From Dictyoglomus thermophilum H-6-12 (GTDB lineage Bacteria; Dictyoglomota; Dictyoglomia; Dictyoglomales; Dictyoglomaceae), in contig NC_011297.1 of assembly GCF_000020965.1 (NCBI RefSeq), positions 1,254,387 to 1,318,386 on the forward strand: a stretch of 64,000 nucleotides of DNA, given 5' to 3'. A model generated the notes under the pieces. The model was not told where the DNA came from. It did no database searches and worked only from the letters and a program-made list of their open reading frames with translations. Position numbers and translations under genes: made by a program. This document shows positions 1 through 64,000 of this stretch, one piece after another (within the stretch, counting starts at the first letter, position 1; each line of letters opens with the position of its first letter).

Positions 1-1075
1 CAAGAAGCTCTGTAGGAAGGTCAACCACTTTTTCTCCTTTAAAGTAAACAATAAATTTTTCCTCTTCTATTACTTCTCCTATAATCTCTGCCTCAAGATC
101 CCATTTCTTAAATATACTTATTATCTCTTCTGCTTTCTCTGGCCTTATAACAAGCAGCATCCTCTCCTGAGACTCTGAAAGTAAGATTTCCTCAGCAGTC
201 ATATTCTCTTCTCTTTGAGGAACCTTATCCAAATATACCTTTACTCCACTTCTTCCCCTTCTTGCAGATTCTGAAAGACTACTAACAAGTCCAGCAGCAC
301 CAAGGTCTTGAATTCCAACTACACCGTCAGTAGAAGCTGCCTCTAAACAAGACTCAATAAGGAGTTTTCCTAAAAATGGGTCCCCAACTTGTACAGAAGG
401 CCTCTTTTTGTGCACCTCATCATCTAACTTTTCAGAAGCAAAACTTGCACCCTGCAAGCCATCTCTCCCCGTTCTTGCTCCCACAAGAAGTAAAAGATTT
501 CCCTTGCCTTCAGCTTTTCCCCTATAAGATTTCTGTTCAGGACCCAATAAACCAACACACATGACGTTAACCAAAGGGTTTGAAGAATAACAATCCTCAA
601 AGACGATTTCTCCACCAACAACAGGAACACCTATACAATTTCCATAAAAACTAATTCCCCCTACAACCCCCTCAAATAGATACTTATTCCTTCCTTTTTC
701 TATAGGACCAAACCTAAGAGAATCCAGTAAAGCTATAGGTCTTGCCCCAATAGCAAGTATATCTCTTACTATTCCTCCCACACCTGTGGCTGCTCCTTGA
801 AAAGGCTCTACCGCAGAGGGATGGTTATGACTTTCTATTTTAAAAACCACCCTATATCCATCACCTAAATTTATTATTCCTGCATTTTCCCCTGGGCCCT
901 GTTCTACCCATTCTGCCTTTGTAAGAAAATCTTTTAAATATTTTCTTGAATGCTTATAGCTACAATGTTCGGACCATATAACTGATATCACAGACCATTC
1001 CACATCATTAGGTTCTCTACCTAAAAGCTCAATGGCATGTTTTATTTCTTCTTCCTTAAGTCCAAATACACCCAT
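1..1075 (-). CDS. purL: Phosphoribosylformylglycinamidine synthase subunit PurL (5' part only)
   Basis: Synthetase subunit of the PurLQS complex, which makes FGAM from FGAR, ATP and glutamine-derived ammonia (fourth step of de novo purine synthesis, cytoplasm). The first 358 residues are present and the gene runs off the left edge. Visible family motifs are [10 protein letters not shown] near residue 30 and [13 protein letters not shown] near residue 80, followed by a glycine-rich GGE segment. Because purS and purQ are separate genes next door, this should be the small PurL of about 730 residues. An AAGGAG ribosome site precedes the ATG, and purQ ends 15 bases upstream, so it is the fourth gene of the purB-purS-purQ-purL operon. 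I re-read the frame around 490-560 and saw no frameshift. Confidence 0.95.
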
Positions 1076-1090
1076 TTTTCTTTTCACTCC

Positions 1091-1753
1091 TTAAACTTTT
1101 TCTAGTAAAGATAAAAATAAATTTAAGCCTGAAGTACTACCAAGAATCTCTTCTACAGCCCTCTCAGGATGAGGCATAAGCCCCATCACATTTCCTTTTC
1201 TATTTATGATCCCAGCAATATTTTCCACCGATCCATTAGGATTCTCTCCATGATACTTAAGAACTATTTGATTATATTCCTTCAATTCCTCAAGACCTCT
1301 ATCAGGAATATAATATCTTCCTTCTTTATGCGCTATGGGCATTTTAAGAATTTCTCCCACCCTGTAATTCTTTAAAAACAGAGTATTGTTATTTACTACC
1401 TCCAACAAAACTTCTTTACATATAAAGGAGTTAGTCTCATTAGGAAGCATAGCTCCAGGAAGAAGACCAGCTTCAAGAAGAATTTGAAAACCATTACATA
1501 TACCAAGAACATAACCGCCTCTTTTTGCAAAATCTATTATTTCGTTCATTATGGGAGAAAATCTTGCAATAGCACCTGCTCTTAAGTAATCTCCATAAGA
1601 AAAACCTCCTGGAAGAATAATTACCTCCGAATCTTTTAAATCATGTTCTTTATGCCATAAGTAAATTGGATCAATCCCTACAACTTTTAAAGCATGATAA
1701 GTATCCATATCACAATTAGTACCTGGAAAAATTACTACTCCTACCCTCATCAT
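1091..1753 (-). CDS. purQ: Phosphoribosylformylglycinamidine synthase subunit PurQ (glutaminase)
   Basis: Class I glutamine amidotransferase that hydrolyses glutamine and passes ammonia to PurL during FGAM synthesis. The 220-residue length is normal for the family. The oxyanion segment LPGGFSYGDYLRAG (about 48-60), the nucleophile Cys86 in GICNGFQILLEAG, and the His195/Glu197 pair in MPHPER make a complete catalytic triad. The start ATG overlaps the purS stop as ATGA, which implies translational coupling; a second ATG follows directly, so the start could be one codon later. Third gene of the purine operon. Confidence 0.96.
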   Translation of the reverse strand: MMRVGVVIFPGTNCDMDTYHALKVVGIDPIYLWHKEHDLKDSEVIILPGGFSYGDYLRAGAIARFSPIMNEIIDFAKRGGYVLGICNGFQILLEAGLLPGAMLPNETNSFICKEVLLEVVNNNTLFLKNYRVGEILKMPIAHKEGRYYIPDRGLEELKEYNQIVLKYHGENPNGSVENIAGIINRKGNVMGLMPHPERAVEEILGSTSGLNLFLSLLEKV

Positions 1754-2001
1754 TCTTCCACCCTTATGCTAAAATCTTCAGTAACAGGATTCACAAGAAA
1801 TATTTCACTCATTTTTCTTACTTTACCCACAACCTCTTCTTTATTCTCCCCTAAGATCTCTATCTTGAGTACTTTTCCTATTCTTACGTCTTCTACTTCC
1901 CCAAAACCTAAATTATATAAAGCATTCTTAACAGTCTTTCCTTGTGGATCAAATATACCTTCTTTCAGAAATATTTCTAAAATTACCGTCCACTTTTTCA
2001 C
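1750..2001 (-). CDS. purS: Phosphoribosylformylglycinamidine synthase subunit PurS
   Basis: Small structural subunit (83 residues) that bridges PurL and PurQ and helps channel ammonia in the FGAM synthase complex. The sequence has the compact alpha/beta PurS pattern: an N-terminal strand WTVILEIFLKEGIFDPQGKT, a middle helix-strand around KNALYNLGFGEVEDVRIGK, and a C-terminal MSEIFLVNPVTEDFSIRV. Length and position between purB and purQ are typical. It starts 24 bases after purB and overlaps purQ by four bases. Its presence confirms the three-subunit form of the enzyme instead of the single-chain large PurL. Confidence 0.95.
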   Translation of the reverse strand: MKKWTVILEIFLKEGIFDPQGKTVKNALYNLGFGEVEDVRIGKVLKIEILGENKEEVVGKVRKMSEIFLVNPVTEDFSIRVEE

Positions 2002-2025
2002 TTTTTAAATCCTCCTTATACAACT

Positions 2026-3327
2026 TTAACTATCATATATTCCTGACCTTTCAAAAATTACATCAATATTCTTAAGAAAAATTTCAGGAGAAAAACAACG
2101 CTCAATCTCTTCTCTACTTAAATATTCCCTAATACGACTATCCTCTAAAACAATCTCCATAAAATCTCTCTTCTGTTCCATAGCCTTAAAAGCATCTTCT
2201 TGTATCCAAACATATGCTACATCTCTTAAAACCCCCTTTTCGGTGAGGGCTAAGAGGACATTCTGAGAATAGTAAATACGATAGTTCATCATCATATTTT
2301 CCCTAATTCTTTCCTCATTTACCCTCAAATCTCTAACAATACCAATAAGAAGGTTAAGTATATAATCTGTCAGAGAAGTAGCATCAGGAAATATAACTCT
2401 TTCAACCGATGAATGACTTATATCTCTCTCATGCCACAATGGAATGTTTTCTAAGGCTGAACTTATGTACCCTCTTATTACTCTTGACAGACCACAAATT
2501 CTCTCAGAAAGAACAGGATTCCTCTTGTGAGGCATAGCAGAAGATCCTTTTTGTTTTTCCCTAAAAGGTTCTTCTAACTCTCCAACTTCCGTTCTTTGAA
2601 GATGCCTTATTTCTAAAGCCATCCTCTCACACGTGGAAGCGATCATAGAGAGAGCATAAATAACTTCTGCATGCCGATCTCTTGGTATAACTTGAGTTGC
2701 CACAGGCTCTGGTCTAAGACCTAATATTTTACATGCTTCTTCTTCTACCTTTGGAGACAAATGGGCAAGAGTACCAACAACTCCAGAAAACTTTCCAAAA
2801 CTAATATTTTCTTTAGCTTTTTTCAACCTCTCTAAATCCCTCTTTAATTCTGCCCACCATCCTAAAAATTTAAAACCTAGAGTTATAGGTTCTGCATGCA
2901 TTCCATGCGTCCTTCCCATCATTGGAAGATCTTTATACTTTATAGCCTTCTTTTTAACTTCTTCCATCAACTTTATCAGATCATCCTCTATAAAATTCAA
3001 AGCCTCAATAATTTGCAAAGAGAAGGCAGTATCCATAACATCAGAAGAGGTTAATCCTTGATGAATATACTCTGAACCCTCACCCACATATTGGGCCACA
3101 TTAGTAAGAAAAGCTATCATCTCATGGTTATTCTCTTTTTCTATCTCCCTTATCTCCTCAACACTAAACCTTACTCTCTCTTTTATATTTTTCAAAACTT
3201 CAAATGGAATTTCTCCTAACCTTGCTCTTGCCTCTAACACTGCTTCTTCTACTTTCCACCATAGAGCATACCTATGTTCGTCTGACCATAAATCTCTCAA
3301 CTCTTTCCTGCTATACCTTAATAACAC
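2026..3327 (-). CDS. purB: Adenylosuccinate lyase PurB
   Basis: Fumarase/aspartase-superfamily lyase acting twice in purine synthesis: SAICAR to AICAR, and adenylosuccinate to AMP, releasing fumarate. The 433-residue protein carries the superfamily signature GSSAMPHKRNP (261-271) with the mobile catalytic serine loop, LTSSDVMD (about 93-100) and GRTHG (138-142). The start is GTG, chosen because AAGGAGG lies a few bases upstream (3333-3341 region) and just after the riboswitch terminator. First gene of the operon, so its expression and that of purSQL should be set by the tandem riboswitch immediately upstream. Confidence 0.96.
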   Translation of the reverse strand: MLLRYSRKELRDLWSDEHRYALWWKVEEAVLEARARLGEIPFEVLKNIKERVRFSVEEIREIEKENNHEMIAFLTNVAQYVGEGSEYIHQGLTSSDVMDTAFSLQIIEALNFIEDDLIKLMEEVKKKAIKYKDLPMMGRTHGMHAEPITLGFKFLGWWAELKRDLERLKKAKENISFGKFSGVVGTLAHLSPKVEEEACKILGLRPEPVATQVIPRDRHAEVIYALSMIASTCERMALEIRHLQRTEVGELEEPFREKQKGSSAMPHKRNPVLSERICGLSRVIRGYISSALENIPLWHERDISHSSVERVIFPDATSLTDYILNLLIGIVRDLRVNEERIRENMMMNYRIYYSQNVLLALTEKGVLRDVAYVWIQEDAFKAMEQKRDFMEIVLEDSRIREYLSREEIERCFSPEIFLKNIDVIFERSGIYDS

Positions 3328-3340
3328 TTTTTATACCTCC

Positions 3341-3402
3341 TTAAAATGAAAGCCCAGGCCTATAGGTTCTCCTTACGAGGGAACCTACCCGCCTGGGCTT
3401 TT
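3341..3402 (-). terminator. Intrinsic terminator, expression platform of the tandem riboswitch
   Basis: On the minus strand an 11-base arm AAAGCCCAGGC pairs perfectly with GCCTGGGCTTT (3349-3359), and an inner stem GGTAGGTTC/GAACCTA extends the hairpin. The 3' tail TTTCATTTT is T-rich but interrupted. The 5' arm of the hairpin is the same sequence as the conserved 3' end of the upstream PRPP-type aptamer (GGGATAAAAGCCCAGGCGGG), so aptamer and terminator are mutually exclusive. That is the expected layout of a ligand-ON switch. The purB ribosome site follows within a few bases. Confidence 0.85.
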
Positions 3403-3476
3403 ATCCCTTCGGTGTAGCAAGATTTCACAATCTTGCCCGCTCCGCTTGGATCCTTAGACCCTAAGGAGCGCTTCCG
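3383..3476 (-). ncRNA. ykkC-type riboswitch, PRPP class (second aptamer of tandem)
   Basis: The minus strand holds the hallmark 3' block of the ykkC superfamily: ACACCG, then AGGGATAAAAGCCC, then AGGCGGGTAGG. Upstream are the other elements: a CGCTCC/GGAGCG outer helix, a CCTTAG-GGT-CTAAGG hairpin holding the conserved TTAGGGT, and an eight-pair hairpin GCAAGATT/AATCTTGC. ykkC RNAs divide into guanidine, ppGpp and PRPP sensors. The purine-operon context, the directly adjacent guanine aptamer and the AGGCGGGTAGG ending favour the PRPP subtype, known to occur in tandem with guanine aptamers. Binding would block the terminator. Membership in the superfamily is near certain; ligand identity is inferred. 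Confidence 0.88.
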
Positions 3477-3543
3477 CTCGTAGTCAGGCAATTTACGGTT
3501 GCCTGGTAGAGACTCCCGAGCCATATTCCCGGGATTATACGAG
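3477..3543 (-). ncRNA. Purine riboswitch aptamer, guanine class (first aptamer of tandem)
   Basis: All parts of the purine three-way junction can be read on the minus strand: P1 CTCGTA/TACGAG, J1/2 TAAT, P2 CCCGGGA...CTCGGGA with loop ATATGG, J2/3 TCTCTACC, P3 CAGGCAA/TTGCCTG with loop CCGTAAA, and J3/1 ending GACTACG. The specificity base in J3/1 is C (GACTA, not GATTA), which in this family pairs with guanine or hypoxanthine. Adenine aptamers carry T. Guanine binding would repress the purine operon. The aptamer begins almost at the predicted transcription start and abuts the PRPP-type aptamer with no spacer. Confidence 0.96.
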
Positions 3544-3553
3544 ACCTCATTCA

Positions 3554-4906
<1,353 letters not shown>

Positions 4907-4999
4907 TAAAGAAAACTTTATTTTTTAAAATTTCTTTTAAATTTATTTCTATTAAGATAGAATAGAATTAAAACAAAAAAGGTTGAAAGGAGGTTAAAA

Positions 5000-5587
5000 A
5001 TGGAATTCATAGCACCAAGCTGGGAAGAGATTTACAATCTATGTCTTGACCTTTCAGATAGGATAAAACAACAAAAATATGAACCTGAAATAATTGTAGG
5101 AATAGCAAGAGGTGGGTGGATCCCCGCAAGGATTCTTTCTGATCTCCTTGGCAACTCTTATACTGCAAACTTAAAAATTGACTTTTACAGAGGAGTCGGA
5201 GAAACAAAAGATAGGCCAGTAATAACTCAGACCATCTCCACGATAGTAGAAGGTAAAAAAGTATTAATCACCGATGATGTGGCAGATAGTGGAAAGAGTC
5301 TTAAAGTAGCCAAAGAACATCTTGAACAGTGTGGTGCCTCACAAGTGAAGATAGCAACTATTTATTATAAACCTTGGTCTATAATAAAACCTGACTTTTA
5401 TATAAGTGAAACAGAAGCTTGGATAGTCTTTCCCTGGGAAAGAAAAGAATTTGTACAAAAAATGTACGAAAGTTTAAAATCCAAGGGATTAAGCAAAGAA
5501 GAAATCTTAAATGAACTTCTCAAAACAAATCTTCCTAAGGATCTCTTAGAAAGATTTCTTAGAGACATTACAGGAGAAGAATTATGA
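5000..5587 (+). CDS. Purine-type phosphoribosyltransferase (Gpt/Hpt1-like)
   Basis: Type I phosphoribosyltransferase that probably salvages a 6-oxopurine (hypoxanthine, guanine or xanthine) with PRPP to the nucleotide. The PRPP-binding loop VLITDDVADSGKSL (88-101) is intact, IVGIARGGWIPARILSDLL (about 32-50) matches the PPi loop of the archaeal/XGPRT-like group, and WIVFPWERKEF (about 140-150) resembles the C-terminal purine-binding part of that group. A tail of about 45 residues follows the core. RBS GAAAGGAGG precedes the ATG. Its stop overlaps the next gene by four bases, linking it to a sugar-nucleotide and glycosyltransferase operon. Exact base specificity cannot be read from sequence. 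Confidence 0.8.
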   Translation: MEFIAPSWEEIYNLCLDLSDRIKQQKYEPEIIVGIARGGWIPARILSDLLGNSYTANLKIDFYRGVGETKDRPVITQTISTIVEGKKVLITDDVADSGKSLKVAKEHLEQCGASQVKIATIYYKPWSIIKPDFYISETEAWIVFPWERKEFVQKMYESLKSKGLSKEEILNELLKTNLPKDLLERFLRDITGEEL

Positions 5588-7194
5588 AAAAAGCCTTGGC
5601 ATCCGGCGGGGTAATAATAAACAAGAGATCTAAAGAAATTTTTCTCCTTAAAAAGAAAAACGGTAATTGGGTACTTCCAAAAGGTCATGTTGAAGAAGGT
5701 GAAAACCCAGAAGAAACAGCTATCAGAGAAGTAAAAGAAGAGACAGGTTTAAATGTAAAAATAATAGATTATATTGGAAAAACCCATTATTTTGCCCCTG
5801 CCACCGAAAAACATCCCGAGGAAGAAAAAACTGTAATATGGTTTCTAATGGAAACTGAGGAAGAGCACATTAAGGTAGAGGAAGATACTTTTTTAGAGGG
5901 AAGATTTTTTAATTTCCGTGAAGCATATAATTTTCTTACTTTTGATCAAGAAAGAGAAATTCTAAGAAGAGCATATGATTTATATCTCATAAGAAATAAA
6001 GAAAAGAAGCTGCATATTCTAATGTTAACCTGGGAATATCCTCCAAGAATTGTAGGAGGACTTAGTAGACATGTTTATGATTTAAGTAAGCACTTAGCAA
6101 AACAAAATATAAAAGTGTCTGTGATAACCTGTGAAGCTCCAGATACACCTTTTGAAGAGCATTTTGACAATTTATCCATATATAGAGTACCTGAAAAATT
6201 AATAGATTCTTACAATTTTATCTCTTGGATTTATCTTCTTAATATATCTATGATAGTTAAAGCAATGGAAGTAAACAAAAAAGAGCCTATTGATATTATC
6301 CATTCTCATGACTGGCTAACAACTTTCTCGGCTTACACTTTAAAGCATACATTAAAAAAACCTTTAATCTCTACTATCCACGCAACAGAATACGGAAGAA
6401 ACCAGGGCATTTATACCGATGAGCAAAGATTTATCCACAATGTGGAATGGTGGCTTACTTACGAATCTTGGAAAGTTATTGTATGTAGTCTTAATATGAA
6501 AGAAGAAGTAAAACATCTATTTAGTTTACCTGAAGATAAGATAATTGTTCTTCCCAATGGAATTGACACTGAAAACTTAAGAACAACTATTGATGTTGAA
6601 GAACTAAGAAAGATCTACGCTCCTAATGGGGAGAAAATTATCCTATTTATTGGACGCATGCATCCTCAAAAAGGTGCTGAATATCTTCTAAGAAGTATTC
6701 CTATTGTTCTTCAAAAATTTCAAAATGTAAAATTTATATTTGTGGGAACAGGTCCTCAACTCAACAGCCTAATAGAAGAGTCTAAATACTTAGGTATAAA
6801 TGAGAGAGTTATTTTTACAGGTTTTATAGATGACAACCTAAGAAATGCCCTATTAAATATTGCAGATATATGTGTATTCCCCAGTATTTATGAGCCTTTT
6901 GGAATAGTAGCTTTAGAAGCTATGGCTCTTGGAAAGCCTGTAATAGCAAGTAACCTTGGAGGATTTGCTGAGATAATCGAGGACGGAAAAGATGGTATTC
7001 TTTTTGAACCTAGAAATGTCCAAAATCTAGCAGAGAAGATAATCTGGGCTTTGACAAATGAGGATCATATTCAAATTATCAAAAATAATGCCATAAAAAA
7101 AGTGAAAGAAAAATACCTCTGGGAGAAAATAGCTGAAGAGACTAAAAATCTATATTTTAAAGTCTATACAGAATATTTAAAAACCGATTGGTAA
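5584..7194 (+). CDS. NUDIX hydrolase fused to GT4 glycosyltransferase
   Basis: Two enzymes on one chain. Residues 1-137 form a NUDIX domain with an intact box (Gly34, Glu40, Arg48-Glu49, Glu52-Glu53, Gly55), which hydrolyses a nucleoside diphosphate linked to another group. From about residue 141 a GT-B glycosyltransferase begins (KKLHILMLTWEYPPRIVGG), with FIGRMHPQKG in the nucleotide-binding half and the family 4 motif EPFGIVALE (Glu437 and Glu445). The N-terminal GT part resembles glycogen/starch synthases and sucrose-type enzymes. It overlaps the phosphoribosyltransferase by four bases and precedes a sugar nucleotidyltransferase by 15. Sugar donor and acceptor are unknown. There is no sign of a sequencing artefact joining two genes, as the linker reads through smoothly. 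Confidence 0.88.
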   Translation: MKKALASGGVIINKRSKEIFLLKKKNGNWVLPKGHVEEGENPEETAIREVKEETGLNVKIIDYIGKTHYFAPATEKHPEEEKTVIWFLMETEEEHIKVEEDTFLEGRFFNFREAYNFLTFDQEREILRRAYDLYLIRNKEKKLHILMLTWEYPPRIVGGLSRHVYDLSKHLAKQNIKVSVITCEAPDTPFEEHFDNLSIYRVPEKLIDSYNFISWIYLLNISMIVKAMEVNKKEPIDIIHSHDWLTTFSAYTLKHTLKKPLISTIHATEYGRNQGIYTDEQRFIHNVEWWLTYESWKVIVCSLNMKEEVKHLFSLPEDKIIVLPNGIDTENLRTTIDVEELRKIYAPNGEKIILFIGRMHPQKGAEYLLRSIPIVLQKFQNVKFIFVGTGPQLNSLIEESKYLGINERVIFTGFIDDNLRNALLNIADICVFPSIYEPFGIVALEAMALGKPVIASNLGGFAEIIEDGKDGILFEPRNVQNLAEKIIWALTNEDHIQIIKNNAIKKVKEKYLWEKIAEETKNLYFKVYTEYLKTDW

Positions 7195-7209
7195 AGGGGG
7201 TATTATTTA

Positions 7210-9693
7210 ATGAGAGCTGTAATAATGGCTGGAGGTGAAGGGACGAGATTAAGACCCCTTACCCTAACTCGCCCTAAACCAATGACTTATATTGTAGGAA
7301 AACCCATAATGGAACATATAATTAACCTTCTTTCTGAACAAGGATTTAGAGAGTTAACAGCCACTCTCTATTATCTTCCCGAAATAATACAAGAATATTT
7401 CGATGATGGTTCAAATTGGAATGTAAACTTAGACTACTCCATAGAAGAATCCCCCTTAGGAACAGCAGGAAGTGTAAAATATGCCTTAAAAAATAAACCT
7501 AAAGATCGCATATTAATAATAAGTGGTGATGCTCTTACTGATTTTAATCTTAGAGAAGCCATAAAATTCCATGAAGAAAATGGAGCTTTAGTTACCATTG
7601 TATTAACCAGTGTAGAAAACCCATTAGAGTATGGAGTAGTGATAACAAAGGAAGATGGAAAGATAATAAAATTCCTTGAAAAACCAAGCTGGGGAGAGGT
7701 TTTTAGTGACAGTGTAAACACAGGAATATATATTCTTGAACCAGAGGTTTTAGACTATATCCCAGATAACCAACCCTTCGACTTCAGTAAAGATCTATTT
7801 CCAATGCTCCTTGAAAAAAACGCCCCCCTATATGGATACCTGGCACAAGGATATTGGTGTGATATTGGAAATTTAGAACAGTTTTTACAAGCTAACTTTG
7901 ACGCTTTGAATAAAAAAGTAAAAATCAAAATCCCAGGAAGAGAGATTTTACCTGGCATTTATACCAATGAAGAGGTGGAAATTGCCACCTCAGCTTTTAT
8001 AAGACCTCCAGTATATATAGGACAATTTACTAAAATCAGTAACAATACTACCATATTAGGACCTACCGTTATTGGGGATTCCGTTTACATAGACAATGAA
8101 TCAAAACTACAAAGATGTGTAATCTTTAACAATACTTATATAGGTAAAAAAGTTACAATTTATTCTTCCATAATAGGAAGCAAATGCAATATTAAAAACT
8201 CTACTAAGATCGAAGAGGGAGTTACCATTGGCGACAATACCAACATTGGAGAAAGAGTATTTATAAACAGTGGGGTAAAAATATGGCCTAATAAAGTCAT
8301 TGAAACGGGAACTATTGTAAATACTAGCATAATATGGGGGAGCCAATGGAAGAAAACTCTATTTGGATATAGAGGAATTTCAGGCAAGATAAACATAGAT
8401 ATAACGCCAGAGATCGCTACTAAGATTGGTGCTGCCTTTGGAACTATACTTCCTAAAAATTCCTTTGTAGTAATGAGTAGAGACGAAAAGCCTGCTTGCA
8501 GAATGATAAAGAGAGCAATTCTCACAGGAATATTATCTACTGGAGTTAACGTCTTCGACATTAGAACCCTACCTATCCCTGTATCTAGATATTCCATAGA
8601 AAATCTACATGCTGTTGCTGGAGTACATATAAGGATATCCCCTTATAATTCTGAAAAGATATTAATTGAGTTTTTAGATAAAAAAGGCACAAACATTGAC
8701 AAAAATACTGAGAGAAAAATAGAGAATATCTTTTTCCGTGAAGATTTTCGAAGAACTTATGCCGAAGATATAGGAGTCATAAGGTTTCCTCCTCACATAA
8801 TCGAATACTATGTGGAAGGATTACTTAACAAAATAGATTCCTCTCTAATTAGAAAAAGAAAATTTAAAATTGTAATAGATTACCAAGGTAATAGTGCATC
8901 TCTATTTCTACCAAATATCTTTTCGAGACTCGGGATAGAAAATATAGCACTAAACTTATATGGAGAAGAAACCAAAAAACTTCTAATCCCTGAAGAAGAG
9001 GTATTAAAAATAACTCAATCAGTAAGAGCTGATTTTGGAATGGTAATTGACAACGATAGCGAAAGTTTTTCTCTGATAACTAACGAGGGCAAAGTTATAT
9101 CAAAAGATGACTTAATTGCAGTAATGACCTATCTTGTTCTCAAAAGAGATCCTAAAGCTCAAATCGTAATACCAGTAACTATTTCAAAATCAGTAGAAAA
9201 AATAGCCGAAAATTTAGGAGGAAGTATAATACGTAGTAAAACGGCCCCGGCAGAAATAACAAAAACCATATTGAGATCTGAAGCAAAATTTGGTGCAAGT
9301 GAAGATGGATTTATCTTCCCCGAATTCCAATTGTCCTTTGACGGTATTTTTGCCTTGATAAAATTTTTAGAATTATCTTCTATAGTCAATGTGCCCATAA
9401 CTGAAATTGTTGAGAGTATGCCCAGATACTACAAAGTAAGTAGTATAGTAGATTGTTTTTGGGAAAATAAAGGTAAAATAATGAGAAAGCTTATAGAAAG
9501 ATTCGCCGAAAAACAAATTGAATATATCGATGGAATAAAAATATATTTTGACCATTCTTGGGTATTAATTTTACCGCACCCGGAGGACTCTTCTTTTGTG
9601 GTCTATGCAGAATCACCTACTCTTAAAGAATCACAGGATTTATTAGAAGAATTTACAAATATTATTAAAGAACTTAATCTTACTTTAAACTAA
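7210..9693 (+). CDS. Sugar-1-phosphate nucleotidyltransferase with phosphomannomutase-like C-terminal domain
   Basis: Probably makes NDP-mannose or NDP-glucose from a sugar 1-phosphate. Residues 1-235 are a nucleotidyltransferase (signature GGEGTRLRPLT at 8-18, then RPKPM); about 250-375 are left-handed beta-helix hexapeptide repeats; about 385-827 resemble a phosphohexomutase. In that last domain the active-site serine loop reads SPYNSE (477-482) in place of ASHNP, the metal loop is DNDSES (614-619) in place of DGDADR, and the sugar-binding loop is GASEDG (695-700). The mutase activity therefore looks lost, as in other GDP-mannose pyrophosphorylase-like fusions. RBS GGGGG lies nine bases upstream of the ATG. 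Last gene of the operon starting at 5000. Confidence 0.85.
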   Translation: MRAVIMAGGEGTRLRPLTLTRPKPMTYIVGKPIMEHIINLLSEQGFRELTATLYYLPEIIQEYFDDGSNWNVNLDYSIEESPLGTAGSVKYALKNKPKDRILIISGDALTDFNLREAIKFHEENGALVTIVLTSVENPLEYGVVITKEDGKIIKFLEKPSWGEVFSDSVNTGIYILEPEVLDYIPDNQPFDFSKDLFPMLLEKNAPLYGYLAQGYWCDIGNLEQFLQANFDALNKKVKIKIPGREILPGIYTNEEVEIATSAFIRPPVYIGQFTKISNNTTILGPTVIGDSVYIDNESKLQRCVIFNNTYIGKKVTIYSSIIGSKCNIKNSTKIEEGVTIGDNTNIGERVFINSGVKIWPNKVIETGTIVNTSIIWGSQWKKTLFGYRGISGKINIDITPEIATKIGAAFGTILPKNSFVVMSRDEKPACRMIKRAILTGILSTGVNVFDIRTLPIPVSRYSIENLHAVAGVHIRISPYNSEKILIEFLDKKGTNIDKNTERKIENIFFREDFRRTYAEDIGVIRFPPHIIEYYVEGLLNKIDSSLIRKRKFKIVIDYQGNSASLFLPNIFSRLGIENIALNLYGEETKKLLIPEEEVLKITQSVRADFGMVIDNDSESFSLITNEGKVISKDDLIAVMTYLVLKRDPKAQIVIPVTISKSVEKIAENLGGSIIRSKTAPAEITKTILRSEAKFGASEDGFIFPEFQLSFDGIFALIKFLELSSIVNVPITEIVESMPRYYKVSSIVDCFWENKGKIMRKLIERFAEKQIEYIDGIKIYFDHSWVLILPHPEDSSFVVYAESPTLKESQDLLEEFTNIIKELNLTLN

Positions 9694-9700
9694 TTTTAAC

Positions 9701-9728
9701 TTGACATTAAAATATCTAAACTTATCAT
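9701..9728 (+). promoter_or_regulatory. Sigma-A promoter of hppA
   Basis: A perfect TTGACA (9701-9706), a 16-base spacer and TATCAT (9723-9728) lie between the end of the nucleotidyltransferase gene and the hppA ribosome site (AAAGGGAGG at 9750-9758). The start site would fall near 9735, leaving a leader of about 30 bases. Confidence 0.75.
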
Positions 9729-9765
9729 AAACTAAGGAGAAATTTTTTTAAAGGGAGGTTGAAAA

Positions 9766-11757
9766 ATGCAAAATCTACTCTGGATTGTCCCCATCTCAGG
9801 TGTCATTGGCTTTATAGTAGCCTATATTATTGCTCGTGGTATCCTGAAAGAAGAAGAAGGACCAGAGGAAATAAGAAAAATCATGAGGGCAATACAGCAA
9901 GGCGCAGATGCATTCCTAAATCGCGAAATTAAAACTGTAGCAATTTTTGTTATCCTTTTTGGAATCTTTATGGCTATAGTTTTACAACCTCTTTTAGGCC
10001 TCTCCTTTGTTATAGGTGCTTCTTTCTCAATGCTTACAGGATACATTGGTATGAAAATAGCCACAAGAGCCAATGGTAGAACCACTTATGCAGCAGCCAA
10101 ATACGGTCCTGGAAAAGCATTAGACATTGCTTTCTCCGGCGGATCTGTTATGGGACTTATGGAAGCAAGTTTAGGAATCTTTGGATCAAGCTTGATTTAT
10201 CTGATTCTTAGCAGATTCATGCCAGATCCAAGATTAAAACTTGAAATTATCAGTGGATATGCATTAGGAGCAAGCTTCATTGCTCTCTTTGCCCGTGTAG
10301 GTGGTGGAATTTATACTAAAGCTGCCGATGTAGGAGCAGACTTAGTAGGTAAAGTAGAAGCAGGAATCCCTGAGGATGACCCAAGGAATCCCGCAGTTAT
10401 AGCAGATAATGTAGGCGATAACGTGGGAGACGTGGCAGGAATGGGAGCAGACTTATATGAATCTTATGTAGGAGCAATCCATGCAGGAGCAGTGCTGGGA
10501 TTTGCATATATGGACTTAAAAGGACTATTATTCCCATTCCTTTTAGCAGTGATAGGTTTATATTCATCCATAATTGGTATAATATTCACAAAAGTTTATG
10601 CATCAAGAAAGAACGCAGATCCAGCTAGCGCGTTAAGAAATGGGACCTTTCTTGCCGCAGGAATAACCATAATTGGATCTTACTTTCTCTCTCAAAGTTT
10701 AGTAGGGAACCTAGGACCTTTCTGGGCATCTCTCATAGGTGTCCTTGCAGGAATTGGAGTAGGATTAATAAGTGAGTACTATACTTCTAATAAACCCATA
10801 GAGAGAATAGCTTATGCAAGTACTACAGGACCAGCCACAAACATCATAACTGGACTTGCTGTTGGAATGGAAAGTACATTCTTGACTATAATTGTCCTTG
10901 CAATTGGAACTTACCTCGCTTACCTTGCCAATGGTATGTGGGGAATAGCAATAGCTGGTGTTGGAATGCTTGCAACCTTAGGTATTACTCTGTCTGTAGA
11001 CGCTTATGGCCCTATTGCAGATAATGCATCAGGTATAGCTGAGATGGCCCATCAAGGAGAAAAAGTAAGAGAAATAACAAGTTCTCTTGATGCTTATGGA
11101 AACACAACAGCAGCAATGGGAAAGGGCTTTGCAATTGGATCAGCAATACTTACAGCTCTATCCCTATTTGCTGCATTTAAAGAGTGGGCAGGAATAAACT
11201 ATATTGATGTATCAAAGGCAAGTGTCCTTGCAGGTGCGCTTATAGGAGGAATGTTACCATTCCTATTCTCATCCTTGGCATTAAGAGCTGTAGGAGAAGC
11301 TGCAACTCACATGGTAGAAGAGGTAAGAAGACAATTCAGAGAAATTAAAGGTTTACTAGAAGGAAAAGCAGAACCAGATTATGCAAGATGTGTTGATATA
11401 AGTACAAGAGGAGCCTTAAAAGCAATGGTTCTACCAAGCTTAATCATGATCCTCTCTCCATTCATAATTGCTTTCCTTCTAGGAAAAGAAGCTCTTGGTG
11501 GAATGCTAACCGGTGCAACCATATCAGGTGGTCTTCTTGCTATATTTATGGCAAATTCCGGTGGAGCATGGGACAATGCTAAAAAACTCATAGAACATGG
11601 CAAATTTGGTGGAAAAGGATCCGATGCTCACAAAGCAGCAGTAGTAGGAGACACAGTAGGAGATCCATTTAAAGACACAGCTGGTCCTTCTATCAACATC
11701 TTGATTAAGCTCATGGCTGTTATCTCCTTAGTTTTCTTACCTATTTTCTTCCATTAG
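9766..11757 (+). CDS. hppA: Membrane-bound ion-translocating pyrophosphatase
   Basis: Integral membrane pump that couples PPi hydrolysis to H+ or Na+ transport across the cytoplasmic membrane. It has 663 residues and about 16 hydrophobic segments. Catalytic motifs are DVGADLVGK (from Asp188), [20 protein letters not shown], and the C-terminal [15 protein letters not shown]. The [10 protein letters not shown] segment (445-454) carries Ala where K+-independent enzymes carry Lys, so this is the K+-dependent type; such enzymes in Thermotoga pump Na+. Which ion is moved cannot be decided by eye. Monocistronic, with its own promoter and a strong terminator. Confidence 0.95.
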
Positions 11758-11772
11758 ACCAAAATATAATTG

Positions 11773-11810
11773 AAAGGTGAGGGATTTTTATAGTCCCTCA
11801 CCTTTTTTTA
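11773..11810 (+). terminator. Intrinsic terminator after hppA
   Basis: GGTGAGGGA (11776-11784) pairs perfectly with TCCCTCACC (11794-11802) across a nine-base loop, followed directly by seven T residues. It ends the hppA transcript about 50 bases after the stop codon and insulates ileS, which has its own promoter. Confidence 0.93.
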
Positions 11811-11832
11811 TTTTTTAAGAAAATTGTAAAGC

Positions 11833-11860
11833 TTGACATAGGACCTGTTTGTAATATACT
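11833..11860 (+). promoter_or_regulatory. Sigma-A promoter of ileS
   Basis: TTGACA (11833-11838), a 16-base spacer, and TATACT (11855-11860). The start would be near 11867, giving a leader under 40 bases. That leaves no room for a T-box, the usual Firmicutes control for ileS. Confidence 0.8.
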
Positions 11861-11903
11861 TAACCTAAGTTAACAGCATTTAAATATTGGAAGGAGGGAT
11901 AAT

Positions 11904-14831
11904 TTGTTTAAGAAACTTCCATCATTGATAAATTTTCCACAAATGGAAGAAGAGATCCTAAAATTCTGGAAAGACAACGATACCTTTAAAAAGTCTTTAG
12001 AGATAAGAAAGGGTTCTCCAAGATTTAACTTTTACGAAGGCCCCCCAACTGCCAATGGAAAACCCCATGCTGGACACGTTTTACCCAGAATATACAAAGA
12101 TCTTTTCCCTCGATACAAAACCATGAGAGGGTATTACGTACCAAGAAAAGCAGGATGGGATACTCACGGCTTACCTGTAGAATTAGAAGTAGAGAAAGAA
12201 CTTGGACTTAATAGTAAACAGGATATAGAAAAGTACGGTATAGAGGAATTTAACAAAAAATGCAAAGAAAGCGTATTTAGATATGAGAAAGAATGGAGAA
12301 GATTTACAGAAAGAATCGGATTTTGGATAGATATGGACAATCCCTACATTACTCTAAGTAATGATTATATTGAATCTGTTTGGTGGCTTCTTAAAAAAAT
12401 ATGGGAAAAAGGTTTATTGTATAAAGGTTATAAAATTGTACCATGGTGCCCGAGATGTGAAACAGCTCTCTCGGATCACGAAGTAGCTCAAGGCTACAAA
12501 GAGACAGAAGATCCATCAATTTTTGTAAAGTTCAAAATTAGAAATCAGGAAAACACATACTTCCTTGCATGGACTACTACTCCATGGACTCTGATCTCTA
12601 ATGTAGCTCTCGCAGTACACCCTGATGAAGATTACGTAAAAATTAAATACTCTGATGAATACTATATCCTTGCAGAAAAAAGATTACCACACGTATTTGA
12701 AGAAGGAAGCTATGAAATAATAGAGAAGAAAAAAGGAAAAGAGCTTGAAAAAACCTATTATGAGCCTTTATTTAGTTTTATCCCTGTAGATAAGGATGCC
12801 TATTACGTAGTCTTAGGAGATTTTGTCACCTTAGAAGATGGTACAGGAATAGTACACATTGCTCCGGCCTTTGGAGATGAAGACTTTCAGTTAGGCAAGA
12901 AATATGATCTTCCCTTCCTACAACCAGTAGACCAAAACGGGAAATTTATCAAGGATATAACACCTTGGGCAGGAATGTTCATAAAGAATGCAGATCCTTT
13001 AATTATTCAAAACTTACAAGAGAGAAATCTTCTATTCAAAGCAGAAAAATATCTTCATAGCTATCCTTTCTGTTGGAGATGTGATACTCCTCTTATATAT
13101 TATGCAAGAGCATCTTGGTATATTAAAACCACAGCCGTAAAAGAAGATTTGATCAATAACAATAGAAAAATAAACTGGTACCCAGAGCATATAAAAGAAG
13201 GAAGATTTGGTAATTGGCTTGCTAATAACATTGATTGGGCTTTATCAAGAGAGAGATATTGGGGGACTCCTCTTCCTATATGGGTATGTGATTCTTGTGG
13301 ACATCAAGAATGTATTGGAAGTTTTAAAGAATTAGGCATTACAGACACTAAAAATTTTGATCCTCACAAACCCTATATAGATCAAATTACTCTTAAATGC
13401 CCTAAATGTGGCGGAACAATGCATAGAGTACCTGAGGTTATTGATTGCTGGTTTGATTCAGGAGCAATGCCTGTAGCTCAATGGCATTATCCCTTCGAAA
13501 ACGAAGAAGAATTTAAAGCTTCTTTCCCTGCAAACTTTATATGTGAAGCTATAGACCAGACCAGGGGATGGTTTTATAGCTTACTTGCTATATCGACTCT
13601 TGTGTTTAACGAACCTGCTTATAAAAACGTTCTTGTCACAGAGCTGGTCCTTGATGAAAAAGGCGAAAAAATGAGCAAACACAAAGGAAACGTAGTAGAC
13701 CCATGGCTAATATTAAATAAATACGGGGCTGATGCTCTCCGATGGTATATCTTCACCGTAAGCCCTCCATGGGTACCGTTAAGGTTTGCTCCTGATGCCG
13801 TAAATGAAGCTTTAAAGAAGTTTTTGTTAACCTTATGGAATACTGTATCATTTTTCTCTATTTATGCTGAAATTGATGGGTATGATCCTAATCAATACTC
13901 TGTCTCCCTAAAGGAACTTGAAGATCTATCTGACAAGTGGATAATCTCCCGCTTAAACTCTCTAATTGCTAAAGTAAAAAATGATATGGAAAATTTCAAT
14001 GCAACTCAAGCAGCAAGAGCAATTCAATCTTTTGTTATTGATGATCTCAGTAATTGGTACATTCGTTTGAATAGAGAAAGATTTTGGAAATCTGAAAAAG
14101 ATAAAGACAAATGGGCTGCTTATACTGTTACATACACCGTTATAAAAGAACTTACTAAGTTAATAGCTCCATTTATACCATTCACAGCCGAAAAGATTTA
14201 TCAAGAAGTAATAAGAGTAGCAGAGAAAAACTCTCCTGAAAGTGTCCACTTATGTGATTATCCTAATGAAATAAATGAGCTAATTGACACTACCTTAGAA
14301 GAAAACATGGAAATAATAAGAGAAATCGTAACTGCAGGAAGAATGCTAAGAAATCAAGCCAATATAAAGATAAGACAACCACTTTCTAGACTTTGGATTA
14401 AAGTTGATCCTAGAATTGAAAAAGATATTGAACTTCTTAAAAAATATGTACAACAAGAACTAAATATTGAAGAGATAATAATAGGAACCCCTGAAAATAG
14501 AGATGGTATTATCCATCACAAAGAAGAATTTTTTGAAATTGCTCTTGACACAAGCCTAAGTGAAGAATTACTAAATAAGGGAATCTTAAGAGAGCTGGAG
14601 CACAAAGTTCAAATGTTAAGAAAAGAAGCAAAATTAGATTACACTGATAGGATAAAATTCTATTACAAAGGATCCGACAGAATAAAGAATATAATAGAAA
14701 ATAACAAAGAAGAATTTGGAGAAGAAATATTAGCTGTAGACATAAAAGAAGGTAATATACCTGAGTCAGCCTATAAGAAGAATATCAAGGTATACGACGA
14801 AGAAATAACAGTAGGTTTTGAAAAGGCATAG
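11904..14831 (+). CDS. ileS: Isoleucyl-tRNA synthetase (IleS2-like)
   Basis: Charges tRNA-Ile with isoleucine and edits valine (cytoplasm). It is a class I synthetase of 975 residues: HIGH-type motif HAGH (55-58), CP1 editing domain with TTTPWTLISN, KMSKH at 589-593, tRNA-binding WYIRLNRERFW, and Cys pairs WCPRC and CPKCGG typical of the zinc insertion. The N-terminal region PTANGKPHAGH and DTHGLPVELEVEKELG resembles the IleS2 (eukaryote-like) branch. The start is TTG at 11904, chosen for the strong AAGGAGGG 8 bases upstream and the normal N terminus. A binding-protein gene follows after 24 bases, so the two are probably co-transcribed. Confidence 0.95.
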   Translation: MFKKLPSLINFPQMEEEILKFWKDNDTFKKSLEIRKGSPRFNFYEGPPTANGKPHAGHVLPRIYKDLFPRYKTMRGYYVPRKAGWDTHGLPVELEVEKELGLNSKQDIEKYGIEEFNKKCKESVFRYEKEWRRFTERIGFWIDMDNPYITLSNDYIESVWWLLKKIWEKGLLYKGYKIVPWCPRCETALSDHEVAQGYKETEDPSIFVKFKIRNQENTYFLAWTTTPWTLISNVALAVHPDEDYVKIKYSDEYYILAEKRLPHVFEEGSYEIIEKKKGKELEKTYYEPLFSFIPVDKDAYYVVLGDFVTLEDGTGIVHIAPAFGDEDFQLGKKYDLPFLQPVDQNGKFIKDITPWAGMFIKNADPLIIQNLQERNLLFKAEKYLHSYPFCWRCDTPLIYYARASWYIKTTAVKEDLINNNRKINWYPEHIKEGRFGNWLANNIDWALSRERYWGTPLPIWVCDSCGHQECIGSFKELGITDTKNFDPHKPYIDQITLKCPKCGGTMHRVPEVIDCWFDSGAMPVAQWHYPFENEEEFKASFPANFICEAIDQTRGWFYSLLAISTLVFNEPAYKNVLVTELVLDEKGEKMSKHKGNVVDPWLILNKYGADALRWYIFTVSPPWVPLRFAPDAVNEALKKFLLTLWNTVSFFSIYAEIDGYDPNQYSVSLKELEDLSDKWIISRLNSLIAKVKNDMENFNATQAARAIQSFVIDDLSNWYIRLNRERFWKSEKDKDKWAAYTVTYTVIKELTKLIAPFIPFTAEKIYQEVIRVAEKNSPESVHLCDYPNEINELIDTTLEENMEIIREIVTAGRMLRNQANIKIRQPLSRLWIKVDPRIEKDIELLKKYVQQELNIEEIIIGTPENRDGIIHHKEEFFEIALDTSLSEELLNKGILRELEHKVQMLRKEAKLDYTDRIKFYYKGSDRIKNIIENNKEEFGEEILAVDIKEGNIPESAYKKNIKVYDEEITVGFEKA

Positions 14832-14855
14832 ATATGCGTAGGGGGTGATAGGTTT

Positions 14856-15758
14856 ATGTTTAATAAAAGAAGGCTAAACCTGATAACAATTATACTAATA
14901 ACATTACTACTTTTATCTTTCTCATTTTCTAAAACCTTTCCTATTATTTTAAAAGACGACTTAGGAAGAACCATAGCTATAAAAAAATATCCAGAAAGAA
15001 TTATATCCCTTGCTCCGTCTTCTACTGAAATTCTATTTGCAATAGGGGCAGGAGATAAAATCGTTGGAGTCACAGATTATTGCAATTATCCTAAAGAAGC
15101 TTTAGCTAAGGAAAAAGTAGGAGGATTTAGCAATCCTAACGTAGAAAAGATAATTTCTTTAAATCCAGACCTCATTGTTCTTTATAAGAGTTTCCCCAAA
15201 GAAATATTCAACCAGCTTGAAAAGAATCTACCTAATACAAACTTCATTGTATTAGACCCAAAAACCTATGAAGATGTAATGAAAGATATAAACCTTTTAG
15301 GAAAAGCTGTAGGAAAAGAAGATGAAGCAAGAAAAGTCTACAACAATATGCTCAAAACTTGGCTAGAAATACAGAAAAAGACCATATCTATAAGAAAATC
15401 TCCCAAAGTTCTATTCCTTGTATGGAATGATCCATTTATATCTGTCTCTCCATCTACCTTCTTAGGTGATCTTCTTAGAAAAATTAAGGCTATTAATATT
15501 GTTGAAAATAAGGAGCCAGAATATCCTGTATTGAGCGTAGAGTTCATTGTTGCCAAAAATCCCGACATAATAATTATAGGAGAAATGTCAGGTATATCCA
15601 TAAATTCCATATTAAACCACCCTCTCTTAAAGGAAACCAATGCTGTTAAAAATAAACGAGTTTATACAATAAACGATGATCTTGTGTTTAGACCAGGACC
15701 AAGACTTGCAGACGGTCTAAAAGAGCTCTTTAAGTTGATTTATCCTGAGATAAATTAA
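14856..15758 (+). CDS. ABC transporter substrate-binding protein (BtuF/FecB-like)
   Basis: Extracellular solute-binding protein of the class III fold used for cobalamin, haem or Fe-siderophore uptake. Residues 1-27 form a signal peptide (positive MFNKRR, then a hydrophobic core). The mature part has PERIISLAPSSTEILFAIGAG, typical of BtuF/FecB, and WNDPFISVSPSTFLGDLL later, with the rigid-helix two-lobe spacing. No lipobox cysteine is visible, so it may be free or anchored by the uncleaved signal. The stop overlaps the next gene by one base. No cobalamin riboswitch or Fur-like site is seen upstream, so the ligand (B12, corrinoid or iron chelate) is not settled. Confidence 0.85.
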   Translation: MFNKRRLNLITIILITLLLLSFSFSKTFPIILKDDLGRTIAIKKYPERIISLAPSSTEILFAIGAGDKIVGVTDYCNYPKEALAKEKVGGFSNPNVEKIISLNPDLIVLYKSFPKEIFNQLEKNLPNTNFIVLDPKTYEDVMKDINLLGKAVGKEDEARKVYNNMLKTWLEIQKKTISIRKSPKVLFLVWNDPFISVSPSTFLGDLLRKIKAINIVENKEPEYPVLSVEFIVAKNPDIIIIGEMSGISINSILNHPLLKETNAVKNKRVYTINDDLVFRPGPRLADGLKELFKLIYPEIN

Positions 15759-16696
15759 TGAGGTTAAAAATTTCTCTCTTACTTATCTTTTTAATTGTCT
15801 TAACACTTTTCTCGATCTATACCGGAGAAACTAAAGATATTCCAGAAGAAGTCCGGGGAAAAATAATAAGAAATATAAGAATTCCCCGGACTCTTCTTTC
15901 CATATTTGTAGGAGGAAATCTAAGCCTTGCTGGTGCGATTCTGCAAAGTTTCTTTCATAATCCTCTTGCAGAGCCTCATGTGATTGGACTTTCCTCAGGT
16001 GCTCTTTTAGGAGCAACTTTGTACTTTATTCTTTCCGGAAGCACCTGGGATATTGACCCATTAATAACACCATGGTTTGCCATTGCAGGATCTCTGATAG
16101 CACTTATACTGCTCATTATTTTAAATAGAAAATTTCAGTCATCTTATACACTAATCCTTTTAGGAGTTTCCCTAAATTCTCTGCTTTCGTCCATTATTGC
16201 CCTTATAATGTTTCTCAAACAAAAAACCTTTCAAGGAGTTTATTTCTGGCTTCTTGGAGGCTTCAATGGTAAAACATGGGATCACTTTTATTTATTAATT
16301 TCTTATTCTATTCTTGGCATTATTTGGGCTTTCATATGGAGAAATAAATTTAATTTGCTTTTTCTTAGCGAAGAAGAAATATACAGTCTCGGTTTCTCTC
16401 TAAGAAAATATCAACCCCTTATAATAATATTACTCTCCCTTCTCATATCTCCATCAGTAGCAGTATCAGGAAGTATCGGCTTTGTTGGGCTCATAGCACC
16501 CCATTTAATGAGAACCTGGGAAACTGCCAACTACAAATGGTTAATCCCATCAAGTTTTCTTGCCGGAGCAAATTTACTTCTTGCTTCAGACATTTTATCA
16601 AGGATACTTTTTTATCCTACAGAGATTCCTGTAGGAATCATTACCTCCTTTTTAGGAGTACCATTTTTTGTTTATCTACTTCTTAGAAAACGATGA
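15758..16696 (+). CDS. ABC transporter permease (FecCD/BtuC family)
   Basis: Inner-membrane channel of the importer encoded with its neighbours. It has 312 residues and about nine to ten hydrophobic segments. Family marks are [20 protein letters not shown] near residue 42, [18 protein letters not shown] (the BtuC/FecC loop), a central [12 protein letters not shown] segment and the ATPase-contact helix [14 protein letters not shown] (about 243-256). The ATG overlaps the stop of the binding-protein gene and its own stop overlaps the ATPase start by four bases, a fully coupled three-gene transporter. Confidence 0.93.
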
Positions 16697-17469
16697 TAAA
16701 ATTTATAAATGTCTTTGCAGGTTACAAAAACAAGACAGTTATAAAAGATTTTTATTGGGAAACCCCTAAAACTGGTTTTATAGGGATCATAGGTCCTAAT
16801 GGCTCTGGAAAGACCACTTTATTTAGACTATTGATCAAATATATAGAACCTATCCAAGGAGATATATTAATAGAAGATAAAAACCTAAAATCCATAGGCC
16901 AAGAAGAAATAGGGAAAAAAATAGCTTTATTACCCCAAAAACCTTTCTTTGAGGGAAATCTCACAGTAGAAGAATATGTATCTCTCGGAAGATATCCTCA
17001 TCATCCCCATTGGAGACCTTTGAGTAAAGAAGATATCAACAAAATTAATGAGAGTCTAAATATTACAGATACAATGCATCTTAGGAAGAAAAAATTAGTA
17101 GAACTTTCTGGTGGAGAACAACAAAGAGTGTTACTTGCAAGAGTCCTAGCTCAAAACCCCTCTATTTTACTTCTCGATGAGCCTACTAATAACTTAGATC
17201 CATATTACCAGATATATTTTTTAGATTTTGCTAAAACACTCAGTTCAAAAATTCTTGTGCTTTCAAGTCTTCATGATATAAATATGGCCTCTGCCTATTC
17301 GGACTATATTCTTGTAATAAAAAATGGAAAAATAATATCTTATGGGGAGCCCATTAAAGTCCTTTCACCTGATCTTTTGGAAAATGTATTCCAAGTAAAA
17401 TACAAAGAAATTAAATTAAATGAAAAAAAATTCTTTGTTCCAATAAATATTACCAATCAGGAAGACTAA
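16693..17469 (+). CDS. ABC transporter ATP-binding protein (FecE/BtuD family)
   Basis: ATPase powering the importer above. In 258 residues it shows Walker [10 protein letters not shown] (34-42), the Q-loop LLPQKPF, signature LSGGEQQRV, Walker [13 protein letters not shown], and the switch histidine in [20 protein letters not shown] after the Q-loop is characteristic of the iron-chelate/B12 group. Start ATG overlaps the permease stop. Its 3' end overlaps the convergent gene at 17450 by 20 bases, and no terminator is visible at that junction. Confidence 0.95.
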
Positions 17470-18037
17470 TCTTTGAAAGTCTTCTGTCAATAAACCAGAT
17501 TCTTATAATAAGAGCAAATATAGCTCCTAAGATAATATTTGAAAAGGTTAGAAGATAATAGAAGAATGAGATTATTAAAAATATCTTTGTCTCGTTCTTT
17601 TTGGAGGAATATATAAAATGCTTGCTTAAAGTTATCTCACCTTTAACACTTCCTGGGTATTCTCTATAGGTCCATATATTACTTATGTAACCAGGAATAT
17701 CCAGGAAGAAAAAATATAGTGCCATAGTAAATCCTGCGATGATCTCGTACACATCTTTACTAAACCCATAATATTTTGTAAGTACCCATACAAAAAGTAA
17801 ATACAATATCAATACAATATTTAAAATCCAAAAGCCAAAACTCCTTTTGGGTTTCTCAATTTTCTTTTCCTCTTGCTTTCGCCACGGAGGAACAATCTCT
17901 TCATTTCCCTCTACTTTTATATATTTTTTAGCATCCTCCTGATAATATAATTCTTCCTTTCTCTCTAAATATTGCCTAAGGAATATGAAGCAAATTATAA
18001 CTATGGGAATAAACCAAGGTTGGTATATCAACCCCAT
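17450..18037 (-). CDS. Unknown membrane protein with four predicted transmembrane segments
   Basis: I do not recognise this 195-residue protein. It begins with a hydrophobic helix (about 5-20), then a charged, Glu/Lys-rich cytoplasmic stretch (25-65) with a PPW motif and KPKRS, two hydrophobic segments around 68-90 and 95-115, and a final pair near 150-180. An amphipathic, Lys/Ser-rich part (about 125-145) lies between. It sits downstream of rpe at the end of the long minus-strand housekeeping operon (three bases after rpe), with a good GGAGG before the ATG. The ribosome site, length and codon use argue that it is real. Its 3' end overlaps the convergent ATPase gene. Confidence 0.75.
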
Positions 18038-18040
18038 CTT

Positions 18041-18703
18041 CTATACCTCCTTATATCCTATAGACTTCATTTTAATGATTACTTCTTTTGGATTCTCTGA
18101 GGTAAATACTGTATTTCCACTAATTAGAATATTTGCTCCTGCTTCCACCACCAGAGGAGCAGTATTAAGATCTATACCTCCATCTACCATAATATCAAGA
18201 TCAATTCCCTCCTTTAAAGCCATCTCCCTAAGAGTCCTTATCTTTCTCAGGCAAAACGGTAAAAATTCTTGTCCTCCATAACCCGGATTTACAGTCATTA
18301 TCAATACCATATCTACCTCACCTAAAAGATACTCTATGGTATTTAAAGGTGTTGCAGGGTTTAAAGTAATAAAAGGACGAACCCCATGATCTCTTATATA
18401 TTTTAAAAGCCTTTGAGGATGATATGTAGCTTCTATATGAAAACCAAGATGATTAGCACCAGCGTCCATAAACATATCAACAAAGTTCTCTGGTCTTTCT
18501 ACCATTAAGTGTACATTTAAAGAAATATCATATTTACTTCTCAAAGCCCTCACTAAGGCAGGACCATAACTTAAATTGGGAACAAAATGTCCATCCATAA
18601 CATCAATATGGATTGCATCAGCTAGATCTTTTACAAGCTCTATCGATTTTTCCATGTTAAGAAGATCTGCCGAAAGAATCGATGGAAAAACTTTTATATT
18701 CAT
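18041..18703 (-). CDS. rpe: Ribulose-phosphate 3-epimerase
   Basis: Interconverts ribulose 5-phosphate and xylulose 5-phosphate in the pentose phosphate pathway. It is a TIM barrel of 220 residues with PSILSADLLNMEKSIE at the N terminus, HIDVMDGHFVPNLSYGP (metal-binding His and Asp), LMVERPENF, MTVNPGYGGQEF, and DGGIDLNTAPLVVEAGA. The ATG giving MNIKVFPSILSADL is chosen over a longer in-frame start; it follows a GGGGGG site and sits one base after the stop of the PASTA gene. In Bacillus rpe follows prkC and rsgA, so its place here is conserved although those genes are missing. Confidence 0.95.
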   Translation of the reverse strand: MNIKVFPSILSADLLNMEKSIELVKDLADAIHIDVMDGHFVPNLSYGPALVRALRSKYDISLNVHLMVERPENFVDMFMDAGANHLGFHIEATYHPQRLLKYIRDHGVRPFITLNPATPLNTIEYLLGEVDMVLIMTVNPGYGGQEFLPFCLRKIRTLREMALKEGIDLDIMVDGGIDLNTAPLVVEAGANILISGNTVFTSENPKEVIIKMKSIGYKEV

Positions 18704-18704
18704 C

Positions 18705-19268
18705 TTACTGGCCCCCCGTATAGGTCTCTGTAGTAGAAGAAGTGAAAGTTTGCTCTTGCGATACATAGGAATAAAGAACAATACTTGCACCTTTTTCTAT
18801 AAAGAAGTCAGACTCGGGTATCTGCCTCACAATATATCCATTTTCTCCGTTAACAACTTCCACCCTTAATCCTAACTTCTCTAGAATATTTCTTGCTTCT
18901 CCTGTATCCTTCTGTATTACATTAGGTATCTTAACAATTTGAGGCATATTTATCCACAAAGATATTATGCTTCCAGAAGGTATCTTAGTATTTAGTGGAT
19001 TTTGATCGAGAATCACTAATGGATCTTTATTTTTATCGATTAGCACTCCTTCTATAACAACCTTAAAGTTGTTTTTAGCTAAAATGTCTGTAGCTTCTTT
19101 TAGATCTTTACCACGAACATCAGGAGGAAAAACTAAGTCAGGACTATTATTTATTGTCTTCTGAAAAAAGAAGATCACAAGACCTAAGATAATAAGATTT
19201 ATAAAAATAAGTCCATAAAGGATTAATTCCTTTATGGAAAGTTTTCTAAATATATTCCATCTTTTCAC
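18705..19268 (-). CDS. Membrane-anchored PASTA-domain protein without kinase domain
   Basis: A 187-residue protein: a short basic cytoplasmic N terminus (1-13), one transmembrane helix (about 14-36), then two PASTA-like repeats (FPPDVRGKDLKEATDIL from about 47, and KIPNVIQKDTGEARNILEKL from about 112) and a Thr/Ser-rich tail. PASTA domains bind peptidoglycan fragments or beta-lactams and usually form the outer part of PrkC/Stk kinases or of penicillin-binding proteins. Here no kinase sequence precedes it; rlmN does. Position between rlmN and rpe equals that of prpC-prkC-rsgA in Bacillus. GTG start overlapping the rlmN stop. The role is inferred as wall sensing or scaffolding. Confidence 0.88.
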   Translation of the reverse strand: MKRWNIFRKLSIKELILYGLIFINLIILGLVIFFFQKTINNSPDLVFPPDVRGKDLKEATDILAKNNFKVVIEGVLIDKNKDPLVILDQNPLNTKIPSGSIISLWINMPQIVKIPNVIQKDTGEARNILEKLGLRVEVVNGENGYIVRQIPESDFFIEKGASIVLYSYVSQEQTFTSSTTETYTGGQ

Positions 19269-20311
19269 TTTAATTCCCCCTTACTTTTTAAATATAAAGC
19301 CCTAAGTTGTCCACATCCTGCTTTTATTCTACTACCATAAGAAATTCTCAAAGTAACGTTTATACCAGCATCGGAAAGTATTTTTTTAAATTTAAATATG
19401 TCTTTTAAATCTGATGTCTCCCAAGGATATTCTGGAACCTTATTCCAGGGAATAAGATTAACATGAACAGGTTTATTTTTTAAAAGCCCTGCTAATTCTA
19501 TCGCATGCTCTTCTCTATCATTGAAGTTCTTTATCAAAACATATTCAAAAGTTACCCTTCTTCCTGTCTTCTCAGCATAATAAAAAGCACTTTCTAAAAG
19601 TTTCTCAATAGGATATTCTTTATTTATTGGTATGATCTTACTTCTCAACTCATTATTCGGAGCATGAAGAGATATGGCAAGCCTTACCTTCAAATCTTCC
19701 TCTCCCAATTGATATATCTTGGGAACTATTCCAATAGTAGACAAGGTTATATGCTTAGAACCTATATTAAGTCCCCATTCCCTGTTTATAATCCTTATAG
19801 ATTTAACAACATTATCATAATTTAAAAGAGGTTCTCCCATACCCATGTAAACCACATTAGAGATTCTATCTCCTTTTTCGAATAATTCCTTCTGAATTAA
19901 AATTATTTGTCCTACGATCTCATGAGTGTTTAAGTTTCTCCTTAAACCAACAAGGCCTGTAGCACAAAATTTACACCCTATGGCACAACCCACTTGAACA
20001 GAAACGCAAACAGTATTTCTATTTTTATGAGAAATAAGTACTGTCTCAATATTCTCACCATCTTCAAGTTCCAACAGATATTTCTTGGTATTTCCTTCTC
20101 CGGTAATCTTGACAACTTTAGGAATATCGAAGGAAAAATATTCTGCAATTTTTTGCCTTAACCCTTTAGGAAGATTTGTCATGCTTGAAGGATTCAGAAT
20201 TAGCTTCTTATAAACCCAATCAAAAATTTGATCAGCCCTGTAGGATGGCTCACCCCATCCCCTTAAAATATCCCTTATTTCATCTATATCAAAGGATAGT
20301 ATGTTATTCAC
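19265..20311 (-). CDS. rlmN: 23S rRNA (adenine2503-C2)/tRNA methyltransferase RlmN
   Basis: Radical-SAM enzyme that methylates C2 of A2503 in 23S rRNA and A37 in some tRNAs. It has 348 residues; the iron-sulfur cluster cysteines are Cys109, Cys113 and Cys116 (CAIGCKFC), followed by GEPLLNYDN, LSTIGIVP, LAISLHAPNNELR and the C-terminal catalytic Cys in SRIKAGCGQLR. The second conserved Cys near 102 is also present. Start is GTG, overlapping rsmB by eight bases; the ribosome site is weak, consistent with coupling to rsmB. Downstream it overlaps the PASTA gene. Confidence 0.95.
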   Translation of the reverse strand: MNNILSFDIDEIRDILRGWGEPSYRADQIFDWVYKKLILNPSSMTNLPKGLRQKIAEYFSFDIPKVVKITGEGNTKKYLLELEDGENIETVLISHKNRNTVCVSVQVGCAIGCKFCATGLVGLRRNLNTHEIVGQIILIQKELFEKGDRISNVVYMGMGEPLLNYDNVVKSIRIINREWGLNIGSKHITLSTIGIVPKIYQLGEEDLKVRLAISLHAPNNELRSKIIPINKEYPIEKLLESAFYYAEKTGRRVTFEYVLIKNFNDREEHAIELAGLLKNKPVHVNLIPWNKVPEYPWETSDLKDIFKFKKILSDAGINVTLRISYGSRIKAGCGQLRALYLKSKGELK

Positions 20312-21596
20312 GACCTATTAAACTGATAAAAAATCCATCAGTCTTATACTTATATGGAATTACCCTCATTATACCAGGGAATTTTTCTCCTTTGTAAAAA
20401 AAATCAATTAATTTGAATTCAGGATTCCTTTCCAAAAAATACAATACTACATTTTCATTTTCGTGCCACGTAATTGTACAAGTACTGTACACCATCCTTC
20501 CACCTTTTTTAAGTAATTTTCCTGCTCTTTCAAGCATCTTTATCTGCATCTCAGACAATTTATAGATATCTTCTCTCTTTAACCTCCATTTAATCTCTGG
20601 TTTATGACTTATCACTCCCAAACCAGAACATGGAGCATCCAAAAGCACCCTATCAAAAGTTCCATTTAAAGAATCTGGTAAGTTTAAAACATCCTCAGCT
20701 AAAGTCTCAATTATTGAAATTCCAAGCCTTTTAGCATTTTCTTCTACTAGTTTTACTCTGTTTTTATTAATATCTACCGAAACAATCTTACCCTTATTAT
20801 TCATTAACTCCGCAAGATGAGTACTTTTAAGACCTGGAGCAGAACATAAATCGATTACTCTACTTCCTGGCTCTGGATTTAAAATCAGTGCAGGCAACAT
20901 GGAAGCTTCACTCTGAATTACAAAATAACCATTATGGAATAAATCAGATTTCTCAAAATCAAATCCATCTTCAATTAAGAGAGCTTGGGTTACCAAATTC
21001 CCGTCCTTAAATTTTATACCTCTTTCCTTTAGTTTCTCCTTTAAATCCTCTACCGATATCTTCAAAGTATTAACTCTTATGGCGATATTGTGAGCTTTAT
21101 TTAACCATCCTAAAATTTTTACAGCCTCACCTTTTCCTATATAATCCTGCCATTCCTCAAAGATAAATTCTGGAATTGCATATCGTATATGGAAGGGAAT
21201 TAAATTCAAATCTAAGTTATTTCTTTCTTTCACCATTCTTCTTGAAACTGCATTTATTAACTTTGCTTCCTTCGGAACCTTCCTTTTGGCTATTTCTACA
21301 ATTTCATTTACAGCAATAGGCAAAATAGTATCTTTTAAGAAATATATGTGATAAGCAACTAATCTTAAGAGAATCCTACCAAAAAGACTAAGATTATCCC
21401 TCTTTACAAATCTTGACCAAATATAATCAAGAGTAGTTTTCCATCGAGTTACACCATAAACAAGCTCTGTGATAAAGTGTTTTTCTTTTAATGATAAATT
21501 ATAAGAGGGAAGCCTACTTCTCAAAAGGAGATTTAAATAAGCTTCCCTCTTCTCAAGATCATATAAAATTTCAGCAGCCTTTAATCTTACCTCCAT
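20304..21596 (-). CDS. rsmB: 16S rRNA (cytosine967-C5)-methyltransferase RsmB
   Basis: SAM-dependent m5C methyltransferase acting on 16S rRNA C967. The 430-residue protein has an N-terminal NusB-like RNA-binding domain (about 1-130) and a C-terminal Rossmann domain: VIDLCSAPGLKSTHLAE (SAM site), DAPCSGLGV with one conserved Cys, and STCTITWHENE holding the catalytic Cys. Its start directly abuts the stop of the YugP-like gene and its 3' end overlaps rlmN. Order fmt-rsmB-rlmN is conserved in Firmicutes, here with a peptidase inserted after fmt. Confidence 0.95.
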   Translation of the reverse strand: MEVRLKAAEILYDLEKREAYLNLLLRSRLPSYNLSLKEKHFITELVYGVTRWKTTLDYIWSRFVKRDNLSLFGRILLRLVAYHIYFLKDTILPIAVNEIVEIAKRKVPKEAKLINAVSRRMVKERNNLDLNLIPFHIRYAIPEFIFEEWQDYIGKGEAVKILGWLNKAHNIAIRVNTLKISVEDLKEKLKERGIKFKDGNLVTQALLIEDGFDFEKSDLFHNGYFVIQSEASMLPALILNPEPGSRVIDLCSAPGLKSTHLAELMNNKGKIVSVDINKNRVKLVEENAKRLGISIIETLAEDVLNLPDSLNGTFDRVLLDAPCSGLGVISHKPEIKWRLKREDIYKLSEMQIKMLERAGKLLKKGGRMVYSTCTITWHENENVVLYFLERNPEFKLIDFFYKGEKFPGIMRVIPYKYKTDGFFISLIGRE

Positions 21597-22286
21597 TTAG
21601 TCCCTTCTTCTCATATTCGCAAGAAGTATCAGACGGAGTAAGTTCAATAATGCTGTAAGAGCAGCAGCAAGGTAAGTAAGTGCAGCTGCATTCAGCACTT
21701 TTTTTACTCCCTCAGCTTCTTTCTGAGTTACAAGTCCAAGAGACAATAAAACTTCTTGAGCTCTCTTGCTAGCATTTATCTCTACGGGAAGGGTTATTAA
21801 ATAAAACAATACTGCCAACGAAAAGGCTAATATACCTATATTCATTAAGCTAGGGCTTCCAAAAATAAATCCTAAGAAAAAGAGTGGAAAAGCAAGATTT
21901 GTTCCAATATTAGCTACGGGAACTAAAGATGATCTAAGAGCTAAAGCATAATATCCTGTAGCATGTTGTATAGCATGTCCAATTTCATGAGCAGCAACCC
22001 CAAGAGCCGCAACAGAAGGTTCTGAATAGACAGGTTCCGAGAGTCTTAAAACTTTTGTGGTAGGATCATAATGATCAGTTAAAGTTCCAGGAATAGGTTC
22101 TATTTTCACATCATTTAGCCCTACACTTTTGAGAATAATCTCTGCAGCCTCTCTTCCAGTAAGCCTACGAGAGTTTGGTATCTCAGAATAATATAGAAAA
22201 GTTGATCTTACTTTCATACTCGCATATATGGAAAGAATTAGAGCAGGCAAAAGCAAGATATAAGTAGGATCCCATAAAAAGAACAT
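21597..22286 (-). CDS. YugP-like membrane zinc metallopeptidase
   Basis: Predicted membrane-embedded zinc protease of the YugP/neutral-zinc-peptidase family. It has about 229 residues, an N-terminal hydrophobic helix, the zinc site HEIGH in AAHEIGHAIQHATGYYALALRS with surrounding N-terminal RLTGREAAEIIL, and three hydrophobic C-terminal segments, as usual. The longest frame starts two codons earlier at GTG, but the ATG at 22286 lies nine bases after AGGAGG and is preferred. It sits between fmt and rsmB, where Firmicutes often have the same gene. The substrate is unknown. Confidence 0.88.
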   Translation of the reverse strand: MFFLWDPTYILLLPALILSIYASMKVRSTFLYYSEIPNSRRLTGREAAEIILKSVGLNDVKIEPIPGTLTDHYDPTTKVLRLSEPVYSEPSVAALGVAAHEIGHAIQHATGYYALALRSSLVPVANIGTNLAFPLFFLGFIFGSPSLMNIGILAFSLAVLFYLITLPVEINASKRAQEVLLSLGLVTQKEAEGVKKVLNAAALTYLAAALTALLNLLRLILLANMRRRD

Positions 22287-22313
22287 CAACACTCACCTCC
22301 TCATATTGTTTAT

Positions 22314-23252
22314 TTATTCGAATCTCTCTCCTATATTTAGACGGTATCCATTCATAAATTCCAAGAAATTCATTTTCTTTTTACCTTCAGGTTGAAGCTC
22401 AAGAAGCCATAATATTCCATTCTCCACTTTAACTCCAATACCTTTCTTCCTGTCTTGTTCAATTATTGTACCATTTATTACATCCTCGTCAAAAAATCTT
22501 TTCTCAAAATTAGCTTTAAATACTTTTAAAATCTTACCCCTAAAAAAGGTCATAGCTCCTGGCTCAGGAGAGAGAGCTCTTATTTGGCAACATATTTTTT
22601 CTCCATCCATATTCCAATTTATTATTTCCTCTTCTTTTGTCAATTTGGGTGCATAGGATGCTAAAGATTCATCCTGAGGTACTGGAATAAGTTTTCCTTC
22701 CTTAATAAGAGGTAAAACCTCAAGTAGCAAGTCCGCTCCTAAATTAGCAAGTTTTATAGAAAGAGTTCCCTTATCATCATCAGGAAGTATAGGAATTTTT
22801 TTTATAGCATAAACAGGGCCAGTATCAAGCCCCTTTTCCATCTTCATTATAGATACCCCTGTTTCCTTCTCACAATTCATTAGTGCTCTCTCTATAGGTG
22901 CTGCCCCTCTATATTTAGGAAGAATTGAAGCATGAACATTTATTCCTCCGTAAGGAGGAATATTCAAAATATCCTCAGGAATTATTTTTCCATATGAGGC
23001 TACAATTAAAGCATCAGGTTTCAAGTCTTTAATAATATTAAAAAACTCTATATTTCCCTTAAGTTTTTCTGGTTGATAAACCGTAATACCTTTATTAATA
23101 GCAAATTGCTTCACTGGAGATGGTAATATCTTTTTACCTCTCCCCTTTGGTTTATCAGGTTGAGTCACTATTCCAATTATATTAAGATGATCATAAATTT
23201 TTTCTAAAATTATCCTTGAAAACTCAGGCGTTCCAAAGTATATAACTCTCAT
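22314..23252 (-). CDS. fmt: Methionyl-tRNA formyltransferase
   Basis: Formylates the amino group of Met-tRNAi with 10-formyl-THF to allow translation initiation. Residue landmarks in 312 amino acids: VIYFGTPEFSRIILE at the N terminus, PDKPKGRGKKILPSPVK (the tRNA-contacting loop), NVHASILPKYRGAAPIERALM with catalytic Asn and His, and ETGVSIMKMEKGLDTGPV. A smaller C-terminal barrel follows from about 205. It overlaps def by four bases, so deformylase and formyltransferase are made together. Confidence 0.96.
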   Translation of the reverse strand: MRVIYFGTPEFSRIILEKIYDHLNIIGIVTQPDKPKGRGKKILPSPVKQFAINKGITVYQPEKLKGNIEFFNIIKDLKPDALIVASYGKIIPEDILNIPPYGGINVHASILPKYRGAAPIERALMNCEKETGVSIMKMEKGLDTGPVYAIKKIPILPDDDKGTLSIKLANLGADLLLEVLPLIKEGKLIPVPQDESLASYAPKLTKEEEIINWNMDGEKICCQIRALSPEPGAMTFFRGKILKVFKANFEKRFFDEDVINGTIIEQDRKKGIGVKVENGILWLLELQPEGKKKMNFLEFMNGYRLNIGERFE

Positions 23253-23710
23253 TTTTCCTCCGTCTTAAGAGTTTCTTCTACAGCCCTATCAAGTATTAAC
23301 ATACCATCAAGATGGTCAACCTCATGCTGAACCACTCTAGCAAGAAGCCCCTTTGCTCTATACTTTTTGGTTCTACCATCTAGATCTTGAGCCTTAAAAA
23401 CTATCCTTTCAGCCCTTTTTACAGGTACTTCAACTCCAGGTACGCTCAAGCATCCTTCATAGTCTAATTCCTCACCAGACATCTCGATAATCTCTGGATT
23501 GATCAGGACAATAGGATTATCTTCGTAATCCACAACAATAATTCTTAAACTTTCCCCAACTTGAGGGGCTGCAAGCCCAACACCATTACAAAATTTCATC
23601 GTTTCTATCATATCTCTTGCCAACTCTTTAACTTTCTCATCAATTTTTTCTACCTTCTTGGCTTTAGTTTTTAGAATTGGATCTCCCACTTTTCTTATTT
23701 CTCTGATCAT
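23249..23710 (-). CDS. def: Peptide deformylase
   Basis: Metalloenzyme that removes the formyl group from nascent peptides. In 153 residues the three motifs are all intact: GVGLAAPQVG (about 43-52), EGCLSVPG with the metal-binding Cys, and QHEVDHLDG with the two metal-binding His and the catalytic Glu. An alternative ligand set is not seen. It sits between priA and fmt, with ATGA overlap to fmt. The chain is short at the C terminus, close to the Thermotoga form. Confidence 0.97.
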   Translation of the reverse strand: MIREIRKVGDPILKTKAKKVEKIDEKVKELARDMIETMKFCNGVGLAAPQVGESLRIIVVDYEDNPIVLINPEIIEMSGEELDYEGCLSVPGVEVPVKRAERIVFKAQDLDGRTKKYRAKGLLARVVQHEVDHLDGMLILDRAVEETLKTEEK

Positions 23711-23721
23711 GTTCAGTCACC

Positions 23722-25833
23722 TCATGTTATTATTTCTCTCATATCTATATTAATTATAAATTTCAAATTTGAAAATGGACTTCTATTTTCCTCACATACC
23801 TTTTTCAAAAAATCGCTATTTATTAAGTTCTCATTATCTTTTATTATAATCTGATATCTATATTTGTCTCTAACAAAATATGGAAAATATGGTGCAGGAC
23901 CAAGAATAGCCAGATCCTTAAACTCCTCTTTTATCTTACTAACAATCCTACCTCCCTCATCTAATATCTCTTTCTCATCTATATCTTCAAGAAGTATTTG
24001 ATGAATTCTTGAGAAAGGAGGATAATTCAGAGACTTTCTATTTAATAACTCTCTATTCAGGAAATTTCCAAAAGAATTAATTTTTAATGCTCTTACAACA
24101 TAGTGAGAAGGATTGTAAGTCCTAATTATTATCTCCCTTCCCTTATAAATACCAATTATTCTCTTTATCATATTAAAAGTCTTTTCAGGACTTGCAAAGT
24201 CTGGAATATGTAGAAAATTGTCTAAATTGTATATAATCAAAAGTCCAATCTTCTCATCATCAAGCCATGGTTCTATAAGTCTTGTACCTACCACAATATC
24301 TGCCCCATAAATTATAGTTTCATCTTGTAACTCCACTTCACTATCAATCCTTAGTACCTTTGCCCTATCATACAAATTAACAAGGTAACGATAAAGTTTT
24401 TCAGTACCGATACCACCATATACAAAACTATAACCCTCACACACTGGACACCTTTGAGGAGGCAACATTTCAAAACCACAATAATGACATTTCATGATTT
24501 TCTCCTCTAAATGGTACACAAGAGAAGACTTACAGTGAGGACACATAAATATATAACCACAATCTTGGCATTGGATATAGGGAGAATATCCAAGTCTATT
24601 TAGTAAAATAAAAACCTTTCTTCTATTTCTCAAATTTTCCTCAATCTTTCTTAAGGAATAAAAATCAAGAATTTCTTGTGTCTTATCTTTTCTCAAATCA
24701 ATCACAGTAATCTGAGGCCTGTAAAAAAGAGGCTTTCTATAAAGTTCCATCTCTCTATATATGGTTCTATAAAATGAAACTATAGAAGGTGAGCTACTAC
24801 CTAATACAACAGGTATACCTTCCAATTCTCCTCTTTTTAAGGCTACCACTACACTATCATATCTAGGCTCTTTCTCACGCATATTATAAAACTCGTTCTC
24901 CTCCTGATCTACAATTATTACTCCAAGATCCTTAAAAGGTAAAAATAAACCTTTGCTTGTGCTTAAAACTACAGCCTGTTCTGTAGTAGCAACTTTAAAA
25001 ACAGAATAAGACTGTGCTTCTGTAAGAAAACTATGATAGAAATATATCGAAAATGGTACACATTGAGAAAGAAAATCTCCAAATTGAATTAAACTTTTTA
25101 CAGTAGGAAATACAAAAAGTATACTCTTCCCTCTTTGATAAAAATGTTTCATTATTTCAAAGTATGTTTTCCATCGTTCATCTCTTGATTCAATAAATAA
25201 AAGAATGGGCTTTTTCATTAAATCTAATATCTTTTTATCTATAGTAAAACTTCCCCAAGAGTCCCCACTTTTTTCACTTAAATATACATGTTTCCTAGGC
25301 TTTTTCTCTATCAATTTTATTTCAAACCTCTCTTCAATAGCTCCTTTTTTGAGCAAAGCCTTTATAACACTTTCGGAAACCTTTAAGCTCTTTTTTAGAC
25401 TTTTTTCTTCCATCTCATTATCAATCAAAGCTAAAAATATCTTTTCCTGTTTTTTAGACATCTCTACTACGGTGGCTCTTGCTTTTAAGTAACGAAGTAC
25501 TTCTAATTCAACCCCTGAAGGAAATATATAATTGGCAGTTTTATATAAAGAGTTAGCATAATATTCACTTATCCAATTAACAAGCCTTACGAGAGGCTTT
25601 GATAGGGGAGGTATATTTTCTAATATACTAAGAATAGGATATACTTCAAATTCAGGATCCTCAATTTCTTCAATATCCCAAATATATCCTAATTTTCTAG
25701 ATTTTTTTAATGGTACAACAACAGCCTTTCCAATATCAGCCGATTCAGTAAATTCCTCAGGAATTGAATAATACAAGAAATCCTTTTCTGGAATATATGT
25801 ATCAAAAAGTACTACTTTACTAACTCTCACCAC
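23722..25833 (-). CDS. priA: PriA-like primosomal protein with degenerate helicase motifs
   Basis: PriA restarts stalled replication forks. This 703-residue homologue keeps the N-terminal 3'-end-binding domain, the two zinc clusters (CQDCGY, CPHCKS, CHYCG, CPVC, about 433-475) and the C-terminal region with DKYRYQIIIK. The ATPase motifs are eroded: the P-loop segment reads IESRDERWKT in place of GVTGSGKT, Walker B is VDQEEN in place of DEEH, motif V is GTRLIEPWLDD, and the arginine-finger motif QVAGRAGR is IIGIYKGR. It is therefore probably a loader without helicase activity. GTG start, five bases after rpoZ. Gene order matches Firmicutes except that coaBC is absent. Confidence 0.9.
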   Translation of the reverse strand: MVRVSKVVLFDTYIPEKDFLYYSIPEEFTESADIGKAVVVPLKKSRKLGYIWDIEEIEDPEFEVYPILSILENIPPLSKPLVRLVNWISEYYANSLYKTANYIFPSGVELEVLRYLKARATVVEMSKKQEKIFLALIDNEMEEKSLKKSLKVSESVIKALLKKGAIEERFEIKLIEKKPRKHVYLSEKSGDSWGSFTIDKKILDLMKKPILLFIESRDERWKTYFEIMKHFYQRGKSILFVFPTVKSLIQFGDFLSQCVPFSIYFYHSFLTEAQSYSVFKVATTEQAVVLSTSKGLFLPFKDLGVIIVDQEENEFYNMREKEPRYDSVVVALKRGELEGIPVVLGSSSPSIVSFYRTIYREMELYRKPLFYRPQITVIDLRKDKTQEILDFYSLRKIEENLRNRRKVFILLNRLGYSPYIQCQDCGYIFMCPHCKSSLVYHLEEKIMKCHYCGFEMLPPQRCPVCEGYSFVYGGIGTEKLYRYLVNLYDRAKVLRIDSEVELQDETIIYGADIVVGTRLIEPWLDDEKIGLLIIYNLDNFLHIPDFASPEKTFNMIKRIIGIYKGREIIIRTYNPSHYVVRALKINSFGNFLNRELLNRKSLNYPPFSRIHQILLEDIDEKEILDEGGRIVSKIKEEFKDLAILGPAPYFPYFVRDKYRYQIIIKDNENLINSDFLKKVCEENRSPFSNLKFIINIDMREIIT

Positions 25834-25838
25834 TCTTT

Positions 25839-26042
25839 CTAATCTTCCGAATCACTTCCCTCTCCATAAGTAATCTTATCTTGTGCTACCTCTTCCATGG
25901 CAAGTATTAATGGATCCCTCGCCACAGTTTTTAAAATCTTTAATTCCTCAAAAAGCTGTCTTGCTCTTCTTGATATAACTACTGTTAAAATATACTTATT
26001 AGGTATCTTTGAAATAAGAGTATCAATATCTATCTCTTTCAT
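25839..26042 (-). CDS. rpoZ: DNA-directed RNA polymerase omega subunit
   Basis: Small subunit (67 residues) that folds around the beta' C terminus and aids assembly of RNA polymerase. [25 protein letters not shown] contains the conserved N-terminal helix and the RARQL signature, followed by [17 protein letters not shown]. The longest frame begins five codons earlier, but that would place the GGAGGTG ribosome site inside the coding region. The ATG at 26042 seven bases after the site is the likely start. Overlaps the gmk 3' end by 20 bases. Confidence 0.9.
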
Positions 26043-26655
26043 CCTTTGCACCTCCAAAAATATTCAAGAAATATTCTATCTTTTCTTTACATAACCTATG
26101 CCTTTCAGCATATATGATGCATCTTACCATATCTACAGCTTCATCTAGATTATCATTCACAACAGCATAATCATAATAAGAAATTTTAGAAATTTCAAGA
26201 GGGGCATTCCTTAAACGTAAATTTAAATCTTCTAAACTTTCTGTCTCTCTACTTATAAGCCTTCTTTTCAATTCATTAAAGTCAGGAGGTAATACAAAAA
26301 TGAGTTTGGCTTCATTATAAATCTTTTTTACATTAACTCCACCCTGTACATCTATTTTTAATATTACATCCATACCCCTTTTAATACAGTCTTCAACCAT
26401 TTTCTTGGGTGTACCATAAAGATATCCGTGCACCACTGCCCACTCTAAAAACTCACCATTTTCAATCATTTCTTTAAACTTCTTTTCATCCACAAAGAAA
26501 TAATTTTTGCCATCTTCTTCACTTGGTCTTTTAGGTCTTGTAGTATAAGAGACTGATTTAACAAGATTAGGCACGATCTTTAAAATCCTCTCCAATATAG
26601 CATCCTTCCCAACTCCTGACGGTCCTGACAAGACAAAAAGATTTCCTCTAAACAT
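26023..26655 (-). CDS. gmk: Guanylate kinase
   Basis: Phosphorylates GMP to GDP with ATP. The P-loop is GPSGVGKD (residues 11-18), followed by [19 protein letters not shown] (GMP-binding), [17 protein letters not shown], and the lid with [12 protein letters not shown]. At 210 residues it is of normal length. It directly follows remA (same base boundary) and overlaps rpoZ. The link to the guanine-sensing riboswitch at the far left of the window is functional only, not genetic. Confidence 0.96.
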
Positions 26656-26913
26656 TTAATAACTCTCCTCTTCCTTATCTCCGCCCTCTATTCTTGCCGC
26701 GATAGTTTCGGGATGTAAAGCAGACAAAACTATGTGACCACTATCAAGGACTAAAACTGCTCGTGTTTTTCTCCCATAAGTAGCATCTATAAGTTCATTT
26801 CTTGTTTTAGCATCAGATAAAAACCTTTTTATTGGTGCAGAATCAGGACTTATAATAGCTACAATACGAGAACTAACTACCATGTTTCCAAAACCTATAT
26901 TAACAAGTTTCAT
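26656..26913 (-). CDS. remA: RemA-family DNA-binding regulator (DUF370)
   Basis: 85-residue homologue of RemA, which in Bacillus activates matrix and osmoprotection genes by binding repeats of DNA as a ring-shaped oligomer. Family marks are [50 protein letters not shown] and [13 protein letters not shown]. The yicC-remA-gmk-rpoZ order is the Firmicutes one. In an organism lacking the Bacillus matrix operon its targets are unknown. It ends next to gmk and starts 17 bases after yicC with a GGAGAGGG site. Confidence 0.93.
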
Positions 26914-26930
26914 TTAAAACCCTCTCCTTC

Positions 26931-27788
26931 CTATTCAACATTTAATATTAACTCGCGAATTTTTTCAAGCTCTTTTTTAATGTCCACAGCATAGAACATA
27001 ACCAAAGTCTTTGCAGTTTTACTAGAAAGAGTACTGACCTCTCTATGCATTTCTTGCACCATAAACTCAAGAGCCTTTCCTATAGGTTCTTCTTTTTCCA
27101 TCTCAGTTCTAAATCTTCTTATGAATTCATCTATTCTTATAATTTCTTCATTAATATCTGTCTTCATAAGTAACAGAGCTAATTCTTGATACAATCTATT
27201 CTCATCTATTTCTTTAAAACTAAACTCCCTTAATTTTCTTTCCACAAAACCTCTCGCCTCTTTATGCCACAATTCCTCCTCTCTTTTGATAGAAAAAAGT
27301 AAAGTCTCGATCCTATCAAGACTACTTTTTAAAGCATTATATATACTTTTACCCTCTTCCTCCCTTACCTTATTAAAATCCTTTATAAGAAGGGTCGCCT
27401 CATTCAATAATTTTAATACATCCTCATCATTAAAAACTCTATTCTCCATATAAAAAATCTGAGGATTAGCAAGTATCTCTTTCCAGTCAGAGATATTCTC
27501 TTCCTTACCTGTTATTTTTCCGAGCTCATCAAGAATACTATTCAACAAAGAAACATTAAGTTTATAAAGGTTTGAATAATCTTTAAGAATTTTAATGGAA
27601 AACAAAATGTATCCTCTCTTAATATGGTTCTTAATTTCTCGCGTTATATCTTGCTCCATAAAGGAGAGAGAGTCAGGAAGATTTACTCTAATTTCCAAAA
27701 ATCTATGATTATAGCCTTTTATCTCCAAAAAAAAGTTAAGGCTATTAATAGAGAACTCCCTAAATGCTGAGGCAGTCATGCTCCTCAT
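26931..27788 (-). CDS. yicC: YicC/YloC family endoribonuclease
   Basis: YicC-type RNase, reported in E. coli to help degrade small RNAs; 285 residues with RSMTASAFREFSIN (usual RSMTGYG...), EIKGYNHRFLEIRVNLPDSL, and the C-terminal MVQEMHREVSTLSSKT. First gene of the long minus-strand block. No Shine-Dalgarno site precedes the first ATG (MRSMTA); instead the predicted promoter start falls one or two bases before it, so the mRNA looks leaderless. A second in-frame ATG is three codons in, but its AGGAG lies too close to serve as a normal site. Confidence 0.9.
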   Translation of the reverse strand: MRSMTASAFREFSINSLNFFLEIKGYNHRFLEIRVNLPDSLSFMEQDITREIKNHIKRGYILFSIKILKDYSNLYKLNVSLLNSILDELGKITGKEENISDWKEILANPQIFYMENRVFNDEDVLKLLNEATLLIKDFNKVREEEGKSIYNALKSSLDRIETLLFSIKREEELWHKEARGFVERKLREFSFKEIDENRLYQELALLLMKTDINEEIIRIDEFIRRFRTEMEKEEPIGKALEFMVQEMHREVSTLSSKTAKTLVMFYAVDIKKELEKIRELILNVE

Positions 27789-27796
27789 TGTTATTT

Positions 27797-27825
27797 ATTT
27801 TACTTTATATAGAAATATTTGCCAA
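27797..27825 (-). promoter_or_regulatory. Promoter of yicC, sharing its -35 with the divergent rsmI promoter
   Basis: Minus strand: TTGGCA (27820-27825), 17-base spacer, TAAAAT (27797-27802). The predicted start at 27789-27790 is one or two bases before the yicC ATG at 27788. The -35 overlaps the plus-strand -35 in the shared heptamer TTGCCAA. Confidence 0.72.
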
Positions 27826-27846
27826 GTAGAAAAAAACTTATATAAT
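27819..27846 (+). promoter_or_regulatory. Promoter of rsmI placing transcription start at the ATG
   Basis: Plus strand: TTGCCA (27819-27824), 16-base spacer, perfect TATAAT (27841-27846). The usual start distance puts +1 at 27853, the A of the rsmI ATG. No ribosome-binding site could fit in the six bases between -10 and ATG, so the mRNA is probably leaderless. Confidence 0.78.
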
Positions 27847-27852
27847 TTACCT

Positions 27853-28716
27853 ATGGGCAAATTATATGTGGTAGCTACCCCAATAGGTAATTTGAAAGAC
27901 ATAACTATCCGAGCTATTGATGTTCTTAAAATGTGTCCTGTAATAGCAGCAGAAGACACAAGACATACCCTCATTCTTCTTAAAGCATATAATATAGAAG
28001 ATAAAATCTTAATTTCATACCATAAATACAACGAAGAGAAGAGGACTGAGCTTTTCCTTGACTTTTTATTAAACAAGAATATGGATGTTGCTCTTGTATC
28101 TGACGCTGGAACTCCATGTATTTCAGACCCAGGATACAAAATAGTAAGAGCAGCAAGAGAAAAAAACATTGAAGTTGTTTCCATACCAGGCCCTTCATCT
28201 CTTACAGCTTCTCTTTCAATTTCTGGCCTTCCTACAAACGAATTTCTCTTCATAGGCTTTCTTCCCAAAGAAGAGAACAAAAAACTTGAAAAACTTTTGG
28301 AGATTAAGAAAAGTAATATCAAGACTTTTGTGATATATGAATCCCCCAAAAGAATAATTAAATCTCTAAATACCATAAAAGAAGTATTTCCAAACTCCAC
28401 TATATGCGTATGCCGAGAGCTCACAAAAAAATTCGAAAGAACTTATTATGGAGATATAGAAAAAGTTCTTTTAGAAATAAGTAACGATCCTTATAAAGAA
28501 AAGGGCGAATATACAGTGATAGTTTTCTGGCAAAATAATTTGGAGCCTGAAGAAACTTTATCAATAGAAGCGCTCTTAATAGATCAAGTTGTAAAGCACA
28601 AAATTTCCTTGAAAGAAGCAGTAAATATAGTAGCTAAAATGTATAATATACCTAAGAAAGAGATTTATAAAAAAAGTATCGAATTAAAAAATAAGTTCAA
28701 AGAGGAGGAATTTTAG
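27853..28716 (+). CDS. rsmI: 16S rRNA (cytidine1402-2'-O)-methyltransferase RsmI
   Basis: Tetrapyrrole-methylase-fold enzyme that 2'-O-methylates C1402 of 16S rRNA. 287 residues with LYVVATPIGNLKDITIRA at the N terminus, AAEDTRHTLILL, LVSDAGTPCISDPGY, and FVIYESPKRIIKSL. A longer frame of 25 codons extends upstream but passes through the promoter; the ATG at 27853 gives the standard MGKLYVVATPIGNL start. No Shine-Dalgarno site is present. It begins the plus-strand set rsmI-plsX-pilT, with plsX three bases beyond its stop. Confidence 0.94.
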   Translation: MGKLYVVATPIGNLKDITIRAIDVLKMCPVIAAEDTRHTLILLKAYNIEDKILISYHKYNEEKRTELFLDFLLNKNMDVALVSDAGTPCISDPGYKIVRAAREKNIEVVSIPGPSSLTASLSISGLPTNEFLFIGFLPKEENKKLEKLLEIKKSNIKTFVIYESPKRIIKSLNTIKEVFPNSTICVCRELTKKFERTYYGDIEKVLLEISNDPYKEKGEYTVIVFWQNNLEPEETLSIEALLIDQVVKHKISLKEAVNIVAKMYNIPKKEIYKKSIELKNKFKEEEF

Positions 28717-28719
28717 AAT

Positions 28720-29730
28720 ATGAAAATAGCCTTAGATGCTATGGGCGGAGACTACGCACCTCTTGAAACTACAAAAGGAGCATTAGAAGCAATCAAAGAA
28801 AGTAATATTACTGTAGTATTAGTAGGCAAAGAAGAGGAATTACAAAAAATCCTAAAAGACTATGAGTATGACAAATCCAGAATAGAAATTGTAAATGCAG
28901 AAGAAGTAATAGAGATGCATGAACATCCTGCCTTTGCAGTAAAAGAAAAGGAAAACTCTTCTATAGTAAAAGCAATAAAACTATTGAAAGAAAGAAAAGT
29001 TGATGGGGCAGTATCTGCAGGAAACACAGGAGCAGTAATGAGCAGTGCCTTATTATATTTAGGAAGAATAAAAGGAATTAAAAGGCCAGCCATCTCCACC
29101 TTAATTCCTACATTAACCGAGGTTCCATCAATAATTCTTGATATAGGGGCAAATGTGGATTGTAAAAAAGAATATTTAGAACAATTTGCTCTCATGGGGA
29201 AAATATATATGGAAGAAGTTTTCAACATAAAAGATCCTAAAATAGCCCTTTTGAACATAGGGGAGGAAGAAGGAAAGGGAAACCAGCTAGCACAAGAGAC
29301 TTATAATCTTCTTAAAAATAATCCTATCTTTAACTTCATTGGAAATGTGGAAGGGAAAGATCTTTTCAAAGGAATAGCAAATGTTATTGTATGCGATGGG
29401 TTTGTAGGAAATATAGCCATCAAAACTGCCGAAGGAGTAGCAGAAACCCTTTTTGAACTTCTTTCTTCAGAAATAAAGAGTTCTCTTTGGAGCACTATAC
29501 TAGGAATGTTGTTAAAACCTAAATTTAAAAATGTTAAGAAAAAACTTGATTATAGTGAGTTTGGAGGAGCTCCTCTCTTAGGGGTAGATGGAACTGTAAT
29601 AATCTCTCACGGAAGATCAAAAGCAAAGGCAATAAAAAATGCATTAAAACTTGCGGAGAAAGTGGTAAAATTAGAAATAAATAGAAAAATTTTAGAGGGG
29701 TTGAGTAAAATAACAGATAGGGGGGATTAG
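28720..29730 (+). CDS. plsX: Phosphate acyltransferase PlsX
   Basis: Converts acyl-ACP to acyl-phosphate for phospholipid synthesis by PlsY (peripheral membrane). 336 residues: IALDAMGGDYAPLETTKGA, SSIVKAIKLLKERKVDGAVSAGNTGAVMS, LDIGANVDCKKEYLEQFA, LLNIGEEEGKGN, CDGFVGNIAIKTAEG, and YSEFGGAPLLGVDGTVIISHG. RBS AGGAGG lies 11 bases upstream. plsX usually sits near rpmF, fabD or acpP; here it lies between rsmI and pilT. Its TAG stop is only two bases before the apparent AUA start of pilT. Confidence 0.96.
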   Translation: MKIALDAMGGDYAPLETTKGALEAIKESNITVVLVGKEEELQKILKDYEYDKSRIEIVNAEEVIEMHEHPAFAVKEKENSSIVKAIKLLKERKVDGAVSAGNTGAVMSSALLYLGRIKGIKRPAISTLIPTLTEVPSIILDIGANVDCKKEYLEQFALMGKIYMEEVFNIKDPKIALLNIGEEEGKGNQLAQETYNLLKNNPIFNFIGNVEGKDLFKGIANVIVCDGFVGNIAIKTAEGVAETLFELLSSEIKSSLWSTILGMLLKPKFKNVKKKLDYSEFGGAPLLGVDGTVIISHGRSKAKAIKNALKLAEKVVKLEINRKILEGLSKITDRGD

Positions 29731-29732
29731 AA

Positions 29733-30809
29733 ATAAAACCTGAAAGATTTGAAAAAATAATAAATCTCGCTGTAAATTTAGAAGCCTCTGATATCCATTT
29801 AAAAGTTGGTACTCCTCCAGCGGTAAGAATAATGAAAGATATTGTCTTTCTAAAAGAAGAGCCTTTAACTCCAGAAGAGGTTGAAAACCTGGCTTTTAGT
29901 ATAATGCCTCCTTCCGCAAGAGAGGTTTTCTTAAAGAACAAAGAGGTAGATTTTCCATATGAGAAAAAAGGATTAGTAAGATTTAGGGTAAATGTCTATA
30001 CTCAAAGACAAACTGTAGCTATTTCCATGAGGCTCATAAAATTGAACATTCCTTCCATAGAAGATTTAGGACTTCCTAGCATATTAAAGTCTCTTGTTAC
30101 CAAAAAAGCAGGATTAATACTAGTTACAGGCCCATCAGGAAGCGGTAAATCCACTACCCTCGCTGCTATGATAGAGTATCTTAACCAAAATGAGAGTTTG
30201 AATATAATAACCATTGAGGATCCTATAGAATACGTATTTACTGATAAATTATCTCTAATCTCACAAAGAGAAATAGGTATTGATACAAGCTCTTTCTATT
30301 CAGCCCTAAAGATGGCTTTAAGAGAAGACCCTAATATAATAATGGTAGGAGAATTAAGAGATATAGAGAGTGTTTCGGTGGCTCTTCAAGCAGCAGAAAC
30401 AGGCCACTTAGTGCTCAGTACTCTTCACACTATAGACACAGTTTCTACTATTTCCAGGATCGTAGACATGTTTCCTCCGCATCAACAAAATCAAGTAAGA
30501 TATCAACTAGCAAGTACTCTGGTTGGTATAATATCTCAAAGATTATTAAAGAGAAAAGACAAAACGGGACTTGTACCTGCATGCGAGGTTCTGATAGGTA
30601 CATCCACGGTGAGAAAATGGATTAGAGAGAACAAACTTTCAGAAATCCCCAAGATCATAGAAGAAGGAAAGTTAGAAGGCATGCAATCTTTCAATCAAAA
30701 TCTCTTAGAGCTATATAAAGCTAATATTATAGATGCAAATGAAGCTTTGATGGCAAGCCCCAATCCTTCTGACTTAGAGCTTGCCATCAAAGGAATAATA
30801 GCAGGCTAA
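29733..30809 (+). CDS. pilT: PilT-type twitching motility/retraction ATPase, apparent AUA start
   Basis: Hexameric ATPase that retracts type IV pili (inner face of the cytoplasmic membrane). From the assumed start it has 358 residues: EASDIHLKVGTPPAVRI near the N terminus, Walker A GPSGSGKST (133-141), Asp box EDPIEYVF, Walker B LREDPNIIMVGELRD, and His box AAETGHLVLSTLHT. The frame opens at 29721 and has no ATG, GTG or TTG before 29832, which is already past the conserved SDIHL. A GGGGGG site at 29720-29725 is seven bases before ATA at 29733, so AUA is the best start. No other pilus genes are in the window. Confidence 0.88.
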   Translation: MKPERFEKIINLAVNLEASDIHLKVGTPPAVRIMKDIVFLKEEPLTPEEVENLAFSIMPPSAREVFLKNKEVDFPYEKKGLVRFRVNVYTQRQTVAISMRLIKLNIPSIEDLGLPSILKSLVTKKAGLILVTGPSGSGKSTTLAAMIEYLNQNESLNIITIEDPIEYVFTDKLSLISQREIGIDTSSFYSALKMALREDPNIIMVGELRDIESVSVALQAAETGHLVLSTLHTIDTVSTISRIVDMFPPHQQNQVRYQLASTLVGIISQRLLKRKDKTGLVPACEVLIGTSTVRKWIRENKLSEIPKIIEEGKLEGMQSFNQNLLELYKANIIDANEALMASPNPSDLELAIKGIIAG

Positions 30810-31867
30810 CATATAGCAGCTTCTTTTTTAAGGCTAACTATTTCTTTCATAGTGAGATAGGCCATAAGATAAGATATAATGCTCTCTGCTCCCTGGTTAA
30901 GATTAACACCATATTCATTTATACCATCAAAACAACCTCCACTTTCCGTATCAATCATATTTACACCCTTTGAATTTCTTCCATGAAACCACATAAAGGT
31001 TTCCTTAGCCTTGTTTACATATCTAATATCTTTAAACTGTTCATAAGCTTCTTTATAAAGAAGGATCATCTCGCTTGCCTCAATAGGCTGTTCATCAAAC
31101 TCTGCTATTTTTCCTCCTCTTACATACCACCCGTTACATCCAATAGGCTTGAAATATCCATATCTAAATACTATTTTTTCTAAAAATTCCATGCTTTCAA
31201 TAGCAACATCTTTAAAATCATTATCTCTTAGCATTTTATATGCAACCAAAAGGGAGAGGGGAAGTATTGCATTACTATAAGCCATTATATCTTCAAACCA
31301 TCTCCAATCAGTATCACTATTTTCTCTAAACTGCCTTACTAAAGATTTTGCAAGCCAATCAATATATTCTGTAAGACCAAGACTACTCAAAGATATATCT
31401 TTATTAGCATAATACAATCCTAAGATTGTGTAAGCCTTACTTCTGGGAGATCTCAATTCTTCTATATATTTCAAAGACCTACTAAGTAACTCTTTGTACA
31501 AATTTCTAACCCCCAAAGGAACCTCCTTTGTAGCTATTCCAACCCCTAAACTCCATACCACCCTTCCAAAACAATCTTCCGAACCTTCTTCTTCTAAGAA
31601 CTTTCTATCATAGGACATAAAATTTCTAAAATTTCCTTTATATGTTTGAGCATTTAAAATGAAAGAACTATATTTATAAATGAGTTCAAGATATCTTTCC
31701 TCTCTATATTGTTTATATAACATTGTTGCAACGATAAGTGCCCTTGAATTATCATCAGTAGTATATCCAAAACGTGGATCTGGCACACTAAATTTAGAAT
31801 GCTGAAGTATACCAGTATCGTCCGTTAATCTAAATAAGTGATCAACTCTGGGGTAGAGAAGCTCCAT
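30806..31867 (-). CDS. Predicted alpha/alpha-barrel glycosidase-like protein
   Basis: A 353-residue helical protein that resembles the (alpha/alpha)6 barrel partners of GT4 glycosyltransferases. Features: DDTGILQHSKFSVPDPRFGYTTDDN near the N terminus (acidic cluster), FRNFMSYDRKF, DWRWFEDIMAYSNAILPL (about 185-205), and WFHGRNSKGVNMIDTESGGCFDGI near the end. The conserved Asp, Trp and Glu residues are consistent with an inverting barrel enzyme, but I cannot name the family or substrate. ATG at 31867 follows GGGGGTGG; a GTG three codons earlier is too close to that site. The gene overlaps the GT gene by 43 bases and pilT (convergent) by four. Confidence 0.7.
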   Translation of the reverse strand: MELLYPRVDHLFRLTDDTGILQHSKFSVPDPRFGYTTDDNSRALIVATMLYKQYREERYLELIYKYSSFILNAQTYKGNFRNFMSYDRKFLEEEGSEDCFGRVVWSLGVGIATKEVPLGVRNLYKELLSRSLKYIEELRSPRSKAYTILGLYYANKDISLSSLGLTEYIDWLAKSLVRQFRENSDTDWRWFEDIMAYSNAILPLSLLVAYKMLRDNDFKDVAIESMEFLEKIVFRYGYFKPIGCNGWYVRGGKIAEFDEQPIEASEMILLYKEAYEQFKDIRYVNKAKETFMWFHGRNSKGVNMIDTESGGCFDGINEYGVNLNQGAESIISYLMAYLTMKEIVSLKKEAAIC

Positions 31868-33060
31868 TTCTTCCACCCCCTTACTTCTTCATCCTTACCC
31901 AATACCACTTCATAGAACATTTCTATATACCTCTCTGCAACCACATTCCACCACATACCTTTTCCATACTCAAAAGCTTTTTTCTCCATCTCTTTCCTTC
32001 TTTCCTCGTCTCTTAGTACATCTCTTATTGCCCTATAAATTCCATCAGAATCTCTAAAATCCACCAAAATACCCCTTCCATCAGCTAAGAGTTCTTCTGC
32101 ATATCTATAAGCAGTAGATACTATTACCCTCCCACAAGCTAAAGCATAGCTTAAAGTACCACTAACAGCCTGCTCCTTGTTAAGATATGGTGTCATGTAA
32201 ATGTCTGATGCCTGTAAATATTTAAGAATTTCCTCCTTAGTTAAATACTTGTTTACAAATATGACATTCTCCTTTACCCCTAACCCCTCAACCATTTTTA
32301 ATAACTTTTCTCTATAAGATTCTCCCTCATTTCTTATAATTCCAGGATGAGTTCTTCCTAAAATCAGGTAAACCACATTTGGAAATTCATCTTTTAACTT
32401 TGCAACTGCCTCAATTCCATACTCAAGTCCCTTACCAGGCCCAATAAGTCCAAAAGTACTTATTACTATCTTACCTTCTAGGCCAAGTTCCTTTTTTAGT
32501 TCTTCTCTATCACCATAGTACACATATGGAACCCCATGAGGAATATGAACTATTTTATTTTCTTCAATCTCATAAATATTAGTTAAAAGATCAATAGTAT
32601 TCTTAGCCATAGTCACAACTTTTTCTGAATACTTGCCAATTTCTCTTAAAATATGTCTCTGCTTTTCGCTTGGATTAGTCAGAACAGTATGAAGCACAGT
32701 AGTAAAAGGAATGCTTAAGTTATAAATAAGATCCAAAAGGTACTCTCCACTTTCGCCCCCAAAAATTCCATACTCATGTTGTATTACCAAAAGGTCAATC
32801 TCAGAATTATTGAGGTACTTAGAAAGATCAAGGTAATCTTTCTTATTAAATTGATCTATCTCCTTTATTACTTTGTTATCGTAAATATAAGTGTCATCAC
32901 TTATGGCTATAATTGAAGTATTAACAAAGGGATTATACAAAGGAGCTATTTTATCAATCTCCCTCACGAGATCCTCTGTAAAAGTAGCTAATCCACATGC
33001 TCTGGGAGGATAAGTGCTAAGAAATGCTACATTAATTCTCTCTATTTGCTGTTTTCTCAT
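31825..33060 (-). CDS. GT4 family glycosyltransferase
   Basis: GT-B fold transferase of 411 residues with INVAFLSTYPPRACGLATFTEDLV at the start and an acceptor lobe containing VIQHEYGIFGG. The nucleotide lobe has STFGLIGPGKGLEYGIEA and the loop EQAVSGTLSYALACG. At the usual E-x7-E motif the second Glu is replaced by Ser, as in the subfamily paired with barrel glycosidase-like proteins. Start ATG at 33060 is chosen over upstream GTG/ATG codons by its distance from GGGAGGTG. Its overlapping downstream partner suggests a joint role in trehalose-like, mannan or exopolysaccharide metabolism, but no substrate can be assigned. Confidence 0.8.
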   Translation of the reverse strand: MRKQQIERINVAFLSTYPPRACGLATFTEDLVREIDKIAPLYNPFVNTSIIAISDDTYIYDNKVIKEIDQFNKKDYLDLSKYLNNSEIDLLVIQHEYGIFGGESGEYLLDLIYNLSIPFTTVLHTVLTNPSEKQRHILREIGKYSEKVVTMAKNTIDLLTNIYEIEENKIVHIPHGVPYVYYGDREELKKELGLEGKIVISTFGLIGPGKGLEYGIEAVAKLKDEFPNVVYLILGRTHPGIIRNEGESYREKLLKMVEGLGVKENVIFVNKYLTKEEILKYLQASDIYMTPYLNKEQAVSGTLSYALACGRVIVSTAYRYAEELLADGRGILVDFRDSDGIYRAIRDVLRDEERRKEMEKKAFEYGKGMWWNVVAERYIEMFYEVVLGKDEEVRGWKKWSFSTPELITYLD

Positions 33061-33162
33061 AGCCATCACCTCCCGTGAAGGTTTTTAAGGGAGTTGAAAA
33101 TAGCCTTATTGGTGTGAAGACATTATGTTTTATTAATAGATATGATTATTTTATCTATATTA

Positions 33163-33191
33163 ATTATACATATATAAGGGAAACTTGTCAA
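33163..33191 (-). promoter_or_regulatory. Perfect consensus promoter of the GT4/barrel operon with palindromic -35
   Basis: Minus strand: TTGACA (33186-33191), exactly 17 bases, TATAAT (33163-33168), a full consensus match. The -35 box is the centre of an inverted repeat AACTTG-A-CAAGTT (33182-33194), which could be an operator. The start near 33156 gives a leader of about 96 bases before the ATG; I see no riboswitch-like structure in it. Confidence 0.88.
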
Positions 33192-33226
33192 GTTAAGAAT
33201 GGTAAAAAGGAGATGTAGAGAAGAAA

Positions 33227-33676
33227 TTACTTTTGCGTCTTTAAGATGTAATCAATATAATCTAAAGCAAGAAGATAACTATAAACTCCAAAACCCGAGA
33301 TTTGTCCTAAAGAAACAGGAGCTATAACTGACTTATGCCTAAATTCTTCCCGAGCATAAATGTTACTTATATGTACCTCTATAGTTGGCTTTTTAACCGC
33401 TGATATAGCGTCTCTTATGGCATAACTGTAATGAGTAAACGCTCCTGCATTTATGATAATATAATCAGATTTTGCTCCTATATCTTGAATCCAATCTACA
33501 ATTTGACCTTCCCAGTTTGACTGAAGAATAGTTACATCAAAATCCTTTTCTTTAGCTTTTTCATATATCAGTCTATTAAGGTCCTCAAAGCCTATTTCCC
33601 CATATATATTAGGCTCTCTAACGCCAAGCAAGTTTAAATTAGGACCATGAATTACAAGAATTTTACATCTTGCCAT
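33227..33676 (-). CDS. aroQ: 3-dehydroquinate dehydratase, type II
   Basis: Third step of the shikimate pathway (dehydroquinate to dehydroshikimate). It is a flavodoxin-like dodecameric enzyme of 149 residues with ILVIHGPNLNLLGVREPNIYG (catalytic Tyr and Arg nearby), QSNWEGQIVDWIQ, INAGAFTHYSYAIRDAI, and IEVHISNIYAREEFR. All catalytic residues of type II enzymes appear. It overlaps aroK by 14 bases. Last gene of the speD-speE-(two small genes)-aroK-aroQ run. Confidence 0.96.
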   Translation of the reverse strand: MARCKILVIHGPNLNLLGVREPNIYGEIGFEDLNRLIYEKAKEKDFDVTILQSNWEGQIVDWIQDIGAKSDYIIINAGAFTHYSYAIRDAISAVKKPTIEVHISNIYAREEFRHKSVIAPVSLGQISGFGVYSYLLALDYIDYILKTQK

Positions 33677-34184
33677 AAAAATCTAATATCTCCCTTACAA
33701 TTTGATAAGGAGTCTTACTATCTACATTTATCTTCAAAGTAGCGACCTCTTCATATAAAGGTTTCCTAGAAATCCATAAATTATAAAGTTCATCTTTACC
33801 CAAACTCATTAAAGGCCTTTTATCCTTTTCCTCTGTTCCTTCTAATCTATTCATAAAAACCTCAAAACTGCCATCTAAGAAAACAACAAAAGTCTTTTCC
33901 TTAAGAAGCTTTCTATTAATCTCTCTTTTAATTATGCCCCCTCCAGTAGAGATTACAATCTTGTTATGTTTTTCTATTAATTCCTTTAGATAAAAAGATT
34001 CCAAATTCCTAAAATGTTCTTCTCCGTAATCTGCAAAAATATCTTTTATACTTTTTCCCTCTTTTTTTTCAATATACTCATCAAGATCATAAAAAAAATA
34101 ATTCAAAAAATTAGCCAATAATAGACCAATAGTTGTTTTACCACTTCCCATGAATCCTACAACGGATATTTTATCCCTTTTCAT
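33663..34184 (-). CDS. aroK: Shikimate kinase
   Basis: Phosphorylates shikimate with ATP. 173 residues: GFMGSGKTTIGLLLANFL (P-loop), FYDLDEYIEKKEG with DLDE for shikimate/Mg, FRNLESFYLKEL, STGGGIIKREINR, and the lid region KRPLMS. Its ATG overlaps the stop of a 41-residue membrane-protein gene (ATGA), so translation is coupled through the small gene. Downstream it overlaps aroQ. Confidence 0.95.
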   Translation of the reverse strand: MKRDKISVVGFMGSGKTTIGLLLANFLNYFFYDLDEYIEKKEGKSIKDIFADYGEEHFRNLESFYLKELIEKHNKIVISTGGGIIKREINRKLLKEKTFVVFLDGSFEVFMNRLEGTEEKDKRPLMSLGKDELYNLWISRKPLYEEVATLKINVDSKTPYQIVREILDFYGKM

Positions 34185-34306
34185 CTACCAATAAAATACA
34201 TACCCCAGAGTATGAAAATACTCAAAAGAAAAAAAACTGCTACAATTGTAGCAACTATTCTAATTGTCCTTTCCTTCTTCTCCTTCTTAGATCTTGTTTT
34301 TGCCAT
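34181..34306 (-). CDS. 41-residue single-pass membrane protein
   Basis: Not recognised. Read on the minus strand from ATG at 34306 to TGA at 34181. The N-terminal 16 residues are highly basic (MAKTRSKKEKKERTIR) and the rest is a hydrophobic helix of about 23 residues ending GMYFIGR. GGAGGGG lies eight bases upstream of the ATG, and the stop overlaps the aroK ATG as ATGA. This placement plus the neighbouring 41-residue Cys-rich gene argues that it is expressed. It resembles in shape the basic-tail/TM micro-proteins of Firmicutes (Prli42/DUF4044-like), but the match is only structural. Confidence 0.75.
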   Translation of the reverse strand: MAKTRSKKEKKERTIRIVATIVAVFFLLSIFILWGMYFIGR

Positions 34307-34308
34307 CT

Positions 34309-34434
34309 CTACCCCTCCGAATTGTACCCTTCTTTTACATCATAACACTCATTGTAATGAGGACACTTAGAACAACAACCTACCTTATGATTTAGACATT
34401 CATTATAATATGGGCAATCTTCGCAACAAAACAT
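34309..34434 (-). CDS. 41-residue Cys-rich protein with two CCxxCPxYNEC repeats
   Basis: Not recognised. Minus strand, ATG at 34434 to TAG at 34309. Eight cysteines fall in two near-identical 11-residue units, CCEDCPYYNEC (3-13) and CCSKCPHYNEC (20-30), 17 residues apart, followed by an acidic tail. AAAGGAGG sits seven bases before the ATG, the gene starts 12 bases after the speE stop, and the following membrane micro-gene begins two bases on. The spacing suggests metal (zinc or iron-sulfur) binding or a disulfide fold. The repeat and good translation signals make it a real gene, probably co-expressed with polyamine and shikimate genes. Confidence 0.82.
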   Translation of the reverse strand: MFCCEDCPYYNECLNHKVGCCSKCPHYNECYDVKEGYNSEG

Positions 34435-34446
34435 AAAAACCTCCTT

Positions 34447-35361
34447 TTAATCCTCTACCGCATATAGAGGAGCGCTATCATAAGCTACTTTTTCTTCTCT
34501 TTCTATTAATTCTCTAATGTGTTTTGGAAGAGAAAACATCATCTTATGCGCTTCTCCATCATAAAACCTCAAATTTTCTAAACCTTTTGCTTTAATTAAA
34601 TTATTTATATCCTCCTCACTGAAATTCTTTGGATCTATTTTATCACTTGCCCATATAAAACTCCAAATAAAGTCATAGGCTGGTACGTAAGCCTGATAGG
34701 ATCTTACTATTTTAAATACCCTACGTAAAGTAGAACTCATTGCAGCATGAAAAAATATCTTAAGATGGTGAGTTGTACCTGCCTGCATTACAAATACTCC
34801 ATCTTCTTTCAAATGCTCCTTTATAATATTATAAAACTCATAAGTGAACAATTTTACGGCAGGACTACCTTCCATAGGCTCTGATAAATCACTTATTATT
34901 ACATCGTATTTTTCTTCAGCTCTTTCTACAAATTCCCTTGCATCAGTTATGTATAATTTTGTTCTTGGATCTTCAAAGGCTCCCTGATGCCATTCAGGAA
35001 GGTATTCCTTCGAGACTTCGACTACCTCACCATCTATATCCACCATTATAGCCTCTTCTACATCTTTATGCCGTAAAACCTCTCTTAATGTAGCTCCTTC
35101 TCCTCCTCCCATTATTAATACTTTTTTTCTATTAGAGTTATTCAACAATAAAGCAGGATGCACTAATGCCTCGTGATAAATAAACTCATCTTTCTCACTA
35201 GACTGAATTCTTCCATCTAACACGAGACATTTGCCATAAAAGCTACTCTCAATGACCTCTATCTTTTGAAATGGCGAAACACCAGTATAATAAAACCTGC
35301 TTACTCCATGCCAATGTATCTCACTAGGATGGTTTTTTTCAATAATCCAATAAGCATCCAT
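34447..35361 (-). CDS. speE: Polyamine aminopropyltransferase (spermidine synthase)
   Basis: Transfers aminopropyl from decarboxylated SAM to putrescine, agmatine or a longer amine. Of 304 residues: YYTGVSPFQKIEVIES, GKCLVLDGRIQSSEKDEFIYHE, VLIMGGGEGATLREVLRH (SAM site), MVDIDGEVVEVS, ISDLSEPMEGSPAVKLFT (acidic amine-binding part), as usual. Longer than mesophile forms at the C terminus, a feature also seen in thermophile enzymes that make long polyamines. I start at the ATG preceded by AAGGGTGG; an upstream TTG frame of eight codons would contain the ribosome site. It follows speD after 39 bases. Confidence 0.95.
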   Translation of the reverse strand: MDAYWIIEKNHPSEIHWHGVSRFYYTGVSPFQKIEVIESSFYGKCLVLDGRIQSSEKDEFIYHEALVHPALLLNNSNRKKVLIMGGGEGATLREVLRHKDVEEAIMVDIDGEVVEVSKEYLPEWHQGAFEDPRTKLYITDAREFVERAEEKYDVIISDLSEPMEGSPAVKLFTYEFYNIIKEHLKEDGVFVMQAGTTHHLKIFFHAAMSSTLRRVFKIVRSYQAYVPAYDFIWSFIWASDKIDPKNFSEEDINNLIKAKGLENLRFYDGEAHKMMFSLPKHIRELIEREEKVAYDSAPLYAVED

Positions 35362-35400
35362 TTTTATTTTTCCACCCTTCTCCAAAACTATTTATGCCAG

Positions 35401-35829
35401 TCAACCTACTGTCTCTTTTACCTCCTTCTTATTTTCCTCTGGCTTATAAGTAAAATTACCAGCTTCTATCGGTAGAATTCCTCTTTTTGCCTCAAAGGTA
35501 ATAAACTGCTCAGCCTGTAAATAATTATTCAGGTATTCGAAAGCCTTCCAAGGATTTACATGGTCACCACAGGTAAAAAGATCGGCTGCTGCAAATCCAT
35601 ACTCTGGCCAAGTATGAATTGCAAGATGAGATTCAGATATTACTACTACACCACTCACTCCATAGGGACTAAATTTATGAAATACAACCTCTACTACCTC
35701 TGCGCCTGCTTCGATAGCAGCTTTAACCATAATCTCTTTAATCTTTTCTACATCATTTAAAATCTCCCTGTTGCAATTATACATCTCTGCTAAAATATGT
35801 CTCCCAAGAGACTTCCCTGTTATTTTCAC
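35401..35829 (-). CDS. speD: S-adenosylmethionine decarboxylase proenzyme
   Basis: Supplies decarboxylated SAM for SpeE. Small prokaryotic class, self-cleaved between Glu66 and Ser67 (in [12 protein letters not shown]) to create the pyruvoyl group; FTCGDHVNP carries the conserved catalytic Cys, and [11 protein letters not shown] the N-terminal strand. Start is GTG at 35829, 11 bases after AAGGAGG. A longer frame with TTG at 35871 would include that site and overlap the promoter -10, so it is less likely. First gene of its operon. Confidence 0.92.
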
Positions 35830-35871
35830 CTTGGGTCCCGCCTCCTTCCATTTAAGATTTTTACGAATCAA

Positions 35872-35900
35872 ATTTTATCACTAATATAACCTTTTGACAA
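35872..35900 (-). promoter_or_regulatory. Promoter of the speD-speE-aroK-aroQ run
   Basis: Minus strand: TTGTCA (35895-35900), 17-base spacer, TAAAAT (35872-35877). The start would be near 35865, about 36 bases before the GTG of speD. The rest of the 130-base gap to thpR is AT-rich with no terminator I can support. Confidence 0.7.
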
Positions 35901-36001
35901 TAATTTTTCTGGAGAAAATAGACAGAAATTGCAATTTTTGAACAATTTTCTTAATATTACTCTATATTTTGCAGTATCTAAAAAATTTTTGCATTTTTTC
36001 T

Positions 36002-36586
36002 TTATTTTTTACCAAGATTAACTCTATATATCGGAGTATAGATGGGTCCCTCTGGAGTCAACTTACTTTCAAATAGTGTTATACTACTGACTAATACTAC
36101 TTCTTTATCAAAAAGCAGATCCTTTAAAATTCTAACATCCCTATCCTTGACCCTACCAAGGGTCAGATGAGGTGAAAAAGGTCTATCTTCTTTCCTAAAT
36201 CCCTTCTTTACTAGCCTTTTTTCAATAAAATCGAAAACCTTTTCTAAACCATCTAACCCCTCTTCTATTCCGATCCACAAAACTCTTGGACTTTTCAAGG
36301 AGGGAAAAGCTCCAAACCCCTCAAGAGAAATATAAAAAGGTTCGAAATAATATGAAGTTTCATCTAAGATACTTTTAATATCGTCAATTAGATTTTCTGG
36401 TGTTTCCCCGAGGAATTTAATGGTTAAGTGAAAATTTTCTCTCTCAACCCATTTAACATCTCCTAATACCGAATTTTTTAGTTCTTTTTGAAAACTTAAA
36501 ATATGATCTTTGATGCTATCTTCAAGCTCGATAGCTATAAATAACCTTCTATAAGCTATGTTCTTCTCAGAAGATTTCTTTGCCAT
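36002..36586 (-). CDS. thpR: RNA 2',3'-cyclic phosphodiesterase ThpR (LigT)
   Basis: 2H-family phosphoesterase that opens 2',3'-cyclic phosphates on RNA ends (formerly called 2'-5' RNA ligase). Two HxTx motifs are present in 194 residues: HLTIKFLGE (about 53) and HLTLGRV (about 140). RLFIAIELED at about 15-24 is the normal family N terminus; the preceding 13 residues are an extension. It overlaps pgsA by 20 bases and ends the long minus-strand run. Cellular substrates are not known. Confidence 0.92.
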   Translation of the reverse strand: MAKKSSEKNIAYRRLFIAIELEDSIKDHILSFQKELKNSVLGDVKWVERENFHLTIKFLGETPENLIDDIKSILDETSYYFEPFYISLEGFGAFPSLKSPRVLWIGIEEGLDGLEKVFDFIEKRLVKKGFRKEDRPFSPHLTLGRVKDRDVRILKDLLFDKEVVLVSSITLFESKLTPEGPIYTPIYRVNLGKK

Positions 36587-37064
36587 ATTTATAGAAGTAA
36601 TAAAAACCTGAATAAAGAGTAAGAACTAAAGATATCATTAGTAGTATATATTTAAAAGGTAAGTTCCACAAATATAACAAAATACTGAAATCTTGAAAAA
36701 AGGTCTTCAACTTACCTGATTTTAAAGCTGGAAGAACAATACCTTTTTGAACAAGAGAGAGCCTCAAACCAGTAACCATAAATTCTCTAAAAAGGATTAA
36801 TATGACAATCCAAGGAGAGAAGTACTTTAACCATACAAAATAAACCAATATACCTAAAACAAGAATCTTGTCTGCAAGAGGATCAAGAAATTTACCTAAA
36901 TCGGAGATTTTATTATATCTCCTTGCTATCTTTCCATCTAAATAATCGGTAAATACAGCAAGAATAAACAATATCCCAGATAAAAAGGCATTTACTTCTA
37001 TGAGAATAACTATAGGAAATAACATAAAAATTCTTATAATTGTTAAAATGTTAGGCAAATTCAT
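36567..37064 (-). CDS. pgsA: CDP-diacylglycerol-glycerol-3-phosphate 3-phosphatidyltransferase
   Basis: Integral membrane enzyme making phosphatidylglycerol phosphate. The CDP-alcohol phosphotransferase motif DG-x2-AR-x8-G-x3-D-x3-D is complete in DYLDGKIARR and SDLGKFLDPLADK (about 41-68). 165 residues, about five hydrophobic segments; NLPNILTIIRI at the N terminus is typical. It overlaps rimO by four bases and thpR by 20. It could in principle use another alcohol such as inositol phosphate, but PGP synthase is the usual product in this setting. Confidence 0.92.
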   Translation of the reverse strand: MNLPNILTIIRIFMLFPIVILIEVNAFLSGILFILAVFTDYLDGKIARRYNKISDLGKFLDPLADKILVLGILVYFVWLKYFSPWIVILILFREFMVTGLRLSLVQKGIVLPALKSGKLKTFFQDFSILLYLWNLPFKYILLMISLVLTLYSGFYYFYKYGKEIF

Positions 37065-38383
37065 ACTAACTCTCCCAAAAGGTCATAAGCTCTATATTTT
37101 TTTATTTTCACTCTAACTCTATCTCCTATACTTATAGATCTTGAGCCTTCCTTGGGTATCATTATTACCCCATCTACTTCAGGAGCCTCTCGCCAACTTC
37201 TACCTATAAAGTATTTACCTTTCTCATTTTCAATTATCACATCAAACTCTCTTCCTAAAAGTTTTGCATTCAGTTTTTTTGAGATCTCTTTCTGAGTACT
37301 CATCAATATATCGTATCTTCTTATTTTCTCGTCCTCATCTATTTGGCCATCAAAATTCTTAGATATAGTCCCTTCCTCATTATAATATGTAAAAGCCCCC
37401 AATCTATCAAAAGGATAAGCCTTTATAAAAGCTATAAGTTCTTCAAAATTTTCTTCCGTTTCTCCAGGAAAGCCAACCATTACAGTAGTTCTTATTACAG
37501 CATCTTCAAAATTCTCCCTTATCGTACTCCAAACCCTTATAATATCATCCTTTTTATAACTTCTATTCATCTTCTTTAATATCTCATCATTTACATGCTG
37601 AATAGGAATATCAAAATAAGGAACTACTTTCTCGGAAACTTTTATAAAATTAATAAGGTCTTTGGTTACACGAGAAGGGTAAGAATACAAAATTCTTACA
37701 TAAAAATCTCCTTTTATATTCTCAATACTTTTCAATAAATCCACAAGAGCAGACTTTCCGTATAAATCTTCTCCATACCGAGTAGTATCTTGAGCAATAA
37801 GATTTATCTCTTTAACACCTTTTTGCACCAATATCTCTACTTCTTTTATAATATCATCTATGCTCCTACTTCTGAGTCTTCCACGAATAAATGGAATGGT
37901 ACAATAACTACAAAAATTATTACACCCCTCAGAAATTTTTACATAAACCCAGAAATTAGGAGAAATTAAAACTCTGGGCATCTTATGTGTATACATAAAA
38001 GAAGAAGCAGGAGAAGAATGGATTTTTCTTTCTCCATTAGAGGTTATTAGAGAAACAAATTTATCATATTCTCCAGGTCCAATAAAAAGATCCACAAAAG
38101 GATATCTATCCTCTAACTCTTTCTCAAATCTTTCTACATAACAGCCTGTAACTACAATTTTCAAGTTTTTATTATTCTCCTTATACTCTTTCAAAAAATT
38201 AATATTCTCTTCTGCTTCTTGCCATGCTGGTTTTATAAAAGCACAAGTATTCACTAGCACAAGATCTGCCTCTCCAAGATAAGGAGTAAAAGTATAACCA
38301 AGCTCTTTTAAAAATCCCATAAGAATTTCCGTATCAACTTGATTCTTTGAACATCCAAGATGTATAATTCCAGCTTTTTTCAT
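37061..38383 (-). CDS. rimO: Ribosomal protein S12 methylthiotransferase RimO
   Basis: Radical-SAM enzyme adding a methylthio group to Asp88 of ribosomal protein S12. 440 residues: N-terminal UPF0004 domain with LGCSKNQVDTE and VNTCAFIKPA, radical-SAM motif CNNFCSYCTIPFIRGRLRSR, and C-terminal TRAM domain (SISIGDRVRVKIKKYRAYDLLGE). LGCSKN and the lack of the MiaB-style C-terminal signature support RimO over MiaB. Overlaps its neighbours by four bases each. Confidence 0.93.
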   Translation of the reverse strand: MKKAGIIHLGCSKNQVDTEILMGFLKELGYTFTPYLGEADLVLVNTCAFIKPAWQEAEENINFLKEYKENNKNLKIVVTGCYVERFEKELEDRYPFVDLFIGPGEYDKFVSLITSNGERKIHSSPASSFMYTHKMPRVLISPNFWVYVKISEGCNNFCSYCTIPFIRGRLRSRSIDDIIKEVEILVQKGVKEINLIAQDTTRYGEDLYGKSALVDLLKSIENIKGDFYVRILYSYPSRVTKDLINFIKVSEKVVPYFDIPIQHVNDEILKKMNRSYKKDDIIRVWSTIRENFEDAVIRTTVMVGFPGETEENFEELIAFIKAYPFDRLGAFTYYNEEGTISKNFDGQIDEDEKIRRYDILMSTQKEISKKLNAKLLGREFDVIIENEKGKYFIGRSWREAPEVDGVIMIPKEGSRSISIGDRVRVKIKKYRAYDLLGELV

Positions 38384-39123
38384 GGCACTCTAAGTTTTAC
38401 AACTTCTCCCTTCTTACCCAAAGTTCCTATATTCTTATCGTTATAATATATCTCAAGCCCACCCGCATTTCCTATATGAAAGTAAAGAGAGGTATAAGTC
38501 CAAGTTATAGTATCTCCTCTTTTTAAAATACCTTCATAAATAGTTTTATCTTCGTAGTTAACTCTGAGCCAAACCCTATCTAAGGCTACAACTTTTATAG
38601 TATTAGTGAAAGTGTTTGTATTAGTAACGCTAACTTCATTACCAATTTCATCAACCTTACTACTCTCAATAGTCTTAGTATAACTTTCTGGTATATTTAT
38701 CTCATAAGACGTTATATCTCTGTTTTTAAAATTATTACTCATAACTTCTTTATTATTCAATTTTACTGTTAAAAATACTGTTAGAAATATGATGGATATT
38801 ACTAGGAAATAAGCTATGTATTTCAAAGAACTCTTTTTAGGCTTAACAAGCTCAGGTGAGCTTTCTTCCTTTTCTAACTGATACTGGGTATTATAAGTCT
38901 TAATTATCTCTTCTTCATTAAGACCAAGAAAATTAGAATATTTCCTTAAAATGCCTCTTTTATAAACCTCAGCAAGATTTACCTTATCATATTCATCATC
39001 TTCTAAGTGCTTGAGATACCTATAACTTATCTTTAAAAGATTTGCTACCTCTCTTAAAGATAAGCCTTTTTTTTCCCTTTCTTCTCTTAAAATCTCTCCT
39101 AAGCTTTTAGACTCTCTAACCAT
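38380..39123 (-). CDS. rodZ: RodZ-like membrane protein with N-terminal HTH
   Basis: Bitopic protein that couples the MreB cytoskeleton to wall synthesis. Residues about 8-75 form an Xre-type helix-turn-helix (LREEREKKGLSLREVANLL), about 100-120 the transmembrane helix, and the C-terminal part a DUF4115-type domain (about 170-247) after a Thr/Asn-rich linker. In RodZ the HTH binds MreB, not DNA. No mreB is in the window. It overlaps rluB by 25 bases and rimO by four. Confidence 0.88.
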   Translation of the reverse strand: MVRESKSLGEILREEREKKGLSLREVANLLKISYRYLKHLEDDEYDKVNLAEVYKRGILRKYSNFLGLNEEEIIKTYNTQYQLEKEESSPELVKPKKSSLKYIAYFLVISIIFLTVFLTVKLNNKEVMSNNFKNRDITSYEINIPESYTKTIESSKVDEIGNEVSVTNTNTFTNTIKVVALDRVWLRVNYEDKTIYEGILKRGDTITWTYTSLYFHIGNAGGLEIYYNDKNIGTLGKKGEVVKLRVP

Positions 39124-39824
39124 CTTATCTCATCATCTCTTAAAAATCTGATCTCTCCCGGTTTTAAATCACCTAATTTTATCTTTCCTATCTGTACCCT
39201 CTTAAGATTCAAAACCTTGTAATTAAAAAGAGCTAACATCCTTCTTATTTGTCTTTTCCATCCTTGATATAAGGTAATTTTTAAAAGAGATATATTTTTT
39301 CTTCTATTTTCCCAAATAATTTCAAATCCTGCAGGAAGAGTCCGTCCTTCCTCTAAAATAACACCTTCTCTAAGTTTTTTCAACTCCTCTTCCTTAGGTA
39401 TGCCATCAATTAATACTTCATATACTTTTGGAATTTTATACCTTGGATGGATAAGTACATTAGCTATCTCGCCATCATTAGTACATAATAAAAGTCCCTC
39501 ACTATCAAAATCCAACCTTCCCACAGGATAAACCCTAAAAGGGACTTTATCTCTTAAAAGATCTTTTATAGTTCTTCTTCCAAAGGGATCATATAAAGAA
39601 GATATATAACCTACAGGCTTGTATAAAGCAATATATATCTTCTTATCAGGTTTAACTATTTTGTTATCTATCTCTACTATATCTTTTTCTGGATCAATCT
39701 TAACCCCAAGGGTTCTAATTACTTCTCCGTTTACCTTCACTCTGCCCTCTAAAATAAGTTTTTCTGCCTTTCTTCTTGATGTAACCCCAGCCTTAGCTAT
39801 AAACTTTTGAAGCCTCTCCATCAT
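39099..39824 (-). CDS. rluB: Pseudouridine synthase RluB/RsuA family
   Basis: Makes pseudouridine at 23S rRNA 2605 (RluB) or 16S rRNA 516 (RsuA). 241 residues: S4 RNA-binding domain (MERLQKFIAKAGVTSRRKAEKLI, shown in parts) and catalytic domain with GRLDFDSEGLLLCTNDGE holding the Asp nucleophile and GWKRQIRRMLALF. Gene order scpA-scpB-rluB is a Firmicutes hallmark and favours RluB. The start overlaps the scpB stop as ATGA. Confidence 0.92.
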   Translation of the reverse strand: MMERLQKFIAKAGVTSRRKAEKLILEGRVKVNGEVIRTLGVKIDPEKDIVEIDNKIVKPDKKIYIALYKPVGYISSLYDPFGRRTIKDLLRDKVPFRVYPVGRLDFDSEGLLLCTNDGEIANVLIHPRYKIPKVYEVLIDGIPKEEELKKLREGVILEEGRTLPAGFEIIWENRRKNISLLKITLYQGWKRQIRRMLALFNYKVLNLKRVQIGKIKLGDLKPGEIRFLRDDEIRWLESLKA

Positions 39825-40318
39825 TTTTTTAGCTCTTCTTCATCCTCTATAGTGAAATATCTATAAAATTCATCACCAATACCGTATAAAAATGGTCTTC
39901 CTATGGTTTCTTTTCTGCCTACAATCTTTATCAATTTCTTCTCTAAGAGAGTACTCAGGACACTATCTACTTTTGCTCCTCTTATAGTTTCTATCTCCAC
40001 CTTAGTAATGGGCTGATGATAATAAACTATGGCAAGAGTCTCGAGAGCAGCTTTAGATAATCTTTCTCTTTTTCTCGAAGCATATCTCCATAAAACTGGT
40101 GCTACCTCAGGAGATGTTGCAAAGTCATAAGCACCATTTATTTTATAGAGATTAATACCTCGATTTTCATATTCCTCTTTTAACTCCTTTAAAACTTCCT
40201 CTACCTCATCTACGCTCATCTCTAATAATTTTGCGATTTCCTCAGGATAAAGAGGCTTTTCGGCAATAAATATTAACGCTTCTATTTGTTTCTTAGCTAT
40301 TAGCCTTATCTCTCTCAT
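39821..40318 (-). CDS. scpB: Segregation and condensation protein B
   Basis: Winged-helix dimer that joins ScpA and SMC in the bacterial condensin. 165 residues: IEALIFIAEKPLYPEEIAKLL, FATSPEVAPVLWRYA, LSKAALETLAIVYYHQPITKVEIETIRG, LLEKKLIKIVGRKETIGRPFLYG are all typical. It overlaps scpA by 26 bases and rluB by four. smc itself is not in the window. Confidence 0.95.
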   Translation of the reverse strand: MREIRLIAKKQIEALIFIAEKPLYPEEIAKLLEMSVDEVEEVLKELKEEYENRGINLYKINGAYDFATSPEVAPVLWRYASRKRERLSKAALETLAIVYYHQPITKVEIETIRGAKVDSVLSTLLEKKLIKIVGRKETIGRPFLYGIGDEFYRYFTIEDEEELKK

Positions 40319-40952
40319 AAGTTTTCACCTTGAAGTATATATCTCCTAGGAACTCCTTTTGTTGTAAGATAACTTCATTTTTATTACTCATATCACACAA
40401 AACAAGAAAGTAACATATTGCTTCCAGTATGGTTTTTCTTTTAATGAGTTCTGAAAAGCTACCTTCTCTCTTGCTCAAAATCTCTTTATATTTTCCCTCA
40501 AAATCAAATTCATAATCGTCCTCAAGATAAGAAAGATCTAAAATAAGGCTATTTTTTCTTTCTAAGAACAGAAGATAAATCTCAGCTATATTTAGTTTTT
40601 TCTCAGGGATAAGCTCAATCTCGTCTTTTCTTTCTCTTCTAAATATTAACAAGCTCCTCTCTTCTTTTTCTCTCAAATATTCCGCCACATTTCTCCAAGA
40701 ATCATCGTAAAAATATAATTCTTCTTCTACCTTTTTTGGTTCTATGTCAACCTCTTTATTAAATACCTTCCTAATTTTTCCTTCTATAAGATCTACAGTT
40801 ACATCTAAAAAAGATGTTGTTAATTCAAGATCTTTCCATTTCTCTTCTCCTAGAGAAGAATACTGTTCAACAAGATCTTTCAAAGGAAAAACAGATATAT
40901 CGATCTCCTTCTGTAACAACTCCTTTATTGTAAGAAAGGGATTTACTATCAT
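40293..40952 (-). CDS. scpA: Segregation and condensation protein A (divergent N terminus)
   Basis: Kleisin of the SMC complex. 219 residues; LLQKEIDISVFPLKDLVEQY near the N terminus aligns with the usual LIKKNKLDIYDIPIAEITEQY, and the C-terminal SFSELIKRKTILEAICYFLVLCDM with the winged helix that contacts the SMC head. However the near-universal FEGPLDLLL that precedes this helix is replaced by NPFLTIKE. Start overlaps the trpS stop by four bases (ATGA). Assignment is supported by scpB overlap; function of the N-terminal difference is unknown. Confidence 0.82.
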   Translation of the reverse strand: MIVNPFLTIKELLQKEIDISVFPLKDLVEQYSSLGEEKWKDLELTTSFLDVTVDLIEGKIRKVFNKEVDIEPKKVEEELYFYDDSWRNVAEYLREKEERSLLIFRRERKDEIELIPEKKLNIAEIYLLFLERKNSLILDLSYLEDDYEFDFEGKYKEILSKREGSFSELIKRKTILEAICYFLVLCDMSNKNEVILQQKEFLGDIYFKVKTYERDKANS

Positions 40953-41938
40953 ACTATTTTTATCTTCATAGCCTCCCTAACAAGCTCCATAGTTTTTTGA
41001 GCCTCTTCTCTCGCCTTTTTGTTTCCTTCAACAAGGATACTCCAAGTAAGATCTCGATCTTTTGAGTAAATCTTCCTTTTCTCCCTTATAGGTGCTAAAA
41101 ACTGATTTAATTTCTCTGCAAGCTTCATCTTGCACTCAACACAGCCTATTTGAGCATTTCTACATGCATAATCAATTTCTGAAACCTCTTCCTTGTTAAA
41201 AATCTTGTGATAAGCAAACACTGTACATACCTCAGGATGCCCTGGGTCACTTCTTCTTATCCTTGCAGGATCAGTAATCATACTCCTTACTAATTTTTTC
41301 AATTCCTCTTCTTCTGTATCAAGGGGGATAGTATTTCCATAGCTTTTCGACATCTTCCTCCCATCAATTCCTACAAGCTCTGGTACCTCTGAAAGCTTTG
41401 CCTGAGGTTCAGGAAATATAGGTGAATAGAAATAATTAAATCTTCTTGCTATTTCTCTAGTAAGCTCCAAATGGGGAAGTTGATCTTCACCTACAGGAAC
41501 CGTATCTGCCCTATAAATTAATATATCTGCTGCCTGAAGTACAGGATATCCTAAAAATCCATAAGTCATGAGATCTCTTCCTTCAATCTCACGAAGTTGT
41601 TCCTTATAGGTGGGGTTTCTTTCAAGCCAGGGAAGAGGAACTATCATGGAAAACAGCAAAAAAAGTTCAGCATGTTCTAATATATCAGATTGTCTAAATA
41701 TCACAGATTTTTTAGGATCTATACCTACAGCCAGCCAATCACAAATCATATTAAATACATTCTCAACTACTTCTTCGGTCTCACGATAATGAGTGGTCAA
41801 AGCATGCCAATCAGCAATCTCAAAAAAACACTCGTAAGTATCTTGAAGCTCTACCCAATTTTTTAATACTCCTAAAAGGTGTCCTAAATGAAGTTTTCCT
41901 GTGGGCCTCATTCCACTAAGTATTCTTCCTGTCTTCAT
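40949..41938 (-). CDS. trpS: Tryptophanyl-tRNA synthetase
   Basis: Class I synthetase of 329 residues, a homodimer that charges tRNA-Trp. HIGH-type motif in MRPTGKLHLGHLLGVL (about 10-25), WHALTT, GYPVLQAADILIYRAD, GEDQLPHLELTREIARRFN, and KMSKSYGN (about 198-205). CRNAQIGCVECK has Cys pairs that could bind a cluster or zinc as seen in some thermophile TrpRS. No T-box precedes it. Confidence 0.96.
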   Translation of the reverse strand: MKTGRILSGMRPTGKLHLGHLLGVLKNWVELQDTYECFFEIADWHALTTHYRETEEVVENVFNMICDWLAVGIDPKKSVIFRQSDILEHAELFLLFSMIVPLPWLERNPTYKEQLREIEGRDLMTYGFLGYPVLQAADILIYRADTVPVGEDQLPHLELTREIARRFNYFYSPIFPEPQAKLSEVPELVGIDGRKMSKSYGNTIPLDTEEEELKKLVRSMITDPARIRRSDPGHPEVCTVFAYHKIFNKEEVSEIDYACRNAQIGCVECKMKLAEKLNQFLAPIREKRKIYSKDRDLTWSILVEGNKKAREEAQKTMELVREAMKIKIV

Positions 41939-41966
41939 TCATCTAAAACCTCCTAACTTATTAGGA

Positions 41967-42566
41967 TCATTTTAACCCTAAAAGATATAAGAATAAGTTC
42001 AGAAAAGGACTTATTATTATATATAATCCATTAGTTAATATCAAAACCATAAGTATTAGTACACCATAAAGACTTATAGATTGATAATACCTCCTGTATT
42101 TATAAGGAAGAATAGACTCTAATATATGAGAGCCGTCAAGAGGTGGAATAGGAATTAGATTAAATATTCCCAAAAATACATTTAGAATAGCAAGCTCTAT
42201 ACAAAACCTTATAAAACCTAACGGGAGTGGTAAATCAATTCTCCAAAAGATACTTACCAAGAAGGCAAGAATAAAATTAGCAAGAGGTCCCGCAAGAGAA
42301 ACCAATATGATACTTTTTTCTCCTCTCCTTAGATTATTAAAATTAACAGGAACAGGCTTTGCCCATCCAAACCTAAAAAAGAGAAGCATTAAAAATCCTA
42401 TGGGATCAATATGAGCTAAAGGATTTAGAGTTAACCTTCCTGAAAGTCTCGGAGTAATGTCACCCTCAATCTCCGCCATCTTACCATGGGCAAACTCATG
42501 AACAGTTATAGCAATTAATATGGCAACTATTCTCCATAAATAAGTAACTATATCGCTAAATTCCAT
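41967..42566 (-). CDS. Site-2 protease family (M50) zinc metalloprotease
   Basis: Intramembrane protease, 199 residues with about five hydrophobic segments. Zinc motif HEFAH (in TVHEFAHGKMAE) and the second motif NLIPIPPLDGSHIL are intact. No PDZ domain is present, so it belongs to the short YwhC/rip3-like group, not the RseP group. It stands between trpS and pdp (15 bases to pdp). Its substrate is unknown. Confidence 0.9.
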   Translation of the reverse strand: MEFSDIVTYLWRIVAILIAITVHEFAHGKMAEIEGDITPRLSGRLTLNPLAHIDPIGFLMLLFFRFGWAKPVPVNFNNLRRGEKSIILVSLAGPLANFILAFLVSIFWRIDLPLPLGFIRFCIELAILNVFLGIFNLIPIPPLDGSHILESILPYKYRRYYQSISLYGVLILMVLILTNGLYIIISPFLNLFLYLLGLK

Positions 42567-42581
42567 TCTTTCCTCCTAATT

Positions 42582-43886
42582 TTATGAAATAATATCTAAA
42601 ACTATAGGAAGAGGATCTTTCTTTTTATTCCCTATCTTTATTGCCTCTTTAAAAATTTCTTGAGCTTTCTTTAGCCTTTCAACTTCATTAGCATAAAAGG
42701 TTACAATAGGCTCGTTCTTTTCTATCTTATCCCCAACCTTCTTATAAAGCCTTATTCCTACTGATAAATCAATTTTATCCTCTTTTTTATCTCTTCCAGC
42801 ACCAAGAGCCATAACACTTAATGCTACTTTATGAGCATCTATATCTTCTACATATCCTCCCTCAAGAGAGTATATCTCTTTTTGAACCTTAGCATTTAGT
42901 AGAGGACTATAATCATCTATTATTTTTACGTCTCCACCTTGAGCTTTGACCATTTCTCTAAACTTCAACAAAGCCTTCCCGCTATTTAAATGTTCTAAAA
43001 TTTTATCCTTAGCCTCATCCTCATTTTTGTAATCTCCTATCAATTTTAAAGTCTCCACTCCAAGGGTAACTATAAGTTCCTTTAAATCTTTAGGACCTCC
43101 TCCCTTAAGAGTTTCAATAGCCTCCACAATCTCAAGAGAATTCCCAACAGCAAAACCTAAAGGCTGATCCATCTGAGAAAGTACTGCTACAATCCTTTTG
43201 CCAAAACCCTTTCCAATTCCCACCATTATCTTAGCAAGTTCTCTTGCGGAATTTATATCCTTTATAAAAGCTCCTTTTCCAACCTTAACGTCAAGAATTA
43301 TTACATCAGATCCACTTGCAATCTTTTTGCTCATAACACTACTTGCTATCAGTGGTATAGAATCTACAGTTCCCGTAACATCTCTCAATGCATATATCTT
43401 TTTATCCGCAGGAACCAAATCTTCTGTTTGCCCCACAATAGCAATGCCTATCTCCTTAACCTGTTTTATAAATTCTTCATCTTTCATGCTCGTTTTAAAA
43501 CCTGGAATAGATTCAAGTTTATCTATGGTCCCCCCTGTATGTCCTAAACTCCTACCAGACATCTTTGCCACAGGATATCCCATAGAAGCAATCAATGGAG
43601 CAAAAACCAATGTAGTTTTATCTCCTACTCCACCAGTACTGTGCTTATCTACCTTTATTCCAGGAATACCAGATAAATCTAATACCTTACCAGAATAGGC
43701 CATTTTTCTCGTTAAATTGATGGTTTCTTCCAAATTCATGCCCCTGAAGTAAATAGCCATCAAAAGAGCAGACATCTGATAATCTGGTATGTCTCCCTTA
43801 ACATAACCGTCTACTATAAAACTAATTTCTTCCTCACTTAGAGCCTCACCATTTCTTTTCTTAATAATGATATCTACCATTCTCAT
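42582..43886 (-). CDS. pdp: Pyrimidine-nucleoside (thymidine) phosphorylase
   Basis: Phosphorolysis of thymidine/uridine to base and (deoxy)ribose 1-phosphate. 434 residues: DIIIKKRNGEALSEEEI, the signature SGRSLGHTGGTIDKLESIPG, KHSTGGVGDKTT for phosphate, and a C-terminal GIRLYKKVGDKIEKNEPI domain. The ATG at 43886 (MRMVDII) follows a GGGTGG site; a GTG frame four codons earlier is less likely. It overlaps nothing but lies two bases from deoB, forming a salvage pair whose products feed pentose metabolism. Confidence 0.94.
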   Translation of the reverse strand: MRMVDIIIKKRNGEALSEEEISFIVDGYVKGDIPDYQMSALLMAIYFRGMNLEETINLTRKMAYSGKVLDLSGIPGIKVDKHSTGGVGDKTTLVFAPLIASMGYPVAKMSGRSLGHTGGTIDKLESIPGFKTSMKDEEFIKQVKEIGIAIVGQTEDLVPADKKIYALRDVTGTVDSIPLIASSVMSKKIASGSDVIILDVKVGKGAFIKDINSARELAKIMVGIGKGFGKRIVAVLSQMDQPLGFAVGNSLEIVEAIETLKGGGPKDLKELIVTLGVETLKLIGDYKNEDEAKDKILEHLNSGKALLKFREMVKAQGGDVKIIDDYSPLLNAKVQKEIYSLEGGYVEDIDAHKVALSVMALGAGRDKKEDKIDLSVGIRLYKKVGDKIEKNEPIVTFYANEVERLKKAQEIFKEAIKIGNKKKDPLPIVLDIIS

Positions 43887-43888
43887 AC

Positions 43889-45067
43889 TTATTTCCACCC
43901 TTCTTCTATTGTACTTAAAAAACTTTCTCCATGAAGATCATTTTTCACATTAAAGAAATCTGCAAGAGTCTTACCAAGATCAGAAAAGGTACTCCTAATA
44001 CCTAAAGGAAAAGTACGCTTAAAATTAGGAGAATAAATAAGTAAAGGAACATATTCTCTTGAATGATCTGTACTTGGAGTTGTAGGATCATTTCCATGAT
44101 CAGCTGTTATTATCAATAAGTCAAAGTCTGAAAGAAGTTTCATTATATCGGGAAGTGCGTCATCAAAATCTTTTAAGGCTTTTCCCATTCCCTCAGGATC
44201 ATTTCTATGTCCATATAACATGTCAAAATCTACCAAATTTACAAATATTAATCCTTCTCTTAACTTATTCCATGCTTCAAAGATATTTTTTATTCCCTCG
44301 CTATTATTATCTTGATGCAAAGATAAAGTTAAACCTCTTCCTGCGAAAAGATCCTCTATTTTTCCTACCCCTATCACATCATAATTATTTTCCTTTAAAT
44401 AATCCAATAAAGTCGCCTTGAAGGGAGGTAAAGAAAAATCTTTTCTTCTTGGCGTCCTATAAAAATTTCCAGGGGAGCCTGTAAAAGGTCTTGCAATAAC
44501 CCTTGCTACAGCATGCTCTCCTTGGAGTATATTCCTTGCAATCTCACACATCCTATAGAGTTCCTCTACAGGGATAACCTCTTCATGGGCAGCTATCTGG
44601 AAAACACTATCAGCCGAAGTATAGACAATAGGATACCCTGTCTTCATATGATATTCGCCAAGCTCTTTTATGATCTCTGTCCCTGATGCAGGCTTATTCC
44701 CAATCACTTTTCTTCCTATGGCTTTTTCAAAAGCCTCTATTACCTCTTTAGGAAAGCCATTAGGATAAACTGGAAAGGGTCTGTCAAGAATTAAGCCTGC
44801 AATCTCCCAATGTCCTGTAGTAGAATCTTTCCCAGGAGAAGCCTCAGCCATTTTACCATAAAAGGCTATTGGATTATCCTCTTTAGGAGTTCCAGGAATC
44901 TCTTCAATATTAGAAAGTCCCATTTTACCCATGTTAGGTAAACTAAGTCCACCCAAAGCCTTTGCAGTGTTTACCAAAGTATTGCTTCCTTCATCGTTAT
45001 ACTTCGCAGCATCTGGAAGTTCGCCTATTCCAACTCCATCCAAAACAATTAAAATAGCTCTTTTCAT
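43889..45067 (-). CDS. deoB: Phosphopentomutase
   Basis: Interconverts ribose or deoxyribose 1- and 5-phosphates; alkaline phosphatase superfamily, Mn-dependent. 392 residues with [16 protein letters not shown] (metal Asp), [12 protein letters not shown] with the phosphorylated Thr, [32 protein letters not shown], and [19 protein letters not shown] with the remaining metal ligands. Four-base overlap with the upstream recombinase; followed by pdp. Together the two complete nucleoside breakdown. Confidence 0.96.
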
Positions 45068-45954
45068 TTAGTATTCCTCCTCATTAAAGGATGCGCCCTC
45101 TGATAGACTTCATGAAGTTTGCTAGAAACAATGTGAGTATAAATCTGAGTTGTAGCAATATCCGAATGGCCTAATAATTCTTGTACAATACGTATATCTG
45201 CCCCATTAGAAAGAAGATGAGTCGCAAAAGAATGTCTAAAAGTATGCGGACTAACCTTCTTAGGAAGACCTAAAATCTTAGAGTAGGCTTTTATAATAAA
45301 CCATACACCCTGTCTTGTTATCCTCTCACCCTTTTTGTTCAAGAATAGTGCTTCTTTATCCTTTGGATTAAATAAATGCCTTACAGAGAGATATCTTTTA
45401 AGACTTTCTACAGCATAATCTCCTAAAGGAACAATTCTTTCTTTTTCTCCTTTTCCAAAACATCTAACATACTTCTCTTCTAAATCTACATTCTGAATAT
45501 TTAAATTAACAAGTTCTGAAACTCTAATACCTGTTGCATAAAAAGTTTCGAGAATTGCCATATTTCTAATACCAAGAGGAGATAAGGGATCAGGGATTTT
45601 CAAGAAACTCTCTATTTCTTTAGGATCAAGAACCTCCGGAAGATACATAGGAATTTTAGGAATTAGCATAAAGTTACTATAATTTTTATTTATATAACCC
45701 TCTCTCAGGAGGAATTTTATAAAACTTCTTATAGAGGATATCTTTCTTGCAATAGACTTTATCTTGTATTTTTTATATAAAGCTACCAAATACCTCTGCC
45801 ATTCTTCCCTCTTTAAATTTTTAATGTTTATACCTTCTTTCTGAAGGAAATTTATAAAATCCTCTAAATCTCTCCTATAGCTATCAATAGTAGCCGATGA
45901 CATGTTCTTCTCAAACTTTAAATAAAATAAGAAATCTTCTAATTTATCCTTCAT
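45064..45954 (-). CDS. XerC/XerD-type tyrosine recombinase
   Basis: Tyrosine recombinase of 296 residues, the size of chromosome-dimer resolvases. SAM-like N-terminal domain ([19 protein letters not shown]), catalytic Arg in [21 protein letters not shown] with His/Arg, and the nucleophile region [14 protein letters not shown] (Tyr about 274). No second xer gene or dif-like site is apparent nearby, so this may be the sole Xer. It overlaps rlmB by 11 bases and deoB by four, i.e. part of the housekeeping operon and not mobile. Confidence 0.92.
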
Positions 45955-46669
45955 GGCTCTCCCTTATCTTATACAGAATAATCCCCAAAGCTACAGAAAC
46001 ATTTAAAGACTCTACTTTACCATAAGAAGGTATCTTTACAAGCAAATCACAAGATTCTTTAACAATCCGATGTAATCCTTCATCCTCACTCCCTACAACA
46101 AGAGCAAGAGGAAATCTATAATTTACTTGGTTATATAAGTTCTCCGTATCAAGATCTGCACCTACTATAAACCATCCCTTTTTCTTTAACTCTCTCAAAA
46201 AATTCGCTATATTAGAAACCCTTACCACAGGGATATAGGAAAGAGCACCAGCTGAAGCCTTAAAAGAAGCAGAAGTCACTCCTGCACTTCTTGCTTTAGG
46301 TATTACTATCGCTGAAGCTCCAGCAAACTCAGAAGTCCTTGCTATAGCCCCTAAATTATGTGGATCTTGAATATGATCTAATACCACAATTACACTCTTG
46401 TTATTTAAAGTCTTCTCTATGTCTTCCCATTCTCTGTAAGGAACAGAGGAAATTATTGCAAGAACCCCTTGAGAATTTCCTCCTACCATCTTTTCTATAA
46501 CACTTCTTTCCACATACTTGATAGGTACACCTTTTTCTTTTGCCAAATTTAATATTTCATTGAATTTATTATCAAAATGAATACCTTTTGCAATATATAT
46601 TTTGTTTAAAGGAATGTTGCTCTTCAAAGCCTCTAATACAGCATTTTTTCCATAAATCTTATCTTCCAT
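45944..46669 (-). CDS. rlmB: 23S rRNA (guanosine2251-2'-O)-methyltransferase RlmB family
   Basis: SPOUT-class 2'-O-methyltransferase, 241 residues. N-terminal substrate-binding domain with IYGKNAVLEALK; catalytic trefoil-knot domain with VLDHIQDPHNLGAIARTSEFAGA, LALVVGSEDEGLHRIV and KIPSYGKVESLNVSVALGI. Position next to ispF-ispD is conserved in Firmicutes (yacO). The exact target could also be a related G in other rRNA. Confidence 0.92.
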   Translation of the reverse strand: MEDKIYGKNAVLEALKSNIPLNKIYIAKGIHFDNKFNEILNLAKEKGVPIKYVERSVIEKMVGGNSQGVLAIISSVPYREWEDIEKTLNNKSVIVVLDHIQDPHNLGAIARTSEFAGASAIVIPKARSAGVTSASFKASAGALSYIPVVRVSNIANFLRELKKKGWFIVGADLDTENLYNQVNYRFPLALVVGSEDEGLHRIVKESCDLLVKIPSYGKVESLNVSVALGIILYKIRESHEG

Positions 46670-46684
46670 CTTCTTCTCCTTTCC

Positions 46685-47182
46685 TTATTGAAAACTTACA
46701 AGAGCCACAGCAAAAACTGCTATACCTTCTCCTCTTCCAATAAATCCCAATTTCTCATTTGTTGTTGCCTTTATATTTAAAGAACTCTCTGGAATTTCTA
46801 AGATTGAAGACAAATTTTTAATAATCTTATCCCTAAATGGTAAAATCTTAGGTTCTTCAGCGATAATAATAGAATCAATATTAATTATATTTACTCCCTT
46901 TTCTTCTAATAAATCTTTTACCCTTTTAAGAATTACCACACTAGATATACCCTCCATACTCTTATCATCGTTAGGAAAGAAATACCCTATATCAGGAAGA
47001 GCGGACGCCCCTAACAAGGCATCCGCAATAGCATGTATCAAAACATCCCCATCTGAATGACCTTTCAAGCCCTTCTGAAAAGGTATCTTTACACCTCCCA
47101 AAAAAAGATCTCTTCCTTCTTGAAATGGATGTACATCGTAACCTAAACCAACTCTGATTTTGAAAGAATTCCCTCCATCCAT
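46685..47182 (-). CDS. ispF: 2-C-methyl-D-erythritol 2,4-cyclodiphosphate synthase
   Basis: Fifth step of the MEP isoprenoid pathway; trimeric Zn enzyme. 165 residues: VGLGYDVHPFQEG with metal ligands Asp and His, KGHSDGDVLIHAIADALLGAS, ALPDIGYFFPNDD, and IKATTNEKLGFIGRGEGIA. The first eight residues are an extension and overlap ispD by 40 bases; no other ATG, GTG or TTG exists before the conserved VGLGYDVH, so I keep ATG at 47182, although the GGAGGG inside this extension would fit an ATC start. Confidence 0.94.
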   Translation of the reverse strand: MDGGNSFKIRVGLGYDVHPFQEGRDLFLGGVKIPFQKGLKGHSDGDVLIHAIADALLGASALPDIGYFFPNDDKSMEGISSVVILKRVKDLLEEKGVNIINIDSIIIAEEPKILPFRDKIIKNLSSILEIPESSLNIKATTNEKLGFIGRGEGIAVFAVALVSFQ

Positions 47183-47838
47183 AATAAGTCATCCTTAGTA
47201 GTAATTTTTATATTAAAAGGCTCACCTTCTATCACATAAACAGGAATACCTAATCTCTCTACTAAAGAAGCATCATCAGTTCCTACAAAATTTTCTTCCC
47301 TTGCTTTCTTATGAGCCTCTTTAATTATCTCAAAAGGAAACATTTGTGGGGTTTGAATAATCCATAGTTTACTTCTATCTAAGGTTTCCATAATCCTTTT
47401 GGTAGTATTATCTACAACCTTTATAGTATCTTTTACAGGAATACCCAAAATGGCAGAAAGACTATTCTCAGTACAAAATTTTATAAGCTCTTCTATTTTT
47501 TTGATCGATACAAAAGGCCTTGCAGCATCATGAATAAGAACATAATCGCAGTGAAAATCAACCGATTTTAATGCATTATATACAGAATCTTGTCTTTCCT
47601 CTCCCCCTAAAACTAGTTTATAAACTTTTTCCAATTTCCAGTCTTTTATCTTTTCTTTGTAATACTCCAACATTTCATTCCTTACCACAAGAATTATTTT
47701 CTCTATGTCTTTTATATCATGCAATTTTCTTATTGAGTAATACACTATAGGCATACCTTTTATATTAATTAGAAGTTTATCTTCTCCAAACCTTTTACTC
47801 TTGCCTGCTGCTACAACAATCCCTACTATCTTTTCCAA
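47143..47838 (-). CDS. ispD: 2-C-methyl-D-erythritol 4-phosphate cytidylyltransferase
   Basis: Third step of the MEP pathway: CTP + MEP to CDP-ME. 231 residues with VVAAGKSKRFGEDKLL, VLGGEERQDSVYNALK, VLIHDAARPFVS, TLDRSKLWIIQTPQMF, TDDASLVERLG and the C-terminal IKITTKDDLLWME. It overlaps the PIN-TRAM gene by 13 bases and ispF by 40. The cluster is in the Firmicutes order yacL-ispD-ispF. Confidence 0.95.
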   Translation of the reverse strand: MEKIVGIVVAAGKSKRFGEDKLLINIKGMPIVYYSIRKLHDIKDIEKIILVVRNEMLEYYKEKIKDWKLEKVYKLVLGGEERQDSVYNALKSVDFHCDYVLIHDAARPFVSIKKIEELIKFCTENSLSAILGIPVKDTIKVVDNTTKRIMETLDRSKLWIIQTPQMFPFEIIKEAHKKAREENFVGTDDASLVERLGIPVYVIEGEPFNIKITTKDDLLWMEGILSKSELV

Positions 47839-48635
47839 TGCTCTTTCTCCTCTCTTATCCTACCAAAAATGAGTCTCCCTGCAGCTGTCTGAAAAACACT
47901 AGTAACAGTAACTTTAACAGTCTGACCAATATATTTCTTACCATTTTCCACTACCACCATAGTACCATCTTCTAAATAACCCACTCCTTGTCCAGGCTCT
48001 TTTCCTTCTTTTATTATACTTATCACTATTTCCTCTCCAGGCAGATAAATAGGCTTCAAAGCATTTGCCAGTTCATTAATATTTAAAACTGTTATACCTT
48101 CAATCTTTGCAAGCTTATTTAAACCGTAATCATTAGTGATAATCTTACCACCCAGAGTCTTAGCAAGCTTAACCAATTTACTATCAACACTTTGCACCTT
48201 AGGAAAATCTATATCCACAATAATCACTTGACTACCAAGTTCTCTCCTTATCTGACTTAGATTATCAAGACCAAACCTACCTCTATTCTTCTTAAGAGAT
48301 TCTGAGGAATCAGCAAGCTGTTGGAGCTCTTTGAGAACAAAACGAGGAATAATAATTTTTCCCTCTATAAAATTGGTCTTTAAAACATCCACAATTCTTC
48401 CATCTATAATGACACTTGTATCTAGTATTTTCACATAAGGAAAATTTACCAAATCAAAAAACCTAACCTTTCTTGCAAAGCTGATATAAACAATTAATAC
48501 CAAAAGAGAAAAAACGAAATTAAATATATACCATAAATTTTTGACATTAGAATAAAAAAGATAAGAAGACAAAATAAAATCCCCTAAAAAAGGAATAAAA
48601 GTTACAATTAATAACAATTTCCAATTTTTTCTCAT
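47826..48635 (-). CDS. PIN-TRAM domain membrane protein (YacL-like)
   Basis: Membrane-anchored PIN-domain protein, 269 residues here against about 360 in Bacillus YacL; two N-terminal hydrophobic segments (about 6-27 and 33-53), PIN domain (about 66-190) with ILDTSVIIDGRIVDVL and ITNDYGLNKLAKIEGI giving the acidic metal residues, then a TRAM domain (about 205-265) with GQGVGYLEDGTMVVVENG. Probably an RNase acting near the membrane. Fewer transmembrane segments than usual. It overlaps ispD; a 57-base gap separates it from disA. Confidence 0.92.
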   Translation of the reverse strand: MRKNWKLLLIVTFIPFLGDFILSSYLFYSNVKNLWYIFNFVFSLLVLIVYISFARKVRFFDLVNFPYVKILDTSVIIDGRIVDVLKTNFIEGKIIIPRFVLKELQQLADSSESLKKNRGRFGLDNLSQIRRELGSQVIIVDIDFPKVQSVDSKLVKLAKTLGGKIITNDYGLNKLAKIEGITVLNINELANALKPIYLPGEEIVISIIKEGKEPGQGVGYLEDGTMVVVENGKKYIGQTVKVTVTSVFQTAAGRLIFGRIREEKEHWKR

Positions 48636-48692
48636 GAATTTTCAGTCCCCCATAATAATGTAATTAAAAAATAAATCCCCTTAAATCAAAAC

Positions 48693-49748
48693 TTAAAAAG
48701 ATGAAAGTCTTTGTAATCTAGTCAAAGCTTCTCTAATCTTTTTAGCTCTCACCTCCCCAACCCCTTCAATATTATCCAGATCCTCAAAACTACTCTCCAT
48801 GATCTTTGATAGATCACCAAAGTAATTAACAATCTTTTCAATAACACTTGAAGGTATGGAAGTAATTCTGTTCAAGATTCTATAGCCCTTCGGTATTACA
48901 GTAATTTCCATATCTACTTCTTCCTTCCTATATCCTAATATTTCCCCAGCTATATATGAAAACTCTTGAAAATTTCCTTTAAAATTAATAATCAATTCTT
49001 TTAAAATATCTTCAGGATCCTTATTCTTCCTCGAGTAGTCCTTTATCACAAGAATAGTGTCTTCCTTTACCCCGGTAAGCAGAGCCTCAAGCTGAATTTC
49101 TATAAGCCTTCCCTCTGTACCAAGCTCAATTAAATAGTTTTCTACCTCTTTTCCTATAGTAAATAACATACAAGCTCTGTGTAAAAAAGACAAAACCTCA
49201 TATATATTAGCTTGGTTCTCTAACTCCAAAGAATTAAGCCTATTTAAAAGATCATCATAAATATTTCTATACCTTTCCATAGTTTGAAGAGCTTGAGAGG
49301 CTTTAGTTAATATCTCCTCCACATCCCTTAAGACATATTTCCAATCATTTTGGAACAAAGTTATAGTATCTTTTCTCTGAGAAACACTAATAACTAAGCA
49401 ACCAGTTTGCTTAGCAACCCTTTCAGCAGTGGCATGTCGTGCTCCAGTTTCAGAGGAAAAAATATTAGGATCTGGAAGCAATATCACATTAGCAAAAAGA
49501 ATCTTTTTCCCATCCCTTGAAAGTAGAATAGCTCCATCCATCTTTGATAGTTCGTACAATCTATTAGGAGTAAAGTCTATATCTAAAGGGAATCCTCCGT
49601 TCATAAGAGGTTTGAGTTTTTCTATCTCTCCTACCACAATTAATGCTCCTGTCTTAGCCTTTACTATTTGCTCAAGACTCTCTCTCAAAGGAGTACCTGG
49701 AGCTACAAATCTTAAAGCCTGCAATGCAAATTTTTTTAATTCCGCCAT
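48693..49748 (-). CDS. disA: DNA integrity scanning protein DisA (diadenylate cyclase)
   Basis: Octameric enzyme that scans DNA and makes c-di-AMP from two ATP. 351 residues: DAC domain (1-140) with GALIVVGE, MDGAILLSRDGKKI (DGA) and TGARHATAERVAKQTG (RHR); linker helices; C-terminal HhH DNA-binding domain (FEDLDNIEGVGEVRAKKI, near 320). ATG at 49748 is chosen over a TTG four codons earlier. It overlaps radA by 13 bases, the conserved radA-disA order, which in Bacillus links c-di-AMP to recombination. Confidence 0.96.
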   Translation of the reverse strand: MAELKKFALQALRFVAPGTPLRESLEQIVKAKTGALIVVGEIEKLKPLMNGGFPLDIDFTPNRLYELSKMDGAILLSRDGKKILFANVILLPDPNIFSSETGARHATAERVAKQTGCLVISVSQRKDTITLFQNDWKYVLRDVEEILTKASQALQTMERYRNIYDDLLNRLNSLELENQANIYEVLSFLHRACMLFTIGKEVENYLIELGTEGRLIEIQLEALLTGVKEDTILVIKDYSRKNKDPEDILKELIINFKGNFQEFSYIAGEILGYRKEEVDMEITVIPKGYRILNRITSIPSSVIEKIVNYFGDLSKIMESSFEDLDNIEGVGEVRAKKIREALTRLQRLSSF

Positions 49749-51109
49749 TCTTCCCCCCAAACTAGTTTTATTCCCTCTTCAATATCCGAAACAGGTAATA
49801 TATTCATATTATACTCATTTAGTTTAATTTTTTTGTCCTTAGGAATCAATGCTTTAATAAAGCCAAATTTCCTTGCCTCTTTTAATCGTCTTTCTATGTG
49901 AGGAACTGTTCTAACCTCCCCCCCAAGACCTATTTCCCCCACAGCAATCATATCCGAAGGAAAAGGCTTATCCATCAATGCAGAAAGAAGAGCAAAAGCA
50001 AGTCCTAAATCTACTGCAGGCTCATTAATCTTTATTCCACCTACTACATTTACAAACACATCTTTATCGGAAAAATTAGTACGAAGCTTTTTCTCAAGAA
50101 TTGCTAACAAAAGAACTAACTTATTAAAATCCACCCCTGAAGCTATTCTTCTTGGATAAGAGGTATTTGTTTTACTTACAAGGGCTTGTAACTCTATCAA
50201 CAAGGGTTTTGTTCCTTCCATAACAGGAACAATAATAGAACCAGCCACATTAATATTTCTATTTTCAATCATCTTCGCTGAGATATCTTCCACTTCAAAA
50301 AGGCCACTTTCTTTCATCTCATAAAGTATAAAATCATTAGTGGGTCCGAATCTATTTTTAACTACTCGTAACACCCTCAAGTCATGATATCTCTCTCCCT
50401 CGAGATACAAAACCACATCAACTAAATGCTCTAATATTTTGGGCCCTGCTATATCACCCTCTTTAGTTACATGACCAACTAATATAACAGCCACATTATT
50501 TTTTTTAGCAAAATCCACCAGCTTCGAGGTACATTCTCTCACCTGTACCACATTTCCGGGAGAAGTGGGAAACTCTGAGGAATAAATCGTCTGAATAGAA
50601 TCTACAATTATTAGTGAATAATTAAATTTTTCAAGTTCTGGCAGAATATTTTCTATGTCTCTTTCAGAGACAAAATCAATATCCAATCTGTCTTTTGAGG
50701 TTAATCTTTTTAACCTTAAACCAACTTGAGATAAGGATTCCTCTGCTGAAATATATAAAACTCTCGAGCTTTCTTTACTAAGAGATATGGCAAGCTGTAA
50801 CAACAATGTAGATTTACCAATTCCAGGCTCCCCTGCTAAAAGTGTTACTGATCCCTCTACAATTCCCCCTCCAATAATATAATCAAAACCTGTCAGGCCA
50901 GTCTTTAGCCTGACAGGTTCGTAATTTAGAATCTGATCTAATCTATATACTTCTAACTCTTCTTTGTTTACTCTTTTATCTACTTTACCTTTATCCTCAA
51001 CAATTTCGATAAAGGAATTCCAACTTTGACAGTTAGGACATCTGCCAAGCCATCTTACACTCTCATATCCACATACCTGACATACAAACTTACTCTTTAC
51101 TTTAGACAT
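49736..51109 (-). CDS. radA: DNA repair protein RadA
   Basis: DnaB-like branch-migration ATPase involved in recombination. 457 residues: C4 zinc finger FVCQVCGYESVRWLGRCPNC, Walker A GEPGIGKSTLL (about 91-101), Walker B SLIIVDSIQ, the RadA-specific KNRFG in VVKNRFGPTNDF, and a C-terminal Lon-like domain (FVNVVGGIKINEPAVDLGLA). ClpC lies seven bases upstream and disA overlaps it. Complete and of normal length. Confidence 0.96.
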   Translation of the reverse strand: MSKVKSKFVCQVCGYESVRWLGRCPNCQSWNSFIEIVEDKGKVDKRVNKEELEVYRLDQILNYEPVRLKTGLTGFDYIIGGGIVEGSVTLLAGEPGIGKSTLLLQLAISLSKESSRVLYISAEESLSQVGLRLKRLTSKDRLDIDFVSERDIENILPELEKFNYSLIIVDSIQTIYSSEFPTSPGNVVQVRECTSKLVDFAKKNNVAVILVGHVTKEGDIAGPKILEHLVDVVLYLEGERYHDLRVLRVVKNRFGPTNDFILYEMKESGLFEVEDISAKMIENRNINVAGSIIVPVMEGTKPLLIELQALVSKTNTSYPRRIASGVDFNKLVLLLAILEKKLRTNFSDKDVFVNVVGGIKINEPAVDLGLAFALLSALMDKPFPSDMIAVGEIGLGGEVRTVPHIERRLKEARKFGFIKALIPKDKKIKLNEYNMNILPVSDIEEGIKLVWGEEWRN

Positions 51110-51116
51110 TTAAAGA

Positions 51117-53588
51117 CTATGAAGGCTCTTTTGCAAAAGCCAACTTTCTAAAAACTATATTTCCTTTCTTATCAAGTTCTGCTTTTATAACATCTCCTTC
51201 TTTGAACTCTCCTTGAAGTATAAATTCTGCCAAAGGATCTTCCATATAGTATTGAATTGTCCTCTTTAGAGGTCTTGCACCATATTGAGGATCATAACCC
51301 TTCTCAAGCAAGAACTCTTTGACCTCGTCACTTATTTCTAAATCTAATCTCTTCTCTCTCAATCTCTCTCTAACTGGTTTTAACAGTAGCTCTAAAATCT
51401 GCTTTAGATCATCTTTAGTAAGTGGCCTGAAGAACACGATCTCATCAAGCCTATTCAGAAATTCTGGCCTGAAGTATTTCTTCATCTCACTCAAAATCAA
51501 TTCTTTTATCTTATCAAAAGACTTCTCCCTGTCTTCTTTGGAAGCAAAACCTATACTTGCCTCTTGCTTAAAGTATTCTGCACCAAAATTAGAAGTCATT
51601 ATTAGTATGGTATTTTTGAAGCTTACCCTTCTACCATGACCATCTGTAAGTTGACCTTCATCCATTATTTGCAAAAGAATATTGAAAACATCACTATGAG
51701 CTTTTTCTATCTCATCTAAGAGAATAACCGAATAAGGTCTTCTATGAACCTTTTCAGTAAGTTGACCACCCTCCTCATATCCTACATATCCTGGAGGAGC
51801 ACCAATTAATCTTGAGACTGTATGTTTCTCCATAAATTCTGACATATCGAATCTAATCAGAGCATTTTCATTCCCAAAGAGATACTCTGCAAGAGCTCTT
51901 GCAAGCTCGGTCTTACCAACACCCGTTGGGCCTAAAAACATGAATACCCCTATAGGTCTTCTAGGATCTTTTAATCCAGATCTTGATCTTCTTATAGCTC
52001 TAGATACTACTCTTACAGCCTCATCTTGAGAAATAATCCTTTTATGAAGCTCTTCTTCCATTCTTAACAATCTTTCTCTTTCTTCAATGAGAAGCTGAGC
52101 TACAGGTATTCCAGTCCAAGTCGCTACAACCTGAGCCACATCCTCTGGAGTTACCACTCCAAAGTTAGAAGGAGCAGTTGTATCTATGAAATTTCTAAGA
52201 TATTCTTCAATCTTTCTTTCTTCATCTCTCAATTGAGCTGCTCTTTCAAAGGCCTGATTTCTTATAGCAATTTCTTTTTGCTCTCTTATTCTCGCCAATT
52301 CAAGTTCTAAATTACTCTGAGCTGTATTCTTTTGCTTTCTTAATCTTACCCTTGCAGAAGCTTCATCTATCACATCTATTGCCTTATCAGGCAAGAATCT
52401 ATCAGTTATATATCTCACTGATAATTTGACCGCTTCTTCTATAGCCTCATCGGTAATTTTTACCCTATGATAATTTTCATATCTCTCTTTCAACCCTTTT
52501 AATATCTGAATAGTTTCTTCGGGAGTTGGCTCATCAACCATTATAGGCTGGAATCTTCTCTCTAAAGCACCATCTTTTTCAATATACTTTCTATATTCAG
52601 AAGGAGTAGTAGCACCTATTAGCTGTATCTCCCCCTTTGCTAAGGAGGGCTTCAAAATATTTGCTGCATCAACCGCTCCTTCTGCTGCTCCTGCTCCTAC
52701 CAGAGTATGAATCTCATCTATAAATAGAATGACATCCTTTGCCATTTTAACTTCTTCGATAATTCTCTGCATTCTTTCTTCAAACTCACCTCTATACTTC
52801 GTACCAGCCACAATGCTTCCCATATCAATAGCAACTATCCTCTTGTTTAACAAGGTATCAGGGACATCCCCTTCCACTATCTTTTGGGCAAGCCCTTCTA
52901 CTATAGCTGTCTTACCAACTCCAGGTTCGCCCACTAGAACAGGATTATTTTTAGTTCTTCTACTAAGAATTTGAATTATTCTTTCTAATTCTTTCTCTCT
53001 CCCAATAATAGGATCTAATTTCCCTTGTCTTGCAAGTTGAGTTAGATCTCTACCAAACTCGTCTAAGGTTGCTGTAACTGTGCGCTTCTTCTTTAAAGAA
53101 TTATTGGTAGAAGTATTCATTTGTTGTCTACCTCTTATCTTAGTCGGATCTATAGGTTCGCCAAGAAGTTTCAATATCTCTATAGTAACATCCTCCAACC
53201 TTACTCCCATTCCCTCCAAAACATGAGCTGCTACACCTTCACCTTCTTTTAATAAACCAAGAAGCAAATGCTCAGTTCCAATATAGTTATGATTAAGTTC
53301 TTGGGCAGATTCGGAAGCATATTCCAATACCTTCTTTGCTCTCGAAGTGAAGGGAAGTGCTCCATAGGAGGTACCATCTCCACGTCCTATTAATCTTTCT
53401 ATCTCATTCCTAAGATGATTTAGATCAAGACCTAGATTTATAAGAACTTGAGCAGCTATACCTCCTTCCTCACGAATCAACCCTAAGAGAATATGCTCTG
53501 TTCCTACTGTAGAATAGTTAAGTCTACGTGCCTCCTCCTGTGCTAAGAGTAGTACTCTGTATGCTCTTTGTGTTAGTTTATCCATCAT
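51117..53588 (-). CDS. clpC: ATP-dependent Clp protease ATPase subunit ClpC
   Basis: Hsp100 unfoldase that feeds ClpP with substrates marked by phosphoarginine. 823 residues: double Clp-N repeat (1-150), AAA1 with [19 protein letters not shown]/middle domain (about 420-455), AAA2 with [19 protein letters not shown], and an IGF-type ClpP loop ([10 protein letters not shown]). ATG 10 bases after AGGAGG is preferred to a second ATG. It follows mcsB by 15 bases. The family ctsR repressor is not in this operon. Confidence 0.96.
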
Positions 53589-53603
53589 TTCTCATGCACC
53601 TCC

Positions 53604-54674
53604 TTAAATGACACCTCCCTGATTTATTTTATAATTTTTAAGAAAGACACGCAACAAATCCGCCCTCACCCCATCCCTCTCCTCTGGGTCCATTCCCCTC
53701 CCATATTTTGTTTGTAAGTGCCCTGGTAATATCAGGATCATGAGAAGATCTAATACTTTCATAGAAATATCCAACATTTTGAAATATATTCCAAATCTCA
53801 AGTCTGATAATAAATTTATCGCCTCAAGACTATTTAAATATCGTGCATTACTCAATATTCCATATGCCCTTGCAACTATATCCTCTACATACCTCCTTTT
53901 TTCCCTAAATAAAAACTCTCTCACAATCACCTCTTCATCTATTATCTTCCTTGCTACCTTTTCCATCTTTTCAATTAATTCTTCCTCAGCAATTCCTAAA
54001 GAAGACCTACTAGTAATTTGATAAAATCCTGCAATAGGTTTACTTCTTTCTCCATAGATACCTCTTATAAGAATCTTATTAGATCTAAGCTTTTTGAGAA
54101 AATCTTTTATTTTACCAGAATAAGTTAAAGCTGGAAGATGAACGACAAAAGAAATTCTAACACCACAACCTAAGTTGGTTATACATGAGGTCAAATAACC
54201 AAACTTATCATCAAAGGCAAACTTAAAATAATCAGAAAAAATTTCCTCCAATGAAAGTAATTTTTTCCAACTTTCCTTTAACTCCAATCCACTACTTAAT
54301 ACCTGTAACCTAAAGTGATCCTCCTCATTTATCATTACACTAAGTTTACCACTTTTATCTACTAAAAGTCCAGCCCCTCTAATATTCTCCAAATGATCAC
54401 TACTTATCAAATGTTTTTCAACTAGGGCATCAAGTACAATATTTGGTAACTTTTCTAATTTTAAAAAATCATATTCACTAAATCTTGTTTCATTTTTATA
54501 AACCCATTCTACTTTGTTAAGGATTCTTTTTCTCTGAGACTCTAATAATTGGGATGGAAAAACGAAATCCTCTAAATTCCTTGCAATTCTTATCCTTGTA
54601 CTTACCACCACTTCTCTATTATTGTCTTTATCTTCTCCTAACCACTTGAGATATTTATAATAAAATTCTCTCAT
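53604..54674 (-). CDS. mcsB: Protein arginine kinase McsB
   Basis: Phosphorylates arginine side chains of damaged proteins, targeting them to ClpCP. 356 residues of the phosphagen-kinase fold: VVVSTRIRIARNL, INEEDHFRLQ with the catalytic Glu/His, the TSCITNLGCGVRISF loop (Cys present), and RDGVRADLLRVFL near the C terminus, whose RDxxRA matches the allosteric phosphoarginine site. Overlaps mcsA by four bases. All landmarks intact. Confidence 0.95.
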   Translation of the reverse strand: MREFYYKYLKWLGEDKDNNREVVVSTRIRIARNLEDFVFPSQLLESQRKRILNKVEWVYKNETRFSEYDFLKLEKLPNIVLDALVEKHLISSDHLENIRGAGLLVDKSGKLSVMINEEDHFRLQVLSSGLELKESWKKLLSLEEIFSDYFKFAFDDKFGYLTSCITNLGCGVRISFVVHLPALTYSGKIKDFLKKLRSNKILIRGIYGERSKPIAGFYQITSRSSLGIAEEELIEKMEKVARKIIDEEVIVREFLFREKRRYVEDIVARAYGILSNARYLNSLEAINLLSDLRFGIYFKMLDISMKVLDLLMILILPGHLQTKYGRGMDPEERDGVRADLLRVFLKNYKINQGGVI

Positions 54675-55111
54675 CCACCCCTCGTATCTATATTTTTAAG
54701 AAGATCTCTCAATTTTGCTGCCTTTTCATAATCCTCTTCCTCTATAGCTTTAGAGAGCTCAATTTTATATTTCAATATTTTATCAATTCTAAATTCTTTC
54801 TTAGCAGGAATTTTACCTTTATGGATTTTATTTCCATGATACTGGTATACCATTTTTTCTATCTCATCTCTAAAATAGGCATAACAATAGCTGCACCCCA
54901 ACATACCAGTCTCTTTAATTTCTTCTAAAGATCTATTACATTTTGGACACTTTTTAGCTTTTTCTTCTTTCATAATATAAGTACCCTTAAATATATCCTT
55001 TATAACCTGTTTAAGACAACTTTCACAGATCGAATATTTTCTTCTTCCTTTTTCATCATCTATCTCCAAAATATATGTAGCCTCATTCTGATTGCAAAAA
55101 TCACACTTCAT
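54671..55111 (-). CDS. mcsA: McsA activator of protein arginine kinase
   Basis: Zinc-binding partner of McsB. 146 residues: N-terminal zinc ribbon (CDFCNQNEA, CESCL), second pair (KCPKCNRS, CSYCYAYF), and a C-terminal UVR motif (YKIELSKAIEEEDYEKAAKLR). ATG at 55111 (MKCDFCNQ) is the family-like start; a GTG five codons upstream is possible. It begins three bases after the pdxT stop and overlaps mcsB by four. Confidence 0.93.
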   Translation of the reverse strand: MKCDFCNQNEATYILEIDDEKGRRKYSICESCLKQVIKDIFKGTYIMKEEKAKKCPKCNRSLEEIKETGMLGCSYCYAYFRDEIEKMVYQYHGNKIHKGKIPAKKEFRIDKILKYKIELSKAIEEEDYEKAAKLRDLLKNIDTRGG

Positions 55112-55113
55112 CC

Positions 55114-55686
55114 CTAACCTGAGCACCTCTTTAAGAAATACTCATGTATTCTAGGATCATCCGTAAGTTCGGGATGAAAAGTCAGACCCAATATGTTGTT
55201 CTCCTCTACAAATATAGGCCTATCATTAAAGGTTGCATGTACTTTCACGTTTCGACCTATTTCAACTATTTGGGGAGCCCTAATAAATATACATTCATAT
55301 TCTCTATCACCAATTACTGGAATCTTTACATAAGTAGAGAAACTCTCTCTTTGCCTACCATAAGCATTACGAGAAACAGTTATATCTAAAACCTTGAGAG
55401 TTTTTTGGTCAGGATGATTTTCTATTCTACTGGAAAGTAGAATCAAACCAGCACAAGTTCCCATAGCTGGTAAACCATTAACTAATTTTTCTCTAAGAGC
55501 ATCAAATAATAGACGATTTTCCAAAATAGTAAAGAAGGTAGTACTTTCTCCTCCAGGAAGTATTATTCCATCAATAATTTCCAGATGTTCGGGTTTTTTA
55601 ACAAGAACCGTTTCAACCCCTAATCTTTCCAACATATTTTTGTGCTCTACTATAGATCCCTGTATAGCAAGTATCCCTATTTTCAT
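55114..55686 (-). CDS. pdxT: Pyridoxal 5'-phosphate synthase glutaminase subunit PdxT
   Basis: Supplies ammonia to PdxS for direct PLP synthesis. 190 residues: [26 protein letters not shown], the nucleophile Cys in [25 protein letters not shown], and His/Glu in [11 protein letters not shown], a full triad. ATG at 55686 lies two bases after the pdxS stop. With pdxS it occupies the place ctsR holds in Bacillus-type clpC operons. Confidence 0.96.
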
Positions 55687-55688
55687 TT

Positions 55689-56576
55689 TTACCAACCTCT
55701 TACCTGTAATAATTCGGTTTCAGAAAGTTTTCTCACATCAATACCTGGCATAGGCTCCCCTAGATCCTCCGAGATCTCGGCCAAGACATAAGGATCATCA
55801 TAATAAGTCACAGCAAGAACTATAGCTCTTGCCCTCTTCCTAGGATCCTTAGACTTAAATATTCCAGAACCTACAAACACACCATCAGCACCAAGATGCA
55901 TCATCAAAGCAGCATCAGCAGGAGTAGCAATACCACCAGCAGCAAAATTCACTACAGGAAGTCTTCCCAATTTCTTAGTCTCTATTACAAGCTCCAGAGG
56001 AGCACCAAGTTCCTTAGCCTTCGCTACTAATTCTTCATCAGGAAGAAGAGCCAAAGCCCTTATCTCATCCATAATTTGCCTCATATGGCGTACAGCTTCC
56101 ACCACATTTCCGGTACCTGCTTCTCCTTTGGTTCTAATCATAGCTGCGCCTTCTGCAATTCTCCTCAGTGCTTCTCCTAAATCCCTAGCGCCACATACAA
56201 AAGGAACTTTGAATAAATGTTTATTTATATGATACTTTTCATCGGCAGGGGTCAGCACTTCGCTTTCATCAATAAAATCCACACCAAGAGCCTCTAAAAT
56301 TTGAGCCTCTACAAAATGGCCAATTCTAACTTTTGCCATAACCGGAATGCTAACTGCTGACATAATCTCTTTTATTTTTTTAGGATCTGCCATTCTTGCC
56401 ACTCCGCCCTGAGCTCTTATGTCAGCAGGAACTCTTTCCAAAGCCATAACTGCAACAGCCCCGGCCTCCTCAGCAATTTCGGCCTGTTCTGCGTTAGTTA
56501 CATCCATAATCACTCCACCTTTTAACATCTGAGCTAAACCTCTTTTTACTTTATCTGTTCCTGTAAAGACTTGCAT
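55689..56576 (-). CDS. pdxS: Pyridoxal 5'-phosphate synthase subunit PdxS
   Basis: Builds PLP from ribose 5-phosphate, glyceraldehyde 3-phosphate and ammonia; dodecameric TIM barrel. 295 residues, very conserved: [40 protein letters not shown] (Lys-rich neighbourhood), [39 protein letters not shown], and [18 protein letters not shown]. Strong GAAGGAGGG before the ATG. First gene of the long run down to thpR, under the promoter at 56628. Confidence 0.97.
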
Positions 56577-56627
56577 TTATAACACCCTCCTTCGAAAAAA
56601 CTATTCACATTTTTCTATTTTTCTAAA

Positions 56628-56656
56628 TGTATACTCCTTTTATATGAATTTGTCAA
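56628..56656 (-). promoter_or_regulatory. Promoter of pdxS and the long minus-strand run
   Basis: Minus strand: TTGACA (56651-56656), 17-base spacer, TATACA (56628-56633). The start near 56621 gives a leader of about 45 bases ending in GAAGGAGGG. No CtsR-like heptad repeat is seen around it. Confidence 0.75.
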
Positions 56657-56678
56657 AACAGAGTATATTAAATTTTTA

Positions 56679-58457
56679 TTAAGAAGAATCATGGAAATAT
56701 AGATAAATCTTTTCGGCAATTTTTTCAGAAATTCCTGGAACTTTTTTCAAATCTTCCAAAGAGGCTTTTTTTAGATTCTCTAAAGTACTAAAAGCTTCCA
56801 AAAGAATTTTCATTCTTTTCTCTCCTACTCCAGGTATTTTATCCAAATGAGAATCCATTAATTTCTTACTCCTTAATTTTCTATGATAAGATACAGCAAA
56901 CCTATGAGCTTCATCCCTTACCTGTTGGAGAAGATGTAGAGCAGGAGAATCGTAAGAAAGCAAAATAGGTTCTGACCTTCCTGGAACAAAAATCTCTTCT
57001 TTCTCTTTAGCAAGAGCTAATATAAATTTAGGCTCTATTTTTAGTTCATTAAAAACCTCTAAAACTGCACTCAGTTGACCCTTTCCTCCGTCTATAAGCA
57101 TAATATCTGGTAAAGGATCTTCTTCAATATTTTTCAATCTTCTTCTTATTACTTCCTGAAGCATCAAGTAATCATTAGGTAATTCTGGAGTATATTTAAT
57201 TTTATATCTTCTATATTTAGTTTTCTCTGGATAACCATTTTGAAAATAGACTCTTGATCCTACAGCCTCTCTCCCCTGAAGATTTGAAATGTCATAACCT
57301 TCTATAGAAACAGGTAAATTTTGTAGATTAAAAATCCTTTGAAGCTCTGAAAGAGCCAACCAGACCTTTTCTGACTTAATGCTCTCAATTGTTAAATCCT
57401 TTAATGCCATGCCTAAAAGCTTTTCTTCTTCTTCATTCTCCGGTGTCCTCAAAACTACTTCAGATCCCTTTCTTTTACACAAAAATTCTTTTAAATTCAC
57501 CTCTTCTTCAGAAAATGGAGAAGGTACCACTATTACCTCAGGAATTTCTCCTCTTGAATAATATTGCAATACAAAACTTTCTATAAGCTCATCATTAGAA
57601 CATATCTCAGGTAGAGTTAAATTAAATATCCTCTTCTCAATCAACTTTCCCTCTCTTATTAAGTAAACTAAAGCCTTAGCCTTATGATCCTCCACATAAA
57701 ACTGTATAAGATCTTTATTCTCACGATTAAAAGAAACAATTTTTTGCTTTTCACTTAAGTTTTGTAATAATCTTATCTTATCTCTTATCTTCGCTGCCTT
57801 TTCAAACTCAAGATTTTTAGAATACTCTTGCATTTGATCATAAAGTTTTTCTATAATCTCCTCATACTTTCCATCTAAAAAATCGATAACCCCTTTTACA
57901 ATTTCCCAATACTCTTCTTTTGTAATATAATTTTGACACGGAGCCTTACAATTGCCGATAAAATAGTTTAGACAGGGTCTCTTAGGTTTTGATTTTGGTA
58001 AATTCCAATTACAGGATCTTAAGTTAAATATCTTCTTGACCATAGATATGGTCTCTCTTACTGTTCCACTTTGAGTATAAGGACCGTAATACCTTGCACC
58101 ATCATCTTCAAAACGTCTCGCAAGAACAAGTCTTGGATACTCCTCATAGAGGGTCAATTTCAACATTGGGTATTGCTTATCATCTCTTAATTGTACATTC
58201 ATTATAGGTCTATATTTCTTTATAAGTACTGATTCTAAAATCAAGGCCTCTGTCTCGGTGTCTGTTATATAAAACTCTATATTCTTGGCTTTCTTTAAAA
58301 TATAGTTACTTTTGGGGGAGTCATCATTAAAATAAGAAAGAACCCTCTTTCTCAGGTTTTTGGCTTTGCCTACATAAATTACCTTACCTGAGTGATCATA
58401 GAAAATATATACTCCAGTACTTTCAGGAAAATTTTCTACTTTTTGTTTTAGATCCAT
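56679..58457 (-). CDS. uvrC: UvrABC excinuclease subunit C
   Basis: Makes both incisions during nucleotide excision repair. 592 residues: GIY-YIG domain at the N terminus (STGVYIFYD, VIYVGKAKNLRKRV), Cys-rich PKRPCLNYFIGNCKAPC, UVR motif (EYSKNLEFEKAAKIRDKI), RNase H-like endonuclease (GYDISNLQGREAVGS and DIMLIDGGKGQL), and C-terminal HhH repeats (LDKIPGVGEKRMKIL). ATG at 58457 is chosen as the family-like start; two earlier in-frame ATG/ATA codons extend into a putative promoter. No Shine-Dalgarno site precedes any of them. Confidence 0.93.
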   Translation of the reverse strand: MDLKQKVENFPESTGVYIFYDHSGKVIYVGKAKNLRKRVLSYFNDDSPKSNYILKKAKNIEFYITDTETEALILESVLIKKYRPIMNVQLRDDKQYPMLKLTLYEEYPRLVLARRFEDDGARYYGPYTQSGTVRETISMVKKIFNLRSCNWNLPKSKPKRPCLNYFIGNCKAPCQNYITKEEYWEIVKGVIDFLDGKYEEIIEKLYDQMQEYSKNLEFEKAAKIRDKIRLLQNLSEKQKIVSFNRENKDLIQFYVEDHKAKALVYLIREGKLIEKRIFNLTLPEICSNDELIESFVLQYYSRGEIPEVIVVPSPFSEEEVNLKEFLCKRKGSEVVLRTPENEEEEKLLGMALKDLTIESIKSEKVWLALSELQRIFNLQNLPVSIEGYDISNLQGREAVGSRVYFQNGYPEKTKYRRYKIKYTPELPNDYLMLQEVIRRRLKNIEEDPLPDIMLIDGGKGQLSAVLEVFNELKIEPKFILALAKEKEEIFVPGRSEPILLSYDSPALHLLQQVRDEAHRFAVSYHRKLRSKKLMDSHLDKIPGVGEKRMKILLEAFSTLENLKKASLEDLKKVPGISEKIAEKIYLYFHDSS

Positions 58458-58527
58458 TATAAAAAAATCATTTCTCATTATATAAAATAATTTTAAGACA
58501 ACTAAAATCAAAACTCAATGCAAGAAG

Positions 58528-58556
58528 TTGCATTAAGCCTCAATATAATGTATATT
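58528..58556 (+). promoter_or_regulatory. Promoter of argS
   Basis: TTGCAT (58528-58533), 17-base spacer, TATATT (58551-58556). The start near 58563 precedes the AAGGTGAGGAG ribosome site of argS by about 15 bases. It lies back to back with the uvrC promoter region. Confidence 0.6.
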
Positions 58557-58593
58557 ATTAAAATAGTTTTTGAGAATAAGGTGAGGAGAAACA

Positions 58594-60246
58594 ATGAGAA
58601 AGCATATTTATGAGCTCATAAAAAATGCTATAAATGTCTTAAAAGAAAAAGAAAATTTCACAACAGATGAGATTGAAATAATTATAGAAACCCCAAAACA
58701 AAAAGAATACGGAGATTATGCAACAGCCGTTGCACTCCAAATTGCTCAGAAGAACAAAAAACCGCCAAGAATAGTAGCCGAAAAAATTTTAGAAAACTTA
58801 GAAAAATCCCCATTTATTAGAAAGGCAGAGATTGCTGGTCCTGGATTTATAAACTTTTTCCTTAACGACGAAGCACTATGGGAGACTTTGAGATTAATCA
58901 GAAAAGATTTAGATAGTTTTGTAAGCATACCTCCTAAAAAGAAAAAGATACAATTAGAGTTTGGAAGCATCAATCCCACAGGCCCCATGCATATAGCTCA
59001 TGCAAGAGGCGTAACCATAGGCGATTCTTTAGCAAATCTATTTAGAAGAATAGGCTGGAATGTGGAAAAAGAGTTCTACATAAATGATGCTGGAAACCAA
59101 ATTGATCTTCTTGGGGAGTCTCTTTATGCGAGGTATATGCAACTCTTAGGATATGATCATCCAGTACCAGATGAAGGCTATCATGGAAACTATCTTATAG
59201 AATTAGCAAAAGAACTATTAAACCAAAAAGATCAAATAGAGAAAATGAATGAAACAGAGAAGAAGAAGTTTTTCAAAGAATACGCCTTAAGTAAGATGTT
59301 AGAAGATATTAAAACAACTCTTCTTGACTTTGGGGTAGAATATGACGTTTGGTTTAGTGAGCGAACCTTACACGAAAATGGTAAAGTAAAAGAAGTATTA
59401 GATATTCTTGTAAAAAATGGATATGCCTATGAAAAGGATGGTGCCATCTGGTTTTTATCCACAAAATTTGGTGATGAGAAAGATAGAGTTCTTGTTAAAA
59501 GTGATGGCAAACCAACTTACTTTTTAGCTGACATTGCTTATCATCTAAATAAAATCCAGAGAGGATTCGATTGGATAATTGATGTGTGGGGAGCAGATCA
59601 TCATAGTCATGTCACCAGATTAAAGGGAGCAATTCAAGCCTTAGGATATCCTAAAGATATCCTTGAAATAATTCTTGTCCAAATGGTAAGGTTAATGAAA
59701 GGCAACGAAGAAATAAAAATGTCAAAAAGGACAGGAGATTTTGTAACCCTTAAAGAAGTGCAAGAAGAAGTTGGAAAAGATCCTATAAGATTTTTCTTCT
59801 TATTAAGAAGCCCTGAAAGCCAACTCGATTTTGATATAGAACTTGCCAAAAAACAATCAGTAGAGAACCCTGTTTACTATGTACAATATGCTCATGCAAG
59901 ATGCTGTAGTATTCTTAAAAACGCAGAAGCAAAAGGATATAACTTAGCAGACTTAGATCAAGCCAACCTATCCCTACTTAAAGAAGAAAAAGAAAAAGAC
60001 CTAATATTAAATCTTTTAAGATATCCTGAAAAACTCGACGATATTACAAGAACCTTAGAAATACATCAACTTCCTTTCTATTTATTAAACCTTAGCACTC
60101 TCTTCCATGGATACTATGATTCCCATAAGGTTATAACCGAAGACAGAGATCTAACATTAGCAAGACTTGTGCTCATAGACTGTATTAGAATAATAATAAA
60201 AGATGCCTTAAGCATACTTGGGGTATCAGCTCCCGAAAAAATGTAA
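58594..60246 (+). CDS. argS: Arginyl-tRNA synthetase
   Basis: Charges tRNA-Arg. 550 residues: N-terminal Add-1 domain with KEYGDYATAVALQIA, HIGH-type motif in INPTGPMHIAHARG (about 129-142), EKEFYINDAGNQI, IDVWGADHHSHV, the KMSK motif in IKMSKRTGDFVTL, and a DALR-type anticodon domain at the C terminus. Leads a plus-strand operon: the MBL-fold gene follows 12 bases after its stop. Confidence 0.96.
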   Translation: MRKHIYELIKNAINVLKEKENFTTDEIEIIIETPKQKEYGDYATAVALQIAQKNKKPPRIVAEKILENLEKSPFIRKAEIAGPGFINFFLNDEALWETLRLIRKDLDSFVSIPPKKKKIQLEFGSINPTGPMHIAHARGVTIGDSLANLFRRIGWNVEKEFYINDAGNQIDLLGESLYARYMQLLGYDHPVPDEGYHGNYLIELAKELLNQKDQIEKMNETEKKKFFKEYALSKMLEDIKTTLLDFGVEYDVWFSERTLHENGKVKEVLDILVKNGYAYEKDGAIWFLSTKFGDEKDRVLVKSDGKPTYFLADIAYHLNKIQRGFDWIIDVWGADHHSHVTRLKGAIQALGYPKDILEIILVQMVRLMKGNEEIKMSKRTGDFVTLKEVQEEVGKDPIRFFFLLRSPESQLDFDIELAKKQSVENPVYYVQYAHARCCSILKNAEAKGYNLADLDQANLSLLKEEKEKDLILNLLRYPEKLDDITRTLEIHQLPFYLLNLSTLFHGYYDSHKVITEDRDLTLARLVLIDCIRIIIKDALSILGVSAPEKM

Positions 60247-60258
60247 GGGGGTGTGAAT

Positions 60259-60897
60259 ATGAGAATAAGATGGTACGGACATGCATGCTTTCTCTTTATA
60301 AATTCTGAGGGCAAAAAGATCCTCACAGATCCTTTTGATTCATCGGTAGGATATCCTTTACCTGATGTAGAACCTGATATAGTTACTGTAAGCCATGAAC
60401 ACTTCGATCACAATGCTGTCCATATATTAAAAGGAAATCCAATAGTAGTACAAGGAGAAGGAGAAACCCAAATAAACAACGTTAAAATAAAAGGATTTAA
60501 CACATTCCATGATGAGGAAGGTGGAAAGAAAAGAGGAGTTAACACTATCTATCTTATTGAAACCGATGAAATTAAGATATTGCATTTAGGAGACTTAGGA
60601 CATGTATTAACTAATGAGTATAAGGAAAAAGTTGGCGAGGTAAATATACTTTGCATTCCTGTAGGAGGCACATTTACTATTGATGCTTCTTCTGCAATAA
60701 AAGTAGTAGAGCTTATAAAGCCTAATATTGTGATACCAATGCACTATAAAACTCCTCACTTAAAATTTGATCTTGCAAAAGTAGACGACTTCGTTAATGA
60801 AGTTAGTTACCCTGTAAAAAGATTTGAGGAGAAAGAAATAGAAGTAAATAAGAATAATATTCCCTCTTCCACAGAAGTTTGGGTCTTATCTTATTAA
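60259..60897 (+). CDS. MBL-fold metal-dependent hydrolase (UPF0173/UlaG-like)
   Basis: Metallo-beta-lactamase fold protein, 212 residues. N-terminal RIRWYGHACFLF, metal motif HEHFDH (about 47-52), LHLGDLGHVLT with a further ligand, and a final PMHYKTPHL. This pattern is that of the UPF0173/UlaG-like L-ascorbate-6-phosphate-lactonase relatives; the true substrate is unknown. ATG at 60259 is preferred because GGGGG lies seven bases upstream; a GTG two codons earlier is also possible. Confidence 0.88.
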   Translation: MRIRWYGHACFLFINSEGKKILTDPFDSSVGYPLPDVEPDIVTVSHEHFDHNAVHILKGNPIVVQGEGETQINNVKIKGFNTFHDEEGGKKRGVNTIYLIETDEIKILHLGDLGHVLTNEYKEKVGEVNILCIPVGGTFTIDASSAIKVVELIKPNIVIPMHYKTPHLKFDLAKVDDFVNEVSYPVKRFEEKEIEVNKNNIPSSTEVWVLSY

Positions 60898-60932
60898 CCC
60901 CAAAATCAGTTCAAATCTTAGGAGGCATATCT

Positions 60933-61484
60933 ATGAATAGAGAAGAAGCCCTAACCAAAGTTAAAAAATATGTAAAAAATAAAAATCTAATAAAACATAT
61001 GCTAGCTACAGAATCTATCATGAGAGCCCTTGCCAAAAGATTTAATGAGGATGAAGAAAAATGGGGATTGGCCGGACTCTTACATGACATAGACTATGAA
61101 CTTACTGAAAAAGAGCCAGAAAAACACAGCCTCCTTGCAGAAGAGTTATTAAAAGACGATAATTTACCAGAAGACGTCATAGAAGCAATAAAGGCTCACA
61201 ACGAGATACATCAATTACCAAGAGAAACTCTCCTTGCAAAGGCTTTATATGCAGTAGATCCTTTAACAGGGTTAATTGTTGCTGCTGCTCTAATTCATCC
61301 AGAGAAGAAATTAGCTCCTTTAGATGTAAATTTCATTCTTAATAGATTCAAAGAAAAAAGCTTTGCAAGAGGAGCAAATAGGGAACAAATCAAAACTTGC
61401 GAGGAATTTGGTTTAAGCTTAGAAGAATTCATAAATATAGGCTTAGAAGCCATGAAGTCAATATCAGACGAATTAGGACTGTAA
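60933..61484 (+). CDS. HD-domain hydrolase of unknown substrate
   Basis: Small HD-superfamily protein, 183 residues. HMLATESIMRALAKRF, the HD pair in GLLHDIDYEL, KHSLLAEELL, IKAHNEIH supply the metal ligands. It resembles the predicted HDIG hydrolases often linked to tRNA or nucleotide metabolism. ATG at 60933 has AGGAGG eight bases upstream; the longer frame from 60879 overlaps the MBL gene and lacks a site. Between the MBL-fold gene and queT. Confidence 0.85.
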   Translation: MNREEALTKVKKYVKNKNLIKHMLATESIMRALAKRFNEDEEKWGLAGLLHDIDYELTEKEPEKHSLLAEELLKDDNLPEDVIEAIKAHNEIHQLPRETLLAKALYAVDPLTGLIVAAALIHPEKKLAPLDVNFILNRFKEKSFARGANREQIKTCEEFGLSLEEFINIGLEAMKSISDELGL

Positions 61485-61496
61485 GGAGGAAGAGCG

Positions 61497-61970
61497 ATGT
61501 CCTCAAAAAAAATCGCAAGAATATCTATATATGCAGCGTCTTATGCAGTATTAACTGTAATACTAAGTCCTATAAGCTATGGTCCCATTCAAGTAAGAGT
61601 ATCTGAATTTATGACTCTATTCCCTTTTATAGATAAGATGGCAATACCAGGACTTTTCATAGGCTGCGCCATAGCTAACTTATTTAGCCCTGCTGGCTGG
61701 ATAGATGTTATCTTTGGAAGTTTATTTACCTTAATTGCAGCTTTTTTAACAAGAAAAATGCCTAATGTTTACCTTGCTCCTCTACCGCCTATACTTGTTA
61801 ATGCTTTTGGAGTTAGTTTATATCTTCATTTATTCTTCAAGTTACCTTATTTACTGAATGTTCTATATATAGGCTTAGGAGAGGCTATCGCCACATATTT
61901 CATTGGACTTCCTCTCTTACTTTACATACTCAAGAATGAAAATCTTAAAAAAATCTTCAGTAAGGAGTAG
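61497..61970 (+). CDS. queT: QueT family transporter S component
   Basis: Membrane protein (157 residues, about five helices) of the QueT/ECF S-component family, believed to import queuosine precursors. Family-like segments: ILSPISYGPIQVRVSEFMT, IPGLFIGCAIANLFSPAGWIDVIFGSL, PNVYLAPLPPILVNAFG. In Firmicutes queT genes often carry a preQ1 riboswitch; here only AAGGAGG precedes the ATG and the gene sits inside the argS-tyrS operon. Its ECF energizing genes are not in the window. Confidence 0.88.
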   Translation: MSSKKIARISIYAASYAVLTVILSPISYGPIQVRVSEFMTLFPFIDKMAIPGLFIGCAIANLFSPAGWIDVIFGSLFTLIAAFLTRKMPNVYLAPLPPILVNAFGVSLYLHLFFKLPYLLNVLYIGLGEAIATYFIGLPLLLYILKNENLKKIFSKE

Positions 61971-61973
61971 AGG

Positions 61974-63191
61974 ATGATGAAGAAAATAAGTATTGAGGAA
62001 GAATTGGAAATATTAAAATCTAACGTGGTAGAGATAATCCCTGAAGATGGTTTGTACGAAAAACTAAAAAAGGCAAGAGAAGAAGGAAGGCCACTAAGGG
62101 TAAAATTAGGAGCAGATCCTTCTGCCCCTGACCTACATCTGGGACACGCAGTAGTATTGAGAAAATTAAAACAATTTCAAGATCTTGGACATCAAGTAGT
62201 ATTTATCATAGGAGATTTTACTGCAAGAATAGGTGATCCTTCAGGTAGAAGTGAAACAAGAAAACCCCTAACCCCAGAACAAGTCAAGAAAAATGCCTTA
62301 ACTTATCAAGAACAGGTAGGTAAGATTCTTGATGTTTCAAAGGCAGAAATAAGGTATCAAGAAGAATGGTTTGGGAAAATGAAATTAGAGGATGTATTAG
62401 TTTTAACCTCAAAATACACTATCGCAAGAATGCTTGAAAGAGACGACTTTGCTCAAAGATTCAAAGAACAAAAACCAATTTTTATTCATGAGATCATGTA
62501 CCCATTGCTCCAAGCTTATGATTCTGTAGCTATAAAAGCAGACATAGAATTAGGAGGAACTGATCAAAAATTTAATCTTATAGTAGGAAGAGAAATTCAA
62601 AGAGAATACGGCTTAGAACCACAAGTAGCAATGTTGATGCCAATATTGGAAGGCCTTGACGGAAAACAAAAAATGAGCAAAAGTCTTGGAAACTACATAG
62701 GTCTTACTGAGCCACCCAACCAGATGTATGGAAAAGTAATGTCTATTCCTGACGAATTAATAATAAGATATTTTGAACTTGCAACAGAATTACCTAAAGA
62801 AGAAATTAGAAAAATAGAACAGGAAATGAGAGAAGGAAAACTTAATCCTAGAGATGCGAAAGCAAGATTAGCAAGAGAAATTGTAAAGATATATCATGGA
62901 GAAGAAGCAAGCTTAAAAGCCGAGGAAGAGTTTAATAGAATCTTTAGAAATAAAGAATTACCTGAGAATGTACCTGAAGTTGAAATATCGGAACCTAAGA
63001 TATGGATTGTGAAATTATTAACCCAAGTCGGAGCAGCCAAAAGCAACAGTGAAGCAAAAAGATTAATTTCCCAAGGGGCAGTAGAAATAGATGGCACGAG
63101 AATAGAAGACATAAATTTGGATATTTCCATTGACAAACCCTTTATATTAAGGGTTGGAAAGCATTTCTTTAGGAGGATAAAAAGGGCATGA
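61974..63191 (+). CDS. tyrS: Tyrosyl-tRNA synthetase
   Basis: Class I synthetase of 405 residues charging tRNA-Tyr. KLGADPSAPDLHLGHAVVL contains the HIGH-type HLGH (about 52-55); DFTARIGDPSGRSETR follows, then QAYDSVAIKADIELGGTDQ, KMSKSLGN (about 232-239), and a C-terminal S4 domain (AKSNSEAKRLISQGAVEIDG). Two consecutive ATGs; I keep the first, which follows AAGGAG. Its stop overlaps the next gene as ATGA. Confidence 0.96.
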   Translation: MMKKISIEEELEILKSNVVEIIPEDGLYEKLKKAREEGRPLRVKLGADPSAPDLHLGHAVVLRKLKQFQDLGHQVVFIIGDFTARIGDPSGRSETRKPLTPEQVKKNALTYQEQVGKILDVSKAEIRYQEEWFGKMKLEDVLVLTSKYTIARMLERDDFAQRFKEQKPIFIHEIMYPLLQAYDSVAIKADIELGGTDQKFNLIVGREIQREYGLEPQVAMLMPILEGLDGKQKMSKSLGNYIGLTEPPNQMYGKVMSIPDELIIRYFELATELPKEEIRKIEQEMREGKLNPRDAKARLAREIVKIYHGEEASLKAEEEFNRIFRNKELPENVPEVEISEPKIWIVKLLTQVGAAKSNSEAKRLISQGAVEIDGTRIEDINLDISIDKPFILRVGKHFFRRIKRA

Positions 63192-64000
63192 GAAAAGGAA
63201 AAAAAAGAGCAATTGCTATTACAGTGTTTTTCGGTAGTTTAGTAATAATAGCCTCTGCAAAAATCATAGAGAATAACTATCTATGGAGGAATTTTTCTCA
63301 TTTAAGACCTATAAGAGAAGTTATTCTTACCGATGGGAACAAAAGACCTATAAAAGTTAAAACAAATGCTGGATTTGTTTGGGAGGTACTTGAAGAGCAA
63401 AAAATTAAATTGTCTAAGTACGACATTGTAAGTCCACCTGCAAGAACTCCACTGACTGAAAGAATAAAAGAAATAAAAATCACAAGAGTAAGCGAGAGCA
63501 CTACTAAGAGGATAGAAATTATTGAACCTAAAATAATCTTGAAAGTAACCTATTCTAAATCCTACAGTGAAAGAATAAAAACTCACGGAATACCCGGTAA
63601 AATAGAAAAAGTCTACAAAAAGAGAATCATTAATGGAAAACTTGAAAAAGAAGTTTTAATCTCAAGAAAAGAACTTCAAAAAATGTCCCCGACTGTTATA
63701 GAAGTTACCACCCCTGTTATCAAGTATCTTAAATTAGAATCTGCCACTTTTGAAGTAGTAAAACCCATCAAAGTAACTGCTACTGCCTACGAACCCTGGA
63801 CCGGTGGTGATGGAAATAATATCACTGCCCTTGGATGGAAAGCATCGAAAGGAATTATAGCTGTAGATCCAAGATATATACCTTTAAGGAGTGCATTTTA
63901 TATCCCAAACTATGGTTTTGCTTTAGCAGGAGATACAGGCGGACTCATAAAAGGATGGAGAGTAGACCTATGCTTTCCCACTTTAAGAGAAGTAAAGTAT
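63188..64000 (+). CDS. G5/3D-domain cell-wall protein (YabE-like), cut by the right edge
   Basis: Starts at ATG 63188 overlapping the tyrS stop; 271 residues visible and no stop before the end. N-terminal signal/TM helix (about 7-27), a DUF348-type segment (NAGFVWEVLEEQKIKLSKYD), a G5 domain (about 107-170, with RIKTHGIPGKIEKVYKKRI), and a 3D domain (TATAYEPWTGGDGNN, ALGWKASKGIIAVDPRYIPL, GDTGG). The visible Asp residues match those of 3D/lytic transglycosylase-like domains of YabE and RpfB. Probably trims peptidoglycan at the cell surface. The last residues are lost beyond 64000. Confidence 0.9.
   Translation, partial: MRKGKKRAIAITVFFGSLVIIASAKIIENNYLWRNFSHLRPIREVILTDGNKRPIKVKTNAGFVWEVLEEQKIKLSKYDIVSPPARTPLTERIKEIKITRVSESTTKRIEIIEPKIILKVTYSKSYSERIKTHGIPGKIEKVYKKRIINGKLEKEVLISRKELQKMSPTVIEVTTPVIKYLKLESATFEVVKPIKVTATAYEPWTGGDGNNITALGWKASKGIIAVDPRYIPLRSAFYIPNYGFALAGDTGGLIKGWRVDLCFPTLREVKY

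What the first reader, a model, noticed from the sequence alone, without database searches (positions are those of the whole stretch)
27789..27853. Divergent promoters sharing a palindromic -35 and producing leaderless mRNAs
In 64 bases two strong promoters point outwards from a common TTGCCAA. The plus promoter puts +1 exactly on the rsmI ATG and the minus one places +1 within two bases of the yicC ATG. Neither gene has a Shine-Dalgarno site, whereas almost all other genes here have strong ones. Only one polymerase could occupy the shared -35 at a time, so the two operons may be expressed alternately. Both encode RNA-acting enzymes.
Basis: partly seen in the sequence, partly recalled or inferred. 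Interest (0 to 1): 0.65.

Follow-up and report, generated by a model that had tools for sequence, protein, structure and literature searches.

The report
Back-to-back gene promoters sharing one site
In a heat-loving bacterium (Dictyoglomus) two neighbouring gene clusters that run in opposite directions appear to start from one shared RNA polymerase docking site, with messages that begin almost exactly at the start codon; the layout is real and conserved, but it is an uncommon combination of two known designs rather than a new kind of switch.

Summary
In Dictyoglomus (probably D. thermophilum), rsmI has TTGCCA-16-TATAAT-6-ATG and divergent yicC has TTGGCA-17-TAAAAT-8-ATG. The two -35 hexamers share 5 of 7 bases (TTGCCAA, a pseudo-palindrome). 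No dinucleotide shuffle of the spacer (0 of 40,000) reproduces the pair. The hexamers, their spacing and an 18-bp core around the -35 are conserved in three Dictyoglomus species. yicC lacks a strong, well-placed Shine-Dalgarno (SD) site and keeps a -10-like box near its ATG in six species of two genera. rsmI is predicted leaderless in two species, near-leaderless in a third, and apparently not in the sister genus. Leaderless-type starts look like a small, real class here: 7 conserved TATAAT boxes lie 6-8 nt before an ATG, against about 1 expected, in 480 kb. The shared TTGNCAA recurs at three other divergent gene pairs in 780 kb (4 against 0.44 expected), so sharing and leaderlessness are separable. 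Alternate expression is unsupported: overlap is nearly forced once two leaderless promoters fit in 64 bp, and E. coli bidirectional promoters do not compete at basal activity. "Almost all other genes have strong SDs" is overstated. Most likely: two constitutive sigma-A promoters, back to back. No transcription start has been mapped.

The parts
27819..27825 (.). Shared pseudo-palindromic -35 element TTGCCAA (TTGCCA on +, TTGGCA on -)
   Evidence: identical in three Dictyoglomus species
27841..27846 (+). -10 element TATAAT of the rsmI promoter (16-bp spacer, 6 nt before ATG)
27797..27802 (-). -10 element TAAAAT of the yicC promoter (17-bp spacer, 8 nt before ATG)
27817..27834 (+). 18-bp core ATTTGCCAAGTAGAAAAA, identical in G000, G001 and G002; the only exact copy in each of those genomes. 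The A-tract lies upstream of the minus -35, a possible UP-like element (inferred)
27853..28716 (+). rsmI (tetrapyrrole-methylase-family 16S rRNA methyltransferase), predicted leaderless; followed by plsX at 28720
26931..27788 (-). yicC (YicC-like endoribonuclease), predicted leaderless or with a leader of at most 3 nt; followed by remA-like and gmk genes

Best explanation
The 64-bp spacer holds two ordinary housekeeping (sigma-A type) promoters placed back to back. They use the same 7-bp TTGCCAA, read in opposite directions, as the -35 element. Polymerase can dock in either direction, one at a time. Transcripts start about 62-65 bp apart, at the rsmI AUG and 0-3 nt before the yicC AUG, so both messages are leaderless or nearly so and are translated without a Shine-Dalgarno site. 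The arrangement is compact and constitutive; mutual exclusion probably has little effect at normal promoter activity. Shown: promoter hexamers, spacing, gene starts, conservation, absence of SD sites. Inferred: transcription starts, leaderless translation, polymerase behaviour.
For: Two high-scoring promoters (11/12 and 10/12) with near-optimal spacing, never jointly reproduced in 40,000 shuffles. Same hexamers, spacers and shared TTGCCAA in G001 (proteins 74-80% identical) and G002 (66-67% identical), while the rest of the spacer has drifted. Whole-genome search with the exact two-sided pattern finds only this locus in each of the three species. Upstream regions of several tRNA genes in this genome show TTGACA- or TATAAT-type elements, so the consensus applies. 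Conserved TATAAT 6-8 nt before ATG is in excess across 480 kb: 7 against about 1 expected, P about 7e-5, and P about 0.003 without these two genes. At divergent pairs TTGNCAA is flanked on both sides by a -10 at the right spacing 4 times against 0.44 at wrong spacings; at co-directional pairs 1 against 0.84.
Against: No mapped transcription start. A raw genome-wide count of TATAAT-N6-8-ATG is not above its reversed control (87+88 against 80+85), so the leaderless class is small. With the looser 5/6 -10 box the excess is weak (12 against about 5; P 0.007, and 0.04 without these two genes). rsmI in the sister genus has a longer predicted leader or no leaderless promoter. The minus -10 is TAAAAT, not consensus.
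Confidence: 0.66

Rival explanations
1. One or both mRNAs start further upstream, inside the opposite gene, and carry an AU-rich leader without an SD site that is read with help from ribosomal protein S1; the promoters seen here are secondary.
For: Weaker promoter-like sites lie inside the neighbouring genes (9/12 at +27682-27709 and -28018-27991). SD-less genes are about 10% of first genes. Upstream A/U bias of non-SD genes may reflect S1 sites rather than promoters (PMC5397173).
Against: The spacer promoters are far stronger and are conserved in position in three species. The conserved -10 boxes peak at the leaderless distance.
Confidence: 0.15
2. The shared -35 is a true switch: polymerase bound one way excludes the other, so the two operons are expressed alternately or inversely.
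For: Geometry: the two holoenzyme footprints would overlap by tens of base pairs (inferred). Activation of one direction can repress the other in E. coli (PMC12825309).
Against: Basal bidirectional promoters there showed no competition. No repeated operator was found here. The overlap follows from compactness. Both are housekeeping operons expected to be co-expressed.
Confidence: 0.07
3. The 18-bp core conserved around the -35 (ATTTGCCAAGTAGAAAAA) is mainly a regulator's operator, and the -35 likeness is incidental.
For: Conservation extends about 10 bp beyond the -35 on one side, in three species.
Against: Single exact copy per genome; elsewhere only scattered 2-3-mismatch matches. Promoter spacing to both -10 boxes is kept. 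An A-tract upstream of the minus -35 can also be explained as an UP-like element.
Confidence: 0.08
4. Only one of the two promoters is functional; the other is a by-product of the symmetry of TTGNCAA in AT-rich DNA.
For: Any TTGNCA followed by A gives at least a 5/6 -35 on the other strand, and -10-like boxes are common in AT-rich DNA (inferred).
Against: Co-directional TTGNCAA sites show no excess of an opposing -10 (1 against 0.84) while divergent ones do (4 against 0.44). Each side's -10 is conserved in three species, and each gene needs a promoter.
Confidence: 0.04

Closest known systems
Bidirectional promoters of bacteria and archaea (Warman, Grainger and colleagues; PMC12825309, PMC10268837)
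   Same: A symmetric promoter element is read in both directions; two polymerases cannot bind at once; often between divergent mRNAs.
   Different: There the shared element is the -10 and starts are 7-25 bp apart; here the shared element is the -35 and predicted starts are about 62-65 bp apart.
Classical back-to-back overlapping divergent promoters (known from E. coli and B. subtilis; from general knowledge)
   Same: Outward promoters with overlapping upstream elements between two genes.
   Different: Usually linked to a regulator gene and its operator, with leaders; here neither gene is a known regulator, no operator was found, and both messages are predicted leaderless.
Leaderless mRNAs of bacteria (Actinobacteria, Deinococcus-Thermus; M. 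tuberculosis study PMC3898074)
   Same: -10 box a few nt before the start codon, start within about 5 nt of it, no SD site, AUG start.
   Different: In Dictyoglomus the signal marks only a small class, about ten genes in 480 kb, against about a quarter of genes in M. tuberculosis; not experimentally shown.

Membership tests
Leaderless mRNA | -10 element at a distance that places +1 at or within about 5 nt of the start codon | tested here: met
   gap 6 (rsmI) and 8 (yicC), conserved in G001; gaps 10 and 9 in G002
Leaderless mRNA | no Shine-Dalgarno site before the start codon | tested here: met
   no SD match of 4 or more bases at 3-12 nt in G000 or G001 for either gene; at a 3-14 nt range only AAAG, 14 nt before yicC in G000
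Leaderless mRNA | mapped transcription start at the start codon | not testable with these tools
   no transcriptome held; paper searches for Dictyoglomus with leaderless or transcription start found no start-site study
Bidirectional promoter (shared -10 type) | divergent starts 7-25 bp apart around a shared -10 | tested here: not met
   predicted starts about 62-65 bp apart; separate -10 boxes
Back-to-back divergent promoters with overlapping -35 | outward promoters whose -35 elements overlap | tested here: met
   TTGCCA 27819-27824 and TTGGCA 27825-27820 share 5 bp; conserved in three species
Mutually exclusive transcription switch | rise in one direction lowers the other | not testable with these tools
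   needs in vitro transcription or reporters

The most novel reading that the evidence does not exclude
Dictyoglomus uses the symmetric 7-mer TTGNCAA as a recurrent two-way -35 element between divergent genes: a -35 counterpart of the known shared -10 bidirectional promoter, selected in divergent spacers and here combined with two leaderless messages.
Probability: 0.3. Interest if true: 0.5.

Novelty: new member of a known kind. Interest (0 to 1): 0.3.

Why it matters
It gives a clean, conserved, minimal example of two leaderless genes driven from one symmetric -35 in a thermophile whose transcription starts appear unmapped. If start mapping confirms it, it shows leaderless initiation coexisting with a mainly SD-based system, and suggests that -35 symmetry, like -10 symmetry, can yield two-way promoters. 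The regulatory 'alternation' idea adds interest only if competition is shown.

Tried and rejected
Regulon motif: the 18-bp core has one exact copy in each of the three species that hold it and only scattered 2-3-mismatch matches elsewhere, so it is not a repeated operator. Genome-wide leaderless signature by raw pattern: TATAAT-N6-8-ATG is no commoner than its reversed control, so the claim rests on conserved gene starts only. Alternative rsmI start at 27778: rejected, because it overlaps yicC and the family match begins at the 27853 ATG. SD-like AGGTGA before yicC in G001 and G002: lies about 17 nt from ATG and is absent in G000, so not an SD site. AGGAG inside yicC codons 2-3, before the second ATG: spacing of one base is too short, and the first ATG is conserved. 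Shared -35 in G005: TTTACAA/TTGTAAA can be read both ways but needs a 19-bp spacer on the rsmI side; not counted. Three further 'overlapping -35' pairs (positions 1335329, 1410712, 1527993) were dropped after inspection: mis-assigned starts, or not conserved in G001. Papers: the key 2021 paper on promoter symmetry is not held; a search for overlapping -35 regions of divergent promoters found nothing.

Full report
What is there. From general knowledge the two sizes fit D. thermophilum and D. turgidum. At 27789-27852 a 64-bp, 17% G+C spacer separates yicC (minus) from rsmI (plus). Pfam confirms YicC-like N- and C-terminal domains and a tetrapyrrole-methylase domain with an RsmI C-terminal match that is below the curated cut-off. 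yicC is followed by a remA-like gene and gmk, with priA and def further along; rsmI is followed by plsX.

The promoters. Plus: TTGCCA-16-TATAAT, ATG after six bases. Minus: TTGGCA-17-TAAAAT, ATG after eight bases. The two -35 hexamers share five bases inside TTGCCAA. TTGNCAA has the property that each strand reads TTGNCA, so it serves as a 5/6 or better -35 both ways. The plus start would fall on the A of the rsmI ATG; the minus start on one of the bases 0-3 nt before the yicC ATG.

More than chance. In 40,000 dinucleotide shuffles of the spacer no shuffle gave both promoters at the observed strength and distance; at a loose 9/12 cut 0.11% did, and nearly all of those also overlapped at the -35. 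So the existence of both promoters is not chance, but the overlap is largely dictated by fitting two leaderless promoters into 64 bp.

Conservation. G001 has the same 64-bp spacing with the same hexamers and spacers; G002 has the same hexamers with TATAAT 10 nt and TAAAAT 9 nt before the ATGs. The core ATTTGCCAAGTAGAAAAA is identical in all three, while the rest of the spacer differs. The exact two-sided pattern is found only at this locus in those genomes, and the core has no other exact copy. In the sister genus (G004-G006) yicC still lacks a strong, well-placed SD site (only weak 4-5-base matches 13-14 nt upstream) and has a -10-like box 8-11 nt before ATG, whether or not rsmI is next to it; rsmI there has moved away (G004, G006) or has its best predicted -10 about 36 nt upstream (G005). 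So the yicC start type looks older than the pairing, and the rsmI leaderless start is specific to this genus or was lost in the other.

Is leaderlessness usual here? In 480 kb of G000 compared with 475 kb of G001 (412 orthologue pairs), SD sites of five or more bases occur in both species for 84 of 144 first-of-unit genes and in neither at four or more for 14 (starts were chosen to favour SD sites, so SD-less genes are if anything undercounted). Exact TATAAT conserved 6-8 nt before an aligned ATG occurs seven times against about one expected from other distances (P about 7e-5; 0.003 without this pair); with a 5/6 box the excess is weak (12 against about 5; P 0.007, 0.04 without the pair). A raw whole-genome pattern count shows no excess. 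Upstream regions of several tRNA genes show TTGACA- or TATAAT-like boxes, so use of the sigma-A consensus is reasonable; sigma-70-family genes are present.

Is the shared -35 usual here? Among 14 TTGNCAA sites in divergent spacers (780 kb), four have a -10 at 16-18 bp on both sides, against 0.44 at wrong spacings; among 49 in co-directional spacers one does, against 0.84. The other three divergent cases are upstream of a pfkA-like gene (1219801-1219932; product from general knowledge), between a yebC-like gene and a HAD-like gene (1446413-1446517; products from general knowledge), and near 1506300; all three sites are present in G001. In the first both genes have SD sites or weak SDs and 40-nt gaps; in the second one side is leaderless-type. 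Sharing of the -35 and leaderlessness are therefore independent features that coincide here. Numbers are small and scoring cut-offs were mine, so this is a lead.

How it most likely works. Two constitutive sigma-A promoters, back to back, occupied by one polymerase at a time, producing leaderless or near-leaderless messages. Exclusion probably has little effect at basal rates: in E. coli, five bidirectional promoters showed no competition at basal activity, and only strong activation of one direction repressed the other (PMC12825309). Those promoters share a -10 and have starts 7-25 bp apart (PMC10268837), so they are an analogue and not the same class.

Verdict. Observation confirmed; leaderless reading plausible and conserved for yicC, less so for rsmI; alternate expression unsupported. 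A neat, compact member of known kinds, with a modest lead about TTGNCAA as a two-way -35 element.

Noticed in passing
G000:C1:1446413-1446517 (outside the window): Another divergent pair sharing TTGACAA as -35: a yebC-like gene with an SD site on one side, a HAD-like gene with TAAACT 8 nt before ATG and no SD on the other; almost identical in G001.
   Followed up: partly
G000:C1:1219801-1219932 (outside the window): Divergent pair sharing TTGTCAA as -35 with 17-bp spacers on both sides, upstream of a pfkA-like gene; conserved in G001; both genes have leaders.
   Followed up: partly
G000:C1 starts at 1335624, 1356520, 1381103, 1431328, 1486745, 1608248, 1611850 (outside the window): Further genes with a conserved -10 (TATAAT, or TAAAAT at 1356520) 6-8 nt before ATG and no strong SD in G000 and G001: leaderless candidates.
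   Followed up: partly
window 27795-28424 (-): A 209-aa open frame antisense to rsmI, starting with GTG; nothing suggests it is a gene.
   Followed up: no
G001 and G002, about 17 nt before yicC ATG: AGGTGA-like stretch in the minus spacer of two relatives but not in this genome; too far from ATG for a normal SD site.
   Followed up: no
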